Both the position numbers and the translations under genes were made by a program. DNA of 64,000 nt from positions 868,001 to 932,000 of the forward strand of contig NZ_AP017295.1 of NCBI RefSeq assembly GCF_001548375.1, written 5' to 3'. The number at the start of each line of letters is the position of its first letter. The stretch's first letter is position 1. The notes under the pieces were generated by a model. The model did not search any database, was not told the DNA's origin, and saw only the letters and a list, made by a program, of their open reading frames with translations. The DNA comes from Nostoc sp. NIES-3756. GTDB lineage: Bacteria > Cyanobacteriota > Cyanobacteriia > Cyanobacteriales > Nostocaceae. Of the stretch, positions 1 to 64,000 are shown piece by piece.

Positions 1-466
1 ATATTCTCTGTGCTGATTCTTCCAAATCTGTCACACCGTAACGCTGTTTACAGATGTCAGCAAATCGCCATTCATGACCACCCCAGGTAAAAGGACGACC
101 ACCGACTACAGTCAGATTCCATTCGGGGAAATCTAGCTTACTGTAACCCACATGGGCTGAACCTAGTAAATCTAATTGTTCCTGTACCCAGTCTTCCTTG
201 GTGCGATCATAAGGACATTTCTTGCGTCCCCACTCTGTAGCCGAGTACCAAGCATCATGGTTGCCCATAATTGCTGCTTTGGGAATATTCACCGAAGCGA
301 TCGCTCTCACCACTTCCACCGACTCATTCCCAAAATCCCCTACAAACAGCACTAAGTCAACACCCAGATGCTTAAGTGCAATACCATCTTCTACTTCCCA
401 CTGATCATGAATATCTCCAACTACAGCAATTTTCAGTATTTTTGATTGAGATTTTTGACTGGTCAT
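1..466 (-). CDS. Metallophosphoesterase (calcineurin-like), C-terminus cut by window edge
   Basis: About 155 residues of the N-terminus are present, read leftwards from an ATG at 464-466. The start of the protein carries the calcineurin-like phosphoesterase metal motifs in order: GDIHDQ near residue 18, GDFGNE near residue 45 and GNHDAW near residue 70. This arrangement is that of the cyanobacterial/plant metallophosphoesterase group (TIGR04168-like), presumably a cytosolic two-metal phosphatase. The substrate cannot be told from sequence. The gene is divergent from nadA and separated from it by about 330 bases. The rest of the protein lies outside the window. Confidence 0.85.
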   Translation of the reverse strand, partial: MTSQKSQSKILKIAVVGDIHDQWEVEDGIALKHLGVDLVLFVGDFGNESVEVVRAIASVNIPKAAIMGNHDAWYSATEWGRKKCPYDRTKEDWVQEQLDLLGSAHVGYSKLDFPEWNLTVVGGRPFTWGGHEWRFADICKQRYGVTDLEESAQRI

Positions 467-794
467 GCCGCTTTCCTTGCCCTATATATCCAGCATAGGA
501 AACTCAGCCAGATTTTGACACTGTTTTAAGGTTTATGAGTTGAGAGAAGGAATGTAAGGGTATAAATAACCAAAATGTCAATACCCGTATATTTGTTCAT
601 TTGACCTTTATAAATTTTTCTCTGAGACGCTGTGATATTCGTAGCTGTATGAAGGGATAAGGCTTAAGCGCTCAACATTTTACTTTTGTGTGTCAATCTT
701 GACTATTTAAGGGTGTGAATCTGCATCTATTTTTGGTAAAAACTACTATAATTAATTTACCAGACAAAATTTGTAATAAAAAGTAACCCTAACT
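467..794. other. Divergent intergenic region between phosphoesterase and nadA
   Basis: No open frame with coding character was found. The right part is AT-rich and holds a TATAAT-like hexamer at 747-752. This hexamer is enclosed by a 6-base inverted repeat, ggtaaa at 735-740 and tttacc at 756-761. This is a plausible nadA promoter with an operator-like symmetry. No good -35 hexamer was seen. Confidence 0.4.
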
Positions 795-1769
795 GTGTTT
801 ACCACTGCTTTTGCTCAACGGGAACAGACTCAACCGGGTGGACTACCACTAGATTTATTTGCCGCTATTGAAAGTTTGAAAAAAGAACTCAACGCGGTTA
901 TCTTGGCGCATTATTATCAAGAACCGGATATTCAAGATATTGCAGACTTTATCGGCGACTCATTACAACTAGCAAGAGCCGCAGAGAAGACTAATGCAGA
1001 TGTGATTGTCTTTGCAGGCGTTCACTTCATGGCGGAGACGGCGAAGATTCTCAACCCTGATAAGTTGGTACTGTTACCAGATTTAACAGCAGGTTGTTCT
1101 CTGGCTGATAGCTGTCCACCAGATGAATTTGCCGCATTTAAAGCCGCACATCCCAATCATTTAGTAGTGTCTTATATTAACTGCTCTGCCGAAATCAAGG
1201 CGATGAGCGATATTATCTGCACCAGTTCCAACGCTGTGAAGATTGTGCAGCAAATACCCAAAGAACAGCCGATTATATTTGCTCCCGACAAAAATTTGGG
1301 ACGCTACGTCATGGAACAGACGGGACGGGAGATGGTGCTGTGGCAAGGTAGCTGCATGGTGCATGAAACCTTCTCTGAGAAGAAGATTGTACAACTAAAA
1401 GTTGCCCATCCCGAAGCAGAGGCGATCGCACACCCAGAATGTGAAAGTAGCGTATTGCGCCACGCCAGTTTTATCGGCTCCACAGCAGCCTTACTCAAAT
1501 ATTGCCAAACCAGCCCCAGCCAAGAGTTTATCGTAGCTACCGAGCCGGGCATTATTCACCAAATGCAAAAACTAGCACCGCACAAGCAATTTATCCCTGC
1601 GCCACCAATTAATAACTGTGCTTGTAACGAATGTCCATTTATGCGGTTAAATACTCTAGAAAAACTCTACTGGGCAATGAAAAACCGTACCCCAGAAATC
1701 ACCATGCCAGAACACATCCGCATCGCCGCTCTGCGACCAATTCAACGGATGTTAGAAATGAGTAATTAG
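795..1769 (+). CDS. nadA: Quinolinate synthase NadA
   Basis: NadA condenses iminoaspartate with dihydroxyacetone phosphate to give quinolinate in de novo NAD synthesis. The 324-residue protein has the family's usual layout: the [19 protein letters not shown] segment near residue 38 and the three cysteine regions that bind the single [4Fe-4S] cluster ([10 protein letters not shown] near 100, GSCMVHE near 186, [11 protein letters not shown] near 275). The start used is a GTG at 795, because no ATG lies upstream in frame near the expected N-terminus. A strong hairpin follows the gene, suggesting a single-gene transcript. nadB is not nearby. Confidence 0.96.
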
Positions 1770-1785
1770 TTGATATTAAGTTGGC

Positions 1786-1830
1786 AAAAGTAGAGATTTC
1801 ACACACAACATCTCTACTTTTGTTGAATTT
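1786..1830 (+). terminator. Rho-independent terminator of nadA
   Basis: A perfect 12-base stem lies just after the nadA stop: aaaagtagagat at 1786-1797 pairs with atctctactttt at 1810-1821 around a 12-base loop. A T-rich stretch follows. Confidence 0.8.
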
Positions 1831-2067
1831 TTAGATAATACCAATTAAAAAAAAGAATGCAACAGATGAATAGGATAAGGGCGCAAGTCTTTGCGTTCCT
1901 ACAGATTTTTGATGTGTTGCAACGATTTTTTGAACATTTTTTATATTATTTTTCGATTTAGATAAACTATATTTTTTTAAATTTAATATAAAGCTCGAAA
2001 CATATTGTTATTACTATTTGCCAATATGGGAACTCTTACATGAAGAAAGTAATAAAGCTTCTAATTT

Positions 2068-3027
2068 ATGGTGAGAGGCGATCACATTTACATTAATGAC
2101 TTCAATATTATTCCTTTTACTCATCACGGAATTGATTGTGGTGATGGAACAGTCATTCATTATACAGGAGAAAGTGTTTGTCGAATTTCTATCTACGAAT
2201 TTAGCAAAGGTAAAAAAATTAATACATGGATATATGACAACTGTGATCATCCAGACCTTGTACTGCTACGTGCGGAGAGCAGATTAGGAGAAAGAAATTA
2301 TCATCTTATTCTGAATAACTGTGAACATTTTGCTAACTGGTGTAAAACAGGAATTGCGGAGTCAGAGCAAGTGAAGCTCCCATTAAATTTAATTGATTTT
2401 TTTAATTGGCGAATGGAAGAGAGAGAACGTCAATCTTATCAAGATTTATTTTACAAACAGAATGAAATTCTTAGAAAGTTAGAAAAGCAATTAAGACATA
2501 CAAAAACAATACCTACAAACCAACGAGAAAAAGTTGCCATCACAGGTTTTAATAATCAAACACAAGCAAATAGAAACACAGTATTTAAGGATTCTCTAGC
2601 TACAGATAAATTTGATTATCGTACACTTCAAGCTTTGTTACAAGAAGGTTATTGGCAAGAAGCTGATGAATTTACATTTTATGCAATGCTAAAAATCTCT
2701 AACAGAGAGTATGATAGATATTTCCGCCTAACAGATATTGCTAATTTTCCTCGTGAGGATCTACTTATCATTGATAAATTGTGGCGTGAACATAGCCGTA
2801 ATTCATTTGGATTTAGTGTACAAAAAGAAATATATAGAAGTTTAGGCGGGAACCAGAATTATGAATACGAAATTTGGGAAAGATTTAGCAATAAAGTAGG
2901 TTGGCGTGTTAATGAAATACCAGTATCATATGAAAAATTATGTTTTAGCATCCATGCCCCAAAGGGACATTTCCCTCATGGTAAAAGAATAGGTTCTGAA
3001 ATAATAGGGTTTTTGGCAATTATTTAG
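2068..3027 (+). CDS. LRAT-like NlpC/P60-fold protein fused to a C-terminal GUN4 domain
   Basis: This is a 319-residue two-domain protein. Residues 1-100 resemble lecithin:retinol acyltransferase (LRAT)-like proteins: the MVRGDHIY start, a FTHHGID box with H20, a second His at 31 (VIHYTG) and the NCEHFANW box with the expected nucleophile Cys85. Residues 110-175 form a charged, probably helical linker. Residues 183-313 match the GUN4 domain: GYWQEADEFTFYAML, DLLIIDKLW, FGFSVQKEIY, VGWR and GHFPHG. GUN4 domains bind tetrapyrroles and stimulate magnesium chelatase in chlorophyll synthesis. LRAT-like domains are thiol acyltransferases or hydrolases. Which substrate joins the two is unknown. The gene stands alone. 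An ATG at 2040 is in another frame and closes quickly. Confidence 0.85.
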   Translation: MVRGDHIYINDFNIIPFTHHGIDCGDGTVIHYTGESVCRISIYEFSKGKKINTWIYDNCDHPDLVLLRAESRLGERNYHLILNNCEHFANWCKTGIAESEQVKLPLNLIDFFNWRMEERERQSYQDLFYKQNEILRKLEKQLRHTKTIPTNQREKVAITGFNNQTQANRNTVFKDSLATDKFDYRTLQALLQEGYWQEADEFTFYAMLKISNREYDRYFRLTDIANFPREDLLIIDKLWREHSRNSFGFSVQKEIYRSLGGNQNYEYEIWERFSNKVGWRVNEIPVSYEKLCFSIHAPKGHFPHGKRIGSEIIGFLAII

Positions 3028-3117
3028 TGTATTGGCTATGGTTTGGGATGATTGACCAAACCATATACAATCACCAGTTTTCTCTTTAAGCAAGAGATAA
3101 ATGCAGTTGCCATATAG

Positions 3118-4050
3118 TTAAGACTTACTCTTTTCAGCCTCTTTTTGCGCCGCCTCACTATATTTCTTATATAGCTGAGTACGTATCTTAGCTTCCTGAT
3201 AACGACTGTGATCAGGTGGTACAGCTTTCATTAAATCGGAAGCACGTTGCCACATAGCAGCCAATTCCAACCATTGAGTTGAATTTTTAGCCACTTTACC
3301 TGCTGCTGAAGCTTGATTAGCAAGTCGCACAGCCGCCGCAAAATCATCAGAATCGTTAGCAGCGCCAGTATTAAAACTATTGCTCAAAACACCTGATTCT
3401 TTCTCGTTAGTATTGGCTGTAGCTAAAGAGTTTTTATTGTCGAACTGCACTAAGTTTTTCAGTTGTTCGTCAAACTGACTATAAAAAATCCAACCGAGTG
3501 ATAACAATAAGCATAAAGCAAATGCCGATCGCAACTTCACTGGAGAAACTTTCTTTTGTTTAATTTTGTTATTTAGTGGCGAGTAGTCGGGTAAGTTTGT
3601 TTGCCCGATTTCCGCTTGTGCTTCTTGAATGTCTTTAATTAAGCGCTTGAGAACATTTGGTTGAGCAAGGGTAATTTCCTGTGTCCAGAGTAATTGGTCA
3701 TCGCGCTCAAGTTCTGTCAACCAAAGTAACTGCTGTTCTCGCACAATGCGGCTGTTAATCTTGATGCGACGAATATTACGCGGTGCAATTGATTCCAGAA
3801 TACGCTGGATTTGCTCCACTAGGCTAGACTGCTCAAGTTGCTCCTCCTGAGACGCTTCACACAATAGTTGTAAGACACCATCAGCAAAAACTGCCCTGAT
3901 TCTCACACCGGATTTGGTGAGCTTGTCGTTTAACACTTGAATAATCGCTGCAACGCTCCCCTGATGGGCTTGCCAACCGATATCGTTTATTCGATCAACC
4001 ATTGGAGATTTAGTAATAGCTTTAAACCCTGATTTTTTTAAAAGAATCAT
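3118..4050 (-). CDS. Conserved hypothetical single-pass membrane protein
   Basis: No function is recognised. The 310-residue protein has a soluble N-terminal part (about 17-165) with regular alternation of helices and strands, a basic stretch near 168-173, one hydrophobic membrane segment near 176-193 (FALCLLLSLGWIFY), and a helical alanine/lysine-rich C-terminus. The second Met (residue 17, MVDRIND) is a possible alternative start because the first 16 residues look unlike a structured domain. The topology suggests an N-terminal cytosolic domain with a 115-residue tail across the membrane. The gene is monocistronic. Confidence 0.7.
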   Translation of the reverse strand: MILLKKSGFKAITKSPMVDRINDIGWQAHQGSVAAIIQVLNDKLTKSGVRIRAVFADGVLQLLCEASQEEQLEQSSLVEQIQRILESIAPRNIRRIKINSRIVREQQLLWLTELERDDQLLWTQEITLAQPNVLKRLIKDIQEAQAEIGQTNLPDYSPLNNKIKQKKVSPVKLRSAFALCLLLSLGWIFYSQFDEQLKNLVQFDNKNSLATANTNEKESGVLSNSFNTGAANDSDDFAAAVRLANQASAAGKVAKNSTQWLELAAMWQRASDLMKAVPPDHSRYQEAKIRTQLYKKYSEAAQKEAEKSKS

Positions 4051-4532
4051 AATATTAGGCTGGTGTTCTACTGAACTTTACCTTGTCTTCGATTTTACGA
4101 GTAAATAGATGTGGTTGTCACATGAAATCTTAAAAATCTAAACTCCTTATACTTATAGCTAGGAAGCTCTAGATTTACCGCATTACAATCATACTTAACA
4201 AAAAATAAACAACATCAGGGTCAACACTTAACGCCTTGATTTTTCTTTAAATTATGCCATCTAGAACCCTGTCCGCCTACTGCCTTGCTATTATTGAATG
4301 TTTTAACGCCTTTGTTAACCTATAAGACTCGTTGCTGCTTCCAGGGATCTTCCTGGTAAATCATAGCCAGTACTCTTTCTACCTACAAGCACAACTTCAT
4401 AAGTATCATTACTCATTCATTACAGTGATTTCCAAGTATTTTATCAGCGATCGCTATCCTAACCACCCCCAAAAAACATTACCCCTCTCCGCCGCCGGAA
4501 AGGGGTTAAAGATGAGATACTCAGCACTCAGC
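4051..4532. other. Non-coding spacer with one GC-rich palindrome
   Basis: No convincing gene was found. Near 4473-4507 there is a GC-rich imperfect palindrome (cccctctccgcc...ggaaaggggtta) of the kind repeated near 13.8 kb. A short plus-strand frame here overlaps the end of ndhJ and is not credible. Confidence 0.5.
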
Positions 4533-5060
4533 CTAGTAAGCGTCCTGCAACTCGTAGAAATCAGGTGAGATGTAATCCTTCCGCAAAGGCCAACCTACCC
4601 AATCCTCTGGCATTAAGATACGCTTCAAGTTGGGGTGTCCTTCGTAGATGATGCCGAGCATATCGTAAGATTCGCGTTCTTGCCAGTCGGCAGTTTTCCA
4701 AATCCAGTAGACTGAAGGCACTACAGGATTCTCCCGTAGTAAGAACACCTTCACCCGAACTTCTTGTGGTTTATCAGCATTATCACCCACTTTAATCAAG
4801 TGATAGACGCTCACCAAATCCTGTCCGGGGCCGAGGTCGATACCGCCTTGAAACTGGAGATAGTTAAACCCGTAAGCATACAAAGCTGTAGCGATAGGAA
4901 GCAAAAAATCTGCTTCTACTTTAATGATCTCTACGCCGTTTTTGTCAGCTTCCAAAGACTCATGGGCAAAACCATTTTCTGACAGCCACTGAGAAACCTG
5001 CCCAGATGGCACTATAGCCTTTTCTGCTGCTGGTACTGGTTTTAATTCTTCATCAGCCAC
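4533..5060 (-). CDS. ndhJ: NAD(P)H-quinone oxidoreductase subunit J
   Basis: Subunit of the peripheral arm of the thylakoid NDH-1 complex, which passes electrons from ferredoxin to plastoquinone in cyclic flow, respiration and CO2 uptake. The 175-residue protein is homologous to the 30-kDa subunit (NuoC). It carries the family signature [24 protein letters not shown] near the centre, split here as [10 protein letters not shown] and [15 protein letters not shown], followed by YDMLGI and LPEDW-like [15 protein letters not shown]. It is the last gene of ndhC-ndhK-ndhJ. Its start overlaps the end of ndhK by 8 bases, which favours translational coupling. Confidence 0.96.
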
Positions 5061-5790
5061 GTTTCTGTTCCTCCTTCTGAGTTTGTGATGTCAGCAGTGC
5101 TGGGGGAACAGGAAGACCGATCGCTTCTGCCAATTCTTTTGGTGGGTTGAAGCGAGTATCCGACTGCATATACTTGCCAGTTAATATTTCTGGTACTGGC
5201 TTCAAGTTATGAGTCGTGCTGTAGAAACGGTGCGTTTGTTTGATTTGACTCCGTTCCTGCATTGAATCGTTAGCAATCTTCTTCCGCAACTTAATAATTG
5301 CGTCAATAATTGCTTCGGGACGGGGAGGACAACCGGGTAAGTAGACATCCACAGGAATTAACTTGTCAACACCACGCACGGCTGTAGGTGAATCAACACT
5401 GAACATCCCGCCTGTAATTGTGCAAGCGCCCATAGCGATTACATACTTAGGTTCGGGCATTTGTTCATAAAGACGCACCAATTGAGGAGCCATCTTCATG
5501 GTGATAGTGCCGGCTGTGATAATCAAATCGGCTTGACGAGGACTAGAACGGGGAATGAGTCCGAAGCGGTCAAAGTCGAAACGAGAACCAATTAATGCTG
5601 CAAACTCAATAAAGCAGCAAGCTGTACCAAATAACAAAGGCCACAGACTCGAAAGTCTAGCCCAGTTGTAGAGGTCATCAACCGTGGTTAAAATGACGTT
5701 TTCCGAAAGGTCTTGAGTGACTGTAGGACGCTCAACTGGGTTGATGATTCGCTCTTTGTCCTGAGTAGTTAAATCTTGATTCAAGACCAT
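5053..5790 (-). CDS. ndhK: NAD(P)H-quinone oxidoreductase subunit K
   Basis: NdhK carries the terminal [4Fe-4S] cluster (N2 equivalent) of NDH-1 next to the quinone site. The 245-residue protein shows the four ligand cysteines in their family setting: adjacent cysteines in [10 protein letters not shown] near residue 57, GACTITGG near 122 and [10 protein letters not shown] near 153. The basic C-terminal tail is typical of cyanobacteria. The gene overlaps ndhC by 10 bases upstream and ndhJ by 8 bases downstream, so the three genes are co-translated from one mRNA. Confidence 0.97.
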
Positions 5791-6143
5791 TCCAAAGCTC
5801 CTTTACGCCAGGCGTAAACTAGGGCGACTACAAGAATTGCAATAAAAATCAGCGCTTCAATGAATGCCAATAGCCCCAGACGGTGGAAAGCAACTGCCCA
5901 AGGATATAAGAACACAGTTTCCACGTCAAAGACGACGAAGACTAAGGCAAACATATAGTAACGGATATTGAACTGAATCCAGGCTCCCCCGATGGGTTCC
6001 ATACCAGATTCATAGGTGGTGCGGCGTTCCAGGCTATTACCCTTTGGTCGTAGGAGCTTGGACGCAGAAAGCGCTAAGGCAGGAACTAGGCTACAGATAA
6101 TAAAGAAGCCTAGTAGGTACTCGTAACCGCTAAGGACAAACAC
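5781..6143 (-). CDS. ndhC: NAD(P)H-quinone oxidoreductase subunit 3
   Basis: Small membrane subunit of NDH-1 (NuoA homologue). The 120-residue protein has three hydrophobic segments (about 8-28, 62-82 and 90-110) and the conserved loop ending [15 protein letters not shown], which shapes the quinone channel. It is the first gene of ndhC-ndhK-ndhJ and overlaps ndhK by 10 bases. The transcript starts in the spacer shared with rubA, which is read the other way. Confidence 0.97.
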
Positions 6144-6193
6144 AATGAATATCTACCGCTTATAGTGTAAATTAGGCTGTTACTTTCTTTTAC

Positions 6194-6228
6194 ATTATAT
6201 CTTCTTCGGTTTGCCGAAATCTGGTCAA
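6194..6228 (-). promoter_or_regulatory. Candidate promoter of ndhCKJ
   Basis: Read on the minus strand, TATAAT lies at 6199-6194 and TTGACC at 6228-6223. The 23-base spacing is longer than the usual 17, so this may be a -10 driven promoter with an activator rather than a standard sigma-70 promoter. Confidence 0.3.
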
Positions 6229-6338
6229 CAGACGCATTTGAAGTATTTGAATCATTTTTATAAGTGATAGAAAAGTCTAACAGTTATGTCATAATTTTTA
6301 ACGTATATTTAATAATTCTTTTCTGCGAGACTTTAACC

Positions 6339-6674
6339 ATGAGCGAACAAGCTGTTGAAAACACAGTGTTAGACCGCTTTGAGTGTCGCGCCTGCGGTTA
6401 TGTTTACGAACCAGAGAAGGGTGACGATAAGCATGACATTGATCCAGGGACACCCTTTGCCGAATTGCCAGTAAATTGGCGCTGTCCAGTTTGCACGGCG
6501 AAAAAGGTGGCTTTTACCAACATCGGCCCTGCTGGTACAGCTTCAGGGTTCAAAGAAAATCTCGGTTATGGTCTAGGTGTCAACAAACTCACCCCAGCGC
6601 AAAAAAATATTCTCATTTTTGGCGCTTTAGCTTTGGGTTTCTTGTTCTTTATTAGTCTTTATGGTTTGCAGTAG
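6339..6674 (+). CDS. rubA: Membrane-anchored rubredoxin RubA
   Basis: RubA is a one-iron rubredoxin needed for photosystem II (and reported for photosystem I) assembly. The 111-residue protein has the two CxxC iron ligand pairs, CRACGY near residue 16 and CPVCTAKK near 51, then a linker and a single C-terminal membrane helix (about 88-108, ILIFGALALGFLFFISLYG). I chose the ATG at 6339 (MSEQAVEN) over upstream in-frame starts because the extra N-terminal residues are unconserved and hydrophobic. The order rubA-ycf48-psbEFLJ is the known cyanobacterial PSII assembly cluster. Confidence 0.95.
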   Translation: MSEQAVENTVLDRFECRACGYVYEPEKGDDKHDIDPGTPFAELPVNWRCPVCTAKKVAFTNIGPAGTASGFKENLGYGLGVNKLTPAQKNILIFGALALGFLFFISLYGLQ

Positions 6675-6790
6675 GAGGCAGGAGAGGCAAGGGAGCAGGG
6701 AGCAAGGGAGAGGGACTTCCCCTTTTCCCCCTGCACCCCGCCCCCCTGCTTCTTTCTCCCCCCCACTCCCCTATTCCGCTTAAGGTAAAC
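6675..6790. repeat. Polypurine then polypyrimidine spacer after rubA
   Basis: A run of AGGGAG-type purines at about 6674-6714 is followed by CCCCCT-type pyrimidines to about 6775. Such asymmetric tracts recur between genes in this window (20.73-20.81, 25.98-26.03 and 45.40-45.46 kb). The two halves can pair to form a long imperfect stem, so this could act as a transcription attenuator between rubA and ycf48. Confidence 0.45.
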
Positions 6791-6834
6791 CTTCTAGAGA
6801 AACCTTACACAAATTTAGAAACAATTAAAAATCG

Positions 6835-7857
6835 ATGGTTATTGTGAAAAGTTGGCAAAAAATATTTGCTTTGTTGATGGTCGTGTTCTTGTGTATTGGC
6901 TGTAGTAAGGTTCCTTCTACCAGCTACAATCCTTGGGCGGTTGTTTCTGTGCCAACAGAAGCCAAATTATTTGATATTGGGTTTACGGAAAATCCTCAGC
7001 ATGGTTTTTTGGTTGGAAGTAATTCTACTCTCTTAGAAACTAATGATGGCGGAAATACTTGGAAACCCCTGAACTTGGCTTTGGATGATGATAGATACCG
7101 TTTTGACTCGGTAAGTTTCTCTGGCAAAGAAGGCTGGATTGCTGGAGAACCTTCTCTACTACTACACACCACCGATGAGGGTCGTTCTTGGTCACGCATT
7201 GCTCTGAGTGAGAAACTTCCTGGTAATCCCATTGCTGTCCAAGCATTGGCAGCAAACACGGCGGAAATGGCGACAGATGTAGGCGCTATCTATAAAACTA
7301 CTGATGGTGGCAAAAACTGGAAAGCTCAGGTAGAGGCAGCTGTAGGAGTGGTGCGGAACTTGGAACGTGCTGCTGATGGTAAGTATGTTGCTGTTTCCGC
7401 CAAGGGCAGTTTCTACTCCACTTGGGAACCAGGACAAAATGCTTGGGTTCCCCATAACCGCAACAGTTCCCGCCGTGTGGAAAATATGGGCTTTTCTCAG
7501 GATGGACAGTTGTGGTTACTGGCTAGGGGTGGTCAGGTACAGTTTAGCGACCCAGAAAAACCAGAAGAATGGCTAGATGCCCAAAACCCGGAACTTTCTA
7601 CGAGTTGGGGTTTGTTGGATATGGCTTATCGCACACCCAATGAATTATGGGTTAGTGGCGGTAGTGCTAATTTATTGGTAAGTACCGATGGCGGCAAAAC
7701 TTGGGAAAAAGACCGAGATATTGAGGATGTAGCGGCTAATTTGTACAAGATTGTCTTTTTCAAGCCAGATCAAGGATTTATTATCGGCGATCGCGGTGTT
7801 TTACTAAAATACCAACCCGAAGTGGCTAAAGCTGCTAAAACCGAGCCAGCCGCATAG
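6835..7857 (+). CDS. ycf48: Photosystem II assembly factor Ycf48 (HCF136 homologue)
   Basis: Ycf48 is a lumenal seven-bladed beta-propeller that stabilises newly made D1 and the PSII reaction-centre assembly intermediate. The 340-residue protein begins with a lipoprotein signal peptide: basic MVIVKSWQK, a hydrophobic stretch, then the lipobox CIGC near residue 23, so it should be lipidated on the lumenal side of the membrane. The body contains repeated Asp-box-like turns (TNDGGNTW, TTDEGRSW, TTDGGKNW, STDGGKTW), the hallmark of the propeller. It sits between rubA and psbE, as in other cyanobacteria. Confidence 0.96.
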   Translation: MVIVKSWQKIFALLMVVFLCIGCSKVPSTSYNPWAVVSVPTEAKLFDIGFTENPQHGFLVGSNSTLLETNDGGNTWKPLNLALDDDRYRFDSVSFSGKEGWIAGEPSLLLHTTDEGRSWSRIALSEKLPGNPIAVQALAANTAEMATDVGAIYKTTDGGKNWKAQVEAAVGVVRNLERAADGKYVAVSAKGSFYSTWEPGQNAWVPHNRNSSRRVENMGFSQDGQLWLLARGGQVQFSDPEKPEEWLDAQNPELSTSWGLLDMAYRTPNELWVSGGSANLLVSTDGGKTWEKDRDIEDVAANLYKIVFFKPDQGFIIGDRGVLLKYQPEVAKAAKTEPAA

Positions 7858-7894
7858 GTATTTCTCCTACTTTTATGAGAAGTAAAGTTGCAAC

Positions 7895-7925
7895 TTGTAA
7901 CTCTTTCTAAACTTTGTAGGATAAT
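7895..7925 (+). promoter_or_regulatory. Candidate psbEFLJ promoter
   Basis: TTGTAA at 7895-7900 and GATAAT at 7920-7925 are separated by 19 bases, about 40 bases upstream of the psbE ATG. The spacing is slightly long. A separate promoter is plausible because the spacer after ycf48 is about 100 bases. Confidence 0.35.
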
Positions 7926-7961
7926 AAACTCAATAACAATCTTTGTGAAGGTAGGGATCTC

Positions 7962-8210
7962 ATGTCAGGGACTACTGGAGAACGTCCGTTTTCCGATATC
8001 ATCACCAGTGTTCGTTACTGGGTAATTCACAGCATAACCATTCCAGCGCTATTTATTGCTGGTTGGTTATTCGTTAGCACCGGGCTAGCTTATGATGTGT
8101 TTGGTACTCCACGTCCTGATGAGTATTACACTCAAACACGGCAAGAACTGCCCATTGTGAACAATCGCTTTGAAGCGAAACAACAAGTTGAAAAACTTAT
8201 CCAAAAGTAG
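7962..8210 (+). CDS. psbE: Cytochrome b559 subunit alpha
   Basis: PsbE and PsbF together bind the b559 heme in the photosystem II core. The 82-residue protein has the conserved N-terminus [20 protein letters not shown], then [17 protein letters not shown], where the His is the axial heme ligand at the start of the single membrane helix. A long lumenal tail follows. A GAAGG ribosome-binding site precedes the ATG. It is the first gene of the four-gene psbEFLJ operon and its stop is 9 bases before psbF. Confidence 0.98.
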
Positions 8211-8219
8211 TTTGAAATC

Positions 8220-8357
8220 ATGACTAGCGGCAATAACATCAATCAACCAGTTACCTATCCTATTTTTACAGTCAGATGGCTGGCAGTTCATACTCTAGCT
8301 GTACCTACTGTATTCTTCTTGGGCGCGATCGCCTCAATGCAGTTTATTCAACGCTAG
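8220..8357 (+). CDS. psbF: Cytochrome b559 subunit beta
   Basis: A 45-residue protein with the psbF hallmark [17 protein letters not shown], in which the His is the second axial ligand of cytochrome b559, in one membrane helix ending near the SMQFIQR C-terminus. It starts at the ATG at 8220, 9 bases after psbE, and is followed 20 bases later by psbL. Confidence 0.97.
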
Positions 8358-8377
8358 TTCCACACTAGGAGTGAATC

Positions 8378-8497
8378 ATGGAAAGAACGCCCAATCCGAA
8401 TAACCAACCGGTTGAACTTAACCGGACTTCACTTTATCTAGGACTATTACTAGTTTTCGTTCTAGGTATTCTATTCTCCAGTTACTTCTTTAACTAA
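8378..8497 (+). CDS. psbL: Photosystem II reaction-centre protein L
   Basis: A 39-residue single-helix PSII subunit located near the QA site and the monomer interface. It has the conserved start [20 protein letters not shown] and the helix [19 protein letters not shown] to the C-terminus. The match is full length. It is preceded by AGGAGTGA, a good ribosome-binding site. Confidence 0.97.
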
Positions 8498-8565
8498 CTG
8501 GAACTCTGTTTTGAATCTTTGTTTATTCAACCTGTGTTGATTTGTTGTTAAGGGAGGAGAAAGCT

Positions 8566-8691
8566 GTGTCTGCTGGAAGCGGTGGGAGAATACCTCTGTG
8601 GGTCGTCGCTACGATCGCAGGTTTAGGTGTAATTACAGTTGTAGGCATTTTCTTTTACGGAGCCTACGCTGGACTTGGTTCTTCATTATAA
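8566..8691 (+). CDS. psbJ: Photosystem II reaction-centre protein J
   Basis: A 41-residue single-helix PSII subunit next to cytochrome b559, needed for efficient electron transfer past QA. The sequence runs [12 protein letters not shown], then the helix [24 protein letters not shown]. It starts with GTG at 8566, placed correctly behind AGGGAGGAGA. No in-frame ATG exists, so the GTG start is firm. It is the last gene of the operon, converging on psaI. Confidence 0.96.
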
Positions 8692-8731
8692 ATAGTCTGA
8701 ATTTTCTAGCCCTTGTTTAGAAAACAGCATT

Positions 8732-8764
8732 AAAAAACCGCCTATCTTATTAGAGATAGGCGGT
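8732..8764 (-). terminator. Terminator shared by psbEFLJ and psaI
   Basis: A perfect 11-base stem, accgcctatct at 8737-8747 with agataggcggt at 8754-8764, has a 6-base loop. On the minus strand it is followed directly by a run of six T, so it is a textbook terminator for psaI. On the plus strand the stem is followed by a weaker attcta, so it may also stop psbJ. Confidence 0.8.
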
Positions 8765-8868
8765 ATTCTAATTTGTAACTTTCAAATCGCTTGTCTGAAG
8801 ATTTGATAATAGGTAATAAGTAAAAAATTTAGCATTAAATTACATATTACCCCTTATCTTTGGTTAGA

Positions 8869-9009
8869 CTACACAAGGTCTTCGCGCTCAATGTATAAGA
8901 ACAAATATGCGAAGGTTACAGCAGGCAAAATTAGCCCAACTGTGGGAACCAATATAGAGGGTAGGAAGGTGCTGTAAGCGAACAAATGAGGAAAAAGTGT
9001 TGAGACCAT
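8869..9009 (-). CDS. psaI: Photosystem I reaction-centre subunit VIII
   Basis: A 46-residue single-helix protein ending TFAYLFLYIEREDLV. It is preceded by TFLPSILVPTVGLILPAV, the typical PsaI pattern; PsaI helps PsaL dock for PSI trimer or tetramer formation. It reads on the minus strand, tail to tail with psbJ, and shares the hairpin between them. The ATG complement is at 9007-9009. psaL is not adjacent here. Confidence 0.93.
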   Translation of the reverse strand: MVSTLFPHLFAYSTFLPSILVPTVGLILPAVTFAYLFLYIEREDLV

Positions 9010-9146
9010 AGTAAATTTTCCTTTTAAATCACACTACAATTCAAGACGAGCTTACTGCAAATCCAGTCAATTTTTTTAAATTCTCAAGATTTTTAACACT
9101 GCTTAGTTAACGGTTGACTGTTGACAGTTAACAGGATATCGCTAAT

Positions 9147-11729
9147 TTACAAACCAAGGATGTCATTGAGGCTAACATTGGGTAAATCAGGGGGGATTAC
9201 AGGTTTGATGATGCTGACTTTGTGGCTTTCCTGTTGTGTAACGGTGTTGAGTGCGATCGCTTCTATGCGAATCTCTAAGCAGCCGAACGGAATGTTAAGT
9301 TGAGTCATCACTTCCACATTACCTGACGAATTCGGTAGTAACTCTGTCAGTAAGTGGGGGCCATCTAGTAACCAACGAGTTTGGCAATCTTCCATCCACA
9401 ATTTGACTGCAACTTGGGAAGATACTGGTGGTAACTCTACTCTTACCCTGGTGAATTTACCCGCAACTAGTTCTCCATCAGGTACATACAGTTGAGGCGT
9501 TGGTAAAGGTTCGAGATTTTCTGGAGAAACATCGGTTGCTTGGTCTTTAGGCGAATTACTATTGTTTGTGTCGGAGTCCGCCTCATCATCGCTATCATCT
9601 AAAACAATTTCTTGTGCTATCCGAGTTAATGGTGTGGGAATAGGTTCGGTGGTTGGTAATTCAGGTTCTAACACCGTTGATTCTGAAGAAACTTCCTCCG
9701 TTTCTCCAAATAGCTGATTTTCTGTGCCTTCTGGCGGGACTAATTCTAGTTCCAGTGGTTCTATTTCCACATCAGGGGATGGGGGTAAGCTATCCTCTAT
9801 GTCTGGAGTTTCAGCAGTTGGAGAAATAGTAGGTGATGCTTCGGGTGTTAGCTGCTCCTGGGGAACCTCATTAGTATCCATGAACATCTCAGGTAAGGTG
9901 TACCCTTGGCTTTCCATCCACTTGCGAATTAGAGGCGAGTAATAGGGACGTGGTGGAGCAATAGATATTCTTTGAGTTACATTCTCATCTAATTCTGTTA
10001 GCGAAGCGGCTGCGGGTTCTGTTGTTGGTATATCATCAACGATTTCTTCCGTTTCTATGGCTGCAACTGCTTCTTGTGTTGGTTCAGTCTCCTGTTCTAT
10101 CACTGGTTCATCTTGAAGCGTATCACTAAGTGCTTCCTCTAAATGCGTTTCCGGTTCAGTATTTACAACATCAACCTGTGGTAATTCTTCCGCCACTGAG
10201 TCAAATAATTCTTCTGTAACTTCGATTGTTGTGACTTCGTTAAAACTAGGTTCGGTTGGCAAACGTTTTAAGAAAGGTAGACTGCTACCGGAACGCGACT
10301 TTTTAGACTTAATTACCAACTTATCTAAGTCGATGGGAGCAGGGGTTAAAGGAACGTTTGTCTCCTCTGGTTCTAACAAAGGAATATCTAAGCTTGGTTC
10401 CGCAACTGAATCATTTGTTGCGGGTGCTTCTATAGGCGTTTCCGGTAATTTGGGTAATTGTGGTACACGTAAATCGATTTGTTTTTTCAGTGATTGTAAA
10501 TCAAGTGCCTCTGGTAGAGGTATGTTTATCAATGGATAAGTTGGCGCTGCTGAAATTGATGGTGGAGTTTTAACTAGATTGAATAGTTCTAAGTCAATGC
10601 TTGGGGTAGGTTCAGCCGTCGATGCAGTTGATACGATGTCATTTTGTGCTTCTACTAAGCTGGCTTGAACCGCGTTTTTCACCGCTAACAAATCAGCGAC
10701 ATCTGCTGTAATTGTGAAGGACTGACCAGCTAATAGCCTTACTTCACCATGATTAGTTACTGCTCCATACAGATTAATATCTGCCAAAATTAGCTTAGAT
10801 TCACAGTCAGCAGGAATATCAATCGTGGAACGAATCGTTAAAGGTAGAGATTTGTCACCTAAAGATTGACGTATTTGAGTTAATACTTCTGAACTTAAAG
10901 GCGATCGCAATTCTATTCGCAGTTCCAAACCGTAGAGATTTTCAATATTGAAAGCTTCACCATCTTTATGTAACTCTACACTTCCATGAATATTGAGTAA
11001 ATGACCCCAGCGAGTAATATATGTTTCTCGATCCAGCGTCAGCAATAAGGGAAGTGGTTGTTCCTCATTTGATGAATCTTCAACTTTTGTGTCTTCTAAC
11101 AAAGATTCAGAAGAAGGTAAAGCCAAATCAATAAGATTTTGTAGAATTTGCTCCGCCGTTTCCCCTTTCACCCATACTGGATTTACAGGCTCATCAATTG
11201 CAACGCCATCTTGGTCTATAAAGTAACTATCTTGAGATATGACCAGTTCTACCTCATAACCTGATGCCGTATCTTCCTCAGATATAGAATCTGAGTCTGT
11301 TGGTAAAGATATAGAATCTGAGTCTGTTGGTAAATTATTTTCTACTTCTAATACTGGCTCAATTTCTTCTCCTGAGGAGGATTTTACTTGCAGTTGGACA
11401 CCGTATTGCCAGGATTTACCCAGGATATCTGATATCAAATCGCCAGAGCAGCGTAATTCCCAAACACCCGGTTTGAGGTGCGTAAAAGGAATTACCGCCA
11501 TTAAACCTTCGGGGTTAGTGCGCCGCAATCGCTTTTGAATCCGTCGTTTCGGCGGGACTTCCTGAGTGGAAAAATAAGTTACACGCACTTCCACATCTTG
11601 GTTAGGAAGGCTAGAACGTGCTAAAACTCGATATCGTCCCTCTACGATTTCCGTATTTGGCGATTCCAAGGCGTGCCAAGAGCGATCGCCTTGCTTCTGA
11701 ATCAGAAATTGCCAGTGTTCCATTATCAA
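9147..11729 (-). CDS. Large acidic hypothetical protein
   Basis: The function is not recognised. The 860-residue protein has a beta-rich N-terminal region (about 1-120, with LKPGVWELRCSGD), a second ordered part near 230-350 (HLLNIHGSVELHKDGEAF onward), a very long acidic Pro/Thr/Glu-rich low-complexity centre (about 380-740), and a C-terminal beta-rich region (about 755-860) with VPDGELVAGKFTRVRVELP. No signal peptide or membrane helix is visible, so it should be cytosolic. The alternating Ig-like and disordered segments suggest a scaffold, but this is only inference. Met3 is an equally good start. A perfect 27-bp tandem duplication lies inside. Confidence 0.75.
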   Translation of the reverse strand: MIMEHWQFLIQKQGDRSWHALESPNTEIVEGRYRVLARSSLPNQDVEVRVTYFSTQEVPPKRRIQKRLRRTNPEGLMAVIPFTHLKPGVWELRCSGDLISDILGKSWQYGVQLQVKSSSGEEIEPVLEVENNLPTDSDSISLPTDSDSISEEDTASGYEVELVISQDSYFIDQDGVAIDEPVNPVWVKGETAEQILQNLIDLALPSSESLLEDTKVEDSSNEEQPLPLLLTLDRETYITRWGHLLNIHGSVELHKDGEAFNIENLYGLELRIELRSPLSSEVLTQIRQSLGDKSLPLTIRSTIDIPADCESKLILADINLYGAVTNHGEVRLLAGQSFTITADVADLLAVKNAVQASLVEAQNDIVSTASTAEPTPSIDLELFNLVKTPPSISAAPTYPLINIPLPEALDLQSLKKQIDLRVPQLPKLPETPIEAPATNDSVAEPSLDIPLLEPEETNVPLTPAPIDLDKLVIKSKKSRSGSSLPFLKRLPTEPSFNEVTTIEVTEELFDSVAEELPQVDVVNTEPETHLEEALSDTLQDEPVIEQETEPTQEAVAAIETEEIVDDIPTTEPAAASLTELDENVTQRISIAPPRPYYSPLIRKWMESQGYTLPEMFMDTNEVPQEQLTPEASPTISPTAETPDIEDSLPPSPDVEIEPLELELVPPEGTENQLFGETEEVSSESTVLEPELPTTEPIPTPLTRIAQEIVLDDSDDEADSDTNNSNSPKDQATDVSPENLEPLPTPQLYVPDGELVAGKFTRVRVELPPVSSQVAVKLWMEDCQTRWLLDGPHLLTELLPNSSGNVEVMTQLNIPFGCLEIRIEAIALNTVTQQESHKVSIIKPVIPPDLPNVSLNDILGL
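11281..11334. repeat. Perfect 27-bp tandem duplication inside the acidic protein gene
   Basis: The 27-base unit starting gatatagaatctgagtctg occurs at 11281-11307 and again at 11308-11334 without a mismatch. It keeps the frame and gives two copies of the peptide LPTDSDSIS. The identity indicates a recent slippage or duplication event in the disordered part of the protein. Confidence 0.95.
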
Positions 11730-12016
11730 TGATGCCCCAGACTGTAAAGCAGCTGAGTAAGATTTTGCATTATTTTTCTAGCAAGTTTACCTCAGCAATA
11801 TGTAATTGCATCACTGTAATATAATGTTTTGATTCAGACAATATGAAGAAGTCAATCTGAGTAATAATTTTCTTAAATTAAGTTAAGGGACTAGAAGCTA
11901 GAGACTATGCGTTAGAGGTTAGGAGAGGGATTTTCTGATAAATAGCTGTTTAGTAGATGTATATTTCTAACAATAAACTAACAACTTTTTTATAGTTTTA
12001 TTATACCCTTACACTC

Positions 12017-13240
12017 TTACACCCTGCTAAAGAACTTTTCCACGCAGCGCACGAATATTTCCACACCCATAGGTAAAGCGGTTTCATCAAAATCAAACCG
12101 GGGGTGATGGTGGGGATAGGCTAAATCTTTTTCTGGGTTAGCAGAACCAAGGAAGAAATAACAGCCAGGAACCTCTTGCAAGAAGAAGGACATATCCTCG
12201 CCACCCATTGTTTGACATTCAGGAACAATACCAATGGGAGTTTCGATCACTGCTTCAGCTTGCGATCGCACCAACTCGGCGATTGTCGCATCGTTAATCA
12301 CTGGCGGATACAGTTCTGTATATTTAAAGTCATACTTAGCACCATGACTTTGGCAGATACCCGCAATAATTTGTTCTACCCGTTGTTTAAAAAAGCCTTG
12401 GAATGCAGGGTTAAAATACCTGACTGTTCCTTTCATAGTAGCAGTATCAGCAATAACATTATGGGTAGTGCCAGCATGGAGTGCGCCTACTGTTACCACT
12501 GCTGAATCGATGGGGTTGACATTCCGCGCGACGATAGTTTGTAAGGCTGTGACAATTTGAGCAGCAACCACCACAGAATCTACAGTTTGATGGGGTATGG
12601 CTCCATGTCCACCTTTACCGAAAATTGTACAGTCAAATAATTCTACAGCCGCCATCAACGCGCCACTGCGGACACCTACAGTTCCCAAAGGCAAATTATT
12701 CCACAGGTGCAAACCAATGATGGCATCAACATCAGGATTTTTCAGTACCCCAGCCTCAATCATCGGTTTTGCACCCCCTGGCCCTTCCTCCGCAGGCTGG
12801 AAGATGATTTTTACAGTCCCGGCGAAGTCTTGCCGATGCTGTTGTAAATAATAAGCTGTACCGAGTGCGATCGCAGTATGTCCGTCATGTCCGCAGGCGT
12901 GCATTACCCCATCATGCTGTGAACAATAAGGGACTTCGTTGAGTTCTTGAATTGGCAAAGCATCCATATCAGCGCGAATTGCCAAAGTCTGAGAACTGGG
13001 GGATTTTTCGCCTTTGATAGTAGCCACTATTCCAGTTTGAGCGATACCTGTTTGATGCTCAATTCCCCATTCTTGTAACTTTTGCGAGACAAACTCAGCT
13101 GTGAGTTTTTCTTGAAAACCCAACTCTGGTTTTTGATGCAGTCGCCGCCGCCATTCTACCAACTGGGGTTGCAATGAGCGGATTGCTAATCGCACACGAG
13201 ATAAATCAACAGAAGCAGGATTAGGAAAGGTGGAAACCAT
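12017..13240 (-). CDS. M20 family amidohydrolase (N-acyl-amino acid hydrolase type)
   Basis: A zinc-type peptidase M20D enzyme, probably releasing amino acids from N-acyl, indole-acetyl or hippurate-like conjugates. The 407-residue length is standard. Visible metal and catalytic motifs are RRLHQKPELGFQE near residue 32, RADMDALPIQE near 89, HACGHDGH at 114-121, PAEEGPGG near 150 and the C-terminal GGEDMSFF. There is no signal peptide, so the enzyme is cytosolic. It is a single gene. Substrate identity cannot be assigned within the HipO/ILR1-like group. Confidence 0.92.
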   Translation of the reverse strand: MVSTFPNPASVDLSRVRLAIRSLQPQLVEWRRRLHQKPELGFQEKLTAEFVSQKLQEWGIEHQTGIAQTGIVATIKGEKSPSSQTLAIRADMDALPIQELNEVPYCSQHDGVMHACGHDGHTAIALGTAYYLQQHRQDFAGTVKIIFQPAEEGPGGAKPMIEAGVLKNPDVDAIIGLHLWNNLPLGTVGVRSGALMAAVELFDCTIFGKGGHGAIPHQTVDSVVVAAQIVTALQTIVARNVNPIDSAVVTVGALHAGTTHNVIADTATMKGTVRYFNPAFQGFFKQRVEQIIAGICQSHGAKYDFKYTELYPPVINDATIAELVRSQAEAVIETPIGIVPECQTMGGEDMSFFLQEVPGCYFFLGSANPEKDLAYPHHHPRFDFDETALPMGVEIFVRCVEKFFSRV

Positions 13241-13322
13241 TACGGCTTACTTAGGTAGATAACGTGGGTTATTTTCTCAGTTTATCGTTATTACCAACAC
13301 TCTGCGTTAAATGGGGATTGTT

Positions 13323-13364
13323 CCCCCTTCCCTACGAGGGAAGGGGGTTAGGGGGTTAGGTCTC
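13323..13364. repeat. GC-rich palindrome (REP-like) with ttaggggg tail
   Basis: The palindrome cccccttccctacgaggg plus aaggggg at 13323-13347 is followed by gttagggggttagg. Very similar units are at 13800-13912 and 41281-41385. These look like dispersed extragenic palindromes. Confidence 0.75.
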
Positions 13365-13775
13365 TTCCAAACAAACTTGAGAAATCAACATCAAAACCTG
13401 ATCAAGTTTGTGTATTACTTCTTCATTTTTAATTCTCAGCAAACGTAATCCTCTTGCTAACAAAACTTTGTCACGTTCTGCATCATATTCAACTTGTTGT
13501 TCATGAATTTTTCCATCTATTTCTATCACTAATTTAGCGGTGTGACAGTAAAAATCTACAATAAAACCATCAATAATTTGCTGACGACGAAAGTGTAACC
13601 CATGCAAACGATTAGTACGAAGATATTGCCAAAGTATTTTTTCTTCTGGTGTCATTTGGCGACGAAGTTCTTTGGCAATCTGTATTTTATCTGGGTTTAT
13701 TGTTTGTCCTGTGACTATGTTATGAGTTTTATCGCCTCTACGTAGCAATTTGTGCGGCGGTGTTGGATTATTCAT
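13356..13775 (-). CDS. DUF559 / Vsr-like endonuclease domain protein
   Basis: A 139-residue protein of the DUF559 family, which has the PD-(D/E)XK-like fold of very-short-patch repair endonucleases. Visible elements are RRQMTPEEKILWQYLR near residue 35, FRRQQIIDGFIVDFYC near 62, LVIEIDGKIHEQ near 83 and the RGLRLLRIKNEEV end. The Asp of IVDFYC and the Glu and Asp of EIDG are the likely metal ligands. Such proteins are often carried on mobile DNA. It is bracketed by GC-rich palindromes and precedes the DUF262-HEPN pair. Its biological substrate is unknown. Confidence 0.88.
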   Translation of the reverse strand: MNNPTPPHKLLRRGDKTHNIVTGQTINPDKIQIAKELRRQMTPEEKILWQYLRTNRLHGLHFRRQQIIDGFIVDFYCHTAKLVIEIDGKIHEQQVEYDAERDKVLLARGLRLLRIKNEEVIHKLDQVLMLISQVCLEET

Positions 13776-13799
13776 GTATGAAGCTTAGATATTTGTGCC

Positions 13800-13912
13800 G
13801 ATTCATACATTATGGCTGACCTCTCCCCCAACCCCTCTCCGACGCGGAGAGGGGAGCTAAATTTCTCCCCCTTCCCTCGTAGGGAAGGGAGGTGGGGGGT
13901 TAGGTCTGTATC
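13800..13912. repeat. Two GC-rich palindromes in tandem (REP-like)
   Basis: One palindrome (acccctctccgacgcggagaggggag, split as arms acccctctcc and ggagagggg) lies around 13830-13855. A second lies around 13866-13890 (ctcccccttccct with agggaagggag). A tggggggttaggtct tail follows, as at 13348. They mark the left border of the AT-rich accessory genes. Confidence 0.75.
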
Positions 13913-14031
13913 CAAGATAAGAAAGTTCGATTTTTATGGCAGCATCCACAGTAGGTGATCGCACTTTAGTATTTTAAAATTTAATAGTAAAATTTATACG
14001 ACACTCTTCATCAATTAACACATACTAACTA

Positions 14032-14709
14032 TCATTTCAAATAATCCTGCTTAGATAAATAAATTTCTATATTCTCTAATATTTCCTTTAAATAACAAAT
14101 AACTCTTTTTTGAATCTCCAATAATTCGTCCGCAGTAGCATTTCTACCAACTTCCTCAAATGATTTAAAACCATGTGCCAAATCATTTCTATTAGTTTTA
14201 ACTCTTAATAAATCGCTACCATTTTTAGTTTTTTTAGCATTTGTTTTACATGAAAAACCATACATTTCAGATGTATCTCGTATTCTTCTTGCATCGAGAT
14301 TCCCTGAAAATAATTTTTCTTTATCAAAAGTTCTGTATATTATATCACATGAAATATTATTGATACTCTTTAACAGAACATCAGTGGAGTTGTTCTCCTT
14401 GAAATTTTTAATAATGATTTTTTTAATTTTATCTGTGACATCATCGAAAGAAACACTTTTACTTTGAAAATCATCAAAAATTGTTATAATGGCATTACGC
14501 ATCGTTGATTCAACAAGATTGTAGAGTAACAAAAATCCTGTTGCCTTAAGAGTCTTTTCTAAATTATTATTTATTGATTTAGTCTTGGGGTTTTTAGCAT
14601 TACCCATGCTTAATTTAATTGAACCTTGTTCTAAATTTTTCAAAAACAGAAAATATCTACTAACTTCTTGAGCGCGTTCATCAAAATCTTTAAATAAGGT
14701 ACTTTTCAT
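14032..14709 (-). CDS. HEPN-domain ribonuclease-like protein (MAE_28990/RiboL-PSP-HEPN type)
   Basis: The 225-residue, lysine- and asparagine-rich helical protein has the HEPN signature near its end: R174-N-D-L-A-H179, the Rx4-6H motif that forms the RNase site in HEPN toxins such as those of defence systems. The first half (about 10-75) is a helical bundle with FLLLYNLVESTMRNAI, as in the MAE_28990-type HEPN group often found beside DUF262 genes. The start ATG shares one base with the stop of the upstream DUF262 gene (TAATG), so translation is coupled. The gene is strikingly AT-rich compared with acnB next door, suggesting transfer. Confidence 0.8.
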   Translation of the reverse strand: MKSTLFKDFDERAQEVSRYFLFLKNLEQGSIKLSMGNAKNPKTKSINNNLEKTLKATGFLLLYNLVESTMRNAIITIFDDFQSKSVSFDDVTDKIKKIIIKNFKENNSTDVLLKSINNISCDIIYRTFDKEKLFSGNLDARRIRDTSEMYGFSCKTNAKKTKNGSDLLRVKTNRNDLAHGFKSFEEVGRNATADELLEIQKRVICYLKEILENIEIYLSKQDYLK

Positions 14710-15803
14710 TAATTCCCCAAAAGCTGATCACGAACATAATGAATACGATTAGTGACTTTATTTTGAGAATTATACCCATCAGATATAGTATAACTTTTAA
14801 ATTCTTGACTGTCTAAAAACTCAGTTGATTTTGGGGTTAGATTTGGATTCTCTCTTAATGCTAGAGCGACACCTACACAAATGGATTCAAATTTAATCCT
14901 AGTAGTTGGTTCATATTGATTCTTTGTTTTTCGGTAAATATGTAAAGCGTTAGGAAAGTATTTTTTTATAAATTCTAAAACTGCATAAAATTCACTCTTC
15001 ATTACATCAATATTTAGTGACTTAGATTGATTTTCTTGGTCTAAATAATTGTTTAAAAACTTATGCACTTTTCTGTCAGAATCAGAATAACTTTGATAAT
15101 TATTTAAAAATGCAAAAAAACGTAAGACATATTCTTGTGGATCTCTTTTATTGATTTCAGTTTCAGTAAAAGAACATAAATCCAGAAATTGTTTATATTT
15201 TGATAATTCCTCAATTAGATCGAGAAACTTACCTGGTTTACCTCCTCGGCGTTTCTCCATTTCATTTAATTCAACACTACCACTATTAATTCTTTCAAAG
15301 ACATCTCTTCTGATTTCTTCATTTGCTTCTTTTGTTAAGATAATCATTTTAATAGTAGTCCTCTTAAAACGTCTTTGGCGTGGTAGTGGTAAATCTTCAA
15401 AAGTAAACCCATTCAGAGCTTTCAATTTTTCAAGATTTTGTAATTTAAGTTGATTTTCAATAAACCTAGTTAAAGTACGAATACGTTGTGTACCATCTAT
15501 AATTTCTAAACGTGCTAAATCTTCTGAACCTGATATATCAGCAACAAAAATATAAGGTATTGGTAAACCTAAAATCAAAGATTCAATAAATTTTGATTGT
15601 CTATCGTCATCCCAAGACATTTCTCGTTGATAGTCTGGAATAAATAATTCATTTTCATCTTCCTCTCTTCCCTCTAAATACTTTTGAATAATTACTTCTA
15701 TGGGATATTCTAAAGTATTGTAGTCAACCCGTTTTGTTTTGTCACGAATTTCTATTTCAGCATTTTCTTTCTGTTCATCTGTAATTTCTAATTGATTTAC
15801 CAT
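14709..15803 (-). CDS. DUF262 domain protein (GmrS/ParB-like NTPase domain), partner of HEPN gene
   Basis: The 364-residue protein has the DUF262 core: FIPDYQREMSW at residues 54-64, SLILGLPIPYIFV near 75 and DGTQRIRTL at 103-111. These correspond to the IPxYQR and DGQQR motifs of the ParB/sulfiredoxin-fold domain seen in GmrSD and BrxU, where it binds and hydrolyses nucleotides. The HNH nuclease half (DUF1524) is absent. Nuclease activity may instead be supplied by the HEPN protein encoded next, whose start overlaps this stop by one base. It is AT-rich. DNA modification sensing or toxin-antitoxin function is inference. Confidence 0.85.
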   Translation of the reverse strand: MVNQLEITDEQKENAEIEIRDKTKRVDYNTLEYPIEVIIQKYLEGREEDENELFIPDYQREMSWDDDRQSKFIESLILGLPIPYIFVADISGSEDLARLEIIDGTQRIRTLTRFIENQLKLQNLEKLKALNGFTFEDLPLPRQRRFKRTTIKMIILTKEANEEIRRDVFERINSGSVELNEMEKRRGGKPGKFLDLIEELSKYKQFLDLCSFTETEINKRDPQEYVLRFFAFLNNYQSYSDSDRKVHKFLNNYLDQENQSKSLNIDVMKSEFYAVLEFIKKYFPNALHIYRKTKNQYEPTTRIKFESICVGVALALRENPNLTPKSTEFLDSQEFKSYTISDGYNSQNKVTNRIHYVRDQLLGN

Positions 15804-15903
15804 AAATAGTAGTTTATTTAATGATTAAAAGTAATCTAATAACTATCTTTAATTCAATATAACACCGATAAATATTAAATATTTTACTTAAGTAATGAAA
15901 TAA

Positions 15904-15926
15904 AGGTGAGCCATTAAGACTCACCC
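15904..15926 (-). terminator. Terminator after acnB
   Basis: On the minus strand, directly after the acnB stop, ggtgag and ctcacc (15925-15920 and 15910-15905) form a stem around a 9-base loop, followed by tttattt. Confidence 0.6.
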
Positions 15927-15934
15927 TCATTAAA

Positions 15935-18565
15935 CTATATCAACAAAGCTTGCTCCTCCTTAGAAATCACTCGTCCTTCATCCTCAAAACCAGCTATTTG
16001 ATCAAAGTTCAAGTACCGATACAAATTCTCAGCAAAAGGATGAATCTTATTCGCCACAATATCTAGATATTCCTGGACTGTGGGGATGCGTCCTAACAAA
16101 GCACAAACGGCGGCTAATTCGGCGGAACCTAAATACACTCGCGCACCTTTACCCATGCGGTTGTTGAAGTTGCGGGTGGAGGTAGAAAATACAGTTGTGC
16201 CATCGGCAACTCGCGCCTGATTTCCCATACATAAGCTGCATCCTGGCATTTCTGTTCTTGCGCCAGCCGCACCAAACACACTATACACACCTTCTTCTTT
16301 TAATTGGTGTTCATCCATGCGCGTAGGTGGCGCTATCCACAGGCGTGTTTTGACTTCACCTGCACCTTCTAAAACTTTCGCTGTTGCCCGATAATGACCA
16401 ATATTTGTCATACAAGAACCCAAGAATACTTCTTGTACTGGGTCATTAGCAACTTCCGATAATAATTTAACATTATCGGGGTCATTGGGAGCAGCCACAA
16501 TTGGTTCTTTGATTTCGTTTAAATCAATTTCAATTATTGCTGCATACTCCGCATCTGCATCGCCTTCTAATAATACGGGGTTGGCTAACCATGCTTCCAT
16601 TTGGGCGATACGGCGGAGGAGGGTACGGGAGTCTTGATATCCGCGTGCAATCAAATTCTTAAGTAGGGCGACGTTGGAACGCAGATATTCGGCGACTGTC
16701 TCCACACTCAGCTTAATGGTGGAACCTGCACAGGAACGTTCGGCGGTTGCGTCGGTAAGTTCAAAGGCTTGTTCAACTTTCAAGTCTGGTAAGCCTTCAA
16801 TTTCCATAATGCGCCCTGAGAAGATGTTTTTCTTGTTCTCCTTCTCTACTGTCAGCAAACCTTGTTGAATGGCGACGTAAGGAATGGCGTTAACAATATC
16901 GCGCAGGGTAATTCCTGGTTGCAATTCTCCTTTGAATCTCACCAATACTGATTCTGGCATATCCAAGGGCATAACACCCAACGCCCCAGCGAAGGCTACT
17001 AACCCGGAACCTGCGGGGAAGGAAATACCCAAGGGGAAGCGGGTATGGGAGTCGCCGCCAGTTCCTACGGTGTCGGGTAATAGCATCCGGTTGAGCCAAG
17101 AGTGAATGATACCATCACCAGGACGCAGTGCTACACCACCACGGGAGGAGAAGAAGTCGGGGAGTTCGTGGTGGGTTTTGATGTCTACGGGTTTGGGATA
17201 AGCGGCGGTGTGACAGAAGCTTTGCATTACTAAGTCAGCACTGAAACCCAAACAAGCGAGTTCTTTGAGTTCGTCGCGGGTCATGGGGCCGGTGGTATCC
17301 TGGGAACCAACGGTAGTCATGATGGGTTCGCAGGATGTACCGGGACGCACACCGGGTAAACCGCAGGCTTTACCCACCATTTTCTGGGCGAGGGTGTAGC
17401 CTTTGCCTGTGTCTGTTGGTTGTTGGGGACGGATGAAGACGGTGCTGGGCGGTAAATCTAGGGCTTGGCGAGTTTTGTCGGTGAGGGTACGCCCGATAAG
17501 TAGGGGGATACGTCCACCAGCGCGGACTTCATCGAGGATGGTGTCGGGTTTGAGGGTGAAGGTGGAAATTAGTTCGCCGGCTTCGTTGGTAATTCGTCCT
17601 TTGTAGGGATGGATGGTAATTACCATGCCGGTTTCTAGTTTGGTGACATCGCACTGTATAGGCAAAGCACCGGCATCTTCGGCTGTGTTGAAAAAGATGG
17701 GAGCGATCGCACCACCTAAAATATACCCCCCAGCGCGTTTGTTGGGAACATAAGGTATATCTTCCCCTGTATGCCACAATACTGAGTTAATCGCTGACTT
17801 CCGCGAGGAACCAGTACCGACAACATCCCCAACGTAAGCCACTGGATGTCCTTTCTTCTTCAACTCGGCAATAGTTTCTAAACTACCCGGTTGCCTTGAC
17901 TCTAACATCGCTAAAGCGTGTAGGGGAATATCTGGGCGGGTGGTGGCGTGGGTGGCGGGGGATAAATCATCGGTGTTGGTTTCCCCAGGCACTTTAAAGA
18001 CGGTGACGTTAATATATTCTGGTAGCTGGGGGCGAGATGTAAACCATTCAGCCTCAGCCCAAGAGTCAATTACCCGTTTGGCGTAGGGGTTGGTTTTCGA
18101 TAGTTCCAAAATATCGTGGAAAGCATCATACACCAACAAGGTTTTGCTGAGGGCGGCGGCGGCGTAAGCAGCTATCGGTTCCTTACCTTCTCCACCCATT
18201 ACCAAGGGTGTTTCGGAGGAGTCAGAAACAGATACGGTAGGGAATTGCAGCAACTCAATTAAGGACTGGACGTTATAACCGCCTACCATTGTCCCTAGCA
18301 ACTGCACCGCCTGTATAGGTGAAATGATGGGACTTTTCACCTGCTTCTTGGCAATGGCGGTGAGAAACCCAGCTTTGACATAAGCCGCAGGATCAACACC
18401 AGGGGATACGCGATCGCGCAATAAATGTAATAATGTATCTTCTTCCCCTTTGGGTGGATTCTTCAGCAATTCACATAATTCTGAAGTTTGTTTTGCATCC
18501 AACGGTAAGGGAGGAATCCCTAGTGCTGCTCTTTCGGCAACGTGTTGACGGTATGATTCCAGCAT
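15935..18565 (-). CDS. acnB: Aconitate hydratase B
   Basis: AcnB isomerises citrate to isocitrate, feeding 2-oxoglutarate supply for nitrogen assimilation in cyanobacteria with an open TCA cycle. The 876-residue length fits the AcnB type with its N-terminal HEAT-like domain. Seen are the swivel domain near residue 160-330 ([21 protein letters not shown]), [22 protein letters not shown] near 428, [14 protein letters not shown] near 510 and the iron-sulfur cysteines C in FLGSCMTN and [12 protein letters not shown]. It is a single gene, divergent from the ferredoxin gene, with a terminator behind it. Confidence 0.97.
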
Positions 18566-18846
18566 TGTATACTCCCAGATTTGGTTTAACCTTCGTCAAA
18601 TTTTATAATCACTGTCTACGTCGCAAGAGAATACTACCTTATCAGTCTTCCGTAGCAGAACTAATTAGGAAGTGAGATTCCTTACATTATTTTTTTGTCA
18701 GGGACTTATAATTATCACTGTATAGCTACTTTTGCAGTTAAAGCTATTTGCAAATAATTCCTGTATTGCCCTGGCTCAATTTGATTGACCACCTATTTAT
18801 AAGATAAGATATTTCATTTGTCATTTGCTTCACTTTAATTTTGTAT

Positions 18847-19161
18847 ATGTCTAAAACATACACTGTTGAAATTCTTCACCAAGGTAAAACCCACACGTTG
18901 CAAGTCCCTGAAGATAAAACCATCTTATCAGTTGCGGATGAGCAAGGGCTAGAGCTACCTAGTTCTTGCCATGCTGGCGTTTGTACAACTTGTGCTGGAA
19001 AAATTATTACTGGAACTGTTGATCAAACCGATGGTATGGGAGTTGGCCCAGAATTACAAAAACAAGGTTACGTATTACTTTGTGTAGCTTATCCTCGTTC
19101 TGATATCAAAGTTGAAACAGAAAAAGAAGAGACTGTTTATCAATTGCAATTTGGTAAGTAA
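18847..19161 (+). CDS. Plant-type [2Fe-2S] ferredoxin
   Basis: The 104-residue soluble ferredoxin has the cluster ligands SSCHAGVCTTCAG and the fourth Cys in LLCVAYP. The order CxxxxCxxC...C is that of photosynthetic-type ferredoxins. The acidic surface and length fit a PetF paralogue rather than heterocyst FdxH, but its specific partner cannot be told. I prefer the ATG at 18847 (MSKTYTVEIL) over the TTG two codons upstream. It is monocistronic and divergent from acnB. Confidence 0.93.
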   Translation: MSKTYTVEILHQGKTHTLQVPEDKTILSVADEQGLELPSSCHAGVCTTCAGKIITGTVDQTDGMGVGPELQKQGYVLLCVAYPRSDIKVETEKEETVYQLQFGK

Positions 19162-19348
19162 AATAATTTTGGTAATTGGTAATCGGTAATTGGTAATGGT
19201 AAAAAACAATTACCGATTACCGCTTAAATTAATTTAATTAGGAAAAATAGATATTACTGCTGATTATCCACAATATAGATAAAATCAGTATTGGCATACG
19301 GCTGAAATCGGTTATTCTAGAATCTACAAATCCACCAAACAGACAGCC

Positions 19349-19531
19349 ATGACAACTCATTTTATTAGCGCAGAAATCGACATCCAAGAAACACCTACAG
19401 AATTACAAGCCGCCATTGAAGCAGAATTGAAAAAGCAAGGTGAACCTCTCCGTTGGGCAATTACTGCTGTAGATGATGAACAGCAAAAGGCGACTGTGGA
19501 AGCTGTGGTGACTATAGCGAGTGCTGAGTAG
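19349..19531 (+). CDS. Small conserved hypothetical protein (60 residues)
   Basis: A short acidic protein starting MTTHFISAEIDIQE, with a helix (TPTELQAAIEAELKKQGE) followed by two beta-strand-like segments (LRWAITAVDD and KATVEAVVTIAS). It has no Cys, membrane helix or signal peptide. The amphipathic pattern and ordinary codon use argue for a real small gene. Function unknown. It lies between ferredoxin and the DUF3326 gene, with about 140 bases of spacer downstream. Confidence 0.7.
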   Translation: MTTHFISAEIDIQETPTELQAAIEAELKKQGEPLRWAITAVDDEQQKATVEAVVTIASAE

Positions 19532-19673
19532 TAAGTAGTGAGTGCTGAGGCGTTGAGAAAGAGTTTTTAGGAACTGAGATGATTTTTTCGATGTGTGGCT
19601 TGAATTAAACACTTTCATTCGTAATAATGTTTAACCTATTTCCACTCAGCACTAAATAACTCAGCACTAAAAT

Positions 19674-20729
19674 ATGATTCGTCCTTACACAGCCATCCTC
19701 ATAGTCCCAACTGGCGTTGGTGCGGCGATTGGGGGGTATGCGGGTGATGCTATACCTGTTGCTAGATTATTAGCACAAGTTTGCGATCGCCTAATTACCC
19801 ACCCCAACGTTCTCAACGGTGCTAGTTTGTACTGGAATATCCCCAACGCTTTTTATGTGGAAGGTTACGGACTTGACAAATTCGCCGCCGGGTGCTGGGG
19901 TTTACGTCCGGTACGTAACAACAAAATCGGTTTACTGTTAGATCAAGCGATAGAGCCAGATTTAAAACTACGACACTTACAAGCCGCCGATGCAGCGCGT
20001 GCAACTTTAGGCTTAACCATCACAGATCATGTAATTACAGATGCACCCTTGAATGTAGAGTTGCGGACAGCCCCATCCGGTGCAAGCTGGGGAACCATTG
20101 GCAACCCCGACAGTTTACTAAGAGGGGCGGAAACATTAATTAACAAAACAGGGGCGGAGGCGATCGCAGTTGTCGCCCGTTTCCCCGATGATATAGATCA
20201 AGAAGCAGCACAAAACTATCGCCAAGGTAAAGGCGTAGATCCCATAGCCGGAGCAGAAGCAGTTATTAGCCATTTGGTAGTCAGAAACTTTCACATACCT
20301 TGCGCCCATTCCCCCGCCTTTGCACCAGAACCACCACATGCCGATTTATCGCCCCGTTCGGCGGCAGAAGAATTAGGTTATACTTTTTTACCAAGCGTAC
20401 TCGTAGGCTTGAGTCGCGCACCACAATTTATCTTAGAAAAAGAGTTAAGTCAATCTCAACCTGAAGATATTTGGGCAGAGCAAGTAGATGCTATTATCAT
20501 GCCAGCAACAGCCTGCGGTAGCAGCGCTTTACTCAGCTTAAGCCGAACCCAATGTCAAATCATTACTGTTGAGGAAAATAAAACTCAAATCCAAGTCCCA
20601 CCCCAAGCCTTAAATATTACGTCTGTACAAGTAAAATCTTATTTAGAAGCAGTGGGTTTCATAGTAGCCCACAAAGCAGGTATTAATCCTTTGGTCATTA
20701 GTCAACAGTCCATAGTCCATAATCCATAG
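19674..20729 (+). CDS. DUF3326 family protein
   Basis: A 351-residue conserved cyanobacterial/plastid-lineage protein of unknown function. Recognisable segments are ILIVPTGVGAAIGGYAGD at the start, HPNVLNGASLYWNIPNAFYVEGYGLD near 42 and a central PCAHSPAFAP, then PSVLVGLSRAP and MPATACGSSALLSL. The glycine-rich N-terminus and cysteine/histidine clusters suggest an enzyme. No catalytic assignment is known to me. Cytosolic by sequence. Confidence 0.85.
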   Translation: MIRPYTAILIVPTGVGAAIGGYAGDAIPVARLLAQVCDRLITHPNVLNGASLYWNIPNAFYVEGYGLDKFAAGCWGLRPVRNNKIGLLLDQAIEPDLKLRHLQAADAARATLGLTITDHVITDAPLNVELRTAPSGASWGTIGNPDSLLRGAETLINKTGAEAIAVVARFPDDIDQEAAQNYRQGKGVDPIAGAEAVISHLVVRNFHIPCAHSPAFAPEPPHADLSPRSAAEELGYTFLPSVLVGLSRAPQFILEKELSQSQPEDIWAEQVDAIIMPATACGSSALLSLSRTQCQIITVEENKTQIQVPPQALNITSVQVKSYLEAVGFIVAHKAGINPLVISQQSIVHNP

Positions 20730-20817
20730 CCTAAAGCTATTCTCCCCCCTCTCCCCCCACTTCCTCATCTCCCCCATCTCCCCGACTCCCTACTCCCCAC
20801 TCTCACCAAAAACACCC

Positions 20818-21399
20818 GTGGTTGAACAACAAAAACAAGAACCAGAAATTCCATACCTGACAAGAACCCAAGTCTTAGTAGCAATGGGTGTAACTGCTGT
20901 TTTATTATGGGCAGTTGCCAAAGTTTGGCTACGTTTTGGTAATTTTTTGTTATTTGAATGGCATTGGTATCCCAGAGATTTTGGGTTGGGTTTGGGTGTA
21001 GGCTTAATAATTACCGTTTTAAGTGGCGTAGCTTACCGTTTTTGGAAGCCATACCGCAGAAGTGCCGACTATTATTTAGAATTAGTGCTGAAACCTTTGG
21101 CTTGGCCGGATTTAATATGGTTGGGGTTACTACCAGGATTAAGTGAAGAATTGTTATTTCGCGGTGTGATGTTACCCGCTTTAGGATTAGATCATTTTGC
21201 CGTCATTGGCTCTAGTTTATGCTTCGGCATTTTACATTTGAGTGGTTCTCAACAATGGCCTTATGTGGTTTGGGCAAGTATTGTTGGAGTAATACTAGGG
21301 TACAGTGCCTTGTGGAGTGGTAACTTGCTAGTGCCTATTGTGGCTCATATTATGACGAATTTGGTTTCTAGTTTTATGTGGAAGTTACGTCAGTCGTAA
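20818..21399 (+). CDS. CPBP-family intramembrane glutamic protease
   Basis: A 193-residue membrane protein with about five to six hydrophobic helices and the Abi/CPBP motifs: SEELLFRGVMLPAL near residue 110 (the EExxxR active-site motif), FGILHLSG near 140 (second motif His) and VPIVAHIMTNLVSSF at the end (third motif His). Related enzymes process prenylated proteins or membrane substrates; the substrate here is unknown. The start is GTG at 20818, since no ATG is suitably placed. It follows a pyrimidine-rich spacer after the DUF3326 gene. Confidence 0.9.
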   Translation: MVEQQKQEPEIPYLTRTQVLVAMGVTAVLLWAVAKVWLRFGNFLLFEWHWYPRDFGLGLGVGLIITVLSGVAYRFWKPYRRSADYYLELVLKPLAWPDLIWLGLLPGLSEELLFRGVMLPALGLDHFAVIGSSLCFGILHLSGSQQWPYVVWASIVGVILGYSALWSGNLLVPIVAHIMTNLVSSFMWKLRQS

Positions 21400-21428
21400 A
21401 AAATATTTCTGCGAAAAGTGTAGCTATT

Positions 21429-21465
21429 AAAAATCCTGCTTCTTCCATAGAGTGGGATTTTTTAT
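21429..21465 (+). terminator. Terminator after the CPBP protease gene
   Basis: aaaaatcc at 21429-21436 pairs with ggattttt at 21455-21462. The stem is followed by a T-rich run, 30 bases after the stop codon. Confidence 0.65.
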
Positions 21466-21539
21466 TATTTTCTCCTGCTTCCTGGGGTATGTAAGTACAA
21501 AAACTTAATCAAATATAAGTTTGTAGTAAGGACTTTAGT

Positions 21540-21625
21540 CCTTGAGAACCCAGCAACAGAGCGATAAATCGCTCTCTCCGTTCGCGTAGCGTGTCGTAGA
21601 CAGACGCTGCGCGAACACTATGAAC
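21540..21625. repeat. Dispersed GC-rich repeat with gttcgcgtagcgt core
   Basis: Within the 460-base spacer 21400-21861, the stretch around 21580-21620 (gttcgcgtagcgtgtcg... gacgctgcgcgaac) is a palindromic GC-rich element. It shares its core with the repeat at 51.33-51.42 kb in reverse orientation. The rest of the spacer shows no gene. Confidence 0.65.
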
Positions 21626-21861
21626 AAAAACGCATTTTACATTTAATCATATCTACTTACTTAATACCGATTCAAAAAATCTGTCCAACACATTCATTAT
21701 CTATTGTAAGAGCGTACATCTGTACGTCCTACTCACCCAAATGGATGAGGCCGTAATCACCCTGTCTGGTGATCTACTTGTAGGAGGTTAAGGCAGAGAA
21801 AAAAGAGGATTCTATTACTAGAGGACGCTAATTAAAACTTTATTCTATCTCAGGAAAAACT

Positions 21862-22248
21862 ATGAAACTTTCTACTTTTATCCATTCTGTATTATTTACA
21901 ACTTCTATTGCTCTCATCTCTGGAATAGCTGGCGCTCAAACACCTGCAAATCAATCAATCAATACAGCTATAAATTCCAACAACATCCCAAATCATTCAA
22001 CAAAAGTCAGCTACCTTCAACCCTTTAATACGGCTTTTCTCGCTTACGAAGGTGGTTTGAAAGCTGAAGGTATTCCCAGTGGAAGTGCGTTGATAAGTGA
22101 ATACCAAACAGGAAACTTATCTACCTTAGATATAGTTAAAGCTGCTGTCAGGGCTAACAAAGTATCAGCAGATGTTTTGACTAATCAAGATTATCTTAGC
22201 GCTGTTGAGTCACAACTTACTTCATTCACTCAACATGCTTCTTACTAA
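21862..22248 (+). CDS. Small secreted hypothetical protein
   Basis: The 128-residue protein has a clear signal peptide (MKLSTFIHSVLFTTSIALISGIAGAQ) with AGA-Q cleavage near residue 25, so a mature protein of about 103 residues is exported to the periplasm or outside. The mature part is Ser/Asn-rich, then has a helical segment (LSTLDIVKAAVRANKVSADVLTN). It has no cysteines. Function unknown. A terminator follows, and purN converges from the right. Confidence 0.8.
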   Translation: MKLSTFIHSVLFTTSIALISGIAGAQTPANQSINTAINSNNIPNHSTKVSYLQPFNTAFLAYEGGLKAEGIPSGSALISEYQTGNLSTLDIVKAAVRANKVSADVLTNQDYLSAVESQLTSFTQHASY

Positions 22249-22280
22249 AGCTAATTAAGTTTCATTACTCAAGATGATTG

Positions 22281-22308
22281 AACCCTCCTTAAAAAGAGGG
22301 TTTTTTCC
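22281..22308 (+). terminator. Rho-independent terminator
   Basis: aaccctc at 22281-22287 pairs with gagggtt at 22296-22302, followed by tttt. It serves the secreted-protein gene. Confidence 0.8.
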
Positions 22309-22314
22309 TGTGTA

Positions 22315-22977
22315 TTAATGCGAAACTGTAATCAAATTAGCCTGAGCCGCTAATGCGATCGCCTGTGGTAAGATACGGTGTTCCTGGACTTGAATCTTGG
22401 CGTGGAGGGTTTCGGCTGTGTCATCTGGTAATATCGGCACAGCCGCCTGCATCAAAACCGGGCCGCTATCCACCTCTAAACGCACCAAATGCACTGTACA
22501 GCCAGTAATTTTCACCCCAGCTTTTAAGGCTTGTTCTACAGCATGAATACCTTTAAAACTGGGTAATAAACTAGGATGAATATTAATAATCCTGTTGGGA
22601 AAAGCATCAATTAAAACTGACGTTACCACACGCATCCAACCTGCTAAAATTACCCACTCCACATCATATTCTTGTAGAGTTTGGACAATTTTTTGGTCAA
22701 GCATTTCCCGGTTTTCATATTCACGGTGATTTAACAATACCGCTTCTATACCCCTATTTGCTGCTCTACTTGCTGCTTTAGCTGAGGGATTATTGTAAAT
22801 TAAAACTTGTATTTGGGCATTGAGTTGCTTATCATCAATAGCTTGAGCAACTGCCTCAAAATTACTACCACTACCAGAAGCCATTATTCCCAATTTTAAT
22901 GGAGTGCCTGGAAAAAATTTATGATTATCAATGCTGGGTGAAACAAGGCTAAAGGTAGAATCAGGGCGGAGAGTCAT
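22315..22977 (-). CDS. purN: Phosphoribosylglycinamide formyltransferase
   Basis: PurN transfers a formyl group from 10-formyl-THF to GAR, the third step of purine synthesis. The 220-residue protein has GIMASGSGSNFEAV near residue 30, the active-site IINIHPSLLPSFKGIHAVEQA near 130 and GCTVHLVRLEVDSGPVLMQ near 160. About 27 N-terminal residues precede the catalytic domain, slightly longer than in enterobacteria, as often in cyanobacteria. Single gene, converging on the small secreted protein gene. Confidence 0.95.
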   Translation of the reverse strand: MTLRPDSTFSLVSPSIDNHKFFPGTPLKLGIMASGSGSNFEAVAQAIDDKQLNAQIQVLIYNNPSAKAASRAANRGIEAVLLNHREYENREMLDQKIVQTLQEYDVEWVILAGWMRVVTSVLIDAFPNRIINIHPSLLPSFKGIHAVEQALKAGVKITGCTVHLVRLEVDSGPVLMQAAVPILPDDTAETLHAKIQVQEHRILPQAIALAAQANLITVSH

Positions 22978-23186
22978 AACAATTCAAAATTCAAAATTCA
23001 AAATTACTAGGATGTCAGTTCCAAAACTTGAGGCAAAAGGCTAGGAATTAAACAAATACATAAGTAAGGTAATTAATCAAGCAAATGTTCACAATCAGAG
23101 ATGAAAGTTTTTTCTCCTTCTACTTCCTTTCTTCTCTAGCTTTTGATCTATTCTCTATTCTCAAACTAGCCAAGAGGAAAATTATA

Positions 23187-24068
23187 ATGCCAAATCCATC
23201 TAATAAGTCATGGTTAGATAATGATACAGTCGCCGCATGGATTTTTCTTGCCCCGGCCGTAATTTTGTTGGGTTTATTTGTCCTATGGCCTATCGCCTAT
23301 TTGTTTTATCTAAGCTTTACTGCTGGTAGTTTCACATCTACAGGCACATATTGGGTAGGGTTAAAAAATTACTGGCGATTGTTACTTAACGCTGATTTTT
23401 GGCAAGTTCTGGGTAACACCGTTTATTTTACCGCAGTTTCTGTACTTCCTAGCTTAGTAATTCCTCTGGGACTGGCAGTTTTATTAAACCGTACTCTGAT
23501 GTTGCGGGGAGTACTGCGGAGTGCTTATTTTCTCCCATCAATTATTTCGCTGGTAGCGGCTGGGTTAGGTTTTCGTTGGTTGTTTCAAACCTCCGGCCCA
23601 GTTAACGCATTTTTGGATATGTTTGGTATCGGCGAAATTTCTTGGTTAGGAGATACATTTTGGGCAATGCCTGTAATCATTGTTTTAAGTATCTGGAAAC
23701 AAATTGGATTTAATATGGTAGTGTTTTTGGCAGGATTACAGGCTATTCCTAGCAGTCGCTACGAAGCCGCAGAATTAGACGGCGCTAATGGTTGGCAACA
23801 ATTTTGGCATATTACTTTACCTGGATTACGCTCCACTATAATTTTTGCTACAGTCACCACAGCCATTTTTACATTGCGGAGTTTCGAGCAAGTTTACGTA
23901 ATGACTGGTGGAGGCCCTTTAAATACAACCAACTTACTCGTTTACTACATCTATCAAGAAGCTTTCGGTCAATTTGACTTTGGTTACGCCGCCGCCGCCG
24001 CAACCGTACTGTTAGCATTTGCTTTGGTGCTAGTGTACTTCCAGTTACGTATTTGGGAAAAAGAGTAA
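23187..24068 (+). CDS. Sugar ABC transporter permease (MalF/UgpA type)
   Basis: Inner-membrane permease of a carbohydrate-uptake ABC transporter (CUT1 family). The 293-residue protein has six hydrophobic helices and the EAA loop EAAELDGANGWQQFWHITLP, which contacts the ATPase. I start it at the ATG at 23187 (MPNPSNKSW), which sits behind GAGGAAAA; the upstream ATG at 23085 would add 34 unconserved residues. The binding protein, second permease and ATPase are not in the window, so it must work with components encoded elsewhere. Confidence 0.9.
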   Translation: MPNPSNKSWLDNDTVAAWIFLAPAVILLGLFVLWPIAYLFYLSFTAGSFTSTGTYWVGLKNYWRLLLNADFWQVLGNTVYFTAVSVLPSLVIPLGLAVLLNRTLMLRGVLRSAYFLPSIISLVAAGLGFRWLFQTSGPVNAFLDMFGIGEISWLGDTFWAMPVIIVLSIWKQIGFNMVVFLAGLQAIPSSRYEAAELDGANGWQQFWHITLPGLRSTIIFATVTTAIFTLRSFEQVYVMTGGGPLNTTNLLVYYIYQEAFGQFDFGYAAAAATVLLAFALVLVYFQLRIWEKE

Positions 24069-24489
24069 GGCTAATTCGTAATTCGTAATTACAAAAGTCT
24101 TAGTGTGCAAAAGCATCTTTTGGACTTATAGTTATCCTCCTAAAGATATATTTATTTTCACAATTATCATTGATAAAAAATTAATCCTTATCTACTAAAT
24201 TTTATTTACATATTGACTACAGCTACTTTAAGTGAGCTATAAAACTTATGTAGTGTAATAAAAAATTTTATTACATAGGGCATTCTTTGACATTATCTGT
24301 TTTTCTTGACTTATCTCAGCTATTTATGTTGTTAAAATAACTGACTAAAGTCCTTTTTTACGAAAGCAAAATAAAAGCCAATTTTTGGCTAACTTTCGCT
24401 GCATCTATTTAGCGACCAGGGTGTAATTTAGAGATACAGTAAGTTTCGCAATTGTCTTTTTCACTCATTGACACTCGTAGGTAGATAAC
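24069..24489. other. AT-rich spacer without visible gene
   Basis: About 420 bases, strongly AT-rich, between the permease and the pentapeptide-repeat gene. No ORF, repeat or terminator of note was seen. Confidence 0.5.
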
Positions 24490-25149
24490 ATGATAAATTT
24501 TGCTGGCTCACAGGTATCAGTACTGAGTCAAATCAAAGATAAATTGTGTCAGCGTCGAGATTTTAGCGGCTGTGATTTGAGTGGAATTGACTTAAGCACG
24601 GTTGATTTAAGTGGAGTTAACTTGTTAGGCGCAGATTTAAGCTTTGCTAATTTGTCTGGCTGTATCATCACGGGTGCAAATCTTGCTGGTGCAAATTTAA
24701 GGGGTGCTAATTTGCGTGAAGCTAAGTTATATGAAGCTGATTTATCGTCAGCTCATTTAACCAATGCTGATTTAACACAAGCAAATTTGTGTGGTGCAAT
24801 ACTTTGGCGATCGCAATGTCATCATACTAATCTCTGGGGCGCTTCTTTGTGCGAAGCTGATTTACGAGAAGCTGACTTCACTCAAGCTCAATTAGTGGAA
24901 GCCTCTTTAATACAAACCAACTTAGTTAAAGCAAATCTTACAGATGCAAATTTATCTGGAGCTAAATTACTAGAAGCTAATTTAACAGAGGCTAACTTAA
25001 CCAATACTGACCTGACATGGGCAAATCTTACCAAGGCCAACTTAAGTAATGCCAACTTAGAAGCAACAACAATAGCTTACACCAAGCTGCACGACACAAT
25101 TATGCCAGATGGTAAGATTCACCATCCCCAGATAGTAATTTTTGAATGA
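24490..25149 (+). CDS. Pentapeptide-repeat protein, cytosolic
   Basis: The 219-residue protein has about 30 tandem A(D/N)LXX pentapeptides from residue 24 to 205 (for example GADLSFANLSG, GANLAGANLRGANL, EANLTEANLTNTDL). These should fold into a right-handed quadrilateral beta-helix. There is a short break near residue 105-115 (AILWRSQCHHTNLWG). There is no signal peptide, so this copy is cytosolic, unlike the secreted one at 46.5 kb. Pentapeptide proteins range from gyrase-protecting DNA mimics to structural proteins; no specific role is visible. Convergent with fraE. Confidence 0.88.
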   Translation: MINFAGSQVSVLSQIKDKLCQRRDFSGCDLSGIDLSTVDLSGVNLLGADLSFANLSGCIITGANLAGANLRGANLREAKLYEADLSSAHLTNADLTQANLCGAILWRSQCHHTNLWGASLCEADLREADFTQAQLVEASLIQTNLVKANLTDANLSGAKLLEANLTEANLTNTDLTWANLTKANLSNANLEATTIAYTKLHDTIMPDGKIHHPQIVIFE

Positions 25150-25150
25150 T

Positions 25151-25924
25151 TTAAAACTCTCGTCTGGAAAAAACAGAAATGGCGATCGCCAATAACATTA
25201 CAGTATAAATCAAACCATAGCCAGCGTGACCAAACAGGGAAATTGTATCGGGTAGTGCTTGCAGACCATATACAGCATCATTTTTCAAATCTAATCGAGA
25301 TAAATCTGGCAAGACTAAATATAAAAACTGACTAACACTTTCCATTACAGGGTTACGACTCAGGCGGCTAAACTCTACCAAATTTTGAGTAATATTCCCC
25401 ATCAAATACACAGCAAAAGTTAAAGCCACAGCTAACAATGTGCTAGTAAATACCCCAAAGGTAATAGCCACAGCAGTCATCAAAGATAACTGTAAACATA
25501 AAAATAAGGCTGCGATTAAAATACTTGCTGTTGTATGGGGAATATTACCAAATTGTAAAAATAGCAAATAAATAACTGTCATACTGGCAATTAAAACAGC
25601 CAGCACCGAAGATAAACCGAAAAATTTGCCTGTGATAATTTCCCCACGGCTTACAGGTTTAGCAATTAATAACAAAATAGTCCGTTTATCTATTTCCTTA
25701 TTAATTAACCCTGTACCCACAAATACAACAATAAGTAAACTAATAGCACTCATCGCTGCCAAACCGAAGTCAAGAAACATTTTATCTTGAGTGGAAGCAG
25801 CATACTCAGGTAAAGCACGGATAGCTACTGCCAAAGTCAAAACATAAAAGCCGATAATATAGAGGATGCGATCGCGTACAACTTCCTGAAATACATTCTT
25901 AGCAATTGCAAAAGTTTTTATCAT
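25151..25924 (-). CDS. fraE: FraE, ABC-2 type membrane protein of the filament-integrity operon
   Basis: The 257-residue ABC-2 permease-like protein has six hydrophobic helices, starting MIKTFAIAKNVFQEVVRDRILY, with INKEIDKRTILLLIAKPVSR in the first cytoplasmic loop. By itself it would be an anonymous ABC-2 permease, but it is third in a row behind FraC-like and FraD-like genes. This is the known fraC-fraD-fraE order of heterocystous cyanobacteria, where FraE affects heterocyst maturation and filament integrity. No ATPase is encoded alongside. A heptamer-repeat spacer of 112 bases separates it from fraD. Confidence 0.82.
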   Translation of the reverse strand: MIKTFAIAKNVFQEVVRDRILYIIGFYVLTLAVAIRALPEYAASTQDKMFLDFGLAAMSAISLLIVVFVGTGLINKEIDKRTILLLIAKPVSRGEIITGKFFGLSSVLAVLIASMTVIYLLFLQFGNIPHTTASILIAALFLCLQLSLMTAVAITFGVFTSTLLAVALTFAVYLMGNITQNLVEFSRLSRNPVMESVSQFLYLVLPDLSRLDLKNDAVYGLQALPDTISLFGHAGYGLIYTVMLLAIAISVFSRREF

Positions 25925-25929
25925 AGTTA

Positions 25930-26036
25930 TTGGTCATTAGTCATTAGTCATTAGTCCATAGTCAAAAGCCAGGAGTTAATAGTTATTATCTCCCCCACTC
26001 CCTCATCTCCCTCACCCCCACTCCCTAATGATTCCC
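25930..26036. repeat. Heptamer repeats and pyrimidine tract between fraD and fraE
   Basis: Tandem ggtcattagtcattagtcattag at about 25931-25955 is followed by a ccatagtc unit and a ctccccc/ctccctcatc pyrimidine tract. This is of the short tandemly repeated repetitive class described in heterocystous cyanobacteria. It lies within the fra operon. Confidence 0.8.
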
Positions 26037-27065
26037 TCACTGCTGCGGTGGTGCTGCACCTGAGAATAATTTACTCAAGCGATCGCATTGTATTTCTGCT
26101 ACTGCCTTTTTTTCCTCCGGTATTCTACTGTTTGTGGTAGTGCTGGGATTTGCGGCTACCGGGTCAATTTGACAGGATTTCCGCAAGAAATAACCACGGG
26201 GGTTAGCAGTTGGGCCTGTCCAAATGCTCAATAAATCTAACCTATAGCCAGAGTTAAGGTTGACAACGCGCGGTTCTACACGCCAGAGTTCTTTTTCTTC
26301 GTATTTTGATAAATTATTCTTTAATACTTCCCTACCTAATTGACCTACTTTGACATTTGCTTCTAGTAGCCATCTTTCAACTTCTGACCAAGGTCTTTCT
26401 GCAATTTGTTCTTCAACTAATGGTTGGAGTTTATCCAAAATAATCACACCATTAGTAGGAATTTTTTCTGGTTCCAATCCAGTGATTACAAAACTACTAC
26501 GTCCAAAACTTTCTGCCAATAAACTAGGATATTGCTTTAACCAATTATCCATGACAAAATAAAACTGAAGCCAGCAACTGATAATCATACAACTAGCCAC
26601 CAAAACAATAATTTTCTGCCGAGCGTCTGGTTTAGGAATGCGAGTTTTAGAGTCAGTATCAGTCCCTTCAATAAATTCGGGAATAGCTGTAATTAATGCT
26701 GATATTGTTGGCCAAAGTACAATGGTTCTAGATGTAATTACCTCTTTTTGATCGCCGAAAGCAAAAACACTAACTAGAAATCCTGTAATCACTGCTCCTA
26801 TTGGCATAAAAGTACCAGGAACTCGCAAAGGATCATCAGTTGTATACCAAGCTGTACCTGCAATTAAAAATAACCAACCGCAAAGGGCAATAATATCTCT
26901 GATGTACCCAGTTGCTAAATAAGACATTATCCAAGAGAAAATACTCAAATAAATGAATGTCTGCCAAGAATAAGCTTTTGGAGGAATTAATATTTTCCTT
27001 GCACGGTCATAAATATCTTCAAAAATTTTAAAAATGCCAAACAAGTCTTTAAAGAATAAATTCAT
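26037..27065 (-). CDS. fraD: FraD, septal-junction protein
   Basis: FraD is a plug component of the septal junctions that connect cells of the filament and is required for filament integrity and intercellular transfer. The 342-residue protein shows five membrane helices (about 35-52, 55-74, 83-103, 113-133 and 150-171), followed by a 170-residue periplasmic domain containing a charged helical stretch (LDKLQPLVEEQIAERPWSEVERW) and a tail ending in PPQQ. Length, topology and position between fraC and fraE agree with FraD. It is read from the same strand, 58 bases after fraC. Confidence 0.87.
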   Translation of the reverse strand: MNLFFKDLFGIFKIFEDIYDRARKILIPPKAYSWQTFIYLSIFSWIMSYLATGYIRDIIALCGWLFLIAGTAWYTTDDPLRVPGTFMPIGAVITGFLVSVFAFGDQKEVITSRTIVLWPTISALITAIPEFIEGTDTDSKTRIPKPDARQKIIVLVASCMIISCWLQFYFVMDNWLKQYPSLLAESFGRSSFVITGLEPEKIPTNGVIILDKLQPLVEEQIAERPWSEVERWLLEANVKVGQLGREVLKNNLSKYEEKELWRVEPRVVNLNSGYRLDLLSIWTGPTANPRGYFLRKSCQIDPVAANPSTTTNSRIPEEKKAVAEIQCDRLSKLFSGAAPPQQ

Positions 27066-27123
27066 AATTCAACTCCCCACATTTTTTAATAATAAATACG
27101 AAATACAAAATTGTTACTTAATT

Positions 27124-27672
27124 TTATCTATTGTTGCGAATCAATAAAATAGCAGTAATAGCAGTGTAACTTAATGAATTAGCAATGAGTGTTGTAGTAA
27201 CCAAATTTGTATCTTGAAAATTAATTTTACTAATAAAGCGATTGCTTTGACGTTGCCCAAGTTCTGGTTCTTCTTTCTTTTTACCAATATCTTCACTTAA
27301 GGCAAAAACAGAAATTCGTAAGAGGAAGAATTTTAGGATGAAAGTAGCAAAGAAAATTATAAAAGTAGTTAAAATCAAAACACCTTGGCTATTATTGGCT
27401 CTAAGATTATTAAAAAATATGTAGCTAATTAACTCTGCCTTTAAAGGCACTGCTAATAGAGGCTCTATGAAAAAGAATGTTATCCAACCTATTACGCCAG
27501 AAAAGCTATTGACGGCGATCGCATAAAAAATACTAGTCTTTTTATCAAAGTTCAGTCTCTTATGGTAGACATATCCCTCTATGGGAATAGCTATTAGGAA
27601 AAACAGCAAGTTAAATAGAATCGTGCCAATCGGCCAAACTCTGGGTAAATTCAAGTCTTCAAACATAAACAC
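27124..27672 (-). CDS. fraC: FraC, filament-integrity membrane protein
   Basis: FraC is an integral membrane protein of the septa, acting with FraD in cell-cell communication. The 182-residue protein has three clear membrane helices (about 13-33, 48-69 and 97-119) and a possible fourth near 160-177, with the [18 protein letters not shown] start. It is the first gene of fraC-fraD-fraE. The start may be Met1 or Met3 (MFMFED). The upstream 160 bases contain heptamer repeats and are shared with the divergent CobO-like gene, so the fra promoter must lie there. Confidence 0.85.
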
Positions 27673-27834
27673 TTACAAAAAAAGAAACTGTAGAGAGTAT
27701 AGCCGTAATATTGGGAGTAGGGGGAGATAAGGGAGTGGGGGGAGAATAAATTTTGACTATGGACTATGGACTAATGACTAAATGACTAATGACTAGGTAA
27801 GATAAAAAACTGCCATGATAGAGCTTTTCAACAG

Positions 27835-28971
27835 ATGACAAGGAACGGCATCGGTATCCGCACAGCACAAGTGCGTTCAGAACGGCTTACTGGCCAGATT
27901 CACGTATATGATGGTGTCGGTAAAGGTAAGTCTCAAGCGGCTTTGGGTGTAGTTTTACGCTCCATAGGCTTGGGTATTAATACACCGAACAATTCTAATC
28001 GCGTATTACTACTGCGTTTTCTCAAAGGGCCAGAACGGGATTATGACGAAGATGGTGCGATCGCAGCTTTACAGCGTGGTTTTCCCCATCTCATCGACCA
28101 AGTACGTACCGGGAGAGCAGAATTTTTTGGCCCAGAAGAAATCACACCCTTTGACCGGGCTGAAGCGTTACGGGGTTGGGATGTTGCCAAAGGTGCGATC
28201 GCTTCTGGTTTATATTCTGTGGTCGTATTGGATGAAATTAACCCAGTCCTTGATTTGGGGTTACTTTCCGTAGATGAAGTAGTTCAAACATTAAAATCTA
28301 AACCCCAAGAATTAGAAATCATTGCCACAGGACGAGGTGCGCCGCAAGAGTTACTTGATATTGCGGATTTGCACTCGGAAATGAAACCCCAACACCATCC
28401 CATAGCCAAAGAACTTCTAATTAATGGGATTGAAATTTACACTGGTGCAGGTAAAGGTAAATCTACAAGCGCCTTAGGCAAAGCATTACAAGCCATTGGT
28501 AGAGGAATTAACCATCCTGGTTCAACACGGGTATTAATTATGCAGTGGCTTAAAGGTGGTAGTGGTTATACAGAAGATGCAGCGATCGCAGCCTTACGGC
28601 AATCATACCCTGAGGTCGTAGATCATCAACGTTGCGGACGAGATGCGATTGTGTGGCGTAATTCTCGCCAAGAACTAGACTATGTAGAAGCAGAACGCGG
28701 TTGGGAAATAGCTAAAACTGCGATCGCATCTGGACTCTACAAAACTATCATCCTCGACGAACTCAACCCCACTGTAGACTTAGAACTACTTCCCGTAGAA
28801 CCAATTGTCCAAGCCTTACTCCGCAAACCCCGCGACACCGAAATTATCATCACTGGCCGTTGTCAAAACCACCCCGCCTACTTTGACCTAGCCAGCATTC
28901 ACTCTGAGGTTTACTGTCACAAACACTATGCTAATCAAGGCGTAGAACTCAAACGAGGAGTAGATTTTTAA
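27835..28971 (+). CDS. Tandem CobO/BtuR-like P-loop protein (corrinoid adenosyltransferase type)
   Basis: The 378-residue protein consists of two homologous CobO-like halves. The first has Walker A DGVGKGKSQAALG near residue 26-38 and SVVVLDEINPVLDLG near 128. The second has TGAGKGKSTSALG near 203-215 and KTIILDELNPTVDLE near 303. Single-domain CobO/BtuR proteins of about 190 residues adenosylate cob(I)yrinic acid a,c-diamide, and each half has roughly that length. The two halves differ in detail, so one may have a changed role. It is divergent from fraC and followed by heptamer repeats. No cob genes adjoin it; cobQ is 11 kb away. Confidence 0.85.
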   Translation: MTRNGIGIRTAQVRSERLTGQIHVYDGVGKGKSQAALGVVLRSIGLGINTPNNSNRVLLLRFLKGPERDYDEDGAIAALQRGFPHLIDQVRTGRAEFFGPEEITPFDRAEALRGWDVAKGAIASGLYSVVVLDEINPVLDLGLLSVDEVVQTLKSKPQELEIIATGRGAPQELLDIADLHSEMKPQHHPIAKELLINGIEIYTGAGKGKSTSALGKALQAIGRGINHPGSTRVLIMQWLKGGSGYTEDAAIAALRQSYPEVVDHQRCGRDAIVWRNSRQELDYVEAERGWEIAKTAIASGLYKTIILDELNPTVDLELLPVEPIVQALLRKPRDTEIIITGRCQNHPAYFDLASIHSEVYCHKHYANQGVELKRGVDF

Positions 28972-29088
28972 ATTGGTCATTAGTCAACAGCCAATAGTTT
29001 TTACTATGGACTATGGACTTTTGACTATGGACTACAGTCAACCGTTATAAACTATGGACTATGGACTTTTGACTATGGACTTTTAATT
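28972..29088. repeat. Heptamer-repeat (STRR-like) spacer
   Basis: Repeated units ctatgga, cttttga and tagtcaac are arranged in near tandem over about 115 bases (for example actatggactatggacttttgac at two places). These leave no coding capacity until the small gene at 29089. Confidence 0.8.
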
Positions 29089-29199
29089 ATGGACAATCAA
29101 AACCTGCTCGACTGGATTACAGGAGGATTGGCGTTGACTATCCTTGTAGGTGGTTTTTTGATGATGTTTACCACCATCTTCACTACCAAAAACAGATAA
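29089..29199 (+). CDS. 36-residue single-helix membrane protein
   Basis: The ATG at 29089 opens a 36-residue frame: a short acidic/polar start (MDNQNLLDWI), one hydrophobic helix (about 11-31, TGGLALTILVGGFLMMFTTI) and a basic end (FTTKNR), stop TAA. The charge pattern (polar N-terminus, +2 C-terminus) and length resemble the many small single-helix proteins of photosystem, NDH and b6f complexes, but I do not recognise it as any named subunit. It begins immediately after a heptamer-repeat spacer. Confidence 0.6.
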   Translation: MDNQNLLDWITGGLALTILVGGFLMMFTTIFTTKNR

Positions 29200-29337
29200 C
29201 TATACTTGGTTATATAGGGCATTGGCTCATCCCTATGCCCCACCCAAGAATTTTGCATTGATTTGTTGCCAATCCTGAAACATAAGTTGAAAAATTGATA
29301 AAAAACTTTAAAATAAGGATTTGGTGAAGGTGCATAT

Positions 29338-30258
29338 ATGAAAGTAGCAATTACAGGCGCAACAGGATTTGTCGGTACTCGGTTAGTACAACGGCTGCAT
29401 AAAGAAGGTCATCAAATCATAATTTTGACCCGTAACCCTACATCGGCTCGGAGAAATTTTCCTACTCAAACCTATGCCAATGTAGAAATTGTGGCATATG
29501 CACCAAGCACATCTGGAGCGTGGCAAGATGTAATTGCGGGTTGTGATGGTGTAGTTAATTTGGCAGGAGAACCCATCGCCGAGACTCGCTGGACACCAGA
29601 ACAAAAACGAGAAATTCTTAACAGCCGTCAACTAGGTACACAAAAAATAGTCGAAGCTATAGCGAAAGCCAATCCTAAACCTACTGTATTAGTTAATGCT
29701 TCCGCCATTGGTTACTACGGTACAAGTGAAACAACTACCTTTGATGAAAGTAGTGCTTCTGGTGCGGATTTTCTCGCACAGGTTTGTCAAGCGTGGGAAG
29801 CGGAAGCCCAAAAAGTCAAAGAATCTGGTGTTCGCTTAGTCATCTTGCGTTTAGGTATTGTTTTAGGCTTGGGTGGCGCTTTAGGAAAAATGATTACCCC
29901 CTTTAAACTTTATGCTGGAGGGCCTATAGGCAGTGGTCGCCAATGGTTTTCCTGGATTCACATTGATGATTTGGTGAATCTCATTGTGCAAGGTTTGACT
30001 AATTCTCAGTTAGAGGGCGTATATAACGCTACATCTCCTAATCCTGTACGCATGAATGATTTAAGCCAAACTATGGGACAAGTAATGAACCGTCCTTCAT
30101 GGCTACCTGTTCCTGCTTTTGCTCTAGAAGCTCTTTTAGGAGATGGAGCGATCGTTGTTCTAGAAGGTCAACAGGTACTTCCTAAACGCGCTTTAGAAGC
30201 CGGAATTAAATATCAGTATCCTACTTTACAACCAGCACTGCAAGAAATTTTGAAATAA
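29338..30258 (+). CDS. TIGR01777-type NAD-dependent epimerase/dehydratase (YfcH/SulA-like)
   Basis: The 306-residue short-chain dehydrogenase-like protein has the nucleotide-binding start VAITGATGFVGTRLVQRL (GxxGxxG), NLAGEPIAETRWTPEQK near residue 79, the SxxxYY-type SAIGYYG near 123 and the C-terminal DUF1731 segment (PVPAFALEALLGDGAIVVLEGQQVLPKRALE). The plant homologue affects chloroplast division, and bacterial members are YfcH-like oxidoreductases of unknown substrate. Single gene with a short spacer to the convergent membrane-protein gene. Confidence 0.92.
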   Translation: MKVAITGATGFVGTRLVQRLHKEGHQIIILTRNPTSARRNFPTQTYANVEIVAYAPSTSGAWQDVIAGCDGVVNLAGEPIAETRWTPEQKREILNSRQLGTQKIVEAIAKANPKPTVLVNASAIGYYGTSETTTFDESSASGADFLAQVCQAWEAEAQKVKESGVRLVILRLGIVLGLGGALGKMITPFKLYAGGPIGSGRQWFSWIHIDDLVNLIVQGLTNSQLEGVYNATSPNPVRMNDLSQTMGQVMNRPSWLPVPAFALEALLGDGAIVVLEGQQVLPKRALEAGIKYQYPTLQPALQEILK

Positions 30259-30283
30259 TCACAATGACTCATCAAATTATTAA

Positions 30284-30529
30284 CTATTGACTAGAAAGGA
30301 ATTTCTTAGATACCCAATTGATTAAACCACTGAGCAGTGCGCCACCCATAAGGATGCCAATAGCTGGGTTAAATACAGGTTGCCAGAGTTTGTGCCACAA
30401 ATCTAGACCGAGATTGATTCCTGATGCTTCACCTATCACAGCGATCACAAACCAACCAAAGCCTAAAAATACCAGAAATACATCCGCAACTAAAATTAAG
30501 TTGAGCCAGTTGAGTAATTTATCTTTCAT
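30284..30529 (-). CDS. Small conserved membrane protein (81 residues)
   Basis: The protein starts MKDKLLNWLNLILVADVFLVF and has two hydrophobic helices (about 8-31 and 53-72) connected by GEASGINLGLDLWHKLWQPVFNP, with a basic C-terminus. The ATG at 30529 was chosen because the upstream extension consists of heptamer-type repeat sequence. No function is known. Convergent with the epimerase gene. Confidence 0.7.
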   Translation of the reverse strand: MKDKLLNWLNLILVADVFLVFLGFGWFVIAVIGEASGINLGLDLWHKLWQPVFNPAIGILMGGALLSGLINWVSKKFLSSQ

Positions 30530-30615
30530 AATTTGCAGGGAGTGGAGAGTAGGGAGTGGAGAGTGAGTATGAAATAACACTTTTCATCTCGCTTCTAGTC
30601 CCTACTTACTAACTT

Positions 30616-31053
30616 TTATTCGTTAAACAACCAACCTTGGACTTTCGCCAAGCTTTGCCAATCAGGTTTTCTACTGAATCCGTCTTCAATACTAGTTTGT
30701 ATGTCTTGTTCCCACTCAGGATTGACTAGGATTAACTGTTTTGCAATATCAATGTGTTGGCGTAAACCTTTTTGTCCAGTTTCCAGCATAGCCACGGCAA
30801 GATTTACCCTACCTTGTGGGTCTTGGGGATTGATTTTTACCGCCTTTTGTGCAGCCTTGAGAGCTAAATTTGGCTTGTTTTCCAACAGATATAACCAAGA
30901 TAGACAAATCCAAGCTGCACTGGCTTTAGGAGCGCGATCGCACACTTCCTTAAACACAGGGATTAAGTCAGCAGCAGCCTCTCCCGCCTTATAGCGTTCT
31001 AAACCTTTATCAAATAAAGAATCAACAGTATCAGTTGTATTAGTCATTATCAT
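30616..31053 (-). CDS. TPR-repeat protein
   Basis: The 145-residue protein has about three tetratricopeptide units: FDKGLERYKAGEAAADLIPVF near residue 14, ASAAWICLSWLYLLENKPNLALKAAQKAVKINPQDP near 40-75 and GRVNLAVAMLETGQ near 76. It is a cytosolic protein-protein interaction module. The start may be Met1 or Met3 (MIMTNTTD); MTN is encoded by atgactaat, which resembles the heptamer repeats upstream. Confidence 0.82.
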   Translation of the reverse strand: MIMTNTTDTVDSLFDKGLERYKAGEAAADLIPVFKEVCDRAPKASAAWICLSWLYLLENKPNLALKAAQKAVKINPQDPQGRVNLAVAMLETGQKGLRQHIDIAKQLILVNPEWEQDIQTSIEDGFSRKPDWQSLAKVQGWLFNE

Positions 31054-31124
31054 TAGTCCTTAGTCATTAGTCAGTGGTCAGTTGTTATGAGCAACTAAAA
31101 ACTGACCACTGACAATTGACAATT
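31054..31124. repeat. Heptamer repeats with dyad symmetry
   Basis: cattagtcc and ttagtcattagtcagtggtcagttg at 31049-31084 face aactgaccactgacaattgacaatt at 31097-31121, giving a long imperfect hairpin (cagtggtcagtt with aactgaccactg) between the TPR and IscA-like genes. Confidence 0.75.
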
Positions 31125-31481
31125 CTACACCCCAAATGATTTACCGCAACCACAGGTCTGAGAAGCATTAGGATTTGTGAATTGAAAACCACCGCCGATC
31201 ATGGCATCGCTATAGTCGAGCATTAAGCCGTAAAGATATAACAAACTTTTGCGATCGCAAACAATTTTGAAGCCATCGTAGTCAAAAACTTCATCCTGAG
31301 GAGTGATCTTACTTTCCTGTTCAAAGTCCATCATGTAAGACATCCCAGAGCAGCCACCTTGGCGTACTCCCACTCTCAAGCACAAATCTTGACCTTGCTT
31401 TTCTTGGAGGGACTTTACTTGTCGCAAAGCAGTTTCGCTCAACAGTATGCCGCGTTGTTGAGGCTGAGTTGCTTGTGTCAT
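31125..31481 (-). CDS. A-type iron-sulfur carrier (HesB/IscA/SufA family)
   Basis: The 118-residue protein carries the three conserved cysteines of A-type carriers: [14 protein letters not shown] near residue 44, and the C-terminal TCGCGKSF pair. The [20 protein letters not shown] start ([18 protein letters not shown]) is also typical. Such proteins pass Fe-S clusters to apoproteins. It could be the housekeeping SufA/IscA rather than the nif-linked HesB, as no nif gene is near. Confidence 0.94.
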
Positions 31482-31912
31482 AGAATTTTCAACTCCTGAG
31501 GTAATTTAAAATATTCGTTTCGGGCTTGTGACTACCCTTAGTTTGTTTTTCTATTTTTTATCCATTCTAGCGACAATAATGACTTTAATTATCATTGGTC
31601 ATTGGTCATTAGTCATCTCTTACAAAGTTCTGTTCGGAGGAAACCTCCGCTCAGACTTTGCGCTTAGTCCATAGTCAACAGTCTATAGTCCATAGTTATT
31701 CTCCCTCCTCCCCTGACTATTAACAAAAACATGATCTCCTTGAGGGTGAAGTTTTTTATTCTAGAATTGAAAGACTCAGTATGTTGAAAGATTTGGTATT
31801 TTTAGAGTTCCAGCCTCTAACAGTCTAAGTCATAACCAGCCAAGAAGATTGCTTCACGGCCAGCCTTCCCAACTGTTCTGTTCCATCGCTTGTTTCTGAC
31901 TAACCCATCTCT
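31482..31912. other. Spacer carrying heptamer repeats and a 73-bp element
   Basis: No gene. It contains heptamer repeats (ggtcattggtcattagtc near 31597) and the 73-bp dispersed element listed separately, then a ttctccctcctcccctgac pyrimidine tract. The last 150 bases are the likely promoter region of the next gene. Confidence 0.6.
31608..31680. repeat. 73-bp dispersed element, copy A
   Basis: Identical base for base to 57777-57849. Inside are an inner inverted repeat ggagg-aaa-cctcc and an outer caaagttctg / cagactttg imperfect pair, so it can form a hairpin. Both copies are embedded in attagtc / ccatagtc heptamers, and neither encodes a protein. Confidence 0.95.
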
Positions 31913-33553
31913 ATGACAACTTTTAATCGCTCTACCAGTCGTCGGTTGAAGAAATTAACCCAAATTCCTTCTGTATGGGAGGGCGATCGCCGTCCGTTGT
32001 CATCTCCGCATACCCTAAATTTACACTCAGACTCTAAGGGTGATTGTATTTTATGGGTAGACGGTTCACAAGGCATTGTCCGGGGAATGGATGTCATATC
32101 AGAAGACACTGGGCCGGAAGCAATTGTTCGCACCTTAATGCGTGCAATGGAACATCCCCACAGTCCCGCCAAACCTGCACGACCACAAAAAATTCTGGTG
32201 CGCGATCGCGAAATCCAGTTTTATCTGCGTGGTGTACTCCAAGATTTGGATATCGCCATAGATTATGCACCAGAACTGCCCCTCATTGATGAACTGTTTC
32301 GCGGATTTGAGGAAATTATTGATAGTCAGGTTCCTGACATTCCTCCCCAGTATGCCAAAGCCTTACACGAAAAAGCGTATGCGATGTGGCAAGCAGCGCC
32401 TTGGGAATTTTTAGAAGAGCAGCAAATTATATCTATAGAGATTAATAAATGGGATGTAGGCACACTCTACGCTTCAGTTATGGGAATGCTGGGAATGGAG
32501 TATGGCATTTTGTTTTATCGCTCGGAAGATTCTCTCAAACGCTTTCGTGCTGAAGTGTTAAGTAATGAAGAATCCCACGGACATTTAGAGGAGGCTTTTC
32601 TTAAACAAGATTGCTTGTTTCTCACTTTTGAGCGTGAGGATGAAACTGATGATGAGGATGAATTTGAAGATTTAGGTGATTTGGCATTATCAGACCTTAC
32701 TCCTACCTTTGGCAACATCCATCCCTTAGAAGGATTACGCTCTGTCCTGTACGATGAGGAAGCGGCTGTTGTCTTCTTGGCGTTGGAAAGCCTCTCTCGC
32801 TTCATTCGTGATCATCGCCGCCAATTGTCAAATCGGGAGTTCCCTAGCCTAAGTCGTCGCTATCGCATTTCTCTACCTGCATCCGATGAAGCGACTAAAG
32901 CTGTATCAGTAACTGTTTCTACCATGCCGCAACTCGCCGCAGAGTTGGCAGAAATGGCAGATGTACTCATGGATGAGGAAGATTTTGAAGAATTTGCTTC
33001 TTTAGAGTCTCGCTCCTTGCGGGATGACTTGATACCAGAAGACTCATTTCTCAGTTTGGGTGTAGTTTCTTGGGAAATGTTAGAGTATCTGCGCCAAGGA
33101 GTGAAATACCATCAGCTGGGTGAGTATAAACAAGTGGGTGATGGTCTACCCGTAATTTTAATTCAAACATCACGCCCCAAAGCAAAGACCGTCATCGAAA
33201 ATATCGAAGCAATCGGCGGATTGAAAGCTATTTGCTTTAATCCAGGTGCAGACCCCTTTGATGGCGATCGCTACGACTTGGGTTTATTGCAGACTCAAAA
33301 TGGTGAATTATTCCTGTTTGGCGAATTTTTAGATGATGATCCAGTCCATGTAGAAGCCAGACGCAAGTGGAACCAACGCTGTAAAAATACCAAAGGTTTC
33401 TGTGGATTAATTATCGCCAAAGGCTTAACAGGAGCTTCTCGTGGCAATCCCCAACTGCGGGATATGATGGCTTTATTTGAAGCGCGATCGCTCTCACCCA
33501 AGGAGTTAGGTCTGGGAACTCTCCAACTCATGCCTCAGTTTCAACTGGAATAA
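31913..33553 (+). CDS. Conserved cyanobacterial protein of unknown function (546 residues)
   Basis: A soluble protein without signal peptide. The N-terminal half (about 40-215) has WVDGSQGIVRGMDVISEDTGPEAIVRTL and a helical part with PPQYAKALHEKAYAMW. A very acidic linker (EREDETDDEDEFEDLGD) lies near 240-257. The C-terminal half has a mixed alpha/beta part with VILIQTSRPKAKTVIENIEAIGGL and FCGLIIAKGLTGASRGNPQLRDM. The fold is not recognised with certainty (it may correspond to DUF6930). It appears to be a single gene; no terminator was seen until a hairpin 430 bases downstream. Confidence 0.8.
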   Translation: MTTFNRSTSRRLKKLTQIPSVWEGDRRPLSSPHTLNLHSDSKGDCILWVDGSQGIVRGMDVISEDTGPEAIVRTLMRAMEHPHSPAKPARPQKILVRDREIQFYLRGVLQDLDIAIDYAPELPLIDELFRGFEEIIDSQVPDIPPQYAKALHEKAYAMWQAAPWEFLEEQQIISIEINKWDVGTLYASVMGMLGMEYGILFYRSEDSLKRFRAEVLSNEESHGHLEEAFLKQDCLFLTFEREDETDDEDEFEDLGDLALSDLTPTFGNIHPLEGLRSVLYDEEAAVVFLALESLSRFIRDHRRQLSNREFPSLSRRYRISLPASDEATKAVSVTVSTMPQLAAELAEMADVLMDEEDFEEFASLESRSLRDDLIPEDSFLSLGVVSWEMLEYLRQGVKYHQLGEYKQVGDGLPVILIQTSRPKAKTVIENIEAIGGLKAICFNPGADPFDGDRYDLGLLQTQNGELFLFGEFLDDDPVHVEARRKWNQRCKNTKGFCGLIIAKGLTGASRGNPQLRDMMALFEARSLSPKELGLGTLQLMPQFQLE

Positions 33554-33982
33554 CATCTGCGGTCAACACTAATTTGTAGACATACATTTTAGTTGCGCTC
33601 AAACATGATATGGCTGTAGCTATATAGGTTAGGACATTTTCCAAATTTGAATGCAGGAAATAGTAAGACTTTCCCTCCTGCCTCTCCACAGTCGCTACAA
33701 CGGGGAAAACCCCCCTCCGGGTATGCCTTCTCTACGAGAGGCTGCGCCAACGGCACGCCAAGGGCGAACACCAGTCCCCTACGGCGGGAAACCCTTCTAC
33801 ATGGCTGAATTCAACGCAACGAGCTGCTCTCTGCCTTCTGCTATACTTCCTTGTCCCAGTCCAAGTTACTATGCTTGGACTGCAACTCCGTATCACTTCC
33901 AAGGTGACTACCCTAGACAATTCTGAACTTAAAATACACCAGGGTTTCTGTTCTCAGTAGTAATAGGCGAAGTTAACAATAA
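33554..33982. other. Non-coding stretch with GC-rich repeat and a strong hairpin
   Basis: A short frame at 33651-33926 is mostly repeat-derived and not credible as a gene. The stretch 33716-33790 (ccgggtatgccttctctacgagaggctgcgccaac...) belongs to the repeat family also seen at 41.14 kb. At 33857-33882 a perfect 9-base stem (cagtccaag/cttggactg) occurs. A structured transcript ending at the terminator at 33983 is possible. Confidence 0.45.
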
Positions 33983-34022
33983 TTTCACTAGCCAATACTC
34001 TGACTAGTGAAACCCTTTTTTT
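33983..34022 (+). terminator. Rho-independent terminator-like hairpin
   Basis: tttcactag at 33983-33991 pairs perfectly with ctagtgaaa at 34004-34012. It is followed by ccc and a run of seven to eight T. No protein gene ends within 400 bases upstream, so it may end the 31.9-kb gene's long transcript or an unannotated RNA. Confidence 0.7.
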
Positions 34023-35522
34023 ACTTAGGGTTAATGTAATAAATAATACTTTAAAACAAATAAAAGATATATTTTCTAATCCCTAATACCAACCTCTAGC
34101 CCCTATTTTTCGCCAGTCATTATTCTTTTATTAATTTTTTATACAAAGGTTTTATTGCTGTGATTTTTATTTACTATCTGAGTAAATTAGTTTTTTGTGT
34201 TCGCTAGGTCTGAAAATAAATATCTCAGGTTTTTGGGAAAGTAATATCACTGAACTGTATCAAGAATACAACTAAAAATCTTTTACTTTATATGTTTGAG
34301 TCTTTGTCAATACAGTTAATCAAAAATTCAGTAATTCAGAAATTGACTTTATGCTTTTCTTACAAAGAAATAACATTATAAATTGTAATTTTGATAAAGA
34401 TTAATACAAACCAGAAAAACACCGATATAATAGCCATACAACGATGAATAAACTGCTAAAAGCAAAAGTTACTACTTGTTTATTTTATGGGTGCTAAGAG
34501 TCAGTAACTAAAGTTATTACTGCTAAATTGTTGTTGTAAAGCATCTAATTAATAGCAGTAATTGAAATCTACTCTAATTCAATTAATGATTACCATTTAA
34601 AAAATAGATGGGTCATTTTTGATAGAGGAATAAAATAGTGAATTGAATCAATGGAGCTAATTATCAATCACTAAAATAAAATTTCCAGAATCCAGATAAC
34701 TTAAATCAGTAGTTTTAAATTTTAGGTGCTGTGCTGTTGTCAACTACAAAGTAAATTAATTCACAATCAGCAATTGATGAAGTATACGGGCATGACAATA
34801 TTTACTACAGGAACAAAATCAATTTAGTTGCATCCTTACCACTTAGGCGACAAAAATTACCATGACAATTTTCTGAAGTTTACAGTGGTTAACTTCTTGC
34901 AAGATTAACTATAAAACCGAGAAAATTCACTCCAAAGTCTTGCTTGGGCTGTTTGAGTTAGTTGTTCAAACTGATTCTGGAAAGTTATTTGCTGTAAGTG
35001 CTGAATGTCTTAGGTATTACAGTAAAGAGACATCTTTGAGGTGAGGAAGTTAGGTAATGAACGCAGATGTCTGGGGCTTTTAGGAGTTTACCATCTTAAT
35101 AGCATACCCATAAGAGCGATCGCTTGATGATAGCTAGTTAAATGTGATTCTTATGGAAGATGATCTATCCAGGTTGTAGATGATATTAGGCTGACTAAGA
35201 TGTCACGTACTTTTGATAATTCAACTTTGAAAAAAATTTACGGAGTGAACATTAAATAAGTTAGACTCATCTATACAAATTAATTGCTAAACTTTAGGTT
35301 CCTATTGCTAGGGTTATTCTCTGGAATAGTGATCTTACCTATTATTCTTCGACCAGGAGTAATTCATTCATTATATTTTCTGGAAAAACGATGAATAATT
35401 TGCCAAACCTAGCATTTTTGATATTAACGATATCGCTTGTTTCGTGTCACAAATTCTGATAATCTTATCGTCTTCATCTTTGATTGAGTTGTTTTTGATG
35501 GTGTCAATACACAGCAAATAGC
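34023..35522. other. 1.5-kb AT-rich region with no gene recognised
   Basis: Frames are short on both strands and no tRNA-like cloverleaf, ribozyme or terminator was recognised. Composition is strongly AT-rich up to about 34.75 kb and more mixed after. It could hold a long 5' leader, a regulatory RNA or a decayed gene; I see nothing that decides. Confidence 0.4.
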
Positions 35523-35699
35523 ATGATAATGACTAATAAAAAATGGGCCGTTAAACGCATAACTGTTAACTTAGCAGCACAAGAAGCAGAAAAACTGGAA
35601 AAATATTGTCAACAGACAGGTAGACCAGCAACTGATGTAATTCGGGAACTCATTAGAAGCTTACCCATAACAGATGACAACAAAGAAACAAATAGTTAG
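35523..35699 (+). CDS. Small ribbon-helix-helix (CopG-like) DNA-binding protein
   Basis: The 58-residue protein shows the RHH pattern: basic strand (KKWAVKRITVNL), first helix (AAQEAEKLEKYCQQTG) and second helix with the conserved turn (RPATDVIRELIRSL), then a polar tail. RHH dimers bind DNA through the strand and often autoregulate. The start may be Met1 or Met3 (MIMTNKKW). No toxin gene adjoins, so a plain repressor is more likely than an antitoxin. zds begins about 300 bases downstream on the same strand. Confidence 0.75.
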   Translation: MIMTNKKWAVKRITVNLAAQEAEKLEKYCQQTGRPATDVIRELIRSLPITDDNKETNS

Positions 35700-35995
35700 G
35701 GGGTGTTTTCAGATTTTTTATTCACATTTACATCTACATCTATAAAGAACACTTGACAGATACCCGCAATGCTTTTTTAGTCTGTTTTAACTAACGAAAG
35801 TTAGTTGACCAGAATACACGCGCGTGGAGTTAAGTGTATCTGGTAACAAAAACTCAAAGGATTAATAAAAGCATATTGATCATCAGGGGCATAACTCATG
35901 TTGCCCTACAACATACTGCTTGAATTTATATAAGTAGCAAATTCCGACACCAACCCAGTTACAATTTGTAAAGCAGGTGAATAAGGAAGGACGGA

Positions 35996-37435
35996 ATGCG
36001 CGTTGCAATCGTAGGTGCGGGATTGGCTGGGCTAGCAACCGCTATAGATTTAGCTGATGCTGGCTGTGAAGTCCAAATTTTTGAGTCCCGTCCATTTGTC
36101 GGTGGTAAAGTTGGCAGTTGGATTGATGGGGATGGCAACCATGTTGAGATGGGTTTGCACGTCTTTTTTGGGTGCTACTACCAACTGTTTGAACTCATGA
36201 ATAAGGTGGGGGCATTTTCTCATTTACGTCTCAAAGAACATACCCACACCTTTGTTAATAAAGGGGGAAATCTAGGTGCTTTAGATTTTCGCTTTTTTAC
36301 AGGTGCGCCCTTCAATGGATTAAAGGCGTTTTTTACTACATCTCAACTCTCATTACAAGATAAACTGCAAAATGCGATCGCTCTAGGTACAAGCCCCATA
36401 GTACGAGGGTTAGTAGACTTTGACGGCGCAATGAGAACCATCCGCAACCTAGATAAAGTTAGCTTTGCTGATTGGTTTCGCAGTCATGGTGGTAGTAACG
36501 GTAGTATCAAGCGGATGTGGAACCCCATAGCCTATGCTTTGGGATTTATCGATTGTGAGAACATTTCCGCCCGTTGTATGCTGACTATCTTCCAATTCTT
36601 CGCAGTTAAAAGCGAAGCTTCCGTACTGCGGATGTTGGAGGGTTCACCAGATGAATACCTACACAAACCCATCCTGAGGTATTTAGAAGCTAGAGGGACA
36701 AAAGTTTATACTCGTCGGCAAGTACGGGAAATTAAGTATGCACAAGTGGAAGGTCAAACCCGCGTTACTAGCATAGTAGTTGCCCAAGGTGATGAGATAG
36801 AAGAAATTACCGCCGATGCTTACGTCTGCGCTTGCGATATTCCGGGAATACAGCGAGTTCTGCCCCAAGAATGGCGCAGATGGGCAGAATTTGATAATAT
36901 TTACAAGCTAGATGCAGTACCAGTCGCTACTGTGCAGATGAGGTTTGATGGCTGGGTGACAGAACTGCAAGACGAGGAAAAACGCAAACAGCTAAAAGAA
37001 GCAGTCGGGCTAGATAACTTGTTGTATACCGCCGATGCTGATTTCTCCTGTTTTGCTGACTTGGCTTTGACTAGCCCCAGTGATTATTATCGCCCAGGTC
37101 AAGGCTCATTACTACAACTGGTGCTGACACCGGGAGATCCATTTATTAAGCAAAGTAACGAAGCGATCGCCCAACACGTCCTCAAACAAGTGCATGAACT
37201 ATTCCCCTCATCTCGGGAACTAAACATGACTTGGTTCAACGTAGTTAAACTAGCACAGTCTCTCTACAGGGAAGCCCCAGGAATGGATGTTTACCGTCCC
37301 AACCAAAAAACGCCCATAGCTAATTTCTTCCTAGCAGGTAGTTATACCCAGCAAGACTACATCGACAGCATGGAAGGGGCAACACTTTCTGGAAGGCAGG
37401 CAGCAAAAGCCATCCTAGAGGATATTAAAAAATAG
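35996..37435 (+). CDS. zds: Zeta-carotene desaturase
   Basis: Plant-type ZDS (CrtQ) converts 9,9'-di-cis-zeta-carotene to prolycopene via neurosporene, in the poly-cis carotenoid pathway of cyanobacteria. The 479-residue protein has the FAD dinucleotide-binding motif [21 protein letters not shown] at its start (shown within residues 2-22), [11 protein letters not shown] near 33, [13 protein letters not shown] near 53 and the C-terminal [23 protein letters not shown], split as two substrate/FAD segments. The start follows GAAGGA. The next gene, a SRPBCC protein, is 43 bases downstream. Confidence 0.96.
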
Positions 37436-37478
37436 AGTTATAGCTGCTAATCTAATCACATCTCAAATCCGAAACAGA

Positions 37479-37934
37479 ATGTCTAACTGGCTAGAACATA
37501 GCGTACAGGTAGAAGTAGAAGCCCCCATAGAATTAGTCTGGGGGCTGTGGGCTGACTTGGAACAAATGCCCAAATGGATGAAGTGGATTGATTCTGTAAA
37601 AGTACCACCAGAAAATCCCGATTTATCACTTTGGAAGCTCAATACTGGTGGACTGGAATTTACTTGGAAGTCCCGCATCACCAAGGTGATACCCAATCAA
37701 ATCATTCAATGGGAATCCATCGATGGTTTACCCAATCAAGGTGCTATCCGCTTTTACGATCGCCACGGTCATAGTATTGTCAAGATGACTATTTCCTATG
37801 CTATCCCCGGCTTTTTAGGCAAAATCATGGATAGCTTGTTTTTGGGGCGGGCCGTAGAATCGACAATTCAAGCTGATTTAGAAAGATTTAGGCAATATGC
37901 GCTAAATCTCCATCAGTCATCAGTTAACACATGA
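37479..37934 (+). CDS. SRPBCC (START-like) cyclase/dehydrase family protein
   Basis: The 151-residue protein has the helix-grip polyketide-cyclase pattern: SVQVEVEAPIELVWGLWADLEQMPKWMKWIDSV at the start (within residues 7-40), central FTWKSRITKVIPNQIIQWES and the C-terminal long helix (FLGRAVESTIQADLERFRQY). Such proteins bind hydrophobic ligands in the central cavity. It lies 43 bases behind zds on the same strand and is probably cotranscribed, so a role in carotenoid or quinone metabolism is a fair but unproven guess. Confidence 0.88.
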   Translation: MSNWLEHSVQVEVEAPIELVWGLWADLEQMPKWMKWIDSVKVPPENPDLSLWKLNTGGLEFTWKSRITKVIPNQIIQWESIDGLPNQGAIRFYDRHGHSIVKMTISYAIPGFLGKIMDSLFLGRAVESTIQADLERFRQYALNLHQSSVNT

Positions 37935-38117
37935 TGCCGGGTAGGGTGGGCAATGCCCACCGTCTCATGGATAAAACTGGACGTAATTAAGAAAAAATAA
38001 AAAGAAATTATTTTACTGAGTTCAAAAATCCTATTGTTAAGGCTTTCAGCCGTCAGTGATGAGCAACTTCCTTTTTAGACAAAAATGTAAATAGTATTTA
38101 AAATTCTTACAACTGCA

Positions 38118-38870
38118 TTGATTTCTAAAGCTTTTATTCAAGAACAAGGTAATAGACGGCTCCGACATGAGGAACAACTTGTTAGTGAAGAACTCACAGC
38201 TAGAGGTATATCAATTACTTTTTATACCCAAAAACGTATTCACAGACGACAACTGGCACTTGATAATAAGTCTTTAGTAGTTGGTGATATGCCATGTATT
38301 TTAGGTGCAATCAAACAGCTTGGTATTCCAGAACCTGAGCCGAATGATTATCCTGCTTCATTGAAGAACTTCATGCACCGCCGGACATGGACATCTAGTT
38401 TAGAACAATTGGAAATAGAATTACGTAACGGTAGATATGTGCCAATATTTGCTAAACCTGCTACACGCCGTAAACGCTTCACAGGTTGTGTTTTTGAATC
38501 GGAATATGATTTGTGCCGAGTCTATGGAGTGTCGCGCCAAGAGCCGTTACTGTGTTCCGAAGTTGTATCTTGGCTAAGTGAGTACCGAGTTTACGTAGTT
38601 CACTCCCAAATTAGAAGCATTGATCATTATCATGGCAACCCTAATGTTTTATTAGATATTGAAAAAGTTCTTTGTGCTATTCAGGCTCTAGATGATGCAG
38701 GAGAATCTTATGCAGGATATGCAATTGATTTTGGAGTTTTAGATTCTGGAGAAACTGCGCTCGTAGAAATGAACGATGGTTTTGCGATTGGAGCGTACAA
38801 AATTGATCAAAAAAACTATACAGATATGATTTTGGCAAGATGGGAAGAGCTTTTAATAAGCGTAAAATGA
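38118..38870 (+). CDS. ATP-grasp domain protein (DUF4343-like)
   Basis: The 250-residue protein shows late ATP-grasp features: FAKPATRRKRFTGCVFES near residue 112, CSEVVSWLSEYRVYVVHSQIRS near 145 and YAIDFGVLDSGETALVEMNDGFAIGAY near 202. The closing acidic/Asn (EMND) metal site is intact. The only start in frame is TTG at 38118 (stop codons lie 30 bases upstream), so either TTG is used or a few N-terminal residues are missing. It ends 7 bases before the convergent hicB. Substrate unknown. Confidence 0.75.
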   Translation: MISKAFIQEQGNRRLRHEEQLVSEELTARGISITFYTQKRIHRRQLALDNKSLVVGDMPCILGAIKQLGIPEPEPNDYPASLKNFMHRRTWTSSLEQLEIELRNGRYVPIFAKPATRRKRFTGCVFESEYDLCRVYGVSRQEPLLCSEVVSWLSEYRVYVVHSQIRSIDHYHGNPNVLLDIEKVLCAIQALDDAGESYAGYAIDFGVLDSGETALVEMNDGFAIGAYKIDQKNYTDMILARWEELLISVK

Positions 38871-38876
38871 GATTTT

Positions 38877-39098
38877 CTATGACGCTGCGTTACAAACTGT
38901 CGGTTCTGGAAGTGAATCACCCGCAGCTTCATAAGCAATAATTAAGGACTCTAACGCTTCAATGCCATTTTTGACTGCTAATTCGTAAGTATCCCCATGA
39001 GTGCGCCAGTGTTGTCCAGGAAAATCTGGTAATCCCACCAAAAAGCAATTATCCTCCTCAGACCACTGAATTACCATTTGGTACTTGAGCTTATTCAT
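38877..39098 (-). CDS. hicB: HicB-family antitoxin
   Basis: The 73-residue protein is a HicB antitoxin: partial RNase H-like fold with YQMVIQWSEEDNCFLVGLPDFPG at the start (residues 6-28) and the helix AVKNGIEALESLIIAYEAAG. HicB neutralises the HicA mRNA-cleaving toxin. It lies directly behind the hicA frame, overlapping it by 8 bases. It has no separate DNA-binding C-terminal domain. Because the HicA frame is interrupted, this antitoxin may be an orphan. Confidence 0.85.
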   Translation of the reverse strand: MNKLKYQMVIQWSEEDNCFLVGLPDFPGQHWRTHGDTYELAVKNGIEALESLIIAYEAAGDSLPEPTVCNAAS

Positions 39099-39303
39099 CT
39101 TTTTGCTGATCCTCTACTACCTCTATTGCTTGTCTTACTTCCTTTTCTTGGTAAGGTTTGGCATCTGCTCCATCTTTGCCTGAAATTGTAATCTTTCCAG
39201 CATATCAAGGATGCACCCAGTTAGTATGACTTCCTTTCCCAGGTAGTTCTGTAAAACCAACTTGGCGGAGCATTTTCTTTAGTTCACTAATTTTTTTGGG
39301 CAT
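39091..39303 (-). pseudogene. hicA: hicA toxin with in-frame stop codon
   Basis: The minus-strand frame from ATG 39303 reads MPKKISELKKMLRQVGFTEL, then PGKGSHTNWVHP, stops at TGA (39207-39205), and continues YAGKITISGKDGADAKPYQ to a TAA at 39091. HicA toxins are about 60-80 residues with the catalytic GSHxxW and HP(R)-x-x-G-K-x-T-I; here the codon expected to be Arg (CGA) is TGA. A single C-to-T change explains it. The rest of the frame is intact, so the change is recent or read through. It overlaps hicB by 8 bases. Confidence 0.85.
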
Positions 39304-39362
39304 TTTTCTATCTTTAATAATAGTTGAATGCCACTCTATCCAAACCCTAATAAATTGCAAAA

Positions 39363-39602
39363 CTACCAAGTGGGATCGCTAAATAAATGAATAATTAATT
39401 CTTCGCGTCCTGATGGGATGGCGGTAAGACAAGCGCGGATGATGTCGCCATCTTCGAGTTCTACTGTGCAAGCATGACATGAACCCATGAGACAACCAGT
39501 AGGGATGAAGACTCCCGCCCGATCTGCTACATCTAACAGGGCTTCCCCCACTTCAGCATTAACAGTGACATCATCTGGTAAAAAACGGACGCGAACACTC
39601 AT
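39363..39602 (-). CDS. Small [2Fe-2S] ferredoxin-like protein
   Basis: The 79-residue protein has a 2Fe-2S fold: beta-rich start (VRVRFLPDDVTVNAEVGEALLDVADRAG within residues 3-30), cluster motif TGCLMGSCHACTVEL near 36-49 and RACLTAIPSG, giving four cysteines in the CxxxxCxxC...C order. It is shorter than photosynthetic ferredoxins. It lies 15 bases behind cobQ on the same strand and may be cotranscribed. Confidence 0.88.
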   Translation of the reverse strand: MSVRVRFLPDDVTVNAEVGEALLDVADRAGVFIPTGCLMGSCHACTVELEDGDIIRACLTAIPSGREELIIHLFSDPTW

Positions 39603-39617
39603 GAAAGACTAGCCTCG

Positions 39618-41093
39618 CTAGGGCAGGAAGGGTGTTAAATCTAAATGGCTTTCTACTTCAGTAGCTATATTATCTAACATATGCTCTCGTTGTTCTCTGT
39701 AGTTAGCCACACCTGTAGGTAGAGATTTTAAACCACGCTGTTGACGCAGACGATTTAACCAAGCGCGTCTCCAAGGCCCATTATCAAATAGACCGTGTAG
39801 ATAACTACCCCATACAGATTGGCAACTATCAACTAACCCTAAGTTAACATCATCAAACAAAGGTTGGAAGGCTTTACTATCACCTTGGGGTTCTACACGC
39901 GATCGCCCTTGGTGAATCTCGAAGCCGTTGACTGGTAAGCCCATCTGCGGGAAGTTTGAGCTAACTTGGCGCTGACGGGCAATTTTTTGTCCTGTGATCA
40001 CGGTTCTAATTGGCAGGAGGTTTAAGCCTTGATATCTGCCAGCTTGCCCTTCTATCCCTTCTGGATCGGCGATGATTTGCCCTAGCATTTGGTAGCCACC
40101 GCAAATCCCCAACACTGTACCACCAGAAGCGGCATAGTTTTGGATGGCTTCTGCCATACCTGTTTTTTGTAGGAGGATCAAGTCGGCAATTGTAGTTTTC
40201 GTACCTGGGAGAATTACTGCATCGGGATGTCCCAAGTCTTGTTTTGGGCTGATATATCTAACTGAAACAGTGGGTTCTGATTCTAAGGGGTCAAAGTCGG
40301 TAAAGTTGGCAATTCTAGGTAGACGAACAACTGATATATTCAGGTCAGCTTGGGCTTTATGTGTTTTGCGTTCTAGTAAATCTAGGGAATCTTCGGCGGG
40401 GAAGATTTCTTGGATGTAAGGGATAACACCGACCACAGGAATACCAGTCCGTTCTTCTAACCATTTGATTCCCGAATCTAAGAGCGATCGCTGTCCTCTA
40501 AATTTGTTAATGACTACGCCTTTAATTAGTTGGCGTTCTTCTGGTTCTAATAATTCTAGTGTGCCGACTACGTGAGCAAAAGCACCACCACGGTCAATAT
40601 CAACGACCAATAGGGTGGGGGCGTTTAAGTATTTGGCTACCCGCATATTAGTTAAATCGCGGTGCTTGAGGTTAATTTCTGCTGGACTACCCGCACCTTC
40701 ACAAACGATTAAATCAAATTCAGTTCCCAGATGTTGTAGAGATTCTTCAATGGCGCGCCAACCGATGTCAAAATACTGCTCATAATAGTCGACGGCGCTG
40801 ACTCTCCCTACAGGTCTGCCTCGGATAATGACCTGGGATGTCATATCGCCTTGGGGCTTGAGTAAAATCGGGTTCATTTCTACCCAAGGTATCACCCCTG
40901 CTGCCCAAGCTTGTACTGCTTGCGCGTAGCCAATTTCCCCGCCATTTGAGGTGACATAAGCATTCAATGCCATATTTTGTCCCTTAAACGGGGCTACTCG
41001 CCAACCACGCCGCGACAAAATGCGACAAATAGCCGTACTTATCAGTGATTTCCCTGCATGGGATGTTGTCCCCACTACCATTATTGATTTCAT
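39618..41093 (-). CDS. cobQ: Cobyric acid synthase CobQ
   Basis: CobQ amidates peripheral carboxylates of adenosylcobyrinic a,c-diamide in the cobalamin pathway, using glutamine. The 491-residue protein begins with the P-loop-like MVVGTTSHAGKSLISTAICRIL (residues 5-26). Central features are CEGAGSPAEINL and VVDIDRGGAFAHV, and the C-terminal class I amidotransferase half has GICGGYQMLG with the nucleophile Cys and SYLHGLF with the catalytic His. I start at ATG 41093, behind AAGAAGTGG; upstream in-frame sequence is repeat-derived. It precedes the 2Fe-2S gene. Confidence 0.95.
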   Translation of the reverse strand: MKSIMVVGTTSHAGKSLISTAICRILSRRGWRVAPFKGQNMALNAYVTSNGGEIGYAQAVQAWAAGVIPWVEMNPILLKPQGDMTSQVIIRGRPVGRVSAVDYYEQYFDIGWRAIEESLQHLGTEFDLIVCEGAGSPAEINLKHRDLTNMRVAKYLNAPTLLVVDIDRGGAFAHVVGTLELLEPEERQLIKGVVINKFRGQRSLLDSGIKWLEERTGIPVVGVIPYIQEIFPAEDSLDLLERKTHKAQADLNISVVRLPRIANFTDFDPLESEPTVSVRYISPKQDLGHPDAVILPGTKTTIADLILLQKTGMAEAIQNYAASGGTVLGICGGYQMLGQIIADPEGIEGQAGRYQGLNLLPIRTVITGQKIARQRQVSSNFPQMGLPVNGFEIHQGRSRVEPQGDSKAFQPLFDDVNLGLVDSCQSVWGSYLHGLFDNGPWRRAWLNRLRQQRGLKSLPTGVANYREQREHMLDNIATEVESHLDLTPFLP

Positions 41094-41682
41094 AGCCACT
41101 TCTTGATTAATTTGTAATTCGTAATAGCTTACGGCTTCTCTACGAGAGGCTAACGCCAACGCGTAGTGTCCCGTTCGCGGTAGCGTTGCGTAGCAAAGGG
41201 AAGGCTTGCGCCTACGTAATTTGTAATTTTTAATAGTTGTGCATTTATCTGACTTTTCCACATTACGTGAAAAGTCAACGCCAAACCTAACCCCCCAACC
41301 CCCTTCCCTACCAGGGAAGGGGGAGCAATCAAAGCCTCTCTCCTTGGAGGGGAGAGGTTTGGAGAGGGGTTTTCCATATCTCGTGAAAAGTCAGGTGCAT
41401 TTATAGCTTGCTTGTGGTTGGTGTGAGATATTTGAGGGCTAATATAGCAATTTGCTGCTCAAATGTCAGGAAATTGGGCAGCTACTTAATAGAAATTGAG
41501 CGCGGGTATTGATCCTTGAGTTGATGAGGATATGCCAGCGCCATTGTATATGCTTCAACCCAAATTCACAATCTCACCAATTCGGTTAGAGGGAAATGGT
41601 GAAGATTTCATAAATGGGTTGATGTTTCTCCGTATATATAGTTCCCTAGAAATCCCAAATCCTAACTTTCTGGTTCTTCATT
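41094..41682. other. Spacer with two kinds of GC-rich palindromic repeat
   Basis: At 41134-41218 lies a repeat containing cttctctacgagaggct and gttcgcggtagcgttgcg, shared with the 33.7-kb repeat. At 41281-41385 lies a REP-like unit (ccccccaacccccttccct...agggaaggggg and ctctccttggaggggagag). A 55-residue plus-strand frame from 41532 overlaps the next gene and is not supported. Confidence 0.6.
41281..41385. repeat. REP-like palindromes
   Basis: cccccttcccta-ccag-ggaaggggg at about 41298-41322 and cctctctccttggaggggagagg at about 41333-41357 are the same two motifs, in the opposite order, as at 13.82-13.91 kb. Confidence 0.75.
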
Positions 41683-42087
41683 CTAGAAGGGAAGTCTAAA
41701 CCAACGAATTACAGTATCGTATAGGCGATCGCGCCACGATGGTACAGGCAAGTTTTTTCCTTGGTATTTTTCTATGAGCTGATGTCCCAAGGGAGTGAGG
41801 CGAAAACTATCTGTAATACCTTGTCCGTCCACTTCGCGCCGCAATACTCCAACCTGGATCAACCATCCTAACTCATCATCACAAGCCAACTCAGACAAGG
41901 ACTTTTTGGTATAACCATGCTTAATACCTGTTTCATTAGCGATCGCATTCACTGAAACACTCTGACTACGCATGGTTTCAAATAGCCCCAGATTGAAGGG
42001 AGAACAGATAAGCGATCGCTTGGCTCGTTCTACAGTAGTTTGTGGGTAAGAAAAGGCTTTGGGTGTTGGAGAATCTATGGTTGACAT
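41683..42087 (-). CDS. Conserved cyanobacterial protein with winged-helix-like pattern (Npun_F0494 family)
   Basis: The 134-residue soluble protein has the helix-turn-helix-like segment SVSVNAIANETGIKHGYTKKSLSELA near 42-67, then WLIQVGVLRREVDGQGITDSFRLTPLGHQLIEKY, as in winged-helix proteins. I recall this as the Npun_F0494 family, of unknown function; DNA binding is inferred only from the pattern. It is a single gene, read away from the peroxiredoxin gene. Confidence 0.75.
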   Translation of the reverse strand: MSTIDSPTPKAFSYPQTTVERAKRSLICSPFNLGLFETMRSQSVSVNAIANETGIKHGYTKKSLSELACDDELGWLIQVGVLRREVDGQGITDSFRLTPLGHQLIEKYQGKNLPVPSWRDRLYDTVIRWFRLPF

Positions 42088-42248
42088 AATTCGTAATTCG
42101 TAGTTCGTAATTCGTAATTTCGGACTGGAGATAGTTCTTTACCTTGTGTGCTAGTACCCAGGCGCTTAACTTAAATTTGTCATGAAATTATTGTAAATTA
42201 TTGTAAAATTTCAGAGTCATCAAAAATCTGAAACAGGAAAGGTTCATT

Positions 42249-42686
42249 ATGCCTCTAGCAGTTGGTACGGATGCACCTGCATTTACCGTCAAAGATACCA
42301 ACGGTAACACCGTTTCGTTATCTGATTTTGCTGGGAAGACAGTAGTTTTATATTTTTACCCCAAAGATGACACACCAGGCTGCACTAAACAAGCTTGTAG
42401 CTTCCGTGATGCTCAATCTGATTACAAAAACAAGGATGTAGTCGTTTTAGGTGTTAGTGCTGATGATGAAGCTTCTCATCAAGCCTTCACCCAAAAATAT
42501 AATTTGAATTTTCCCTTACTTGCTGATACCAACCACAGCTTAATCAAAGCTTACGATGTTGATGGCGGTGGATATGCCAAGCGCATTACTTACGTAATTG
42601 GCCCCGAAGGTAAAATCGTTCATGTTGATTCTACAGTCAACACTGCAACCCATGCTGGCGATGTTTTATCAGCTTTAGGGCTGTAA
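42249..42686 (+). CDS. bcp: Peroxiredoxin Q/BCP
   Basis: Thiol peroxidase reducing peroxides with thioredoxin. The 145-residue protein carries the active-site segment YFYPKDDTPGCTKQACSFRD with the peroxidatic Cys and, five residues on, the resolving Cys of the BCP type (Cx4C). VLGVSADDEASHQAFTQKYNLNFPLLAD also fits. It has no signal peptide and is cytosolic. The start ATG follows AGGAAAGG. Confidence 0.95.
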   Translation: MPLAVGTDAPAFTVKDTNGNTVSLSDFAGKTVVLYFYPKDDTPGCTKQACSFRDAQSDYKNKDVVVLGVSADDEASHQAFTQKYNLNFPLLADTNHSLIKAYDVDGGGYAKRITYVIGPEGKIVHVDSTVNTATHAGDVLSALGL

Positions 42687-42742
42687 TTTCAGTTATCAGT
42701 GAACAGTGAACATAACCTGATAACTGTTCACTGATTCCTGTA

Positions 42743-43126
42743 TTAATTACCGCTAGGAACTGCCTGTGTTGATGGAGTAACAGTTGGTTGAGTTGTAGTT
42801 TGAGGAACAAGAAGTATTTGTCTTTGTTGTTGATTAGCAGTAGCTCGATTTTGTCTTTCTCTAAATGCTTTAGCAGCATCATCTAATGCTTCGTTTTGAC
42901 GATTAACGTCAAATGTCGCATTACCAAAGTTTGCCCGATGGATTAGGTCAAACATATTGAAATTGCCAGAGTTGAAGTCAATATTGTTATTTTGGGTATC
43001 ATTATTACCGCCTGCATCCACTGTTCCCAGTTGAGCCAAGCTTGGCTGCACTGTAAGCAAGGAAGCGGCGCTAATTCCGGCTAAACCTAATAAAAGTCTG
43101 GTGACTGGTAAAAATAGTTTTTTCAT
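42743..43126 (-). CDS. Small exported hypothetical protein, Asn/Gln-rich
   Basis: The 127-residue protein has a signal peptide (MKKLFLPVTRLLLGLAGISAASLLTVQPSLAQ) with an ALAQ-type cleavage site near residue 32. The mature 95 residues are low complexity: GNNDTQNNNIDFNSGNFNMFDL, a helix (ALDDAAKAFRERQNR) and a Thr/Pro/Gln tail. Such low-complexity exported proteins are common in Nostoc. Function unknown. Confidence 0.75.
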   Translation of the reverse strand: MKKLFLPVTRLLLGLAGISAASLLTVQPSLAQLGTVDAGGNNDTQNNNIDFNSGNFNMFDLIHRANFGNATFDVNRQNEALDDAAKAFRERQNRATANQQQRQILLVPQTTTQPTVTPSTQAVPSGN

Positions 43127-43242
43127 GGTTTTTGACTCTAAAATTCCTCTAACACCATTTCGAGTTAAAAGTGCTGTTAAGCGGTAGCGGGGCGTTCAGC
43201 CCGTGCTGAGTAAAAATTCAGTCCTCAGTCCTCAGCCCTTCT

Positions 43243-44127
43243 TTAAGCGAGAGTCCGTCTTAGTTGGGGCTGAATACTCAACAAAGCGATCAATGCGAAG
43301 CTAAACAATATTAACAATGCTCCGCCAAAAGTGACATCACCCCAAGGCGCTTGCATCACTACATCGCTTAATCCCCAGTGGTTGTGGAGATAGAGATAAC
43401 GAATAGGTTCGATCGCATAGCTAAGAGGATTGAGAGTAGCTACAACTTGTAACCACTTAGGCATGAAGGATAAAGGAGCGAGGGCGGTACTAGCAAAGAG
43501 TAATGGTAGGTTAGTAACGAAAATTACTGCAATTAACTCAATGTGTCCAGGTAGGGCAAAAGCAAGCCCTAAAGAAATTGCTGTCACACCTAAGGCTAGT
43601 AAAAAGACAATTAAAGCGATCGCACCTAATCCTGCTACATCTGGTAAGCCAGCACCTAGAAACGACGCCGCGCCCACAATTACGGCTGCTTGCAGTAAAC
43701 TTTGGCTGACAATAAAGATTGCAGAAGCGAAGACAATAGAAAACCGCGATGCCAAAGGGGCAACTAATAAGCGATTCAAAAAGCCGAACTCACGGTCAAA
43801 CATAACTGGTAAACCAGCATTCAAAGCCCCAGCAAACGCGGTAAATACTATCACACCCGCAGCCAGAAATTGTCCGTAATTTGTCGTACTACCAAATAAA
43901 CCTTTAGGGGCATTTTGGAATAAAGCACCGAATAACACCAACCACATAACAGGTTGAACAATACCTGCTAACAAGGTAGAGGGACGGCGTTGTAATTGAA
44001 TAAATAAGCGACGAGTTAAAGCCAGCGTCTCTTGTGCTAGTTCACCAAAAAAATTAGGTGCAGCATCAACGTAAGCTTGTGGTGATGTCGCTGGTTGCCA
44101 ATTGATATCAGTTTTGATGTTAGTCAT
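43243..44127 (-). CDS. ABC-2 type transporter permease (DrrB-like)
   Basis: The 294-residue protein has six hydrophobic helices, an N-terminal cytoplasmic segment with ETLALTRRLFIQLQRRPSTLLAG and the ABC-2 signature region near FGALFQNAPKGLFG...FLAAGVIVFTAFAGALNAGLPVMFDREFGFLNRLLVAP, seen in pieces. It forms an exporter with the ATPase encoded just upstream. The start ATG (MTNIKTD) abuts a run of heptamer repeats. Homologues export daunorubicin-like drugs or lipids; the substrate is unknown. Confidence 0.88.
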   Translation of the reverse strand: MTNIKTDINWQPATSPQAYVDAAPNFFGELAQETLALTRRLFIQLQRRPSTLLAGIVQPVMWLVLFGALFQNAPKGLFGSTTNYGQFLAAGVIVFTAFAGALNAGLPVMFDREFGFLNRLLVAPLASRFSIVFASAIFIVSQSLLQAAVIVGAASFLGAGLPDVAGLGAIALIVFLLALGVTAISLGLAFALPGHIELIAVIFVTNLPLLFASTALAPLSFMPKWLQVVATLNPLSYAIEPIRYLYLHNHWGLSDVVMQAPWGDVTFGGALLILFSFALIALLSIQPQLRRTLA

Positions 44128-44176
44128 TAGTCATTAGTCAGTTGTCAGTGGTCATTAGTCATTAGTCATTAGTCAA
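44121..44176. repeat. Heptamer repeats between ABC permease and ATPase genes
   Basis: Repeats of tagtcat and ggtcatt run over about 55 bases, ending at the first codons of the permease gene: the initiating ATGACTAAC is itself of the repeat pattern. Confidence 0.85.
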
Positions 44177-44222
44177 AAGGTAGGAGGTATGAGTGAATTA
44201 TTTCCCTTGTCTCCCTCATCTC

Positions 44223-45242
44223 CTATCGCATATTCTGCTTCTTCTCAGCCTTTGGATCGCGATTGGCTACTGCTGCTAATTCGGCATCTAGTAGGGTGCG
44301 TCCGGTGGCGGCGAGGTAGACATCATCGAGGCTGGGGCGGGATTGGGCGATGCCGAAAATTGGCAAGCTGGCGTTGTTTAGTGCTTGCTGAATTGTGCTT
44401 AGAGCATCATTTTGTGGTGTTACTACTAAGTTGAGGGAATTACCTTGAGCGTTGTTAATAATGACTTCTTTGACGAAAGGTAATTCTTGCAGTAGGTTTT
44501 TGGCTTGTTCTGCTTCTTCTGTGGGAGAAAACTCGCGGATGCGTAGGGTGATGCGATCGCCTCCTACTCTATCTTTTAATTGGGAGGGTGTACCGACGGC
44601 AATGACTACGCCACGGTCAATAATAGCTACGCGATCGGCTAGTGCGTCAATTTCTTCTAGATAGTGGCTGGTAATAACAACAGTTGTCCCTGACGCGCGT
44701 AACTTCCGCAAAAACTCCCACACCACAAAGCGGCTTTCTATGTCAAGCCCTACGGTTGGTTCATCCAACACCAACACATCTGGCGCATGAAGTAACCCGG
44801 CTGCTAAGTCTAAGCGCTTGCGTAAACCGCCAGAATAGGTTCCTGTTTTCTTATTGGCGTACTCTTGTAAACCAAGTAAATCTAAAACTGTCTCAATTCG
44901 CTGTTTGGCTACTGCGCCAGGGAGGTGATAAAGTGCAGCTTGTAGTTGCAGCAATTCTCGTCCTGTCAGCACCTTATCTAAGGCGACTTCTTGAGCAACA
45001 TAGCCTAGCCGTTGTCTAGCTACTCTGGGATTATCCAACACAGAAACTCCAGATACCTCGATTTTGCCAGCATCTGGTGTGGTGAGGGTACACAAAGCTC
45101 TCAGAGTAGTAGTTTTACCTGCACCGTTGGGGCCGAGTAAGCCAAAGATTTCTCCTGGTTCTACCTGGAAGGAAACATCTTTGACGGCTTCAACAGTACC
45201 GTAACGCTTTTGGAGATTTTGAATTAAAACGGCGGGAGCCAT
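44223..45242 (-). CDS. ABC transporter ATPase (DrrA-like)
   Basis: The 339-residue protein has Walker A GPNGAGKTTTLRAL near residue 38, Q-loop GYVAQE near 86, ABC signature YSGGLRKRLDLAAGL near 135, Walker B DVLVLDEPTVGLD near 154 and switch His TSHYLEE near 189. The C-terminal extension (about 230-320) with DVYLAATGRTL matches the daunorubicin-resistance ATPase type. It drives the permease encoded behind it; about 95 bases of heptamer-repeat spacer lie between. Confidence 0.93.
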   Translation of the reverse strand: MAPAVLIQNLQKRYGTVEAVKDVSFQVEPGEIFGLLGPNGAGKTTTLRALCTLTTPDAGKIEVSGVSVLDNPRVARQRLGYVAQEVALDKVLTGRELLQLQAALYHLPGAVAKQRIETVLDLLGLQEYANKKTGTYSGGLRKRLDLAAGLLHAPDVLVLDEPTVGLDIESRFVVWEFLRKLRASGTTVVITSHYLEEIDALADRVAIIDRGVVIAVGTPSQLKDRVGGDRITLRIREFSPTEEAEQAKNLLQELPFVKEVIINNAQGNSLNLVVTPQNDALSTIQQALNNASLPIFGIAQSRPSLDDVYLAATGRTLLDAELAAVANRDPKAEKKQNMR

Positions 45243-45339
45243 GACAGCTAAACCCTAAATATACAATTCGCAACAATATACATATATTGTAGTTGAGCGG
45301 TGATAGGTCGAGCGATCGCGTAGATACATATCTGGTTAT

Positions 45340-45460
45340 TAGTCATTGGTCATTAGTCATTAGTCCATAGTCCATAGTTATTCTGTGTCTTCCTTGTCTT
45401 CCCCCTCTCCCTCATCCTCCTCATCCTCCTCATCTCCCCCATCTCCTCTTCCCGATATCT
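45340..45460. repeat. Heptamer repeats then pyrimidine tract
   Basis: gtcattggtcattagtcattagtcc at 45340-45364 is followed by ccatagtccatag and by a repeated ctcatcctc/ctcccc pyrimidine tract up to about 45459, upstream of dtd. The same arrangement (heptamers, then pyrimidines) occurs at 25.93 kb. Confidence 0.8.
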
Positions 45461-45505
45461 GGCGATCGCTCTAAAATTTAGGGATGAGAATTAAGCCAAA
45501 TTACA

Positions 45506-45958
45506 ATGCGCGTTATTGTCCAGCGAGTTCAATCGTCTCAAGTTACTGTCAACGGTGAAATTATTAGCAAAATTGGTCGAGGATTAAACTTACTTGTAGG
45601 TATTGCTGATACTGATACAGATAACGAACTTGATTGGATGGTGCGCAAATGTTTGGAGTTGCGTCTGTTTCCTGATGAAGCAGGTGGAGACAGATGGCAG
45701 AAATCTGTGCAGGAAATTGGTGGTGAGTTATTAGTAGTGAGTCAGTTTACCCTGTATGGAGATTGTCGCAAAGGTCGTCGTCCTTCTTTTGACCGTTCAG
45801 CTACTCCCTCACTAGCAGAAGAACTATACAACCGCTTTGTTTTAAAATTACGCAGTAGTGGTTTACAAGTAGAAACAGGCAAATTTGGAGCTATGATGCA
45901 GGTGACTATTGAAAATGATGGCCCTGTCACTTTGATATTAGAGCGAGAAGCAGAGTAA
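45506..45958 (+). CDS. dtd: D-aminoacyl-tRNA deacylase
   Basis: Dtd removes D-amino acids (and glycine from tRNA-Ala) from mischarged tRNA. The 150-residue length is exact for the family. It has [18 protein letters not shown] at the start, [17 protein letters not shown] near residue 78 (SQFTLY motif) and the C-terminal [10 protein letters not shown] with the Gly-cis-Pro motif. Cytosolic single gene. Its promoter must lie between the pyrimidine tract and the ATG. Confidence 0.96.
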
Positions 45959-46142
45959 ATACTCTGTGCTTGTGGGTTTAAGAAATTTTTACTACACAGA
46001 GGTATAAGTGATGTAAATCACTTTTATAAAAGATATAAATCACTGACAGGCTGCTATTAATCATCTAGCTTAAATCAAAATAAATTTTACTTAGCACTTC
46101 AATAACTTCAAGTTATTGTTCGGTATTGGCGGGGTCAAAATT

Positions 46143-46295
46143 ATGCTAGAAAAACTCTTATTGGCAGCCATTGTAACCTTTACACTCAGTATATTTACAG
46201 GATTGAGTGCGCCTGTTCCTAAAAAAATAGGTTTTGACTTGCAATATCAGGAAGTTACCAGTTTTACTCAATTCATAAGTATTGTTGAGCAGTGA
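46143..46295 (+). CDS. Possible 50-residue exported peptide
   Basis: A short frame starting MLEKLLLAAIVTFTLSIFTG, a fair signal-peptide-like stretch, followed by LSAPVPKKIGFDLQYQEVTS and ending at TGA. No homologue is recognised. It lies between dtd and the secreted pentapeptide gene with about 190 bases on each side. Real small gene or chance frame; the hydrophobic start favours the former slightly. Confidence 0.4.
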   Translation: MLEKLLLAAIVTFTLSIFTGLSAPVPKKIGFDLQYQEVTSFTQFISIVEQ

Positions 46296-46483
46296 TTTAG
46301 GTCGGTCTATACGGAGGGCAAACTGCTCAAGTGGCTCATATCATGAGCTTGCAGATGGAATTTTGTCAGTAGTTAGTGGCTTAAATTGTTTTAAAGCTAC
46401 TCATGAAGATACACAGAAAAAACGACAACTGACAGGCTATCAAGCTTATTTGGGTACTGGGCAGAAACACTCCAAAATTGACT

Positions 46484-47254
46484 ATGAGAAACCTAATTTT
46501 TATTGCAACTACCGTTATAACTTATATCAGTCTTACCAATATTGCCCAAGCGGCAAATCAAGAACATATCAGACAGCTATTGGCGACGAAACAATGTCAA
46601 AACTGTAACTTAAGTGGCGCTGGCTTAGTTATGGCAGACTTATCTGGAGCGAATTTAAGTGGTGCTAACCTAGCGGGTGCAAATTTAAGCCGCGCAAACT
46701 TAAGTGGTGCTGATTTGCGGGGGGCAAATTTAAGTGGTGCAGGTTTAGCCGGCGTGAATTTAAGTGAAGCCAAACTCAGTGGGGCAAATTTAGCTGGTGC
46801 AGATTTAAGAGGCGCGTTCTTAAGTAATGCCCAATTCACAGGTGCATATTTGCAAGGGACTAACTTTCAGGGTGCTGTAGGTATACCATCACAAGTTGCC
46901 ACAGCAGAGGAATTTTATGCTTGGGGTGTAGCTGAGGCGCAAAAAGGCAATCAACAACAAGCTATCTATTATTTTAATCAAGCGATCGCTGCCGAACCAG
47001 AATATGCCGGCGCATACTTAGCCAGAGGTATTTCTAGATATCAAATATTTGATCGTCAAGGTGCAGCGCAAGATGCACAAATCGCCGAAAAACTATTTAC
47101 ATCACAAAACAACGCCAGAGGAATACAAACTTCTCAAGCTTTCATCAAAGAACTACAAACACCATACACAGAAAAGATAACTGCTGGCAAACCCAGCTTT
47201 TTCGACTTTGTTGGCAGTTTAGGTTCAGTCTTGCTTCAGTTTTTCCCCTTTTGA
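46484..47254 (+). CDS. Secreted pentapeptide-repeat protein with TPR-like C-terminus
   Basis: The 256-residue protein starts at ATG 46484 with a signal peptide (MRNLIFIATTVITYISLTNIAQAA) and ALA/QAA-type cleavage near 23. A CQNC pair follows near 38, then about 18 A(N/D)LSG repeats (GANLSGANLAGANLSRANL and on) to residue 130. A TPR-like helical part follows (AEAQKGNQQQAIYYFNQAIAAEPEYAGAYLARG near 150-185). It should act in the periplasm or outside. The cysteine pair could be oxidised or bind metal. The TTG two codons upstream is less likely. TenA follows 45 bases later. Confidence 0.85.
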   Translation: MRNLIFIATTVITYISLTNIAQAANQEHIRQLLATKQCQNCNLSGAGLVMADLSGANLSGANLAGANLSRANLSGADLRGANLSGAGLAGVNLSEAKLSGANLAGADLRGAFLSNAQFTGAYLQGTNFQGAVGIPSQVATAEEFYAWGVAEAQKGNQQQAIYYFNQAIAAEPEYAGAYLARGISRYQIFDRQGAAQDAQIAEKLFTSQNNARGIQTSQAFIKELQTPYTEKITAGKPSFFDFVGSLGSVLLQFFPF

Positions 47255-47312
47255 CTGTTGACTTTTGACTATGGACTGTTGACTATGGACTAATGACTAA
47301 TGACTCTCTCAA
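47255..47312. repeat. Heptamer repeats overlapping the tenA start
   Basis: Repeats of ctatgga, ctgttga and ctaatga run directly into the initiation codon of the next gene: the last ctaatgactc unit provides the ATG at 47300. Confidence 0.8.
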
Positions 47313-47920
47313 ACGAACTTTGGAAAGCAAACCAAGATTTAGCCCAAGCTTGCTTAGAACATCCTTTTGTTCAAGGTATTGGTAATGGTAGTCTTGAGGA
47401 GCGGAAATTTGCTTACTATGTAGGGCAGGATGCTTTTTTCTTAGAAGCTTTTGCCCGTGCTTATAGTGTTGCTGCTGCTAAGTCACCAGATTGGGTTGGT
47501 TTTACTACCTTTCACACCTTAGCTGGTGGTGTATTGGAAGAACTGCGGTTACATGAAGGCTATGCAGCCAAATGGGGGGTTGATTTGCGCTCTGTCGAAC
47601 CAGGAGCAGCCACTCGTCGCTATACTGATTTTTTGTTAGCTACTGCTTGGAGTGGGGATGTAGGTTTGACGGCTGCGGCTATGTCTCCCTGTATGCGGTT
47701 GTATGCTTTTTTGGGTGAGGAGTTAGCGAAAAATGGTATTCCTGCTCACCATTATGCTGACTGGATTCACACTTACAGTAGCGCGGATTTTTTACCATTG
47801 ACGCAACAATTAGAAAGTCTGGTAGAAAATTACGCTACTGCCAATGCCATAACCCATTCAACTTATCGCTATGCTATGTTTTGCGAACAGGAGTTTTTTC
47901 AAGCTGCTTATTTGACTTGA
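47300..47920 (+). CDS. tenA: TenA-family thiaminase II-like protein
   Basis: TenA enzymes hydrolyse aminopyrimidine derivatives for thiamin salvage. The 206-residue all-helical protein has the family pattern: HPFVQGIGNGSLEERKFAYYVGQDAFFLEAFARAY in residues 21-55 (seen in pieces), CMRLYAFLGEEL near 135 with the conserved Cys, and the C-terminal YRYAMFCEQEFFQAAY. The ATG at 47300 lies in a heptamer repeat and no other start fits. The overlap with the convergent glycosyltransferase gene is 13 bases. No thi gene or TPP riboswitch is seen nearby. Confidence 0.9.
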   Translation: MTLSNELWKANQDLAQACLEHPFVQGIGNGSLEERKFAYYVGQDAFFLEAFARAYSVAAAKSPDWVGFTTFHTLAGGVLEELRLHEGYAAKWGVDLRSVEPGAATRRYTDFLLATAWSGDVGLTAAAMSPCMRLYAFLGEELAKNGIPAHHYADWIHTYSSADFLPLTQQLESLVENYATANAITHSTYRYAMFCEQEFFQAAYLT

Positions 47921-49146
47921 GTTACACGCCAACTCAGACGCAAGTTAACCCAGAAGTTCCAAACGGTAGCTATGGCGATCGCAATTAGGTTAGCAATATA
48001 GCGGTTGGGAATGAGATAGTTAAACACAATGTTTAATATCAAGACATTCAGCACTACCCCAGCAAAGCAAACAAGATTAAATTTCACAAACCGCTTGATA
48101 CGTTGAGACCAACCTTGTTGCTGCATAGACACATCAGCAAATGTCCAGGCATCATTCCACAGGAAGTTATTAAAGATTGCTATTTCCGAGGCAATCAATT
48201 TACTACGAGTTAAAGGCCAGCCTAGTGCTGCTGGGTCACTTAGTAGGTAAAGGAGTGCCATATCTACAAATACTCCGCTTAACCCCACTAAACCAAAACG
48301 GATGAATTTATCCAAGGGGAAGCTTTCATTAATTCTTCGTAGTCTGCCTGTAGAAACTCGCAAGCGGATTAAATGGCGGATGTAGTCTACATACTGTTTC
48401 CATGTAACTTTGCTCTCACCTTCTTGGCGTTCACAAAATACATAGCCCACTTCGGCAATTTCATCTACTTGACCACGCCCAATCACCTCTAATAGAATTT
48501 TGTACCCTACAGGGTTAAAAGTGGCATTGGTAATACAGTGACGACGCACCATAAAATAACCACTCATGGGGTCAGAAACTCTACCCAAAACTCTAGGCAG
48601 AATCATCAGTCCTAACAATTGCGCCCCGCGAGATAAAAAACGTCTGATAAAACTCCAGCTACTTACGCCACCCCCATCTACGTGACGGCTAGCTACTGCT
48701 AAATCTGCTCCTCTTTGGATGTTAGTAAAAAGTTCTTGCAAGACATGAGGCGGATGTTGCAAGTCTCCATCAATTACACCTAAGATACTACCTCTCGCTG
48801 CTTGCCAACCACGAATTACAGCTGTTGACAGTCCTCTTTCTTCCTGTCGTCGCATTACTTGCAATTGTGGATACTCTGAGGTCAGAGATAACGCCACTTC
48901 CCATGTGCCATCCGGGCTATCATCATCTACCACGATTAATTCATAATCGCCTGGGATAAACTCATCGAGTATCTGAGTTAACTTCTCAACAACATTTCTA
49001 ATATTTCCACTCTCTTTATAAGTAGGAATGATGAGTGAAAACTGGATGGGCTGACCAGTTACACCTGAAGAAGTAGGTGGAAACTCAGGAACTTGTAAAT
49101 TACCTACAGGTACGGGCAATAATGACTGAGTTTTATTGATACTCAT
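47908..49146 (-). CDS. GT2 glycosyltransferase (dolichol-phosphate mannosyltransferase type) fused to GtrA domain
   Basis: The 412-residue protein has two parts. Residues 30-265 form a family 2 glycosyltransferase: SLIIPTYKESGNIRNVVEKL, VVDDDSPDGTWEVA (nucleotide-sugar DxD type), VIDGDLQHPP and the SDPMSGYFMVRR region typical of DPM1-like enzymes. Residues 275-405 hold four hydrophobic helices of the GtrA/DPMS type. It probably loads a sugar on a polyprenyl phosphate and helps flip it. It is convergent with tenA, overlapping by 13 bases. Confidence 0.92.
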   Translation of the reverse strand: MSINKTQSLLPVPVGNLQVPEFPPTSSGVTGQPIQFSLIIPTYKESGNIRNVVEKLTQILDEFIPGDYELIVVDDDSPDGTWEVALSLTSEYPQLQVMRRQEERGLSTAVIRGWQAARGSILGVIDGDLQHPPHVLQELFTNIQRGADLAVASRHVDGGGVSSWSFIRRFLSRGAQLLGLMILPRVLGRVSDPMSGYFMVRRHCITNATFNPVGYKILLEVIGRGQVDEIAEVGYVFCERQEGESKVTWKQYVDYIRHLIRLRVSTGRLRRINESFPLDKFIRFGLVGLSGVFVDMALLYLLSDPAALGWPLTRSKLIASEIAIFNNFLWNDAWTFADVSMQQQGWSQRIKRFVKFNLVCFAGVVLNVLILNIVFNYLIPNRYIANLIAIAIATVWNFWVNLRLSWRVTQVK

Positions 49147-49592
49147 TAAAGTCCAGGTGGTAGAAGATTCTTTTATGAGGTTAACCGCATCTGGCTAAGT
49201 GTACCTAGATAAATCAACCTTCTTTATGAAATCTTCATAATCTTTGAGTGCTATTAACTAGATAGATACGGCATCTTTTATTTGGCAATATTTTGAATAT
49301 TAATTTCTCAAATATTGATAAAAATTCAGCTCATCTAAATAAGGCGAAAAAAAAGGAGTGTCATTTACATCTAGCTGTTTAAATTCTCATACAATTTATG
49401 ACTTGAATCATTGACAAATTTGTACATATATAAAGAATGACAAACCTTTATATGTAAAATTTTCGCATCTGAACTGCTGATGATCAAATATCGATAAACT
49501 TCCGAAAGGTGGGTGCAAATTAAGGCATCATCTGCCTGAAAAATACAGATAACACGATCGCAACACAAGCGATGAAGGCACGGAAGGAAAAA
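49147..49592. other. Divergent spacer between glycosyltransferase and ilvD
   Basis: About 445 bases, AT-rich, with no gene or recognised repeat. Both promoters must lie here. Confidence 0.5.
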
Positions 49593-51284
49593 ATGTCGGA
49601 GAATTTTAGAAGTAAAGTTGTCACCCAAGGGGTACAGCGATCGCCTAATAGAGCCATGCTCCGGGCGGTTGGTTTTCAGGATGCAGATTTTACCAAAGCC
49701 ATTGTAGGTGTTGCCAATGGCTACAGCACTATAACTCCCTGTAACATGGGAATTAATAAGCTGGCACAAAGAGCAGAAGCAGGTATAAAACTAGCAGGAG
49801 CAATGCCGCAAATATTCGGCACAATTACCATTAGCGATGGCATTTCTATGGGTACAGAAGGGATGAAATATTCCCTCGTCTCAAGAGAAGTGATTGCAGA
49901 CTCCATTGAAACTGTCTGTAATGGGCAAACAATGGATGGGGTAATTGCCATCGGTGGCTGTGATAAAAATATGCCAGGGGCAATGATTGCGATCGCGCGG
50001 ATAAATATCCCTGCTATCTTTGTTTACGGTGGTACTATTAAGCCCGGTCATTATAACGGTAGAGATTTAACCGTCGTTAGTTCTTTCGAGGCAGTAGGTG
50101 AATACAGTGCTGGGAAAATTAGCGACGATGAACTATTAGCAGTTGAACGCCAAGCTTGTCCGGGTGCAGGTTCCTGTGGTGGGATGTACACAGCAAATAC
50201 CATGTCATCTGCCTTTGAAGCGATGGGAATGAGTTTGCCCTATTCTTCCACAATGGCAGCAGAAGATGATGAGAAGGCAGATAGTACCGAAGAATCAGCC
50301 AAAGTATTAGTAGAAGCAATTCGCCATCAACTATTACCTAGACAAATTATCACCCGCAAATCCATAGAAAATGCCATCTCTGTAATTATGGCAGTGGGTG
50401 GTTCGACTAACGCCGTGTTACATTTTCTGGCGATCGCTCGTGCTGCTGGTGTAGAACTAAATCTAGATGATTTTGAAACTATTCGTGGTCGTGTACCTGT
50501 TATATGTGACTTGAAACCTAGTGGTAGATATGTCGCCACAGACTTGCACAAAGCCGGGGGTATTCCCCAAGTGATGAAGATGTTGTTGGTACATGGTTTA
50601 CTCCACGGTGATTGTATAACTATCACAGGTAAAACTATTGCTGAAGTTTTAGCTGATATCCCTGAGGAACCATCCCCCAACCAAGATGTCATTCGTCCTT
50701 GGAATAACCCTATGTATGCTCAAGGTCACTTGGCGATACTTAAGGGTAATTTAGCTACTGAGGGTGCTGTTGCCAAAATTACTGGTGTGAAAAAGCCTGT
50801 AATTACTGGGCCAGCCAAAGTATTTGAATCAGAAGAATCATGCTTGGATGCCATCTTGGCGGGTAAGATTAAGGCTGGTGATGTGATTGTCATCCGCTAC
50901 GAAGGCCCTAAAGGCGGCCCTGGTATGCGGGAAATGTTAGCCCCGACTTCAGCAATTATTGGTGCGGGTTTAGGGGATGCAGTCGGGTTAATTACTGATG
51001 GACGCTTCTCTGGTGGTACTTACGGAATGGTAGTAGGACACGTTGCGCCGGAAGCGGCTGTTGGGGGTAATATTGCCCTAGTAGAGGAAGGCGATAGTAT
51101 CACTATTGATGCTGATGCTCGTTTGCTACAGTTAAACATCAGCGAGGAAGAATTAGCCAGTCGTCGTGCTAAATGGCAACCCCGTCCACCTCGTTATACA
51201 AAAGGCATTCTGGCTAAATATGCCAAATTGGTTGCCTCTAGTAGTGTTGGTGCTGTTACTGATTTGGATTTGTTTAATGAATAG
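49593..51284 (+). CDS. ilvD: Dihydroxy-acid dehydratase
   Basis: IlvD dehydrates dihydroxy-isovalerate and dihydroxy-methylvalerate in valine and isoleucine synthesis. The 563-residue protein shows the Fe-S cysteines and motifs of the family: [15 protein letters not shown] near residue 50, [15 protein letters not shown] near 119, [16 protein letters not shown] near 190, and [20 protein letters not shown] near 470 with the catalytic Ser. I chose ATG 49593 (MSENFRSK), behind GGAAGGAAA, over the ATG seven codons upstream. Monocistronic, followed by a repeat-rich spacer. Confidence 0.96.
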
Positions 51285-51571
51285 GTAGATAATTGAAAGT
51301 TTGTAGTGAGTTAGCGCGTTCTTCTCTGCGTTCCCTACGGGACGCTACGCGAACGCGGAGCGTGTCGCAAACAAGTGTCTCGTAGGGAAGAGGGTTTCCC
51401 CCATGAGCGACTAACGAACCCGGAGGGTAAAGACTTTAGTCCTGCACAAGATTTAAAGCCTTCACTACAGACTTATCTTCATCACTCCAAGCTACTTATT
51501 TAGTAGGATAGACAGTAACTAAATTTTCATAGTTGTAGTGGGCGATACCCATTCTACTTACTGTTCCCTAC
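51285..51571. repeat. Spacer with GC-rich dispersed repeat
   Basis: At about 51325-51425 lies ctgcgttccctacgggacgctacgcgaacgcg followed by gtctcgtagggaa and gagggtttccccc, a palindromic GC-rich element that shares gctacgcgaac with the 21.58-kb repeat in the other orientation. No gene seen. Confidence 0.7.
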
Positions 51572-52894
51572 ATGACTAAATTGAAACATAATCAAATGCC
51601 CCCAGGTAGCTACGGTTTACCAATATTAGGTGAAACCCTGGCTTTTCTCTTTGACAAAAACTTTATTGAAAAACGCTATCGACGCTACGGTTCTATATTT
51701 AAAACCCATCTTATTGGTAGACCAACAGTAGTCATGGTAGGGTCAAAAGCTGTAGAATTTGTCCTTTCTTCCCACATGGAAAATTTTTCTTGGCGTGAAG
51801 GATGGCCTGATACTTTTAAAGCATTACTTGGTGAATCACTGTTTTTGCAAGATGGCGAAGAACACCGCAGAAATCGCCGCTTGATGATGCCTGCCTTGCA
51901 TGGGCCAGCATTGACAAATTATGTCTCTACAATGGAAGAAATTACACGTAAATATTTACAAAAATGGGAAGCAAAACAAGAGTTTACTTGGTTTGATGAA
52001 TTTAAGCAGTTAACATTTGATATTGCCAGTCAATTATTACTAGGGGCTAGTCCTGGTGAAGATTGTGCCATCCTAAGTAAATTATTCACAACACTTACAA
52101 ATGGACTAATTACTATTAACCCATTACCCTTACCATTTACAAAATATGGCAAAGCTATAGCAGCACGCAATCAAATTTTAGAGCGTTTAACTCAAATCGT
52201 CCGACAACGGCAACAAAACCCTAGTAAAGATGCTCTCAGCTTATTAATTCAAGCTAAAGATGAGGATGGCAATAGTTTAAGTGAAAAAGAACTAATTGCT
52301 CAAGCTGTATTATTACTTTTTGCTGGACATGAAACCACAACTTCAATGTTGACATGGTTATGTTTAGAATTAGCTCGTCACCCAAAAGTCTATCAACGTG
52401 CTAGGGAAGAACAACTCCAACTTGCTAGTCAAGGTGACTTAACTTTAGAACAGTTGGGACAAATGCCCTATTTAGAGCAAATTTTGTTAGAGGTGGAAAG
52501 ATGCCATCAACCAGTAAATGGGGGATTCCGTGGTGTAATTAAAGACTTTGAATTTAATGGCTTCCATGTACCTGCGGGTTGGCAGCTTTTGTATTCAATT
52601 TTGATGACTCATCGCCTAGAAGAAATTTACCTTGAACCAGAACGTTTTGATCCAGATCGTTTCAGTCCCCAACGTCAAGAACATAAAAAATATCCCTTCA
52701 GCTTAATTGGGTTTGGTGGTGGGCCGAGGGTTTGTATTGGCATAGCGTTTGCCAAAATGGAAATGAAGATTATTGCTGCCCATCTTTTACGTAGCTATCA
52801 TTGGGAAATTTTACCCAATCAAAGTTTAGATGCGCTGTTAGTTCCCACCAACCGCCCTCAAGATGGGTTGCGAGTTAAATTCCAACCTTTGTGA
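51572..52894 (+). CDS. Cytochrome P450, CYP120-like
   Basis: A 440-residue P450 with all landmarks: PGSYGLPILGETLAFL at the start, I-helix FAGHETTTS near residue 250 (oxygen activation), ExxR in LLEVERCHQ near 307, PERFDPDRF near 362 and the heme loop FGGGPRVCIG near 385 with the thiolate Cys. The overall pattern resembles CYP120 of cyanobacteria, which hydroxylates retinoids in Synechocystis. The absence of fused reductase means it needs ferredoxin. Nine bases downstream a membrane protein gene begins, probably cotranscribed. Confidence 0.93.
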   Translation: MTKLKHNQMPPGSYGLPILGETLAFLFDKNFIEKRYRRYGSIFKTHLIGRPTVVMVGSKAVEFVLSSHMENFSWREGWPDTFKALLGESLFLQDGEEHRRNRRLMMPALHGPALTNYVSTMEEITRKYLQKWEAKQEFTWFDEFKQLTFDIASQLLLGASPGEDCAILSKLFTTLTNGLITINPLPLPFTKYGKAIAARNQILERLTQIVRQRQQNPSKDALSLLIQAKDEDGNSLSEKELIAQAVLLLFAGHETTTSMLTWLCLELARHPKVYQRAREEQLQLASQGDLTLEQLGQMPYLEQILLEVERCHQPVNGGFRGVIKDFEFNGFHVPAGWQLLYSILMTHRLEEIYLEPERFDPDRFSPQRQEHKKYPFSLIGFGGGPRVCIGIAFAKMEMKIIAAHLLRSYHWEILPNQSLDALLVPTNRPQDGLRVKFQPL

Positions 52895-52902
52895 AATGTT
52901 TT

Positions 52903-53595
52903 ATGGTATCCCCAGTCAATGTAAACTTAAGTGAAGGGTTTTTACAAAGCTGGCAAGTAGCCAAGGATTATGTAAATCAAAACATTAACTCCTTGACTAA
53001 CTCAGCACAGCAACTTGAGCAATCTTTACAGCAAACGACTAATACAGCCACAGATACAGCTGTTGATGCAGTCACAACTAAGCTGGGACAAAGTTGGCAA
53101 ACGGCAGAACAAATTAAAAATACAACATCTGTGGCTGTACAAACAGCGATAAATTCTTCTGTAAATGATTGGTTAGTACAGCACCCGATATTTTTACGGT
53201 TAGTGCAAATACTCAGTTGGGCAAGCAATCACCCAATTATCAGCTTAGTTCTCCTACTATTTGCGATCGCTCTTATTTGGAGCATCATCAAAGCTATTAT
53301 CCGCTTAATTGAGACAGCCAGTTTGTCAATTTTACAAGTACCATTAAAACTATTTCAGAGTTTAATTAGATTTAGTATTTTTTCTTTTAATCAAGTGGGT
53401 AACTTAGCAGTACAAAGGTTAAATAAAAATCAGATTTTAGATAAAAAAGCAGAAGCTTCTGTTATTTATCTCGATAAAAAACATAGATTAACGGAAATAG
53501 CTGCTCGTCTACAAGCAATTCAACAAGAGCAACAAGAGTTATTACAAGAAGCTTCAATCCTAATGGCAGAAGACACTAATATTATGAATACTTGA
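52903..53595 (+). CDS. Hypothetical membrane protein behind the P450
   Basis: The 230-residue protein has a helical Gln/Asn/Thr-rich N-terminal half (NSAQQLEQSLQQTTNTATD), then membrane segments near 92-110 (VQILSWASNHPIISL) and 112-130 (LLLFAIALIWSIIKAII), and a C-terminal coiled coil with repeated EQQELLQEAS. The ATG at 52903 was preferred over the GTG at 52891, which overlaps the P450 stop. Function unknown; its place behind the P450 suggests shared expression. Confidence 0.7.
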   Translation: MVSPVNVNLSEGFLQSWQVAKDYVNQNINSLTNSAQQLEQSLQQTTNTATDTAVDAVTTKLGQSWQTAEQIKNTTSVAVQTAINSSVNDWLVQHPIFLRLVQILSWASNHPIISLVLLLFAIALIWSIIKAIIRLIETASLSILQVPLKLFQSLIRFSIFSFNQVGNLAVQRLNKNQILDKKAEASVIYLDKKHRLTEIAARLQAIQQEQQELLQEASILMAEDTNIMNT

Positions 53596-53603
53596 AATAA
53601 CAA

Positions 53604-53667
53604 CTCTGTGTCTCTGTGTCTCCGTGGTTTAAAGTTATTACCACAGAGGCACGGAAGCACAGAGGTA
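53604..53667. repeat. Long imperfect palindrome (ctctgtg...cacagag), copy 1
   Basis: Left arm 53604-53628 (ctctgtgtctctgtg then tctccgtggt) faces right arm 53640-53666 (accacagaggcacgg then aagcacagaggt) around a short loop. About 20 of 26 positions pair. A second member is at 60779-60848. It also serves as the spacer between two convergent genes. Confidence 0.85.
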
Positions 53668-53669
53668 AT

Positions 53670-54779
53670 TTATGGTGATAGTTGAGGAATAATTTCATCA
53701 TTTTTACCTGTTAAGAATTGAGCAAAGCGTTTTGCTAAAGGTGGTACAAAAACTAAAGGATTACTGAAACCAGAGAAAATATGCACACCTGTTAATTCAG
53801 GAATTGCACCAATTATAGGTAAGCTGTTGCTGCTAAATGCAACTAAACAATGATGCCAATCTCCTGGTAAATTACCCAATGCAGGTAAAACTTGACTGAT
53901 ACTTTGCCGTAACCAATTTTCACTTTCTTCAGCATTAATCACAGCATAAGGATCTGTCAGCACACGGCTAATTTGCCCTACGCGCAAACTTCCATCTAAA
54001 AACTGAACTGCACCCGCGTCTAATATTGGTGGTACAGGTTGGTTATAAGGTTCATCCCACAATTCATCTACTTCAGTAGATGCAGCTTCTAGTTTAAATC
54101 GTTGCAAATTAGCTGGCATAACTAAAGTATTTAACCGCCAATCAACGGGAGGAATTTCTATAATTTCTGCATGGGTAAAATATACTTTTACAGAAATACC
54201 TACTGATTTTAATAACTGTCGGCTGAGTCCACCAGCGCAAATGACTACATTAGCACTGTGAGTAGTTGTTCCATTCCACTCGCCAATTTGCAACTCACCA
54301 CCAGCACGTAAGAAAGCTTGAATGTAGGCTTGTGTTGTTTTCTGAGGATGAATATGCCCATGTTTGACAGTTAAAGCACCTGCGATCGCTCCCCCATTTA
54401 TTAGTGGTTCTAACTCACAGGCTTCTGATACACTAAGTAAACGCGGCGGTACTGCACACTGAGCATATAACTTGGCTGTAGCTTCTGGGTCAGTGTCTGT
54501 AGGAATTGTCAGCAATAAATCTAATTCCCGCAATTCAATATCAGCATCTAATTCTTGGGAAAGAATATTGTATCGAGCGATCGCTTCCTGAGATAATTGA
54601 CGAGTAAGTTCTGTACTACCCGACCAATAAGCCAAACCACCATAACTATAACGGGTAGCATTTTGCGCTACAGCGTCTTTTTCTAAAAGAAGTACACTAA
54701 AGCCTGTTTTCACCAATTCGTAGGCGAGTGCAGCACCCGTAATTCCCCCACCCACTACAGTCCAGTCGTAAGTTTTCAT
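53670..54779 (-). CDS. FAD-dependent amine/glycine oxidase-like oxidoreductase (DAO family)
   Basis: The 369-residue protein starts with the FAD motif VVGGGITGAALAYELVKTG (GxGxxG). It has typical DAO features: AVAQNATRYSYGGLAYWSG near residue 38 and the C-terminal GDWHHCLVAFSSNSLPIIGAIPEL with HIFSGFS. DAO enzymes oxidise D-amino acids, glycine, sarcosine or related amines to imines. The start codon directly follows the stop of the 2OG-oxygenase gene (TAG-ATG), so the two proteins should be made together. The substrate is unknown. Confidence 0.88.
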   Translation of the reverse strand: MKTYDWTVVGGGITGAALAYELVKTGFSVLLLEKDAVAQNATRYSYGGLAYWSGSTELTRQLSQEAIARYNILSQELDADIELRELDLLLTIPTDTDPEATAKLYAQCAVPPRLLSVSEACELEPLINGGAIAGALTVKHGHIHPQKTTQAYIQAFLRAGGELQIGEWNGTTTHSANVVICAGGLSRQLLKSVGISVKVYFTHAEIIEIPPVDWRLNTLVMPANLQRFKLEAASTEVDELWDEPYNQPVPPILDAGAVQFLDGSLRVGQISRVLTDPYAVINAEESENWLRQSISQVLPALGNLPGDWHHCLVAFSSNSLPIIGAIPELTGVHIFSGFSNPLVFVPPLAKRFAQFLTGKNDEIIPQLSP

Positions 54780-55799
54780 CTAATATGTTGCTTGTAGACG
54801 ACTCACAAGATATTCTCCCGCAAGGACTGGCGGATAGATAGGTGCTTTTCCTTGCTGACAACTTTCTAAACAAGCAATTTCTGTATCATGATTGGGATGG
54901 CAGAAAAAAGCGATGGAATAGCGCGAGCGCTGTACCCTATGATTATTGGGAACTATCACCCGATGTTTAGTTGAGCAAAATACATCATTCGTCCAACGTT
55001 GCATTAAATCACCAGTATTGACTATTACCGTATCAGGAATTGTTGGTGCAGAAATCCACTCGCCATTTTTCGTTTGAACTTCTAACCCACCCACCTCATC
55101 TTGAAATAGTAATGTAATACTGCCATAGTCAGAATGTTCCCCTGCACGCACTTGTCCCGGACGGGGTGATGTCTGCAAGGGAGGATAGTGTAGCAGGCGC
55201 AAAGTATGGTGATGTTGATTATGTCTAATGGTAAAAAAATTAACTTGTAATTCTAAGGCTAAAGCCAAAGCTTCTAATACAGTATTAGCCAGTTCTGTAC
55301 AAGCTTGATAAAAGGCAATAATTAGAGGTTCTTTATTTGGAGAAATAGGAGTAGGGAGTGGAGATAAAGCGCCTAGTGAGAGTTTTCCATTCTTTGAGAC
55401 GCTTAATGTAGCTTGCTTCTTTGGAGGAGTACCGCAGGCATACCCAGAGGGGGAGTGAGGAGAAAGGTTAATATTTTCACTATCAACATACAGGTTGATA
55501 TTAAAGGCCTCTTTTAAATCACCTGGTTGTTTGGGATTAAGGCTTTCTCTTGCCATTGCCACATAGCCTACATTACTAAATTCATCACTCCAGGCTAGTT
55601 GCTGTTTCACCTCTACAGGTAAATCGAAAAATTTTTTGCTTAAACAAAATACTTGCTCAAGAATTTCTGGCGATAATTCTGTTTGTAAATACATAAAGCC
55701 AATTTCATGACAAGCTTGATATATTTGTTTGACTATATTTTGCTGAGTTTGTACATCACCATGTTTAAACTTAGCTAAATTTATTAATGGGATTTTCAT
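54780..55799 (-). CDS. 2-oxoglutarate/Fe(II)-dependent oxygenase, isopenicillin N synthase family
   Basis: The 339-residue protein has the double-stranded beta-helix oxygenase layout: N-terminal DIOX_N part (NLAKFKHGDVQTQQNIV...CHEIGFMYL), then iron ligands HSD in AGEHSDYGSITLLFQDEVGG near 235 and the distal His in CSTKHRVIVP near 288, followed by RxS (RYSIAFF) for 2-oxoglutarate. Around residues 114-152 there is a segment (SPHSPSGYACGTPPKKQATL and on to SPNKEP) not expected in the family; its DNA resembles dispersed Nostoc repeat sequence. The frame is kept. It abuts the DAO gene with zero spacing. Confidence 0.87.
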   Translation of the reverse strand: MKIPLINLAKFKHGDVQTQQNIVKQIYQACHEIGFMYLQTELSPEILEQVFCLSKKFFDLPVEVKQQLAWSDEFSNVGYVAMARESLNPKQPGDLKEAFNINLYVDSENINLSPHSPSGYACGTPPKKQATLSVSKNGKLSLGALSPLPTPISPNKEPLIIAFYQACTELANTVLEALALALELQVNFFTIRHNQHHHTLRLLHYPPLQTSPRPGQVRAGEHSDYGSITLLFQDEVGGLEVQTKNGEWISAPTIPDTVIVNTGDLMQRWTNDVFCSTKHRVIVPNNHRVQRSRYSIAFFCHPNHDTEIACLESCQQGKAPIYPPVLAGEYLVSRLQATY

Positions 55800-56740
55800 T
55801 ATTTCGACCCTTAAAGTTTGTTTGTAAACTTGTTGAATTTTTGGGTTTTTAGAAACTTATTAATACACACTATCTCTCTTTATAAAGATATTTATTATAA
55901 CTTTTCAACATTTATAGAGTGTTTACTCACAATCTTATAACTTTTATATTTCGTTATTTATTTTCAATAGAAACGCCATTTTAACGATAAAAACCAATGC
56001 CACATTGTCAATTAAACTAAAGCTGCATTTTCTATAATGTTGCTAAAAAATTAGATAAGAACAAATATTATCATATTGTCATCAGCAATTTTACTGAATT
56101 AAGTAGATTATAAATAGGAGGTCAAATAAATAGCGTTAATAGCTTGATAACACATAGTAAAAACTTACATTCCCATTTCAGTTACTTACTATTATCAGCC
56201 CTGTCAAAATTTTGTTGCTTCCTGGTATCTAAGTGATGTAGTGTAAAATTTATGATATTTTCTCATTTAATTAAGTAATTTTCTCATTCTGCTAAAATTT
56301 GAAGTTTGGATAAAAAATAGACTTTAGAGCGAAAATTAATATTTTCGATTTGAATTTTAACTTAAGAGCGTAATTAAGTTTTATTAAAAGGGAATTATAA
56401 AAGTAATATTTCTTATTGTCACTCTAGGGAGTAAGGTAATTGTTTATTACCTTTGTTATTTATATTCCATGTGTAACCAAATTAATGTTAGGGAAGATTC
56501 TGGGCTGTATATCGAACAAGCCAAAGCGAAAAAACAGATGGATAGGACAACTATGTTTCAGCATTAATAATTGCTGTGTAGGCTTCTGCCTGCAAACTCA
56601 TCAAGAAATGGCTGAAATTATCAATAGTCTAAAAAAGCGATCAGCTACGCTGGGCGGAACGCCATCGCTAATTGCTAATTTAGCTACAAGGTGAAGCTTT
56701 AAGTAGTTTTTCAGTCCTCAGAACTCTGATTTTCTATGGA
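55800..56740. other. AT-rich 0.9-kb spacer, no supported gene
   Basis: Mostly AT-rich with short frames only. An 84-residue frame at 56440-56694 has no protein-like features, and its end derives from a repeat (gatcagctacgctgggcgg). The left part is the promoter region of the oxygenase gene. Confidence 0.5.
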
Positions 56741-57781
56741 ATGCAACTCATGTCAGGCATAAGCCCATATTCTCTTTCTAAAAAACCTCCTCTCATTTTA
56801 GTTGCAGATGATGACAAAATCATCCGTATGCTATTGCGTGAAGCTATGGAAAGAGAAGGCTATCGAGTGGTAGAGGTAACAGATGGTAAACAGTGTCTGG
56901 ATGCTTATGAGACAGTCAAACCGGATATCGTTTTACTAGATGCAATGATGCCTGTAATGGATGGTTTTATTTGCTGTAAGGAATTATTACAAATAGCCAG
57001 AAATAATCTAATTTCCGCTTTAGCAAATTTAGATAATGATGCTGAACTAGGTAGCACAGTGATTTCCAGATTATGGGAACGCACTCCCATCATCATGATT
57101 ACAAGTTTAAATGATGAGGAATCTGTAGATCGTGCTTTTGAGGCGGGAGCGACTGATTATATTACTAAGCCCATTCACTGGCCTGTATTACGTCAACGCC
57201 TGAGAAGATTGCTACAACAAGCACAAGTTTATAAACAGCTAGAGGCGGCTAACTTGGCTTTACAGCATTTAGCCAATGTAGACGGCTTAACTGGACTAGC
57301 AAACCGCCGTCGTTTTGATAATTATTTGAATACACAATGGATTAACTTGGTGCAAGAGGGCGCTCCTCTATCACTAATATTATGTGATATTGACTTTTTT
57401 AAATTTTATAATGACCAATATGGACACCCAGTCGGAGACATCTGTTTACAAAAAGTGGGTGCTGTTTTAAGCTATAAGGCGCAGAAACATCGAGATTTAG
57501 TAGCTCGTTATGGCGGTGAAGAATTTGCTGTAATAATGCCCTACACTCACGCAGATGGAGCAATTTATGTCGCCAAAAACATACAAGCCAGCGTCAGAAA
57601 TTTGCAAATTGCCCACGACAAATCTACTGTTAGCAACCATATTACCCTGAGTATGGGTGTAGCCACTGTCATTCCTACGTGGGAGTCCTCGCCTTCTGAG
57701 TTAATTGCAGCTGCGGATAAAGCTCTTTATCAGGCGAAGGAAGCAGGACGTAATCGGATTTGTCAGTGGAATGGGAATTAG
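56741..57781 (+). CDS. Response regulator with GGDEF diguanylate cyclase output
   Basis: The 346-residue protein joins a receiver domain (ILVADDDKIIRMLL near residue 18, phospho-acceptor Asp in DIVLLDAMMPVMDG near 65, KPIHWP near 148) to a GGDEF domain (about 185-345) with active-site RYGGEEF near 270 and NRRRFDNYL near 192. It should make c-di-GMP when phosphorylated. The receiver holds an extra 25-30 residues between the Asp loop and TPIIMITSLND. The inhibitory RxxD site reads KHRD here, so product feedback may be reduced. The stop codon lies in a dispersed repeat. Start Met1 or Met4. Confidence 0.92.
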   Translation: MQLMSGISPYSLSKKPPLILVADDDKIIRMLLREAMEREGYRVVEVTDGKQCLDAYETVKPDIVLLDAMMPVMDGFICCKELLQIARNNLISALANLDNDAELGSTVISRLWERTPIIMITSLNDEESVDRAFEAGATDYITKPIHWPVLRQRLRRLLQQAQVYKQLEAANLALQHLANVDGLTGLANRRRFDNYLNTQWINLVQEGAPLSLILCDIDFFKFYNDQYGHPVGDICLQKVGAVLSYKAQKHRDLVARYGGEEFAVIMPYTHADGAIYVAKNIQASVRNLQIAHDKSTVSNHITLSMGVATVIPTWESSPSELIAAADKALYQAKEAGRNRICQWNGN

Positions 57782-57849
57782 TCATCTCTTACAAAGTTCT
57801 GTTCGGAGGAAACCTCCGCTCAGACTTTGCGCTTAGTCCATAGTCAACA
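57777..57849. repeat. 73-bp dispersed element, copy B
   Basis: Identical to 31608-31680. The first bases (attag) include the TAG stop of the GGDEF gene at 57779-57781, so the element may have changed the end of that protein. The core has ggagg-aaa-cctcc dyad symmetry. Confidence 0.95.
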
Positions 57850-57931
57850 CTCCATAGTTCATAGTTATTATTTTTTCTCCTCTGCTCCTCTGCTTCCCAA
57901 TCTCCCCCCTCTCCCTCATCGTCTTCATCCC

Positions 57932-59167
57932 CTACACAGGATACACGGGAAGTGTAAAGTGAAACCATGCTCCACCGTGGGGATTGGAGTCTACCCATAT
58001 TTGTCCGTAGTGGGCGCGGATGATTCTTTGGCATAGGGACAAGCCGATACCGTAACCTTCCTTGGCTTCATCCCGCTCTAGACGATAGTGATTTTCAAAT
58101 ATCCGCTCTCGATTTTCTATGGGGATACCGGGGCCTGTGTCACCAATACTAAATTGTATTTTTTGCGTAGTACGATGTAACCCAGCGATGTTGATAGTGC
58201 CACATTCTGGGGTGTATTTGATGGCATTATCTAGAAGATTTATCAGTACTTGCCGAATGCGTTCGGGGTCAGCGTAAACACAAGGTAAGTCTTGAGGAAT
58301 GTCTGTTTCGACTTTTTGCGCTTTGGTTGTGTAGCGATCGCGCAATTCTTCTAATACTTCTAAACAGAGTAAGCCTATTTCCATTTTTTGTGGTATAATA
58401 TTAAACTCTGTATCATTACCCCTACTGACCTGCAAAAGATCCGCAATCATTTTATCTATTGTTTTCGTTTGGGTGCGGGCTTGTCTTAGGAGGTTGACTA
58501 CTAAGGCTGGTTTTAGGCGTTGAAATGCACCGATTTCTGGGTTGTAGTTAGATTGTAGGGTTTCAATGGCGATCGCTGCTGCTGTTAGTGGGTTACGCAG
58601 GTCATGAACTAACATAGCAATCACTCTGTCTTTAAACTGTAACTGCTCTAGTAATTTTTCTTTTTCCTGTTTGAGATTAAAAATCTCGTCTGAAAGACGC
58701 AACAGTTCAGCAGAAACAGCAATAGAATTAATGGTTGTTTCTGGTTGCACGACAAGACCATTGTCATCTATACGCTCTTGTTGTAACTCTTCCTGCAATT
58801 TTACATAAGCATCTGCGGCAGCTTGCCATCGCGGCCACCAGTTTTTCAATTGGGTAATAATGTTACTGCCAGCTAAAGTCTGCCTGGGTTCGGGATGAAT
58901 CTTAATTAAAGCTGGTGTAGCGACTAACTTAAAATGTTCTGCTAAGTATGGTTGTTGCCCGACATCAATAATTTGAAGTTCAAAGTTATACTCAGCCTGT
59001 AATTCTTTTAAGTAAGCACGGATACGCTGCACCTGCTGTTTTGACTGAGGTCGTCCATCAACGAACAACAACAGCTGGAGTGAAGCCTCAGAATAAATAG
59101 GCTGATCCTGGGAAACTTGCATGGAATCGTGTTTCAGCACTGGTAACAACCCGGCGACGCTTTGCAA
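57932..59167 (-). CDS. sasA: Circadian input/output kinase SasA
   Basis: SasA is the KaiC-stimulated histidine kinase that phosphorylates RpaA and so drives clock-controlled transcription. The 411-residue protein has the N-terminal KaiB-like thioredoxin domain (about 28-110: [20 protein letters not shown] and [13 protein letters not shown]) that docks KaiC, then a kinase core: H-box [20 protein letters not shown] near 208, N-box [14 protein letters not shown] near 322, G1 GDTGPGI and G2 [12 protein letters not shown]. Start may be Met1 or Met15. It is convergent with the GGDEF gene. No kai gene is in the window. Confidence 0.93.
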
Positions 59168-59258
59168 AAATTAGAATAAACTGACAATTGTCGGTGGTCG
59201 TTTTTTTCTCAATTTAATCTCTATTTTAGATTTTTACTACACCTATTCACACAAGGTT

Positions 59259-60773
59259 TTGGAGATGAGATCCATAGTTTTTAGCCTTTTGTTGCCTTTT
59301 TGGGTCACTAGCTTGGGAGGAAACGCCCTTGCTCTACAATATCAGTCTCTGCCTCATAATCATACTCTGGCTGTTGCGTCAACTAATGAAAATTTTTATA
59401 CTGATGCCAGTTTTTTGGTGCAACAACAGCTAGATTTGATTGTACGCATCGAACAGGCTCTAGTTTCTCCAGATGCTAATCAGATGCGTGCTGTGCGTGG
59501 ACAGTTAATTGTCCAGAATAAAATAGTAGAAGCTTTTCTCAAGCGCAATTACCCTAGCAGTCGGAATTTGTGTCAGCAGCAAGCAACTTCTACCTTGTCT
59601 AGCCAGTTGAGCGAATCACAAACAAAAATTTATTGTGCTTTGTCTGCTTCTAGTCAGGAGTTATTTAAGCTTTCTCCTGTATTAGATAAGCTCTTGTCTC
59701 GCCGGGGTGAAGTAGGTCTAGTCAGACCTTTACCCTTGGTCAGTGGGGAACGTAAGTCAGACCCTATACTGACTATTGCACCAACACAACGTCCAAATTT
59801 GGGAAAGCCAGCAACACCTTTATCAACTAGGGAACCAGATTTACCACCGCCACAGTCTACCACAGTCACTTCCCCATCTGCATTACCAATTATCGGTGTA
59901 GTTGGTAAAACAGCGATAGCTAATTATCAGCCACCGATGCAACCTGCGATCGCTCCACCAGACGCAGCACTTGTTATACTTGCCAATGCCAAGCAGTCAT
60001 TGACAGCAGCGCAGATAGTATTTCCCCCAGAAACAAAATTTCGAGATGCACAAGAAACTACCATAGCCCTTGACCGCTTTGCTTACGGACTTGACCCGCA
60101 AGAGGCGGAAACTTACGCCAAGTTTTTGCGATTACCACGTACTGGTATTTTTCGGGCTTTGCCTGCATCAGCTTACCAGCGTCCGCTCAATACTGTGAGC
60201 AACCGATTACAAGCCAGCGTGAGTCAACGCTATGCTTTTCCGACTTTGGGTAATACTCAAGGAGGACTTAATCCTAGTTTAACACTTGAGCTAGTAGATG
60301 AGAACTTCCAACTACGACATCCGGGAGTAGATTATAGCTTTATGGTAAACCTGGGGGATGTGCCATTAGAAAAATTAGACGATCGCTTGAAAGCTGTACC
60401 CTCATCAACCAGAGATTTTTTCCTTAACTACCAACCACCTAAACAGTTGGCGGCTTTACAAGTAGATAGAAGACGCTTTGTGACTGGTAAAGACCAAAAT
60501 TGGCAGCAAAATCAGGTAATGCTTGCCAGTACTACCGCTCAATTGAATCATACTTATTTAGTGCGATCGCTGCAATTCCAACTACCAGAGATTATCCTTA
60601 ATAGTCAAATTGCCAATATAGAGAAGAGAAACTACTTAGAGCAATTAAAACAGGTTCGTAGTAGTGATATGATTATCGCTTTTCGACCAGTCCGCCGACG
60701 TTCTGATGGTAGTTATACCGTACTTTGGCGAGTTTTAAAAGAGTTACCAGCACCACAAATCAAAGACTGGTAA
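59259..60773 (+). CDS. Exported hypothetical protein
   Basis: The 504-residue protein has a signal peptide (MRSIVFSLLLPFWVTSLGGNALA from Met3, cleavage near residue 25). A helical region with two cysteines follows (LCQQQATSTL near 113 and IYCALSASSQ near 133), then a Pro/Thr-rich linker (about 185-230) and a mainly beta C-terminal half with RDFFLNYQPPKQLAALQVDRRR. No domain is recognised. It should lie in the periplasm or outer envelope. Divergent from sasA; a long palindrome follows it. Confidence 0.75.
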   Translation: MEMRSIVFSLLLPFWVTSLGGNALALQYQSLPHNHTLAVASTNENFYTDASFLVQQQLDLIVRIEQALVSPDANQMRAVRGQLIVQNKIVEAFLKRNYPSSRNLCQQQATSTLSSQLSESQTKIYCALSASSQELFKLSPVLDKLLSRRGEVGLVRPLPLVSGERKSDPILTIAPTQRPNLGKPATPLSTREPDLPPPQSTTVTSPSALPIIGVVGKTAIANYQPPMQPAIAPPDAALVILANAKQSLTAAQIVFPPETKFRDAQETTIALDRFAYGLDPQEAETYAKFLRLPRTGIFRALPASAYQRPLNTVSNRLQASVSQRYAFPTLGNTQGGLNPSLTLELVDENFQLRHPGVDYSFMVNLGDVPLEKLDDRLKAVPSSTRDFFLNYQPPKQLAALQVDRRRFVTGKDQNWQQNQVMLASTTAQLNHTYLVRSLQFQLPEIILNSQIANIEKRNYLEQLKQVRSSDMIIAFRPVRRRSDGSYTVLWRVLKELPAPQIKDW

Positions 60774-60778
60774 ATTCT

Positions 60779-60848
60779 TCTCTGTGGCTCTGTGTCTCTG
60801 TGGTTAAAAATGATTTATTTCACCACAGAGGCACACAGGCACAGAGGT
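60779..60848. repeat. Long imperfect palindrome (ctctgtg...cacagag), copy 2
   Basis: Left arm 60779-60805 (tctctgtggctctgtg then tctctgtggtt) faces right arm 60821-60848 (caccacagaggcacac then aggcacagaggt). Same family as 53604-53667, with a longer loop. Confidence 0.85.
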
Positions 60849-60907
60849 GATGAATCTTATATAGTTATTCTCACATTGGCGATGTCGATACAAGAGGATG
60901 AACCCAG

Positions 60908-61765
60908 ATGCACACAGATAAGTTTACACCTCAGCAAAATAATTACTTGATTAGGTATATAGACAAAGTATTAATAATCGCACATAAAGAAGCAACCGAT
61001 CAGTTAGAAACAACCTTAAAAGAAGAAGGATTTAATTATGAAGTTCTTCGCCAAGAAAGTAAACCAGAATTTAAAGACTTCTCTCGTAGCTATTTATGTT
61101 TATTAAATCATCGACACGCCTGGGAAAAGGCAGCCCAAGCAGATAAACCAACCTTGATTATTGAAGCAGATTTTGTGCCAGTAGTAGGTTTTGGTAAATT
61201 ACCCTTACCTTTTAATCCCCAGCAAACTGATGTTGGCATTAGCTGGCTTTATACCTGTGCGCCGCAAGTTTATCACGTTTCACCCGAAGGCTATGCTCAA
61301 GGTTATTCAACTTCCGCCGTCGCATATATTGTAAATCCACAAAGTGCTACCTATTTATTAGAACTAGCTGATGAAGTTACAGAAAAAATAGGAGCCACCA
61401 AATACTCAACCTGGGATTCTGATATTGATAAATTTCTCCTGCAACGCAAGCTAAAAAACTATATTCCTTGGCGCAACTATGGAGAACATGGAGGTTTACC
61501 TAATCCAGAACATCAACAAAATAATCTCAGTAAAGTTCATCGTGCTGATGTTCTCTACGGTAAACTTGCCTTTACCCCTTTGTACGCCGTTAGTGAACAA
61601 GGCGGAACAGGGAAGTTTCTCAGCGTCAGATTACAAGCACGTCTCAAAGGAATTGCCCGTTTAGCAGTAGGTCGCTTTTTACGTCCCCCAGTCGTCAAAG
61701 GTTCCACAACTCCTGTGAGGCTAATCAGATTTGCTTTGTTGCGGCAATTGTCATTAAGGCTATAG
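60908..61765 (+). CDS. Glycosyltransferase family 25-like (LPS biosynthesis) protein
   Basis: The 285-residue protein resembles GT25 enzymes of the LgtB/LOS type: KVLIIAHKEATDQLE near residue 18, SRSYLCLLNHRHAWEKAAQ near 58 and the acidic metal motif IIEADFVPV near 83 (ExD), then GYSTSAVAYIVNPQSATYLLE near 135 and DSDIDKFLL near 178. It should transfer a hexose in LPS or envelope polysaccharide synthesis. The C-terminal 60 residues are basic. It is followed by heptamer repeats. Confidence 0.82.
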   Translation: MHTDKFTPQQNNYLIRYIDKVLIIAHKEATDQLETTLKEEGFNYEVLRQESKPEFKDFSRSYLCLLNHRHAWEKAAQADKPTLIIEADFVPVVGFGKLPLPFNPQQTDVGISWLYTCAPQVYHVSPEGYAQGYSTSAVAYIVNPQSATYLLELADEVTEKIGATKYSTWDSDIDKFLLQRKLKNYIPWRNYGEHGGLPNPEHQQNNLSKVHRADVLYGKLAFTPLYAVSEQGGTGKFLSVRLQARLKGIARLAVGRFLRPPVVKGSTTPVRLIRFALLRQLSLRL

Positions 61766-61886
61766 TCAACAGTCAACAGTCAACAGTCCATAGTCCATAG
61801 TCAACAGTCAAAGATAAAGTTTTTAGACTAATGACCAATGACCAATGACTAATGACCAATGACTAATGACTAATGACTAATGACTA
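61763..61886. repeat. Heptamer (STRR-like) array, longest in the window
   Basis: About 120 bases of near-perfect 7-base tandem units: tagtcaacagtcaacagtcaacagtccatagtccatag..., then accaatg/actaatg units (atgaccaatgactaatgac) to 61886. Two unit types are arranged as blocks, CAACAGT/CCATAGT then ATGACTA/ATGACCA. Confidence 0.92.
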
Positions 61887-61939
61887 AAAGATCCTCGTCT
61901 GCGCTAGGGTAGGAATTGACACGCGATTTGTGATTTCCT

Positions 61940-63307
61940 GTGCTTTCTAGTAAACGACCTGCTTTAGTCTTAAGTTTGGCTGTTTTCTTGACTTCATTAA
62001 CAGCCTGCGCCAACAGTCCAACTGCCAAGAACTTAGAACAGTCTCTAGCAGCAGACCCGAGATTACAAGGTAATCAAGTGGTTTTTGGGGAAGCTAAGGA
62101 GGGTGAAGTCCAACCTACACCAACTCAGCCTACAGTCCAGTTACCTGCTGATTTTCCTAAAGATATACCCATATACCAAAATGCTCAACTACAGGAAATT
62201 ACTCCTGCTAGTGGTGCAGAAGCGCGAGTATCAACACGTTGGCTGAGTCCAGACCCAAGCAACTTTATTAGTAACTTTTATCGTAACCAGTTTCAAGCCA
62301 ACAACTGGCAGATTTTGCAACAGCCAACTGATGATGTAGAAGGGACTTTTGAAGCCCGACGTAATGATTTGCTAGTCAAGGTGTCAATTCAACCTAAGTC
62401 AGTAACTAACGCCGCAGCAAATCAACCACAAACATCTACAGCAATACAAATTGAGTACATTCCTAATGGTGCAGCTACTGCATCATCTGATGTTCCTACG
62501 GCTGGTGATGCCCAGTTTATCGGCCCAGTACCTCCAGCAAATTGGGTAACACAGCCAACTAGTACACCTAATAATTCAACTACAACAACAGCCACAGCAT
62601 TTAACGATATTAACAAAGCACCACAACAACTGCGGCAATATATCCAAGATTTAGCGGCTTTGGGTGTTTTCAGTTCTGCATCTTCGGGGAATAAAAATAA
62701 CAATACTTCTAGCAACCAGTTTGAACCAGGAAAAATTGTTACTCGCCGAGAATATGCCCATTGGTTAGTGGCTGCTAATAATGCCATGTATGCTAATAAC
62801 CCAGCAAAGCAAATTCGTTTGGCTGGGGACAGTACACAAGCGGCTTTTACTGATGTGTCGTCTAAAGACCCTGATTTTCCAATCATTCAAGGGTTAGCCG
62901 AAGCTGGCTTAATTCCTAGCCCTTTATCTGGAGATGCAACTGCGGTTTTATTCCGTCCTGATGCACCCTTAACACGGGAACAGTTGATTTTGTGGAAATT
63001 ACCTTTAGATACTCGTCAAGCTTTACCTAATGCTACTTTGGATGCAGTTCGGGAAACATGGGGTTTTCAAGATGTAGGGAAAATTGACCCCAAAGCTTTA
63101 AGAGCAGTTTTAGCAGATTTCCAAAATGGCGAACAAGCGAATATTCGGCGGGTATTTGGCTATACAACCTTATTTCAACCGAAAAAACCAGTAACTCGCG
63201 CTGAAGCGGCGGCAGCTTTGTGGTATTTTGGCTCACAAGGTGAGGGAATATCAGCTGTTGATGCACTCAAGTTGAAGCAAACACCAACCGCAAACCAAGC
63301 GCAATGA
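61940..63307 (+). CDS. SLH-domain lipoprotein
   Basis: The 455-residue protein starts with GTG 61940 and a lipoprotein signal (ALVLSLAVFLTSLTACANS, lipobox LTAC, Cys near residue 23). Residues 60-185 form a globular part (DFPKDIPIYQNAQL...), then come three SLH-like units near 220-445: FNDINKAPQQLRQYIQDLAALGV, FTDVSSKDPDFPIIQGLAEAGLI and FQDVGKIDPKALRAVLADF. It is probably anchored in a membrane and binds cell-wall polymer. Its nearest relatives are S-layer-domain outer-envelope proteins; the role is unknown. Confidence 0.88.
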   Translation: MLSSKRPALVLSLAVFLTSLTACANSPTAKNLEQSLAADPRLQGNQVVFGEAKEGEVQPTPTQPTVQLPADFPKDIPIYQNAQLQEITPASGAEARVSTRWLSPDPSNFISNFYRNQFQANNWQILQQPTDDVEGTFEARRNDLLVKVSIQPKSVTNAAANQPQTSTAIQIEYIPNGAATASSDVPTAGDAQFIGPVPPANWVTQPTSTPNNSTTTTATAFNDINKAPQQLRQYIQDLAALGVFSSASSGNKNNNTSSNQFEPGKIVTRREYAHWLVAANNAMYANNPAKQIRLAGDSTQAAFTDVSSKDPDFPIIQGLAEAGLIPSPLSGDATAVLFRPDAPLTREQLILWKLPLDTRQALPNATLDAVRETWGFQDVGKIDPKALRAVLADFQNGEQANIRRVFGYTTLFQPKKPVTRAEAAAALWYFGSQGEGISAVDALKLKQTPTANQAQ

Positions 63308-63550
63308 CCTACACTTGATTTTAGGCGATCGCTTACTCAATTTTTCATGATCATCTAAAATTAGCCAAAGAAAATACTTAAAATCTTGATATTTTTCTCT
63401 GATTTTTCTTGATATCTTATTGTTGGCTATGTAAAATTGCTTAAGTAAAATACTAAAGCTTTACTAAGTGTTAAATATTTAGTTGACATAGTTAGTTTTT
63501 GTAGCTTTATCAAGCAATCTCCACAATAAGATTTTGTCATTTTATTAAAC

Positions 63551-64000
63551 ATGAAAACAAAAATTATAGCGGCAAGTTTTATTACTCTCTCTTCTCTGTT
63601 ACCGCTAAAAGCTTCAGCTCAAAGTATTACCGGACTTTACGTATTTGGCGATAGCTTGTCTGATACAGGTAATACCTTTAATCTTACAGGTGGGTTAGTT
63701 AATCCGGCAACTGCTATTCCACCCAGCCCACCAAATAATCCGGCAGGTTACTATCAGGGACGTTTTTCTAACGGAGAAATATGGGTAGATCGTGTTGGTC
63801 AGCAGTTAGGTTTAACATCTACTCCTATCACTAGTCTATTTCCTACCTTAGATTTCACTAAACAGCCTTCTATACCTTTTCCTACCCAAGGACTTAATTT
63901 TGCTATTGGTGGTGCTAACTCTGGTGAAGAAAATGCTATTGTACCTAATTTAGGACTACCCGGAGTTTTACAGCAAGTCTCTCTTTTTCAAGCACTGTTA
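63551..64000 (+). CDS. GDSL/SGNH esterase, C-terminus cut by window edge
   Basis: The first 150 residues are visible. A signal peptide (MKTKIIAASFITLSSLLPLKASAQS, cleavage near 23) precedes the SGNH block I motif LYVFGDSLSDTGNTF with the nucleophile Ser, and block II-III region GYYQGRFSNGEIWVDRV and LNFAIGGANSGEENA. It is an exported lipase/esterase of the thermolabile-hemolysin-like group. The catalytic Asp/His segment lies beyond the window. Confidence 0.92.
   Translation, partial: MKTKIIAASFITLSSLLPLKASAQSITGLYVFGDSLSDTGNTFNLTGGLVNPATAIPPSPPNNPAGYYQGRFSNGEIWVDRVGQQLGLTSTPITSLFPTLDFTKQPSIPFPTQGLNFAIGGANSGEENAIVPNLGLPGVLQQVSLFQALL

Follow-up and report, generated by a model that had tools for sequence, protein, structure and literature searches.

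A DUF262–HEPN gene pair of Nostoc sp. NIES-3756, probably part of a widespread phage-defence system that in most bacteria includes a cytosine methylase, apparently lost in this branch

The window, the whole stretch of DNA analyzed here, comprises 64,000 nucleotides of the forward strand of Nostoc sp. NIES-3756 (assembly GCF_001548375.1, contig NZ_AP017295.1, positions 868,001–932,000). Two overlapping genes on its minus strand lie between the aconitase gene acnB and a DUF559 gene:

13356..13775, minus strand: DUF559 gene (PF04480, E 1e-36) at the far edge of a variable site; outside the system
14032..14709, minus strand: HEPN_MAE_28990 gene encoding a predicted RNase of 225 amino acids (Pfam E 4e-46)
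14173..14190, minus strand: HEPN catalytic motif R174-x4-H179 (R174-NDLA-H179), as read from the sequence
14707..14711, minus strand: TAATG stop/start overlap of DUF262 and HEPN; base 14709 is common to both ORFs
14709..15803, minus strand: DUF262 (GmrSD_N) gene encoding 364 amino acids (GmrSD_N/DUF262 in Pfam, E 3.5e-29), with a ParB-like NTPase domain at about 22–176, a helical C-terminal domain at about 181–364 and no HNH domain
15483..15497, minus strand: D103-G-T-Q-R107 of DUF262, the DGxQR nucleotide-pocket motif of the DUF262 family
15624..15632, minus strand: invariant Y58-Q59-R60 of DUF262
15935..18565, minus strand: acnB (aconitase B), a host gene outside the system; the variable site lies on its 3' side

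The HEPN protein matches PF18737 with 158.3 bits (curated Pfam cut-off, 26.8) and, weakly, the RiboL-PSP HEPN family PF18735 (33.6 bits; cut-off, 28.4); the DUF262 protein matches PF03235 with 102.8 bits (cut-off, 33.2). No match to GmrSD_C/DUF1524/HNH (PF07510) was found by Pfam up to an E value of 1 in the DUF262, HEPN or DUF559 proteins. A preliminary description of the window had read the larger gene as a DUF262 protein without its HNH half, joined through the TAATG overlap to a HEPN gene that retains the Rx4H motif at R174–H179, both genes being richer in AT than acnB. These readings hold, down to the coordinates and residue numbering: HEPN has a GC content of 0.270 and DUF262 one of 0.290, compared with 0.493 for acnB, and the pair constitutes the two lowest values among the 37 ORFs of at least 200 amino acids in the window (median 0.425). 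The overlap suggests that translation of DUF262 and HEPN may be coupled. The REP palindromes reported beside the genes correspond to three short inverted repeats (at 13325, 13832, and 13869; arms of 9 nt), which a repeat finder with a minimum of 12 nt does not list. Rfam revealed no family above cut-off around the site of the pair, and no tRNA gene was found within the 64-kb window.

A survey of the kind that the preliminary description had proposed located HEPN in 44 of 198 related genomes, at 47 places; the 46 places in relatives, excluding the window's own, were fetched. HEPN lies beside DUF262 or a piece of DUF262 at 46 of the 47 places, and at the 47th (L102) the contig stops; L102 appears to be a continuation of L081. 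When a genome collection was scanned with a DUF262 alignment, at least 302 relatives were obtained in at least 590 stretches; among the best 80 loci of these relatives, which come from many phyla and are 44–93% identical, HEPN adjoins DUF262 in 78, and in the other two the contig breaks off 128 and 274 bases past DUF262. More distant DUF262 proteins occur without HEPN_MAE_28990: a DUF262 match is present in 135 of the 198 genomes compared with 44 for HEPN, and 238 plasmid records match DUF262 compared with 17 for HEPN. A pattern search of IMG/VR viral contigs revealed no HEPN relative.

Motif residues are strongly conserved. Among 104 intact pairs with distinct DUF262 proteins, H179 and E67 of HEPN are kept in all 104 and R174 in 103, the single exception being K in L070; D103, G104, Q106, R107, and Y58-Q59-R60 of DUF262 are kept in every pair. 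The spacing between the genes, determined for at least 101 intact pairs, is −4 in 46, −1 in 18, and +2 in 16, so that an overlap of −1 or −4 is found in most relatives. Pairwise distances of DUF262 and HEPN are correlated (r 0.891 over the 104 intact pairs; best of 1000 permutations, 0.197). Adjacency, correlated distances, and near-invariant catalytic positions together indicate that DUF262 and HEPN_MAE_28990 form one unit in this family. Homologues are found mainly as pairs rather than as single genes in housekeeping contexts, and the HEPN motif is conserved among them.

Structure comparison with GmrSD-type proteins and HEPN toxins, another step suggested at the outset, revealed that the DUF262 fold resembles SspE, ParB, and BrxU without its end. 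A first Foldseek look gave no convincing match for HEPN; HEPN toxins rank high in a second structural look. Sequence searches of the PDB returned nothing useful for either protein. With GmrSD and BrxU the window's protein has in common the DUF262 domain, the helical domain that follows it, and the DGxQR motif, which available sections of one study assign to the nucleotide pocket of the family (PMC10952713). It differs from them in that the HNH (DUF1524) half is absent and a separate HEPN gene is present instead.

The named system of like composition is PD-T4-2, which guards E. coli from T4 both in its native strain and in K-12, according to the available part of its description (Vassallo 2022, PMC9519451). 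PD-T4-2 consists of DUF262 and HEPN, for which PF18735 is the HEPN model given in the accessible portion of PMC10952713; the likeness thus lies in the union of both domains in one defence system. The window's DUF262 matches PD-T4-2_A (PDLC04027) with 122 bits (E 6.4e-36, over 50–356 of 363), although NsnA scores higher. In contrast to PD-T4-2 as portrayed there, the window's HEPN belongs to PF18737 and only weakly to PF18735, and a C5 methylase is associated with its wider family. No PD-T4-2_B match was obtained for the window's pair from the PADLOC models, which may or may not include one for the B protein. The nearest PADLOC model is NsnA of NsnAB (200 bits). The NsnB model, which matches in 14 of 14 control genomes and hits AAA_21 ATPase, represents an ATPase-type protein; no NsnB match lies beside the NsnA-like DUF262, and the four NsnB-model matches in the genome all lie outside the window. 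The anticodon nucleases PrrC and RloC share the HEPN RNase with the pair, but they carry it in one chain with an ABC NTPase and have no DUF262. PrrC, tied to a restriction-modification system in the section of PMC3710099 that treats it, is found with a type I system, which brings a DNase of its own. A related DUF262 with a RiboL-PSP-type HEPN (PF18735) adjoins PemIK on E. coli plasmid pRHB15-C18_2 (L140, 3399–4994); this DUF262 matches PD-T4-2_A with 143 bits, and NsnA is again higher.

The preliminary description regarded the pair as a known predicted toxin/defence pair. Table 1 of Anantharaman 2013 indeed lists the MAE_28990 HEPN as 'In operon with a ParB nuclease and DNA methylase genes' (PMC3710099), the same HEPN family and gene company as here; the methylase link had been missed. 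The available parts of that paper treat ParB as a nuclease; for this family they give neither counts nor a tree, and mention neither a link to Vsr nor a branch that lacks the methylase.

The methylase link is widespread. On annotated plasmids of Klebsiella, Phaeobacter, Roseomonas, Rhodococcus, and Rhizobium, a DNA cytosine methyltransferase lies beside the pair (in Rhizobium together with Vsr). BLAST searches with annotated methylases as queries detected this dedicated family at nine of 11 fetched plasmid pairs, the E. coli (L120) and Sinorhizobium (L146) pairs being the others, and, for the 46 fetched loci of relatives, next to the pair in 13, of which 10 have it tail to tail with HEPN. In the 198 genomes there are 13 copies at least 56% identical, and every one of them adjoins the pair; matches beyond these at E 1e-40 show 38–41% identity, apart from a 90-residue fragment with a stop in G099 (77%). 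Among the best 80 loci of at least 302 relatives, 30 are non-cyanobacterial, and these comprise 24 with the dedicated methylase, three with another C5 methylase (any C5 methylase, 27 of 30), one with none, and two contig ends; the 50 cyanobacterial loci comprise 23 with the dedicated methylase, 20 without, five that cannot be told, and two partial. Vsr is near the pair in nine of these 30 non-cyanobacterial loci versus none of the 50 cyanobacterial ones. Distances of the methylase and DUF262 are correlated as well (r 0.854 over 66 loci; best permutation, 0.277). Clustering of 50 neighborhoods revealed no further gene family at a constant place beside the pair, the methylase and acnB apart. In phage P2_4B2 (L281, 2337–3041), the methylase of the dedicated family is annotated with 234 amino acids and matches over 227 residues, the usual length being 340–350.

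The window's pair falls outside this pattern. No dedicated C5 methylase lies within 5 kb of it, and none was found in the genome at E 1e-40; the genome contains four other C5-methylase (PF00145) matches. In a DUF262 tree of 115 proteins (quick maximum likelihood, no bootstrap, midpoint root), the window's pair belongs to a clade of 40 cyanobacterial sequences (SH-aLRT 99), of which 33 are without methylase, six cannot be told, and in one (L194) a remnant, 48% identical over 18%, occupies the customary tail-to-tail position. Another 31 sequences join these 40 in a cyanobacterial group of 71: 30 with methylase and L079 with a 78%-identical remnant. The remaining 44 rows comprise 36 with the dedicated methylase, two with another C5 methylase, three without (L098, L120, L205), two that cannot be told, and one partial. 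Among partial matches, L079 and L194 alone look like remnants of the dedicated methylase; those at L096, L146, and L200 are 25–31% matches. By the tree, the window's system would be kin to the methylase-bearing relatives, and the simplest reading, in direction as in number, is that the methylase was lost once, at the base of the 40-row clade, before spread through cyanobacteria. The L194 remnant inside the clade makes more than one loss, or exchange, possible. Both genes are under purifying selection in this clade: dN/dS is 0.09–0.28 in 12 of 14 gene comparisons, and the remaining two, from L064–L065 (0.67 for DUF262, undefined for HEPN), have nearly no synonymous change and are too close to judge.

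A defence function of the window's pair is well supported by its plasmid, phage, and hotspot contexts, its kinship with PD-T4-2_A, and its tight pairing, and we infer that this half of the earlier toxin/defence proposal stands. The pair probably represents a two-gene sensor/effector anti-phage module of abortive type, akin to PD-T4-2, from a branch in which the methylase was lost. In our model, DUF262 would be an NTP-using, ParB-like DNA sensor without a nuclease half of its own. A phage-associated state of DNA would induce a conformational change in DUF262 that, presumably by direct contact, releases or activates the co-translated HEPN; HEPN would then cleave RNA and the infected cell would be stopped. 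The division of labor put forward in the preliminary description, DNA sensing by DUF262 and RNA cleavage by HEPN, agrees with the modeled folds, and modified or damaged DNA, the cue named there, is one option. Most members of the wider family have, as a third gene, one for a dedicated C5 cytosine methylase, in some cases accompanied by Vsr. Because that family is linked to a cytosine methylase, methylation status is most likely the ancestral cue of the DUF262–HEPN system, and the window's branch would now read another.

It is conceivable, although unlikely, that the pair still behaves like a restriction-modification system protected in trans, firing on an unmethylated site while another host methylase of the same specificity protects the chromosome. 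The dedicated methylase of the wider family and the four PF00145 matches in the window's genome would fit such a system, and one of these matches is of the L151 type found in 177 of 198 relatives. However, none of the four host proteins matches the dedicated family at E 1e-40, and L151 and L152 are merely 22–27% identical to the three pair methylases compared. The L151-type enzyme is absent at E 1e-60 from G042 and G076 (each with a full pair) and from G155 (full pair plus a methylase remnant); G042 does encode a different C5 enzyme that shares 41% identity with the dedicated methylase. As a trans-protector the L151-type resident methylase was rejected: its distribution is not discriminating, and it is missing from at least three genomes with the pair.

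Overlapping genes, low GC, and mobile contexts also characterize the pair as a classical toxin-antitoxin system would have them, and HEPN toxins are known from structures of HEPN–MNT pairs. DUF262 would then neutralize HEPN, and its loss would free the toxin. Yet a full HEPN with its motif stands beside a broken, that is, truncated or frameshifted, DUF262 in seven of 121 loci (L066, L086, L087, L096, L099, L100, L219; contig edges excluded), with the reverse in five and both genes broken in four. Intact HEPN genes beside broken DUF262 speak, at the level of sequence, against the toxin-antitoxin sense of the earlier proposal. In addition, the consulted portion of PMC10952713 presents relatives of DUF262 as NTPase sensors, in which the sensing of modified DNA is tied to NTP consumption and to a nuclease, not as antitoxins. 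We therefore consider neutralization by DUF262 improbable. The DUF262 proteins of L066, L086, L099, and L100 have about 172–187 residues and end near the low-confidence interdomain linker (173–178 in the model), HEPN being intact; they may be products of decay or, alternatively, a shortened version of the system. Both genes are full in 65 of 66 loci with the dedicated methylase versus 32 of 45 without. The apparent excess of decay without methylase (13 of 45 versus 1 of 66, p 2e-5) was not retained as a result, since it is inflated by locus choice, many loci having been picked through DUF262 rank; in the set of relatives alone the figures, with L069, L081, L090, and L102 left out, are 9 of 30 versus 0 of 13 (p 0.04).

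On the 2013 reading of ParB as a nuclease, DNA would be cut by DUF262, and HEPN would serve as an auxiliary RNase or a backup. ParB-like domains are grouped with DNases in the pertinent part of PMC3710099, and the linked methylase and Vsr resemble a restriction system. In GmrSD and BrxU, however, the cutting part is DUF1524/HNH, as stated in the accessible text of PMC10952713, and the window's protein lacks it, with no GmrSD_C in Pfam; the structural match to BrxU stops at residue 421, before the end of the chain. DNA cleavage by DUF262 thus seems hardly likely.

The place of the pair in the genome is consistent with defence. It starts 132–1047 nt past acnB on the same strand in nine of the 47 loci, the window included. 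For 13 relatives without the pair behind acnB, the stretch was fetched and ten chosen proteins were submitted to Pfam and PADLOC; no match was obtained for three of them at the limits applied. The cargo comprises an AIPR/AbiU protein in G007, XisH–XisI and a NucS-like gene in G010 (with look-alikes in G012), a full GmrSD with XisHI-like genes in G011, an AAA_21 ATPase with DUF4276 in G004, and apparently ordinary phycobilisome genes, judged by eye, in G005. We read the 3' side of acnB as a putative small defence hotspot. DUF559, noted earlier as endonuclease-like, is a true neighbor (13775–13356) but a feature of the site rather than of the system, because it closes the stretch behind acnB, 2.2–2.7 kb away, in four of the 13 relatives without the pair (L268–L271). 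Behind acnB in the window, direct repeats of its 3' end do not exceed 13 nt. A stretch of acnB is copied in only two of 22 tested loci, namely L273 of G011 (216 nt) and L276 of G004 (39 nt). The copy in L273 (about 4092–4352) derives from near the acnB 3' end at 93.5% and lies between XisHI-type cargo and the full GmrSD, as if cargo had arrived through recombination at acnB. The pair also occurs on plasmids, and the P2-like phage P2_4B2 and Moraxella phage Mcat25 each carry DUF262, HEPN, and the methylase family. That the two genes serve the host in connection with aconitase, as their position downstream of acnB might suggest, is most improbable and is contradicted by the survey: acnB is present in 117 of 119 genomes and HEPN in 44 of 198, other defence genes occupy the same place, and close kin of the pair lie elsewhere (L066, L068, L070).

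It is tempting to speculate, as a possibility still short of an even chance, that DUF262, HEPN, and the C5 methylase form a restriction-modification-type system whose output is cleavage of RNA, not DNA, and that in the window's branch the methylase was lost and the sensor rewired to a new cue, so that the freed RNase half is stable, selected, and mobile. Ordinary restriction logic predicts that such a freed half kills its host. If the proposal is true, DNA methylation status could gate an RNase without any DNase, and the restriction-modification concept would be widened. The methylase-less clade offers a natural experiment on discrimination between self and foreign by the sensor, and comparison of orphan with methylase-bearing proteins is tractable because just six of 162 DUF262 positions conserved in at least 85% of both groups (28 orphan and 29 methylase-bearing cyanobacterial proteins) differ. 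These are I102, F232, T301, K304, S307, and S345; HEPN has none. A switch in DUF262 upon methylase loss was rejected as a finding, six of 162 versus 0 of 77 conserved HEPN positions not being significant (p 0.18).

PD-T4-2 as DUF262 plus HEPN, and the MAE_28990 HEPN with ParB and methylase genes in the 2013 table, were already known; as far as the available portions of these sources extend, the DUF262–HEPN class consisted of one tested E. coli system and one table line. To this the survey adds a wide comparative frame and, for the MAE_28990 HEPN family, counts, a tree, the Vsr link, and the methylase-less branch. No paper among the literature matches listed, mainly open-access and non-preprint, addresses the mechanism of the DUF262–HEPN_MAE_28990 pair or the methylase-less branch.

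Several fusions were observed. In P0011 and P0043, HEPN (77% and 70% identical to that of the window) is fused to an XisH domain in a protein of 359 amino acids; Pfam confirmed the fusion in P0011, with XisH at the C-terminus. XisH–XisI-like genes adjoin the pair in L061. P0321, a DUF262 protein 71% identical to that of the window, has a TIR domain fused at its N-terminus and is probably on one contig with the HEPN protein P0058, since the contigs of both agree in length and source. The TIR fusion suggests that the DUF262 sensor may drive another effector.
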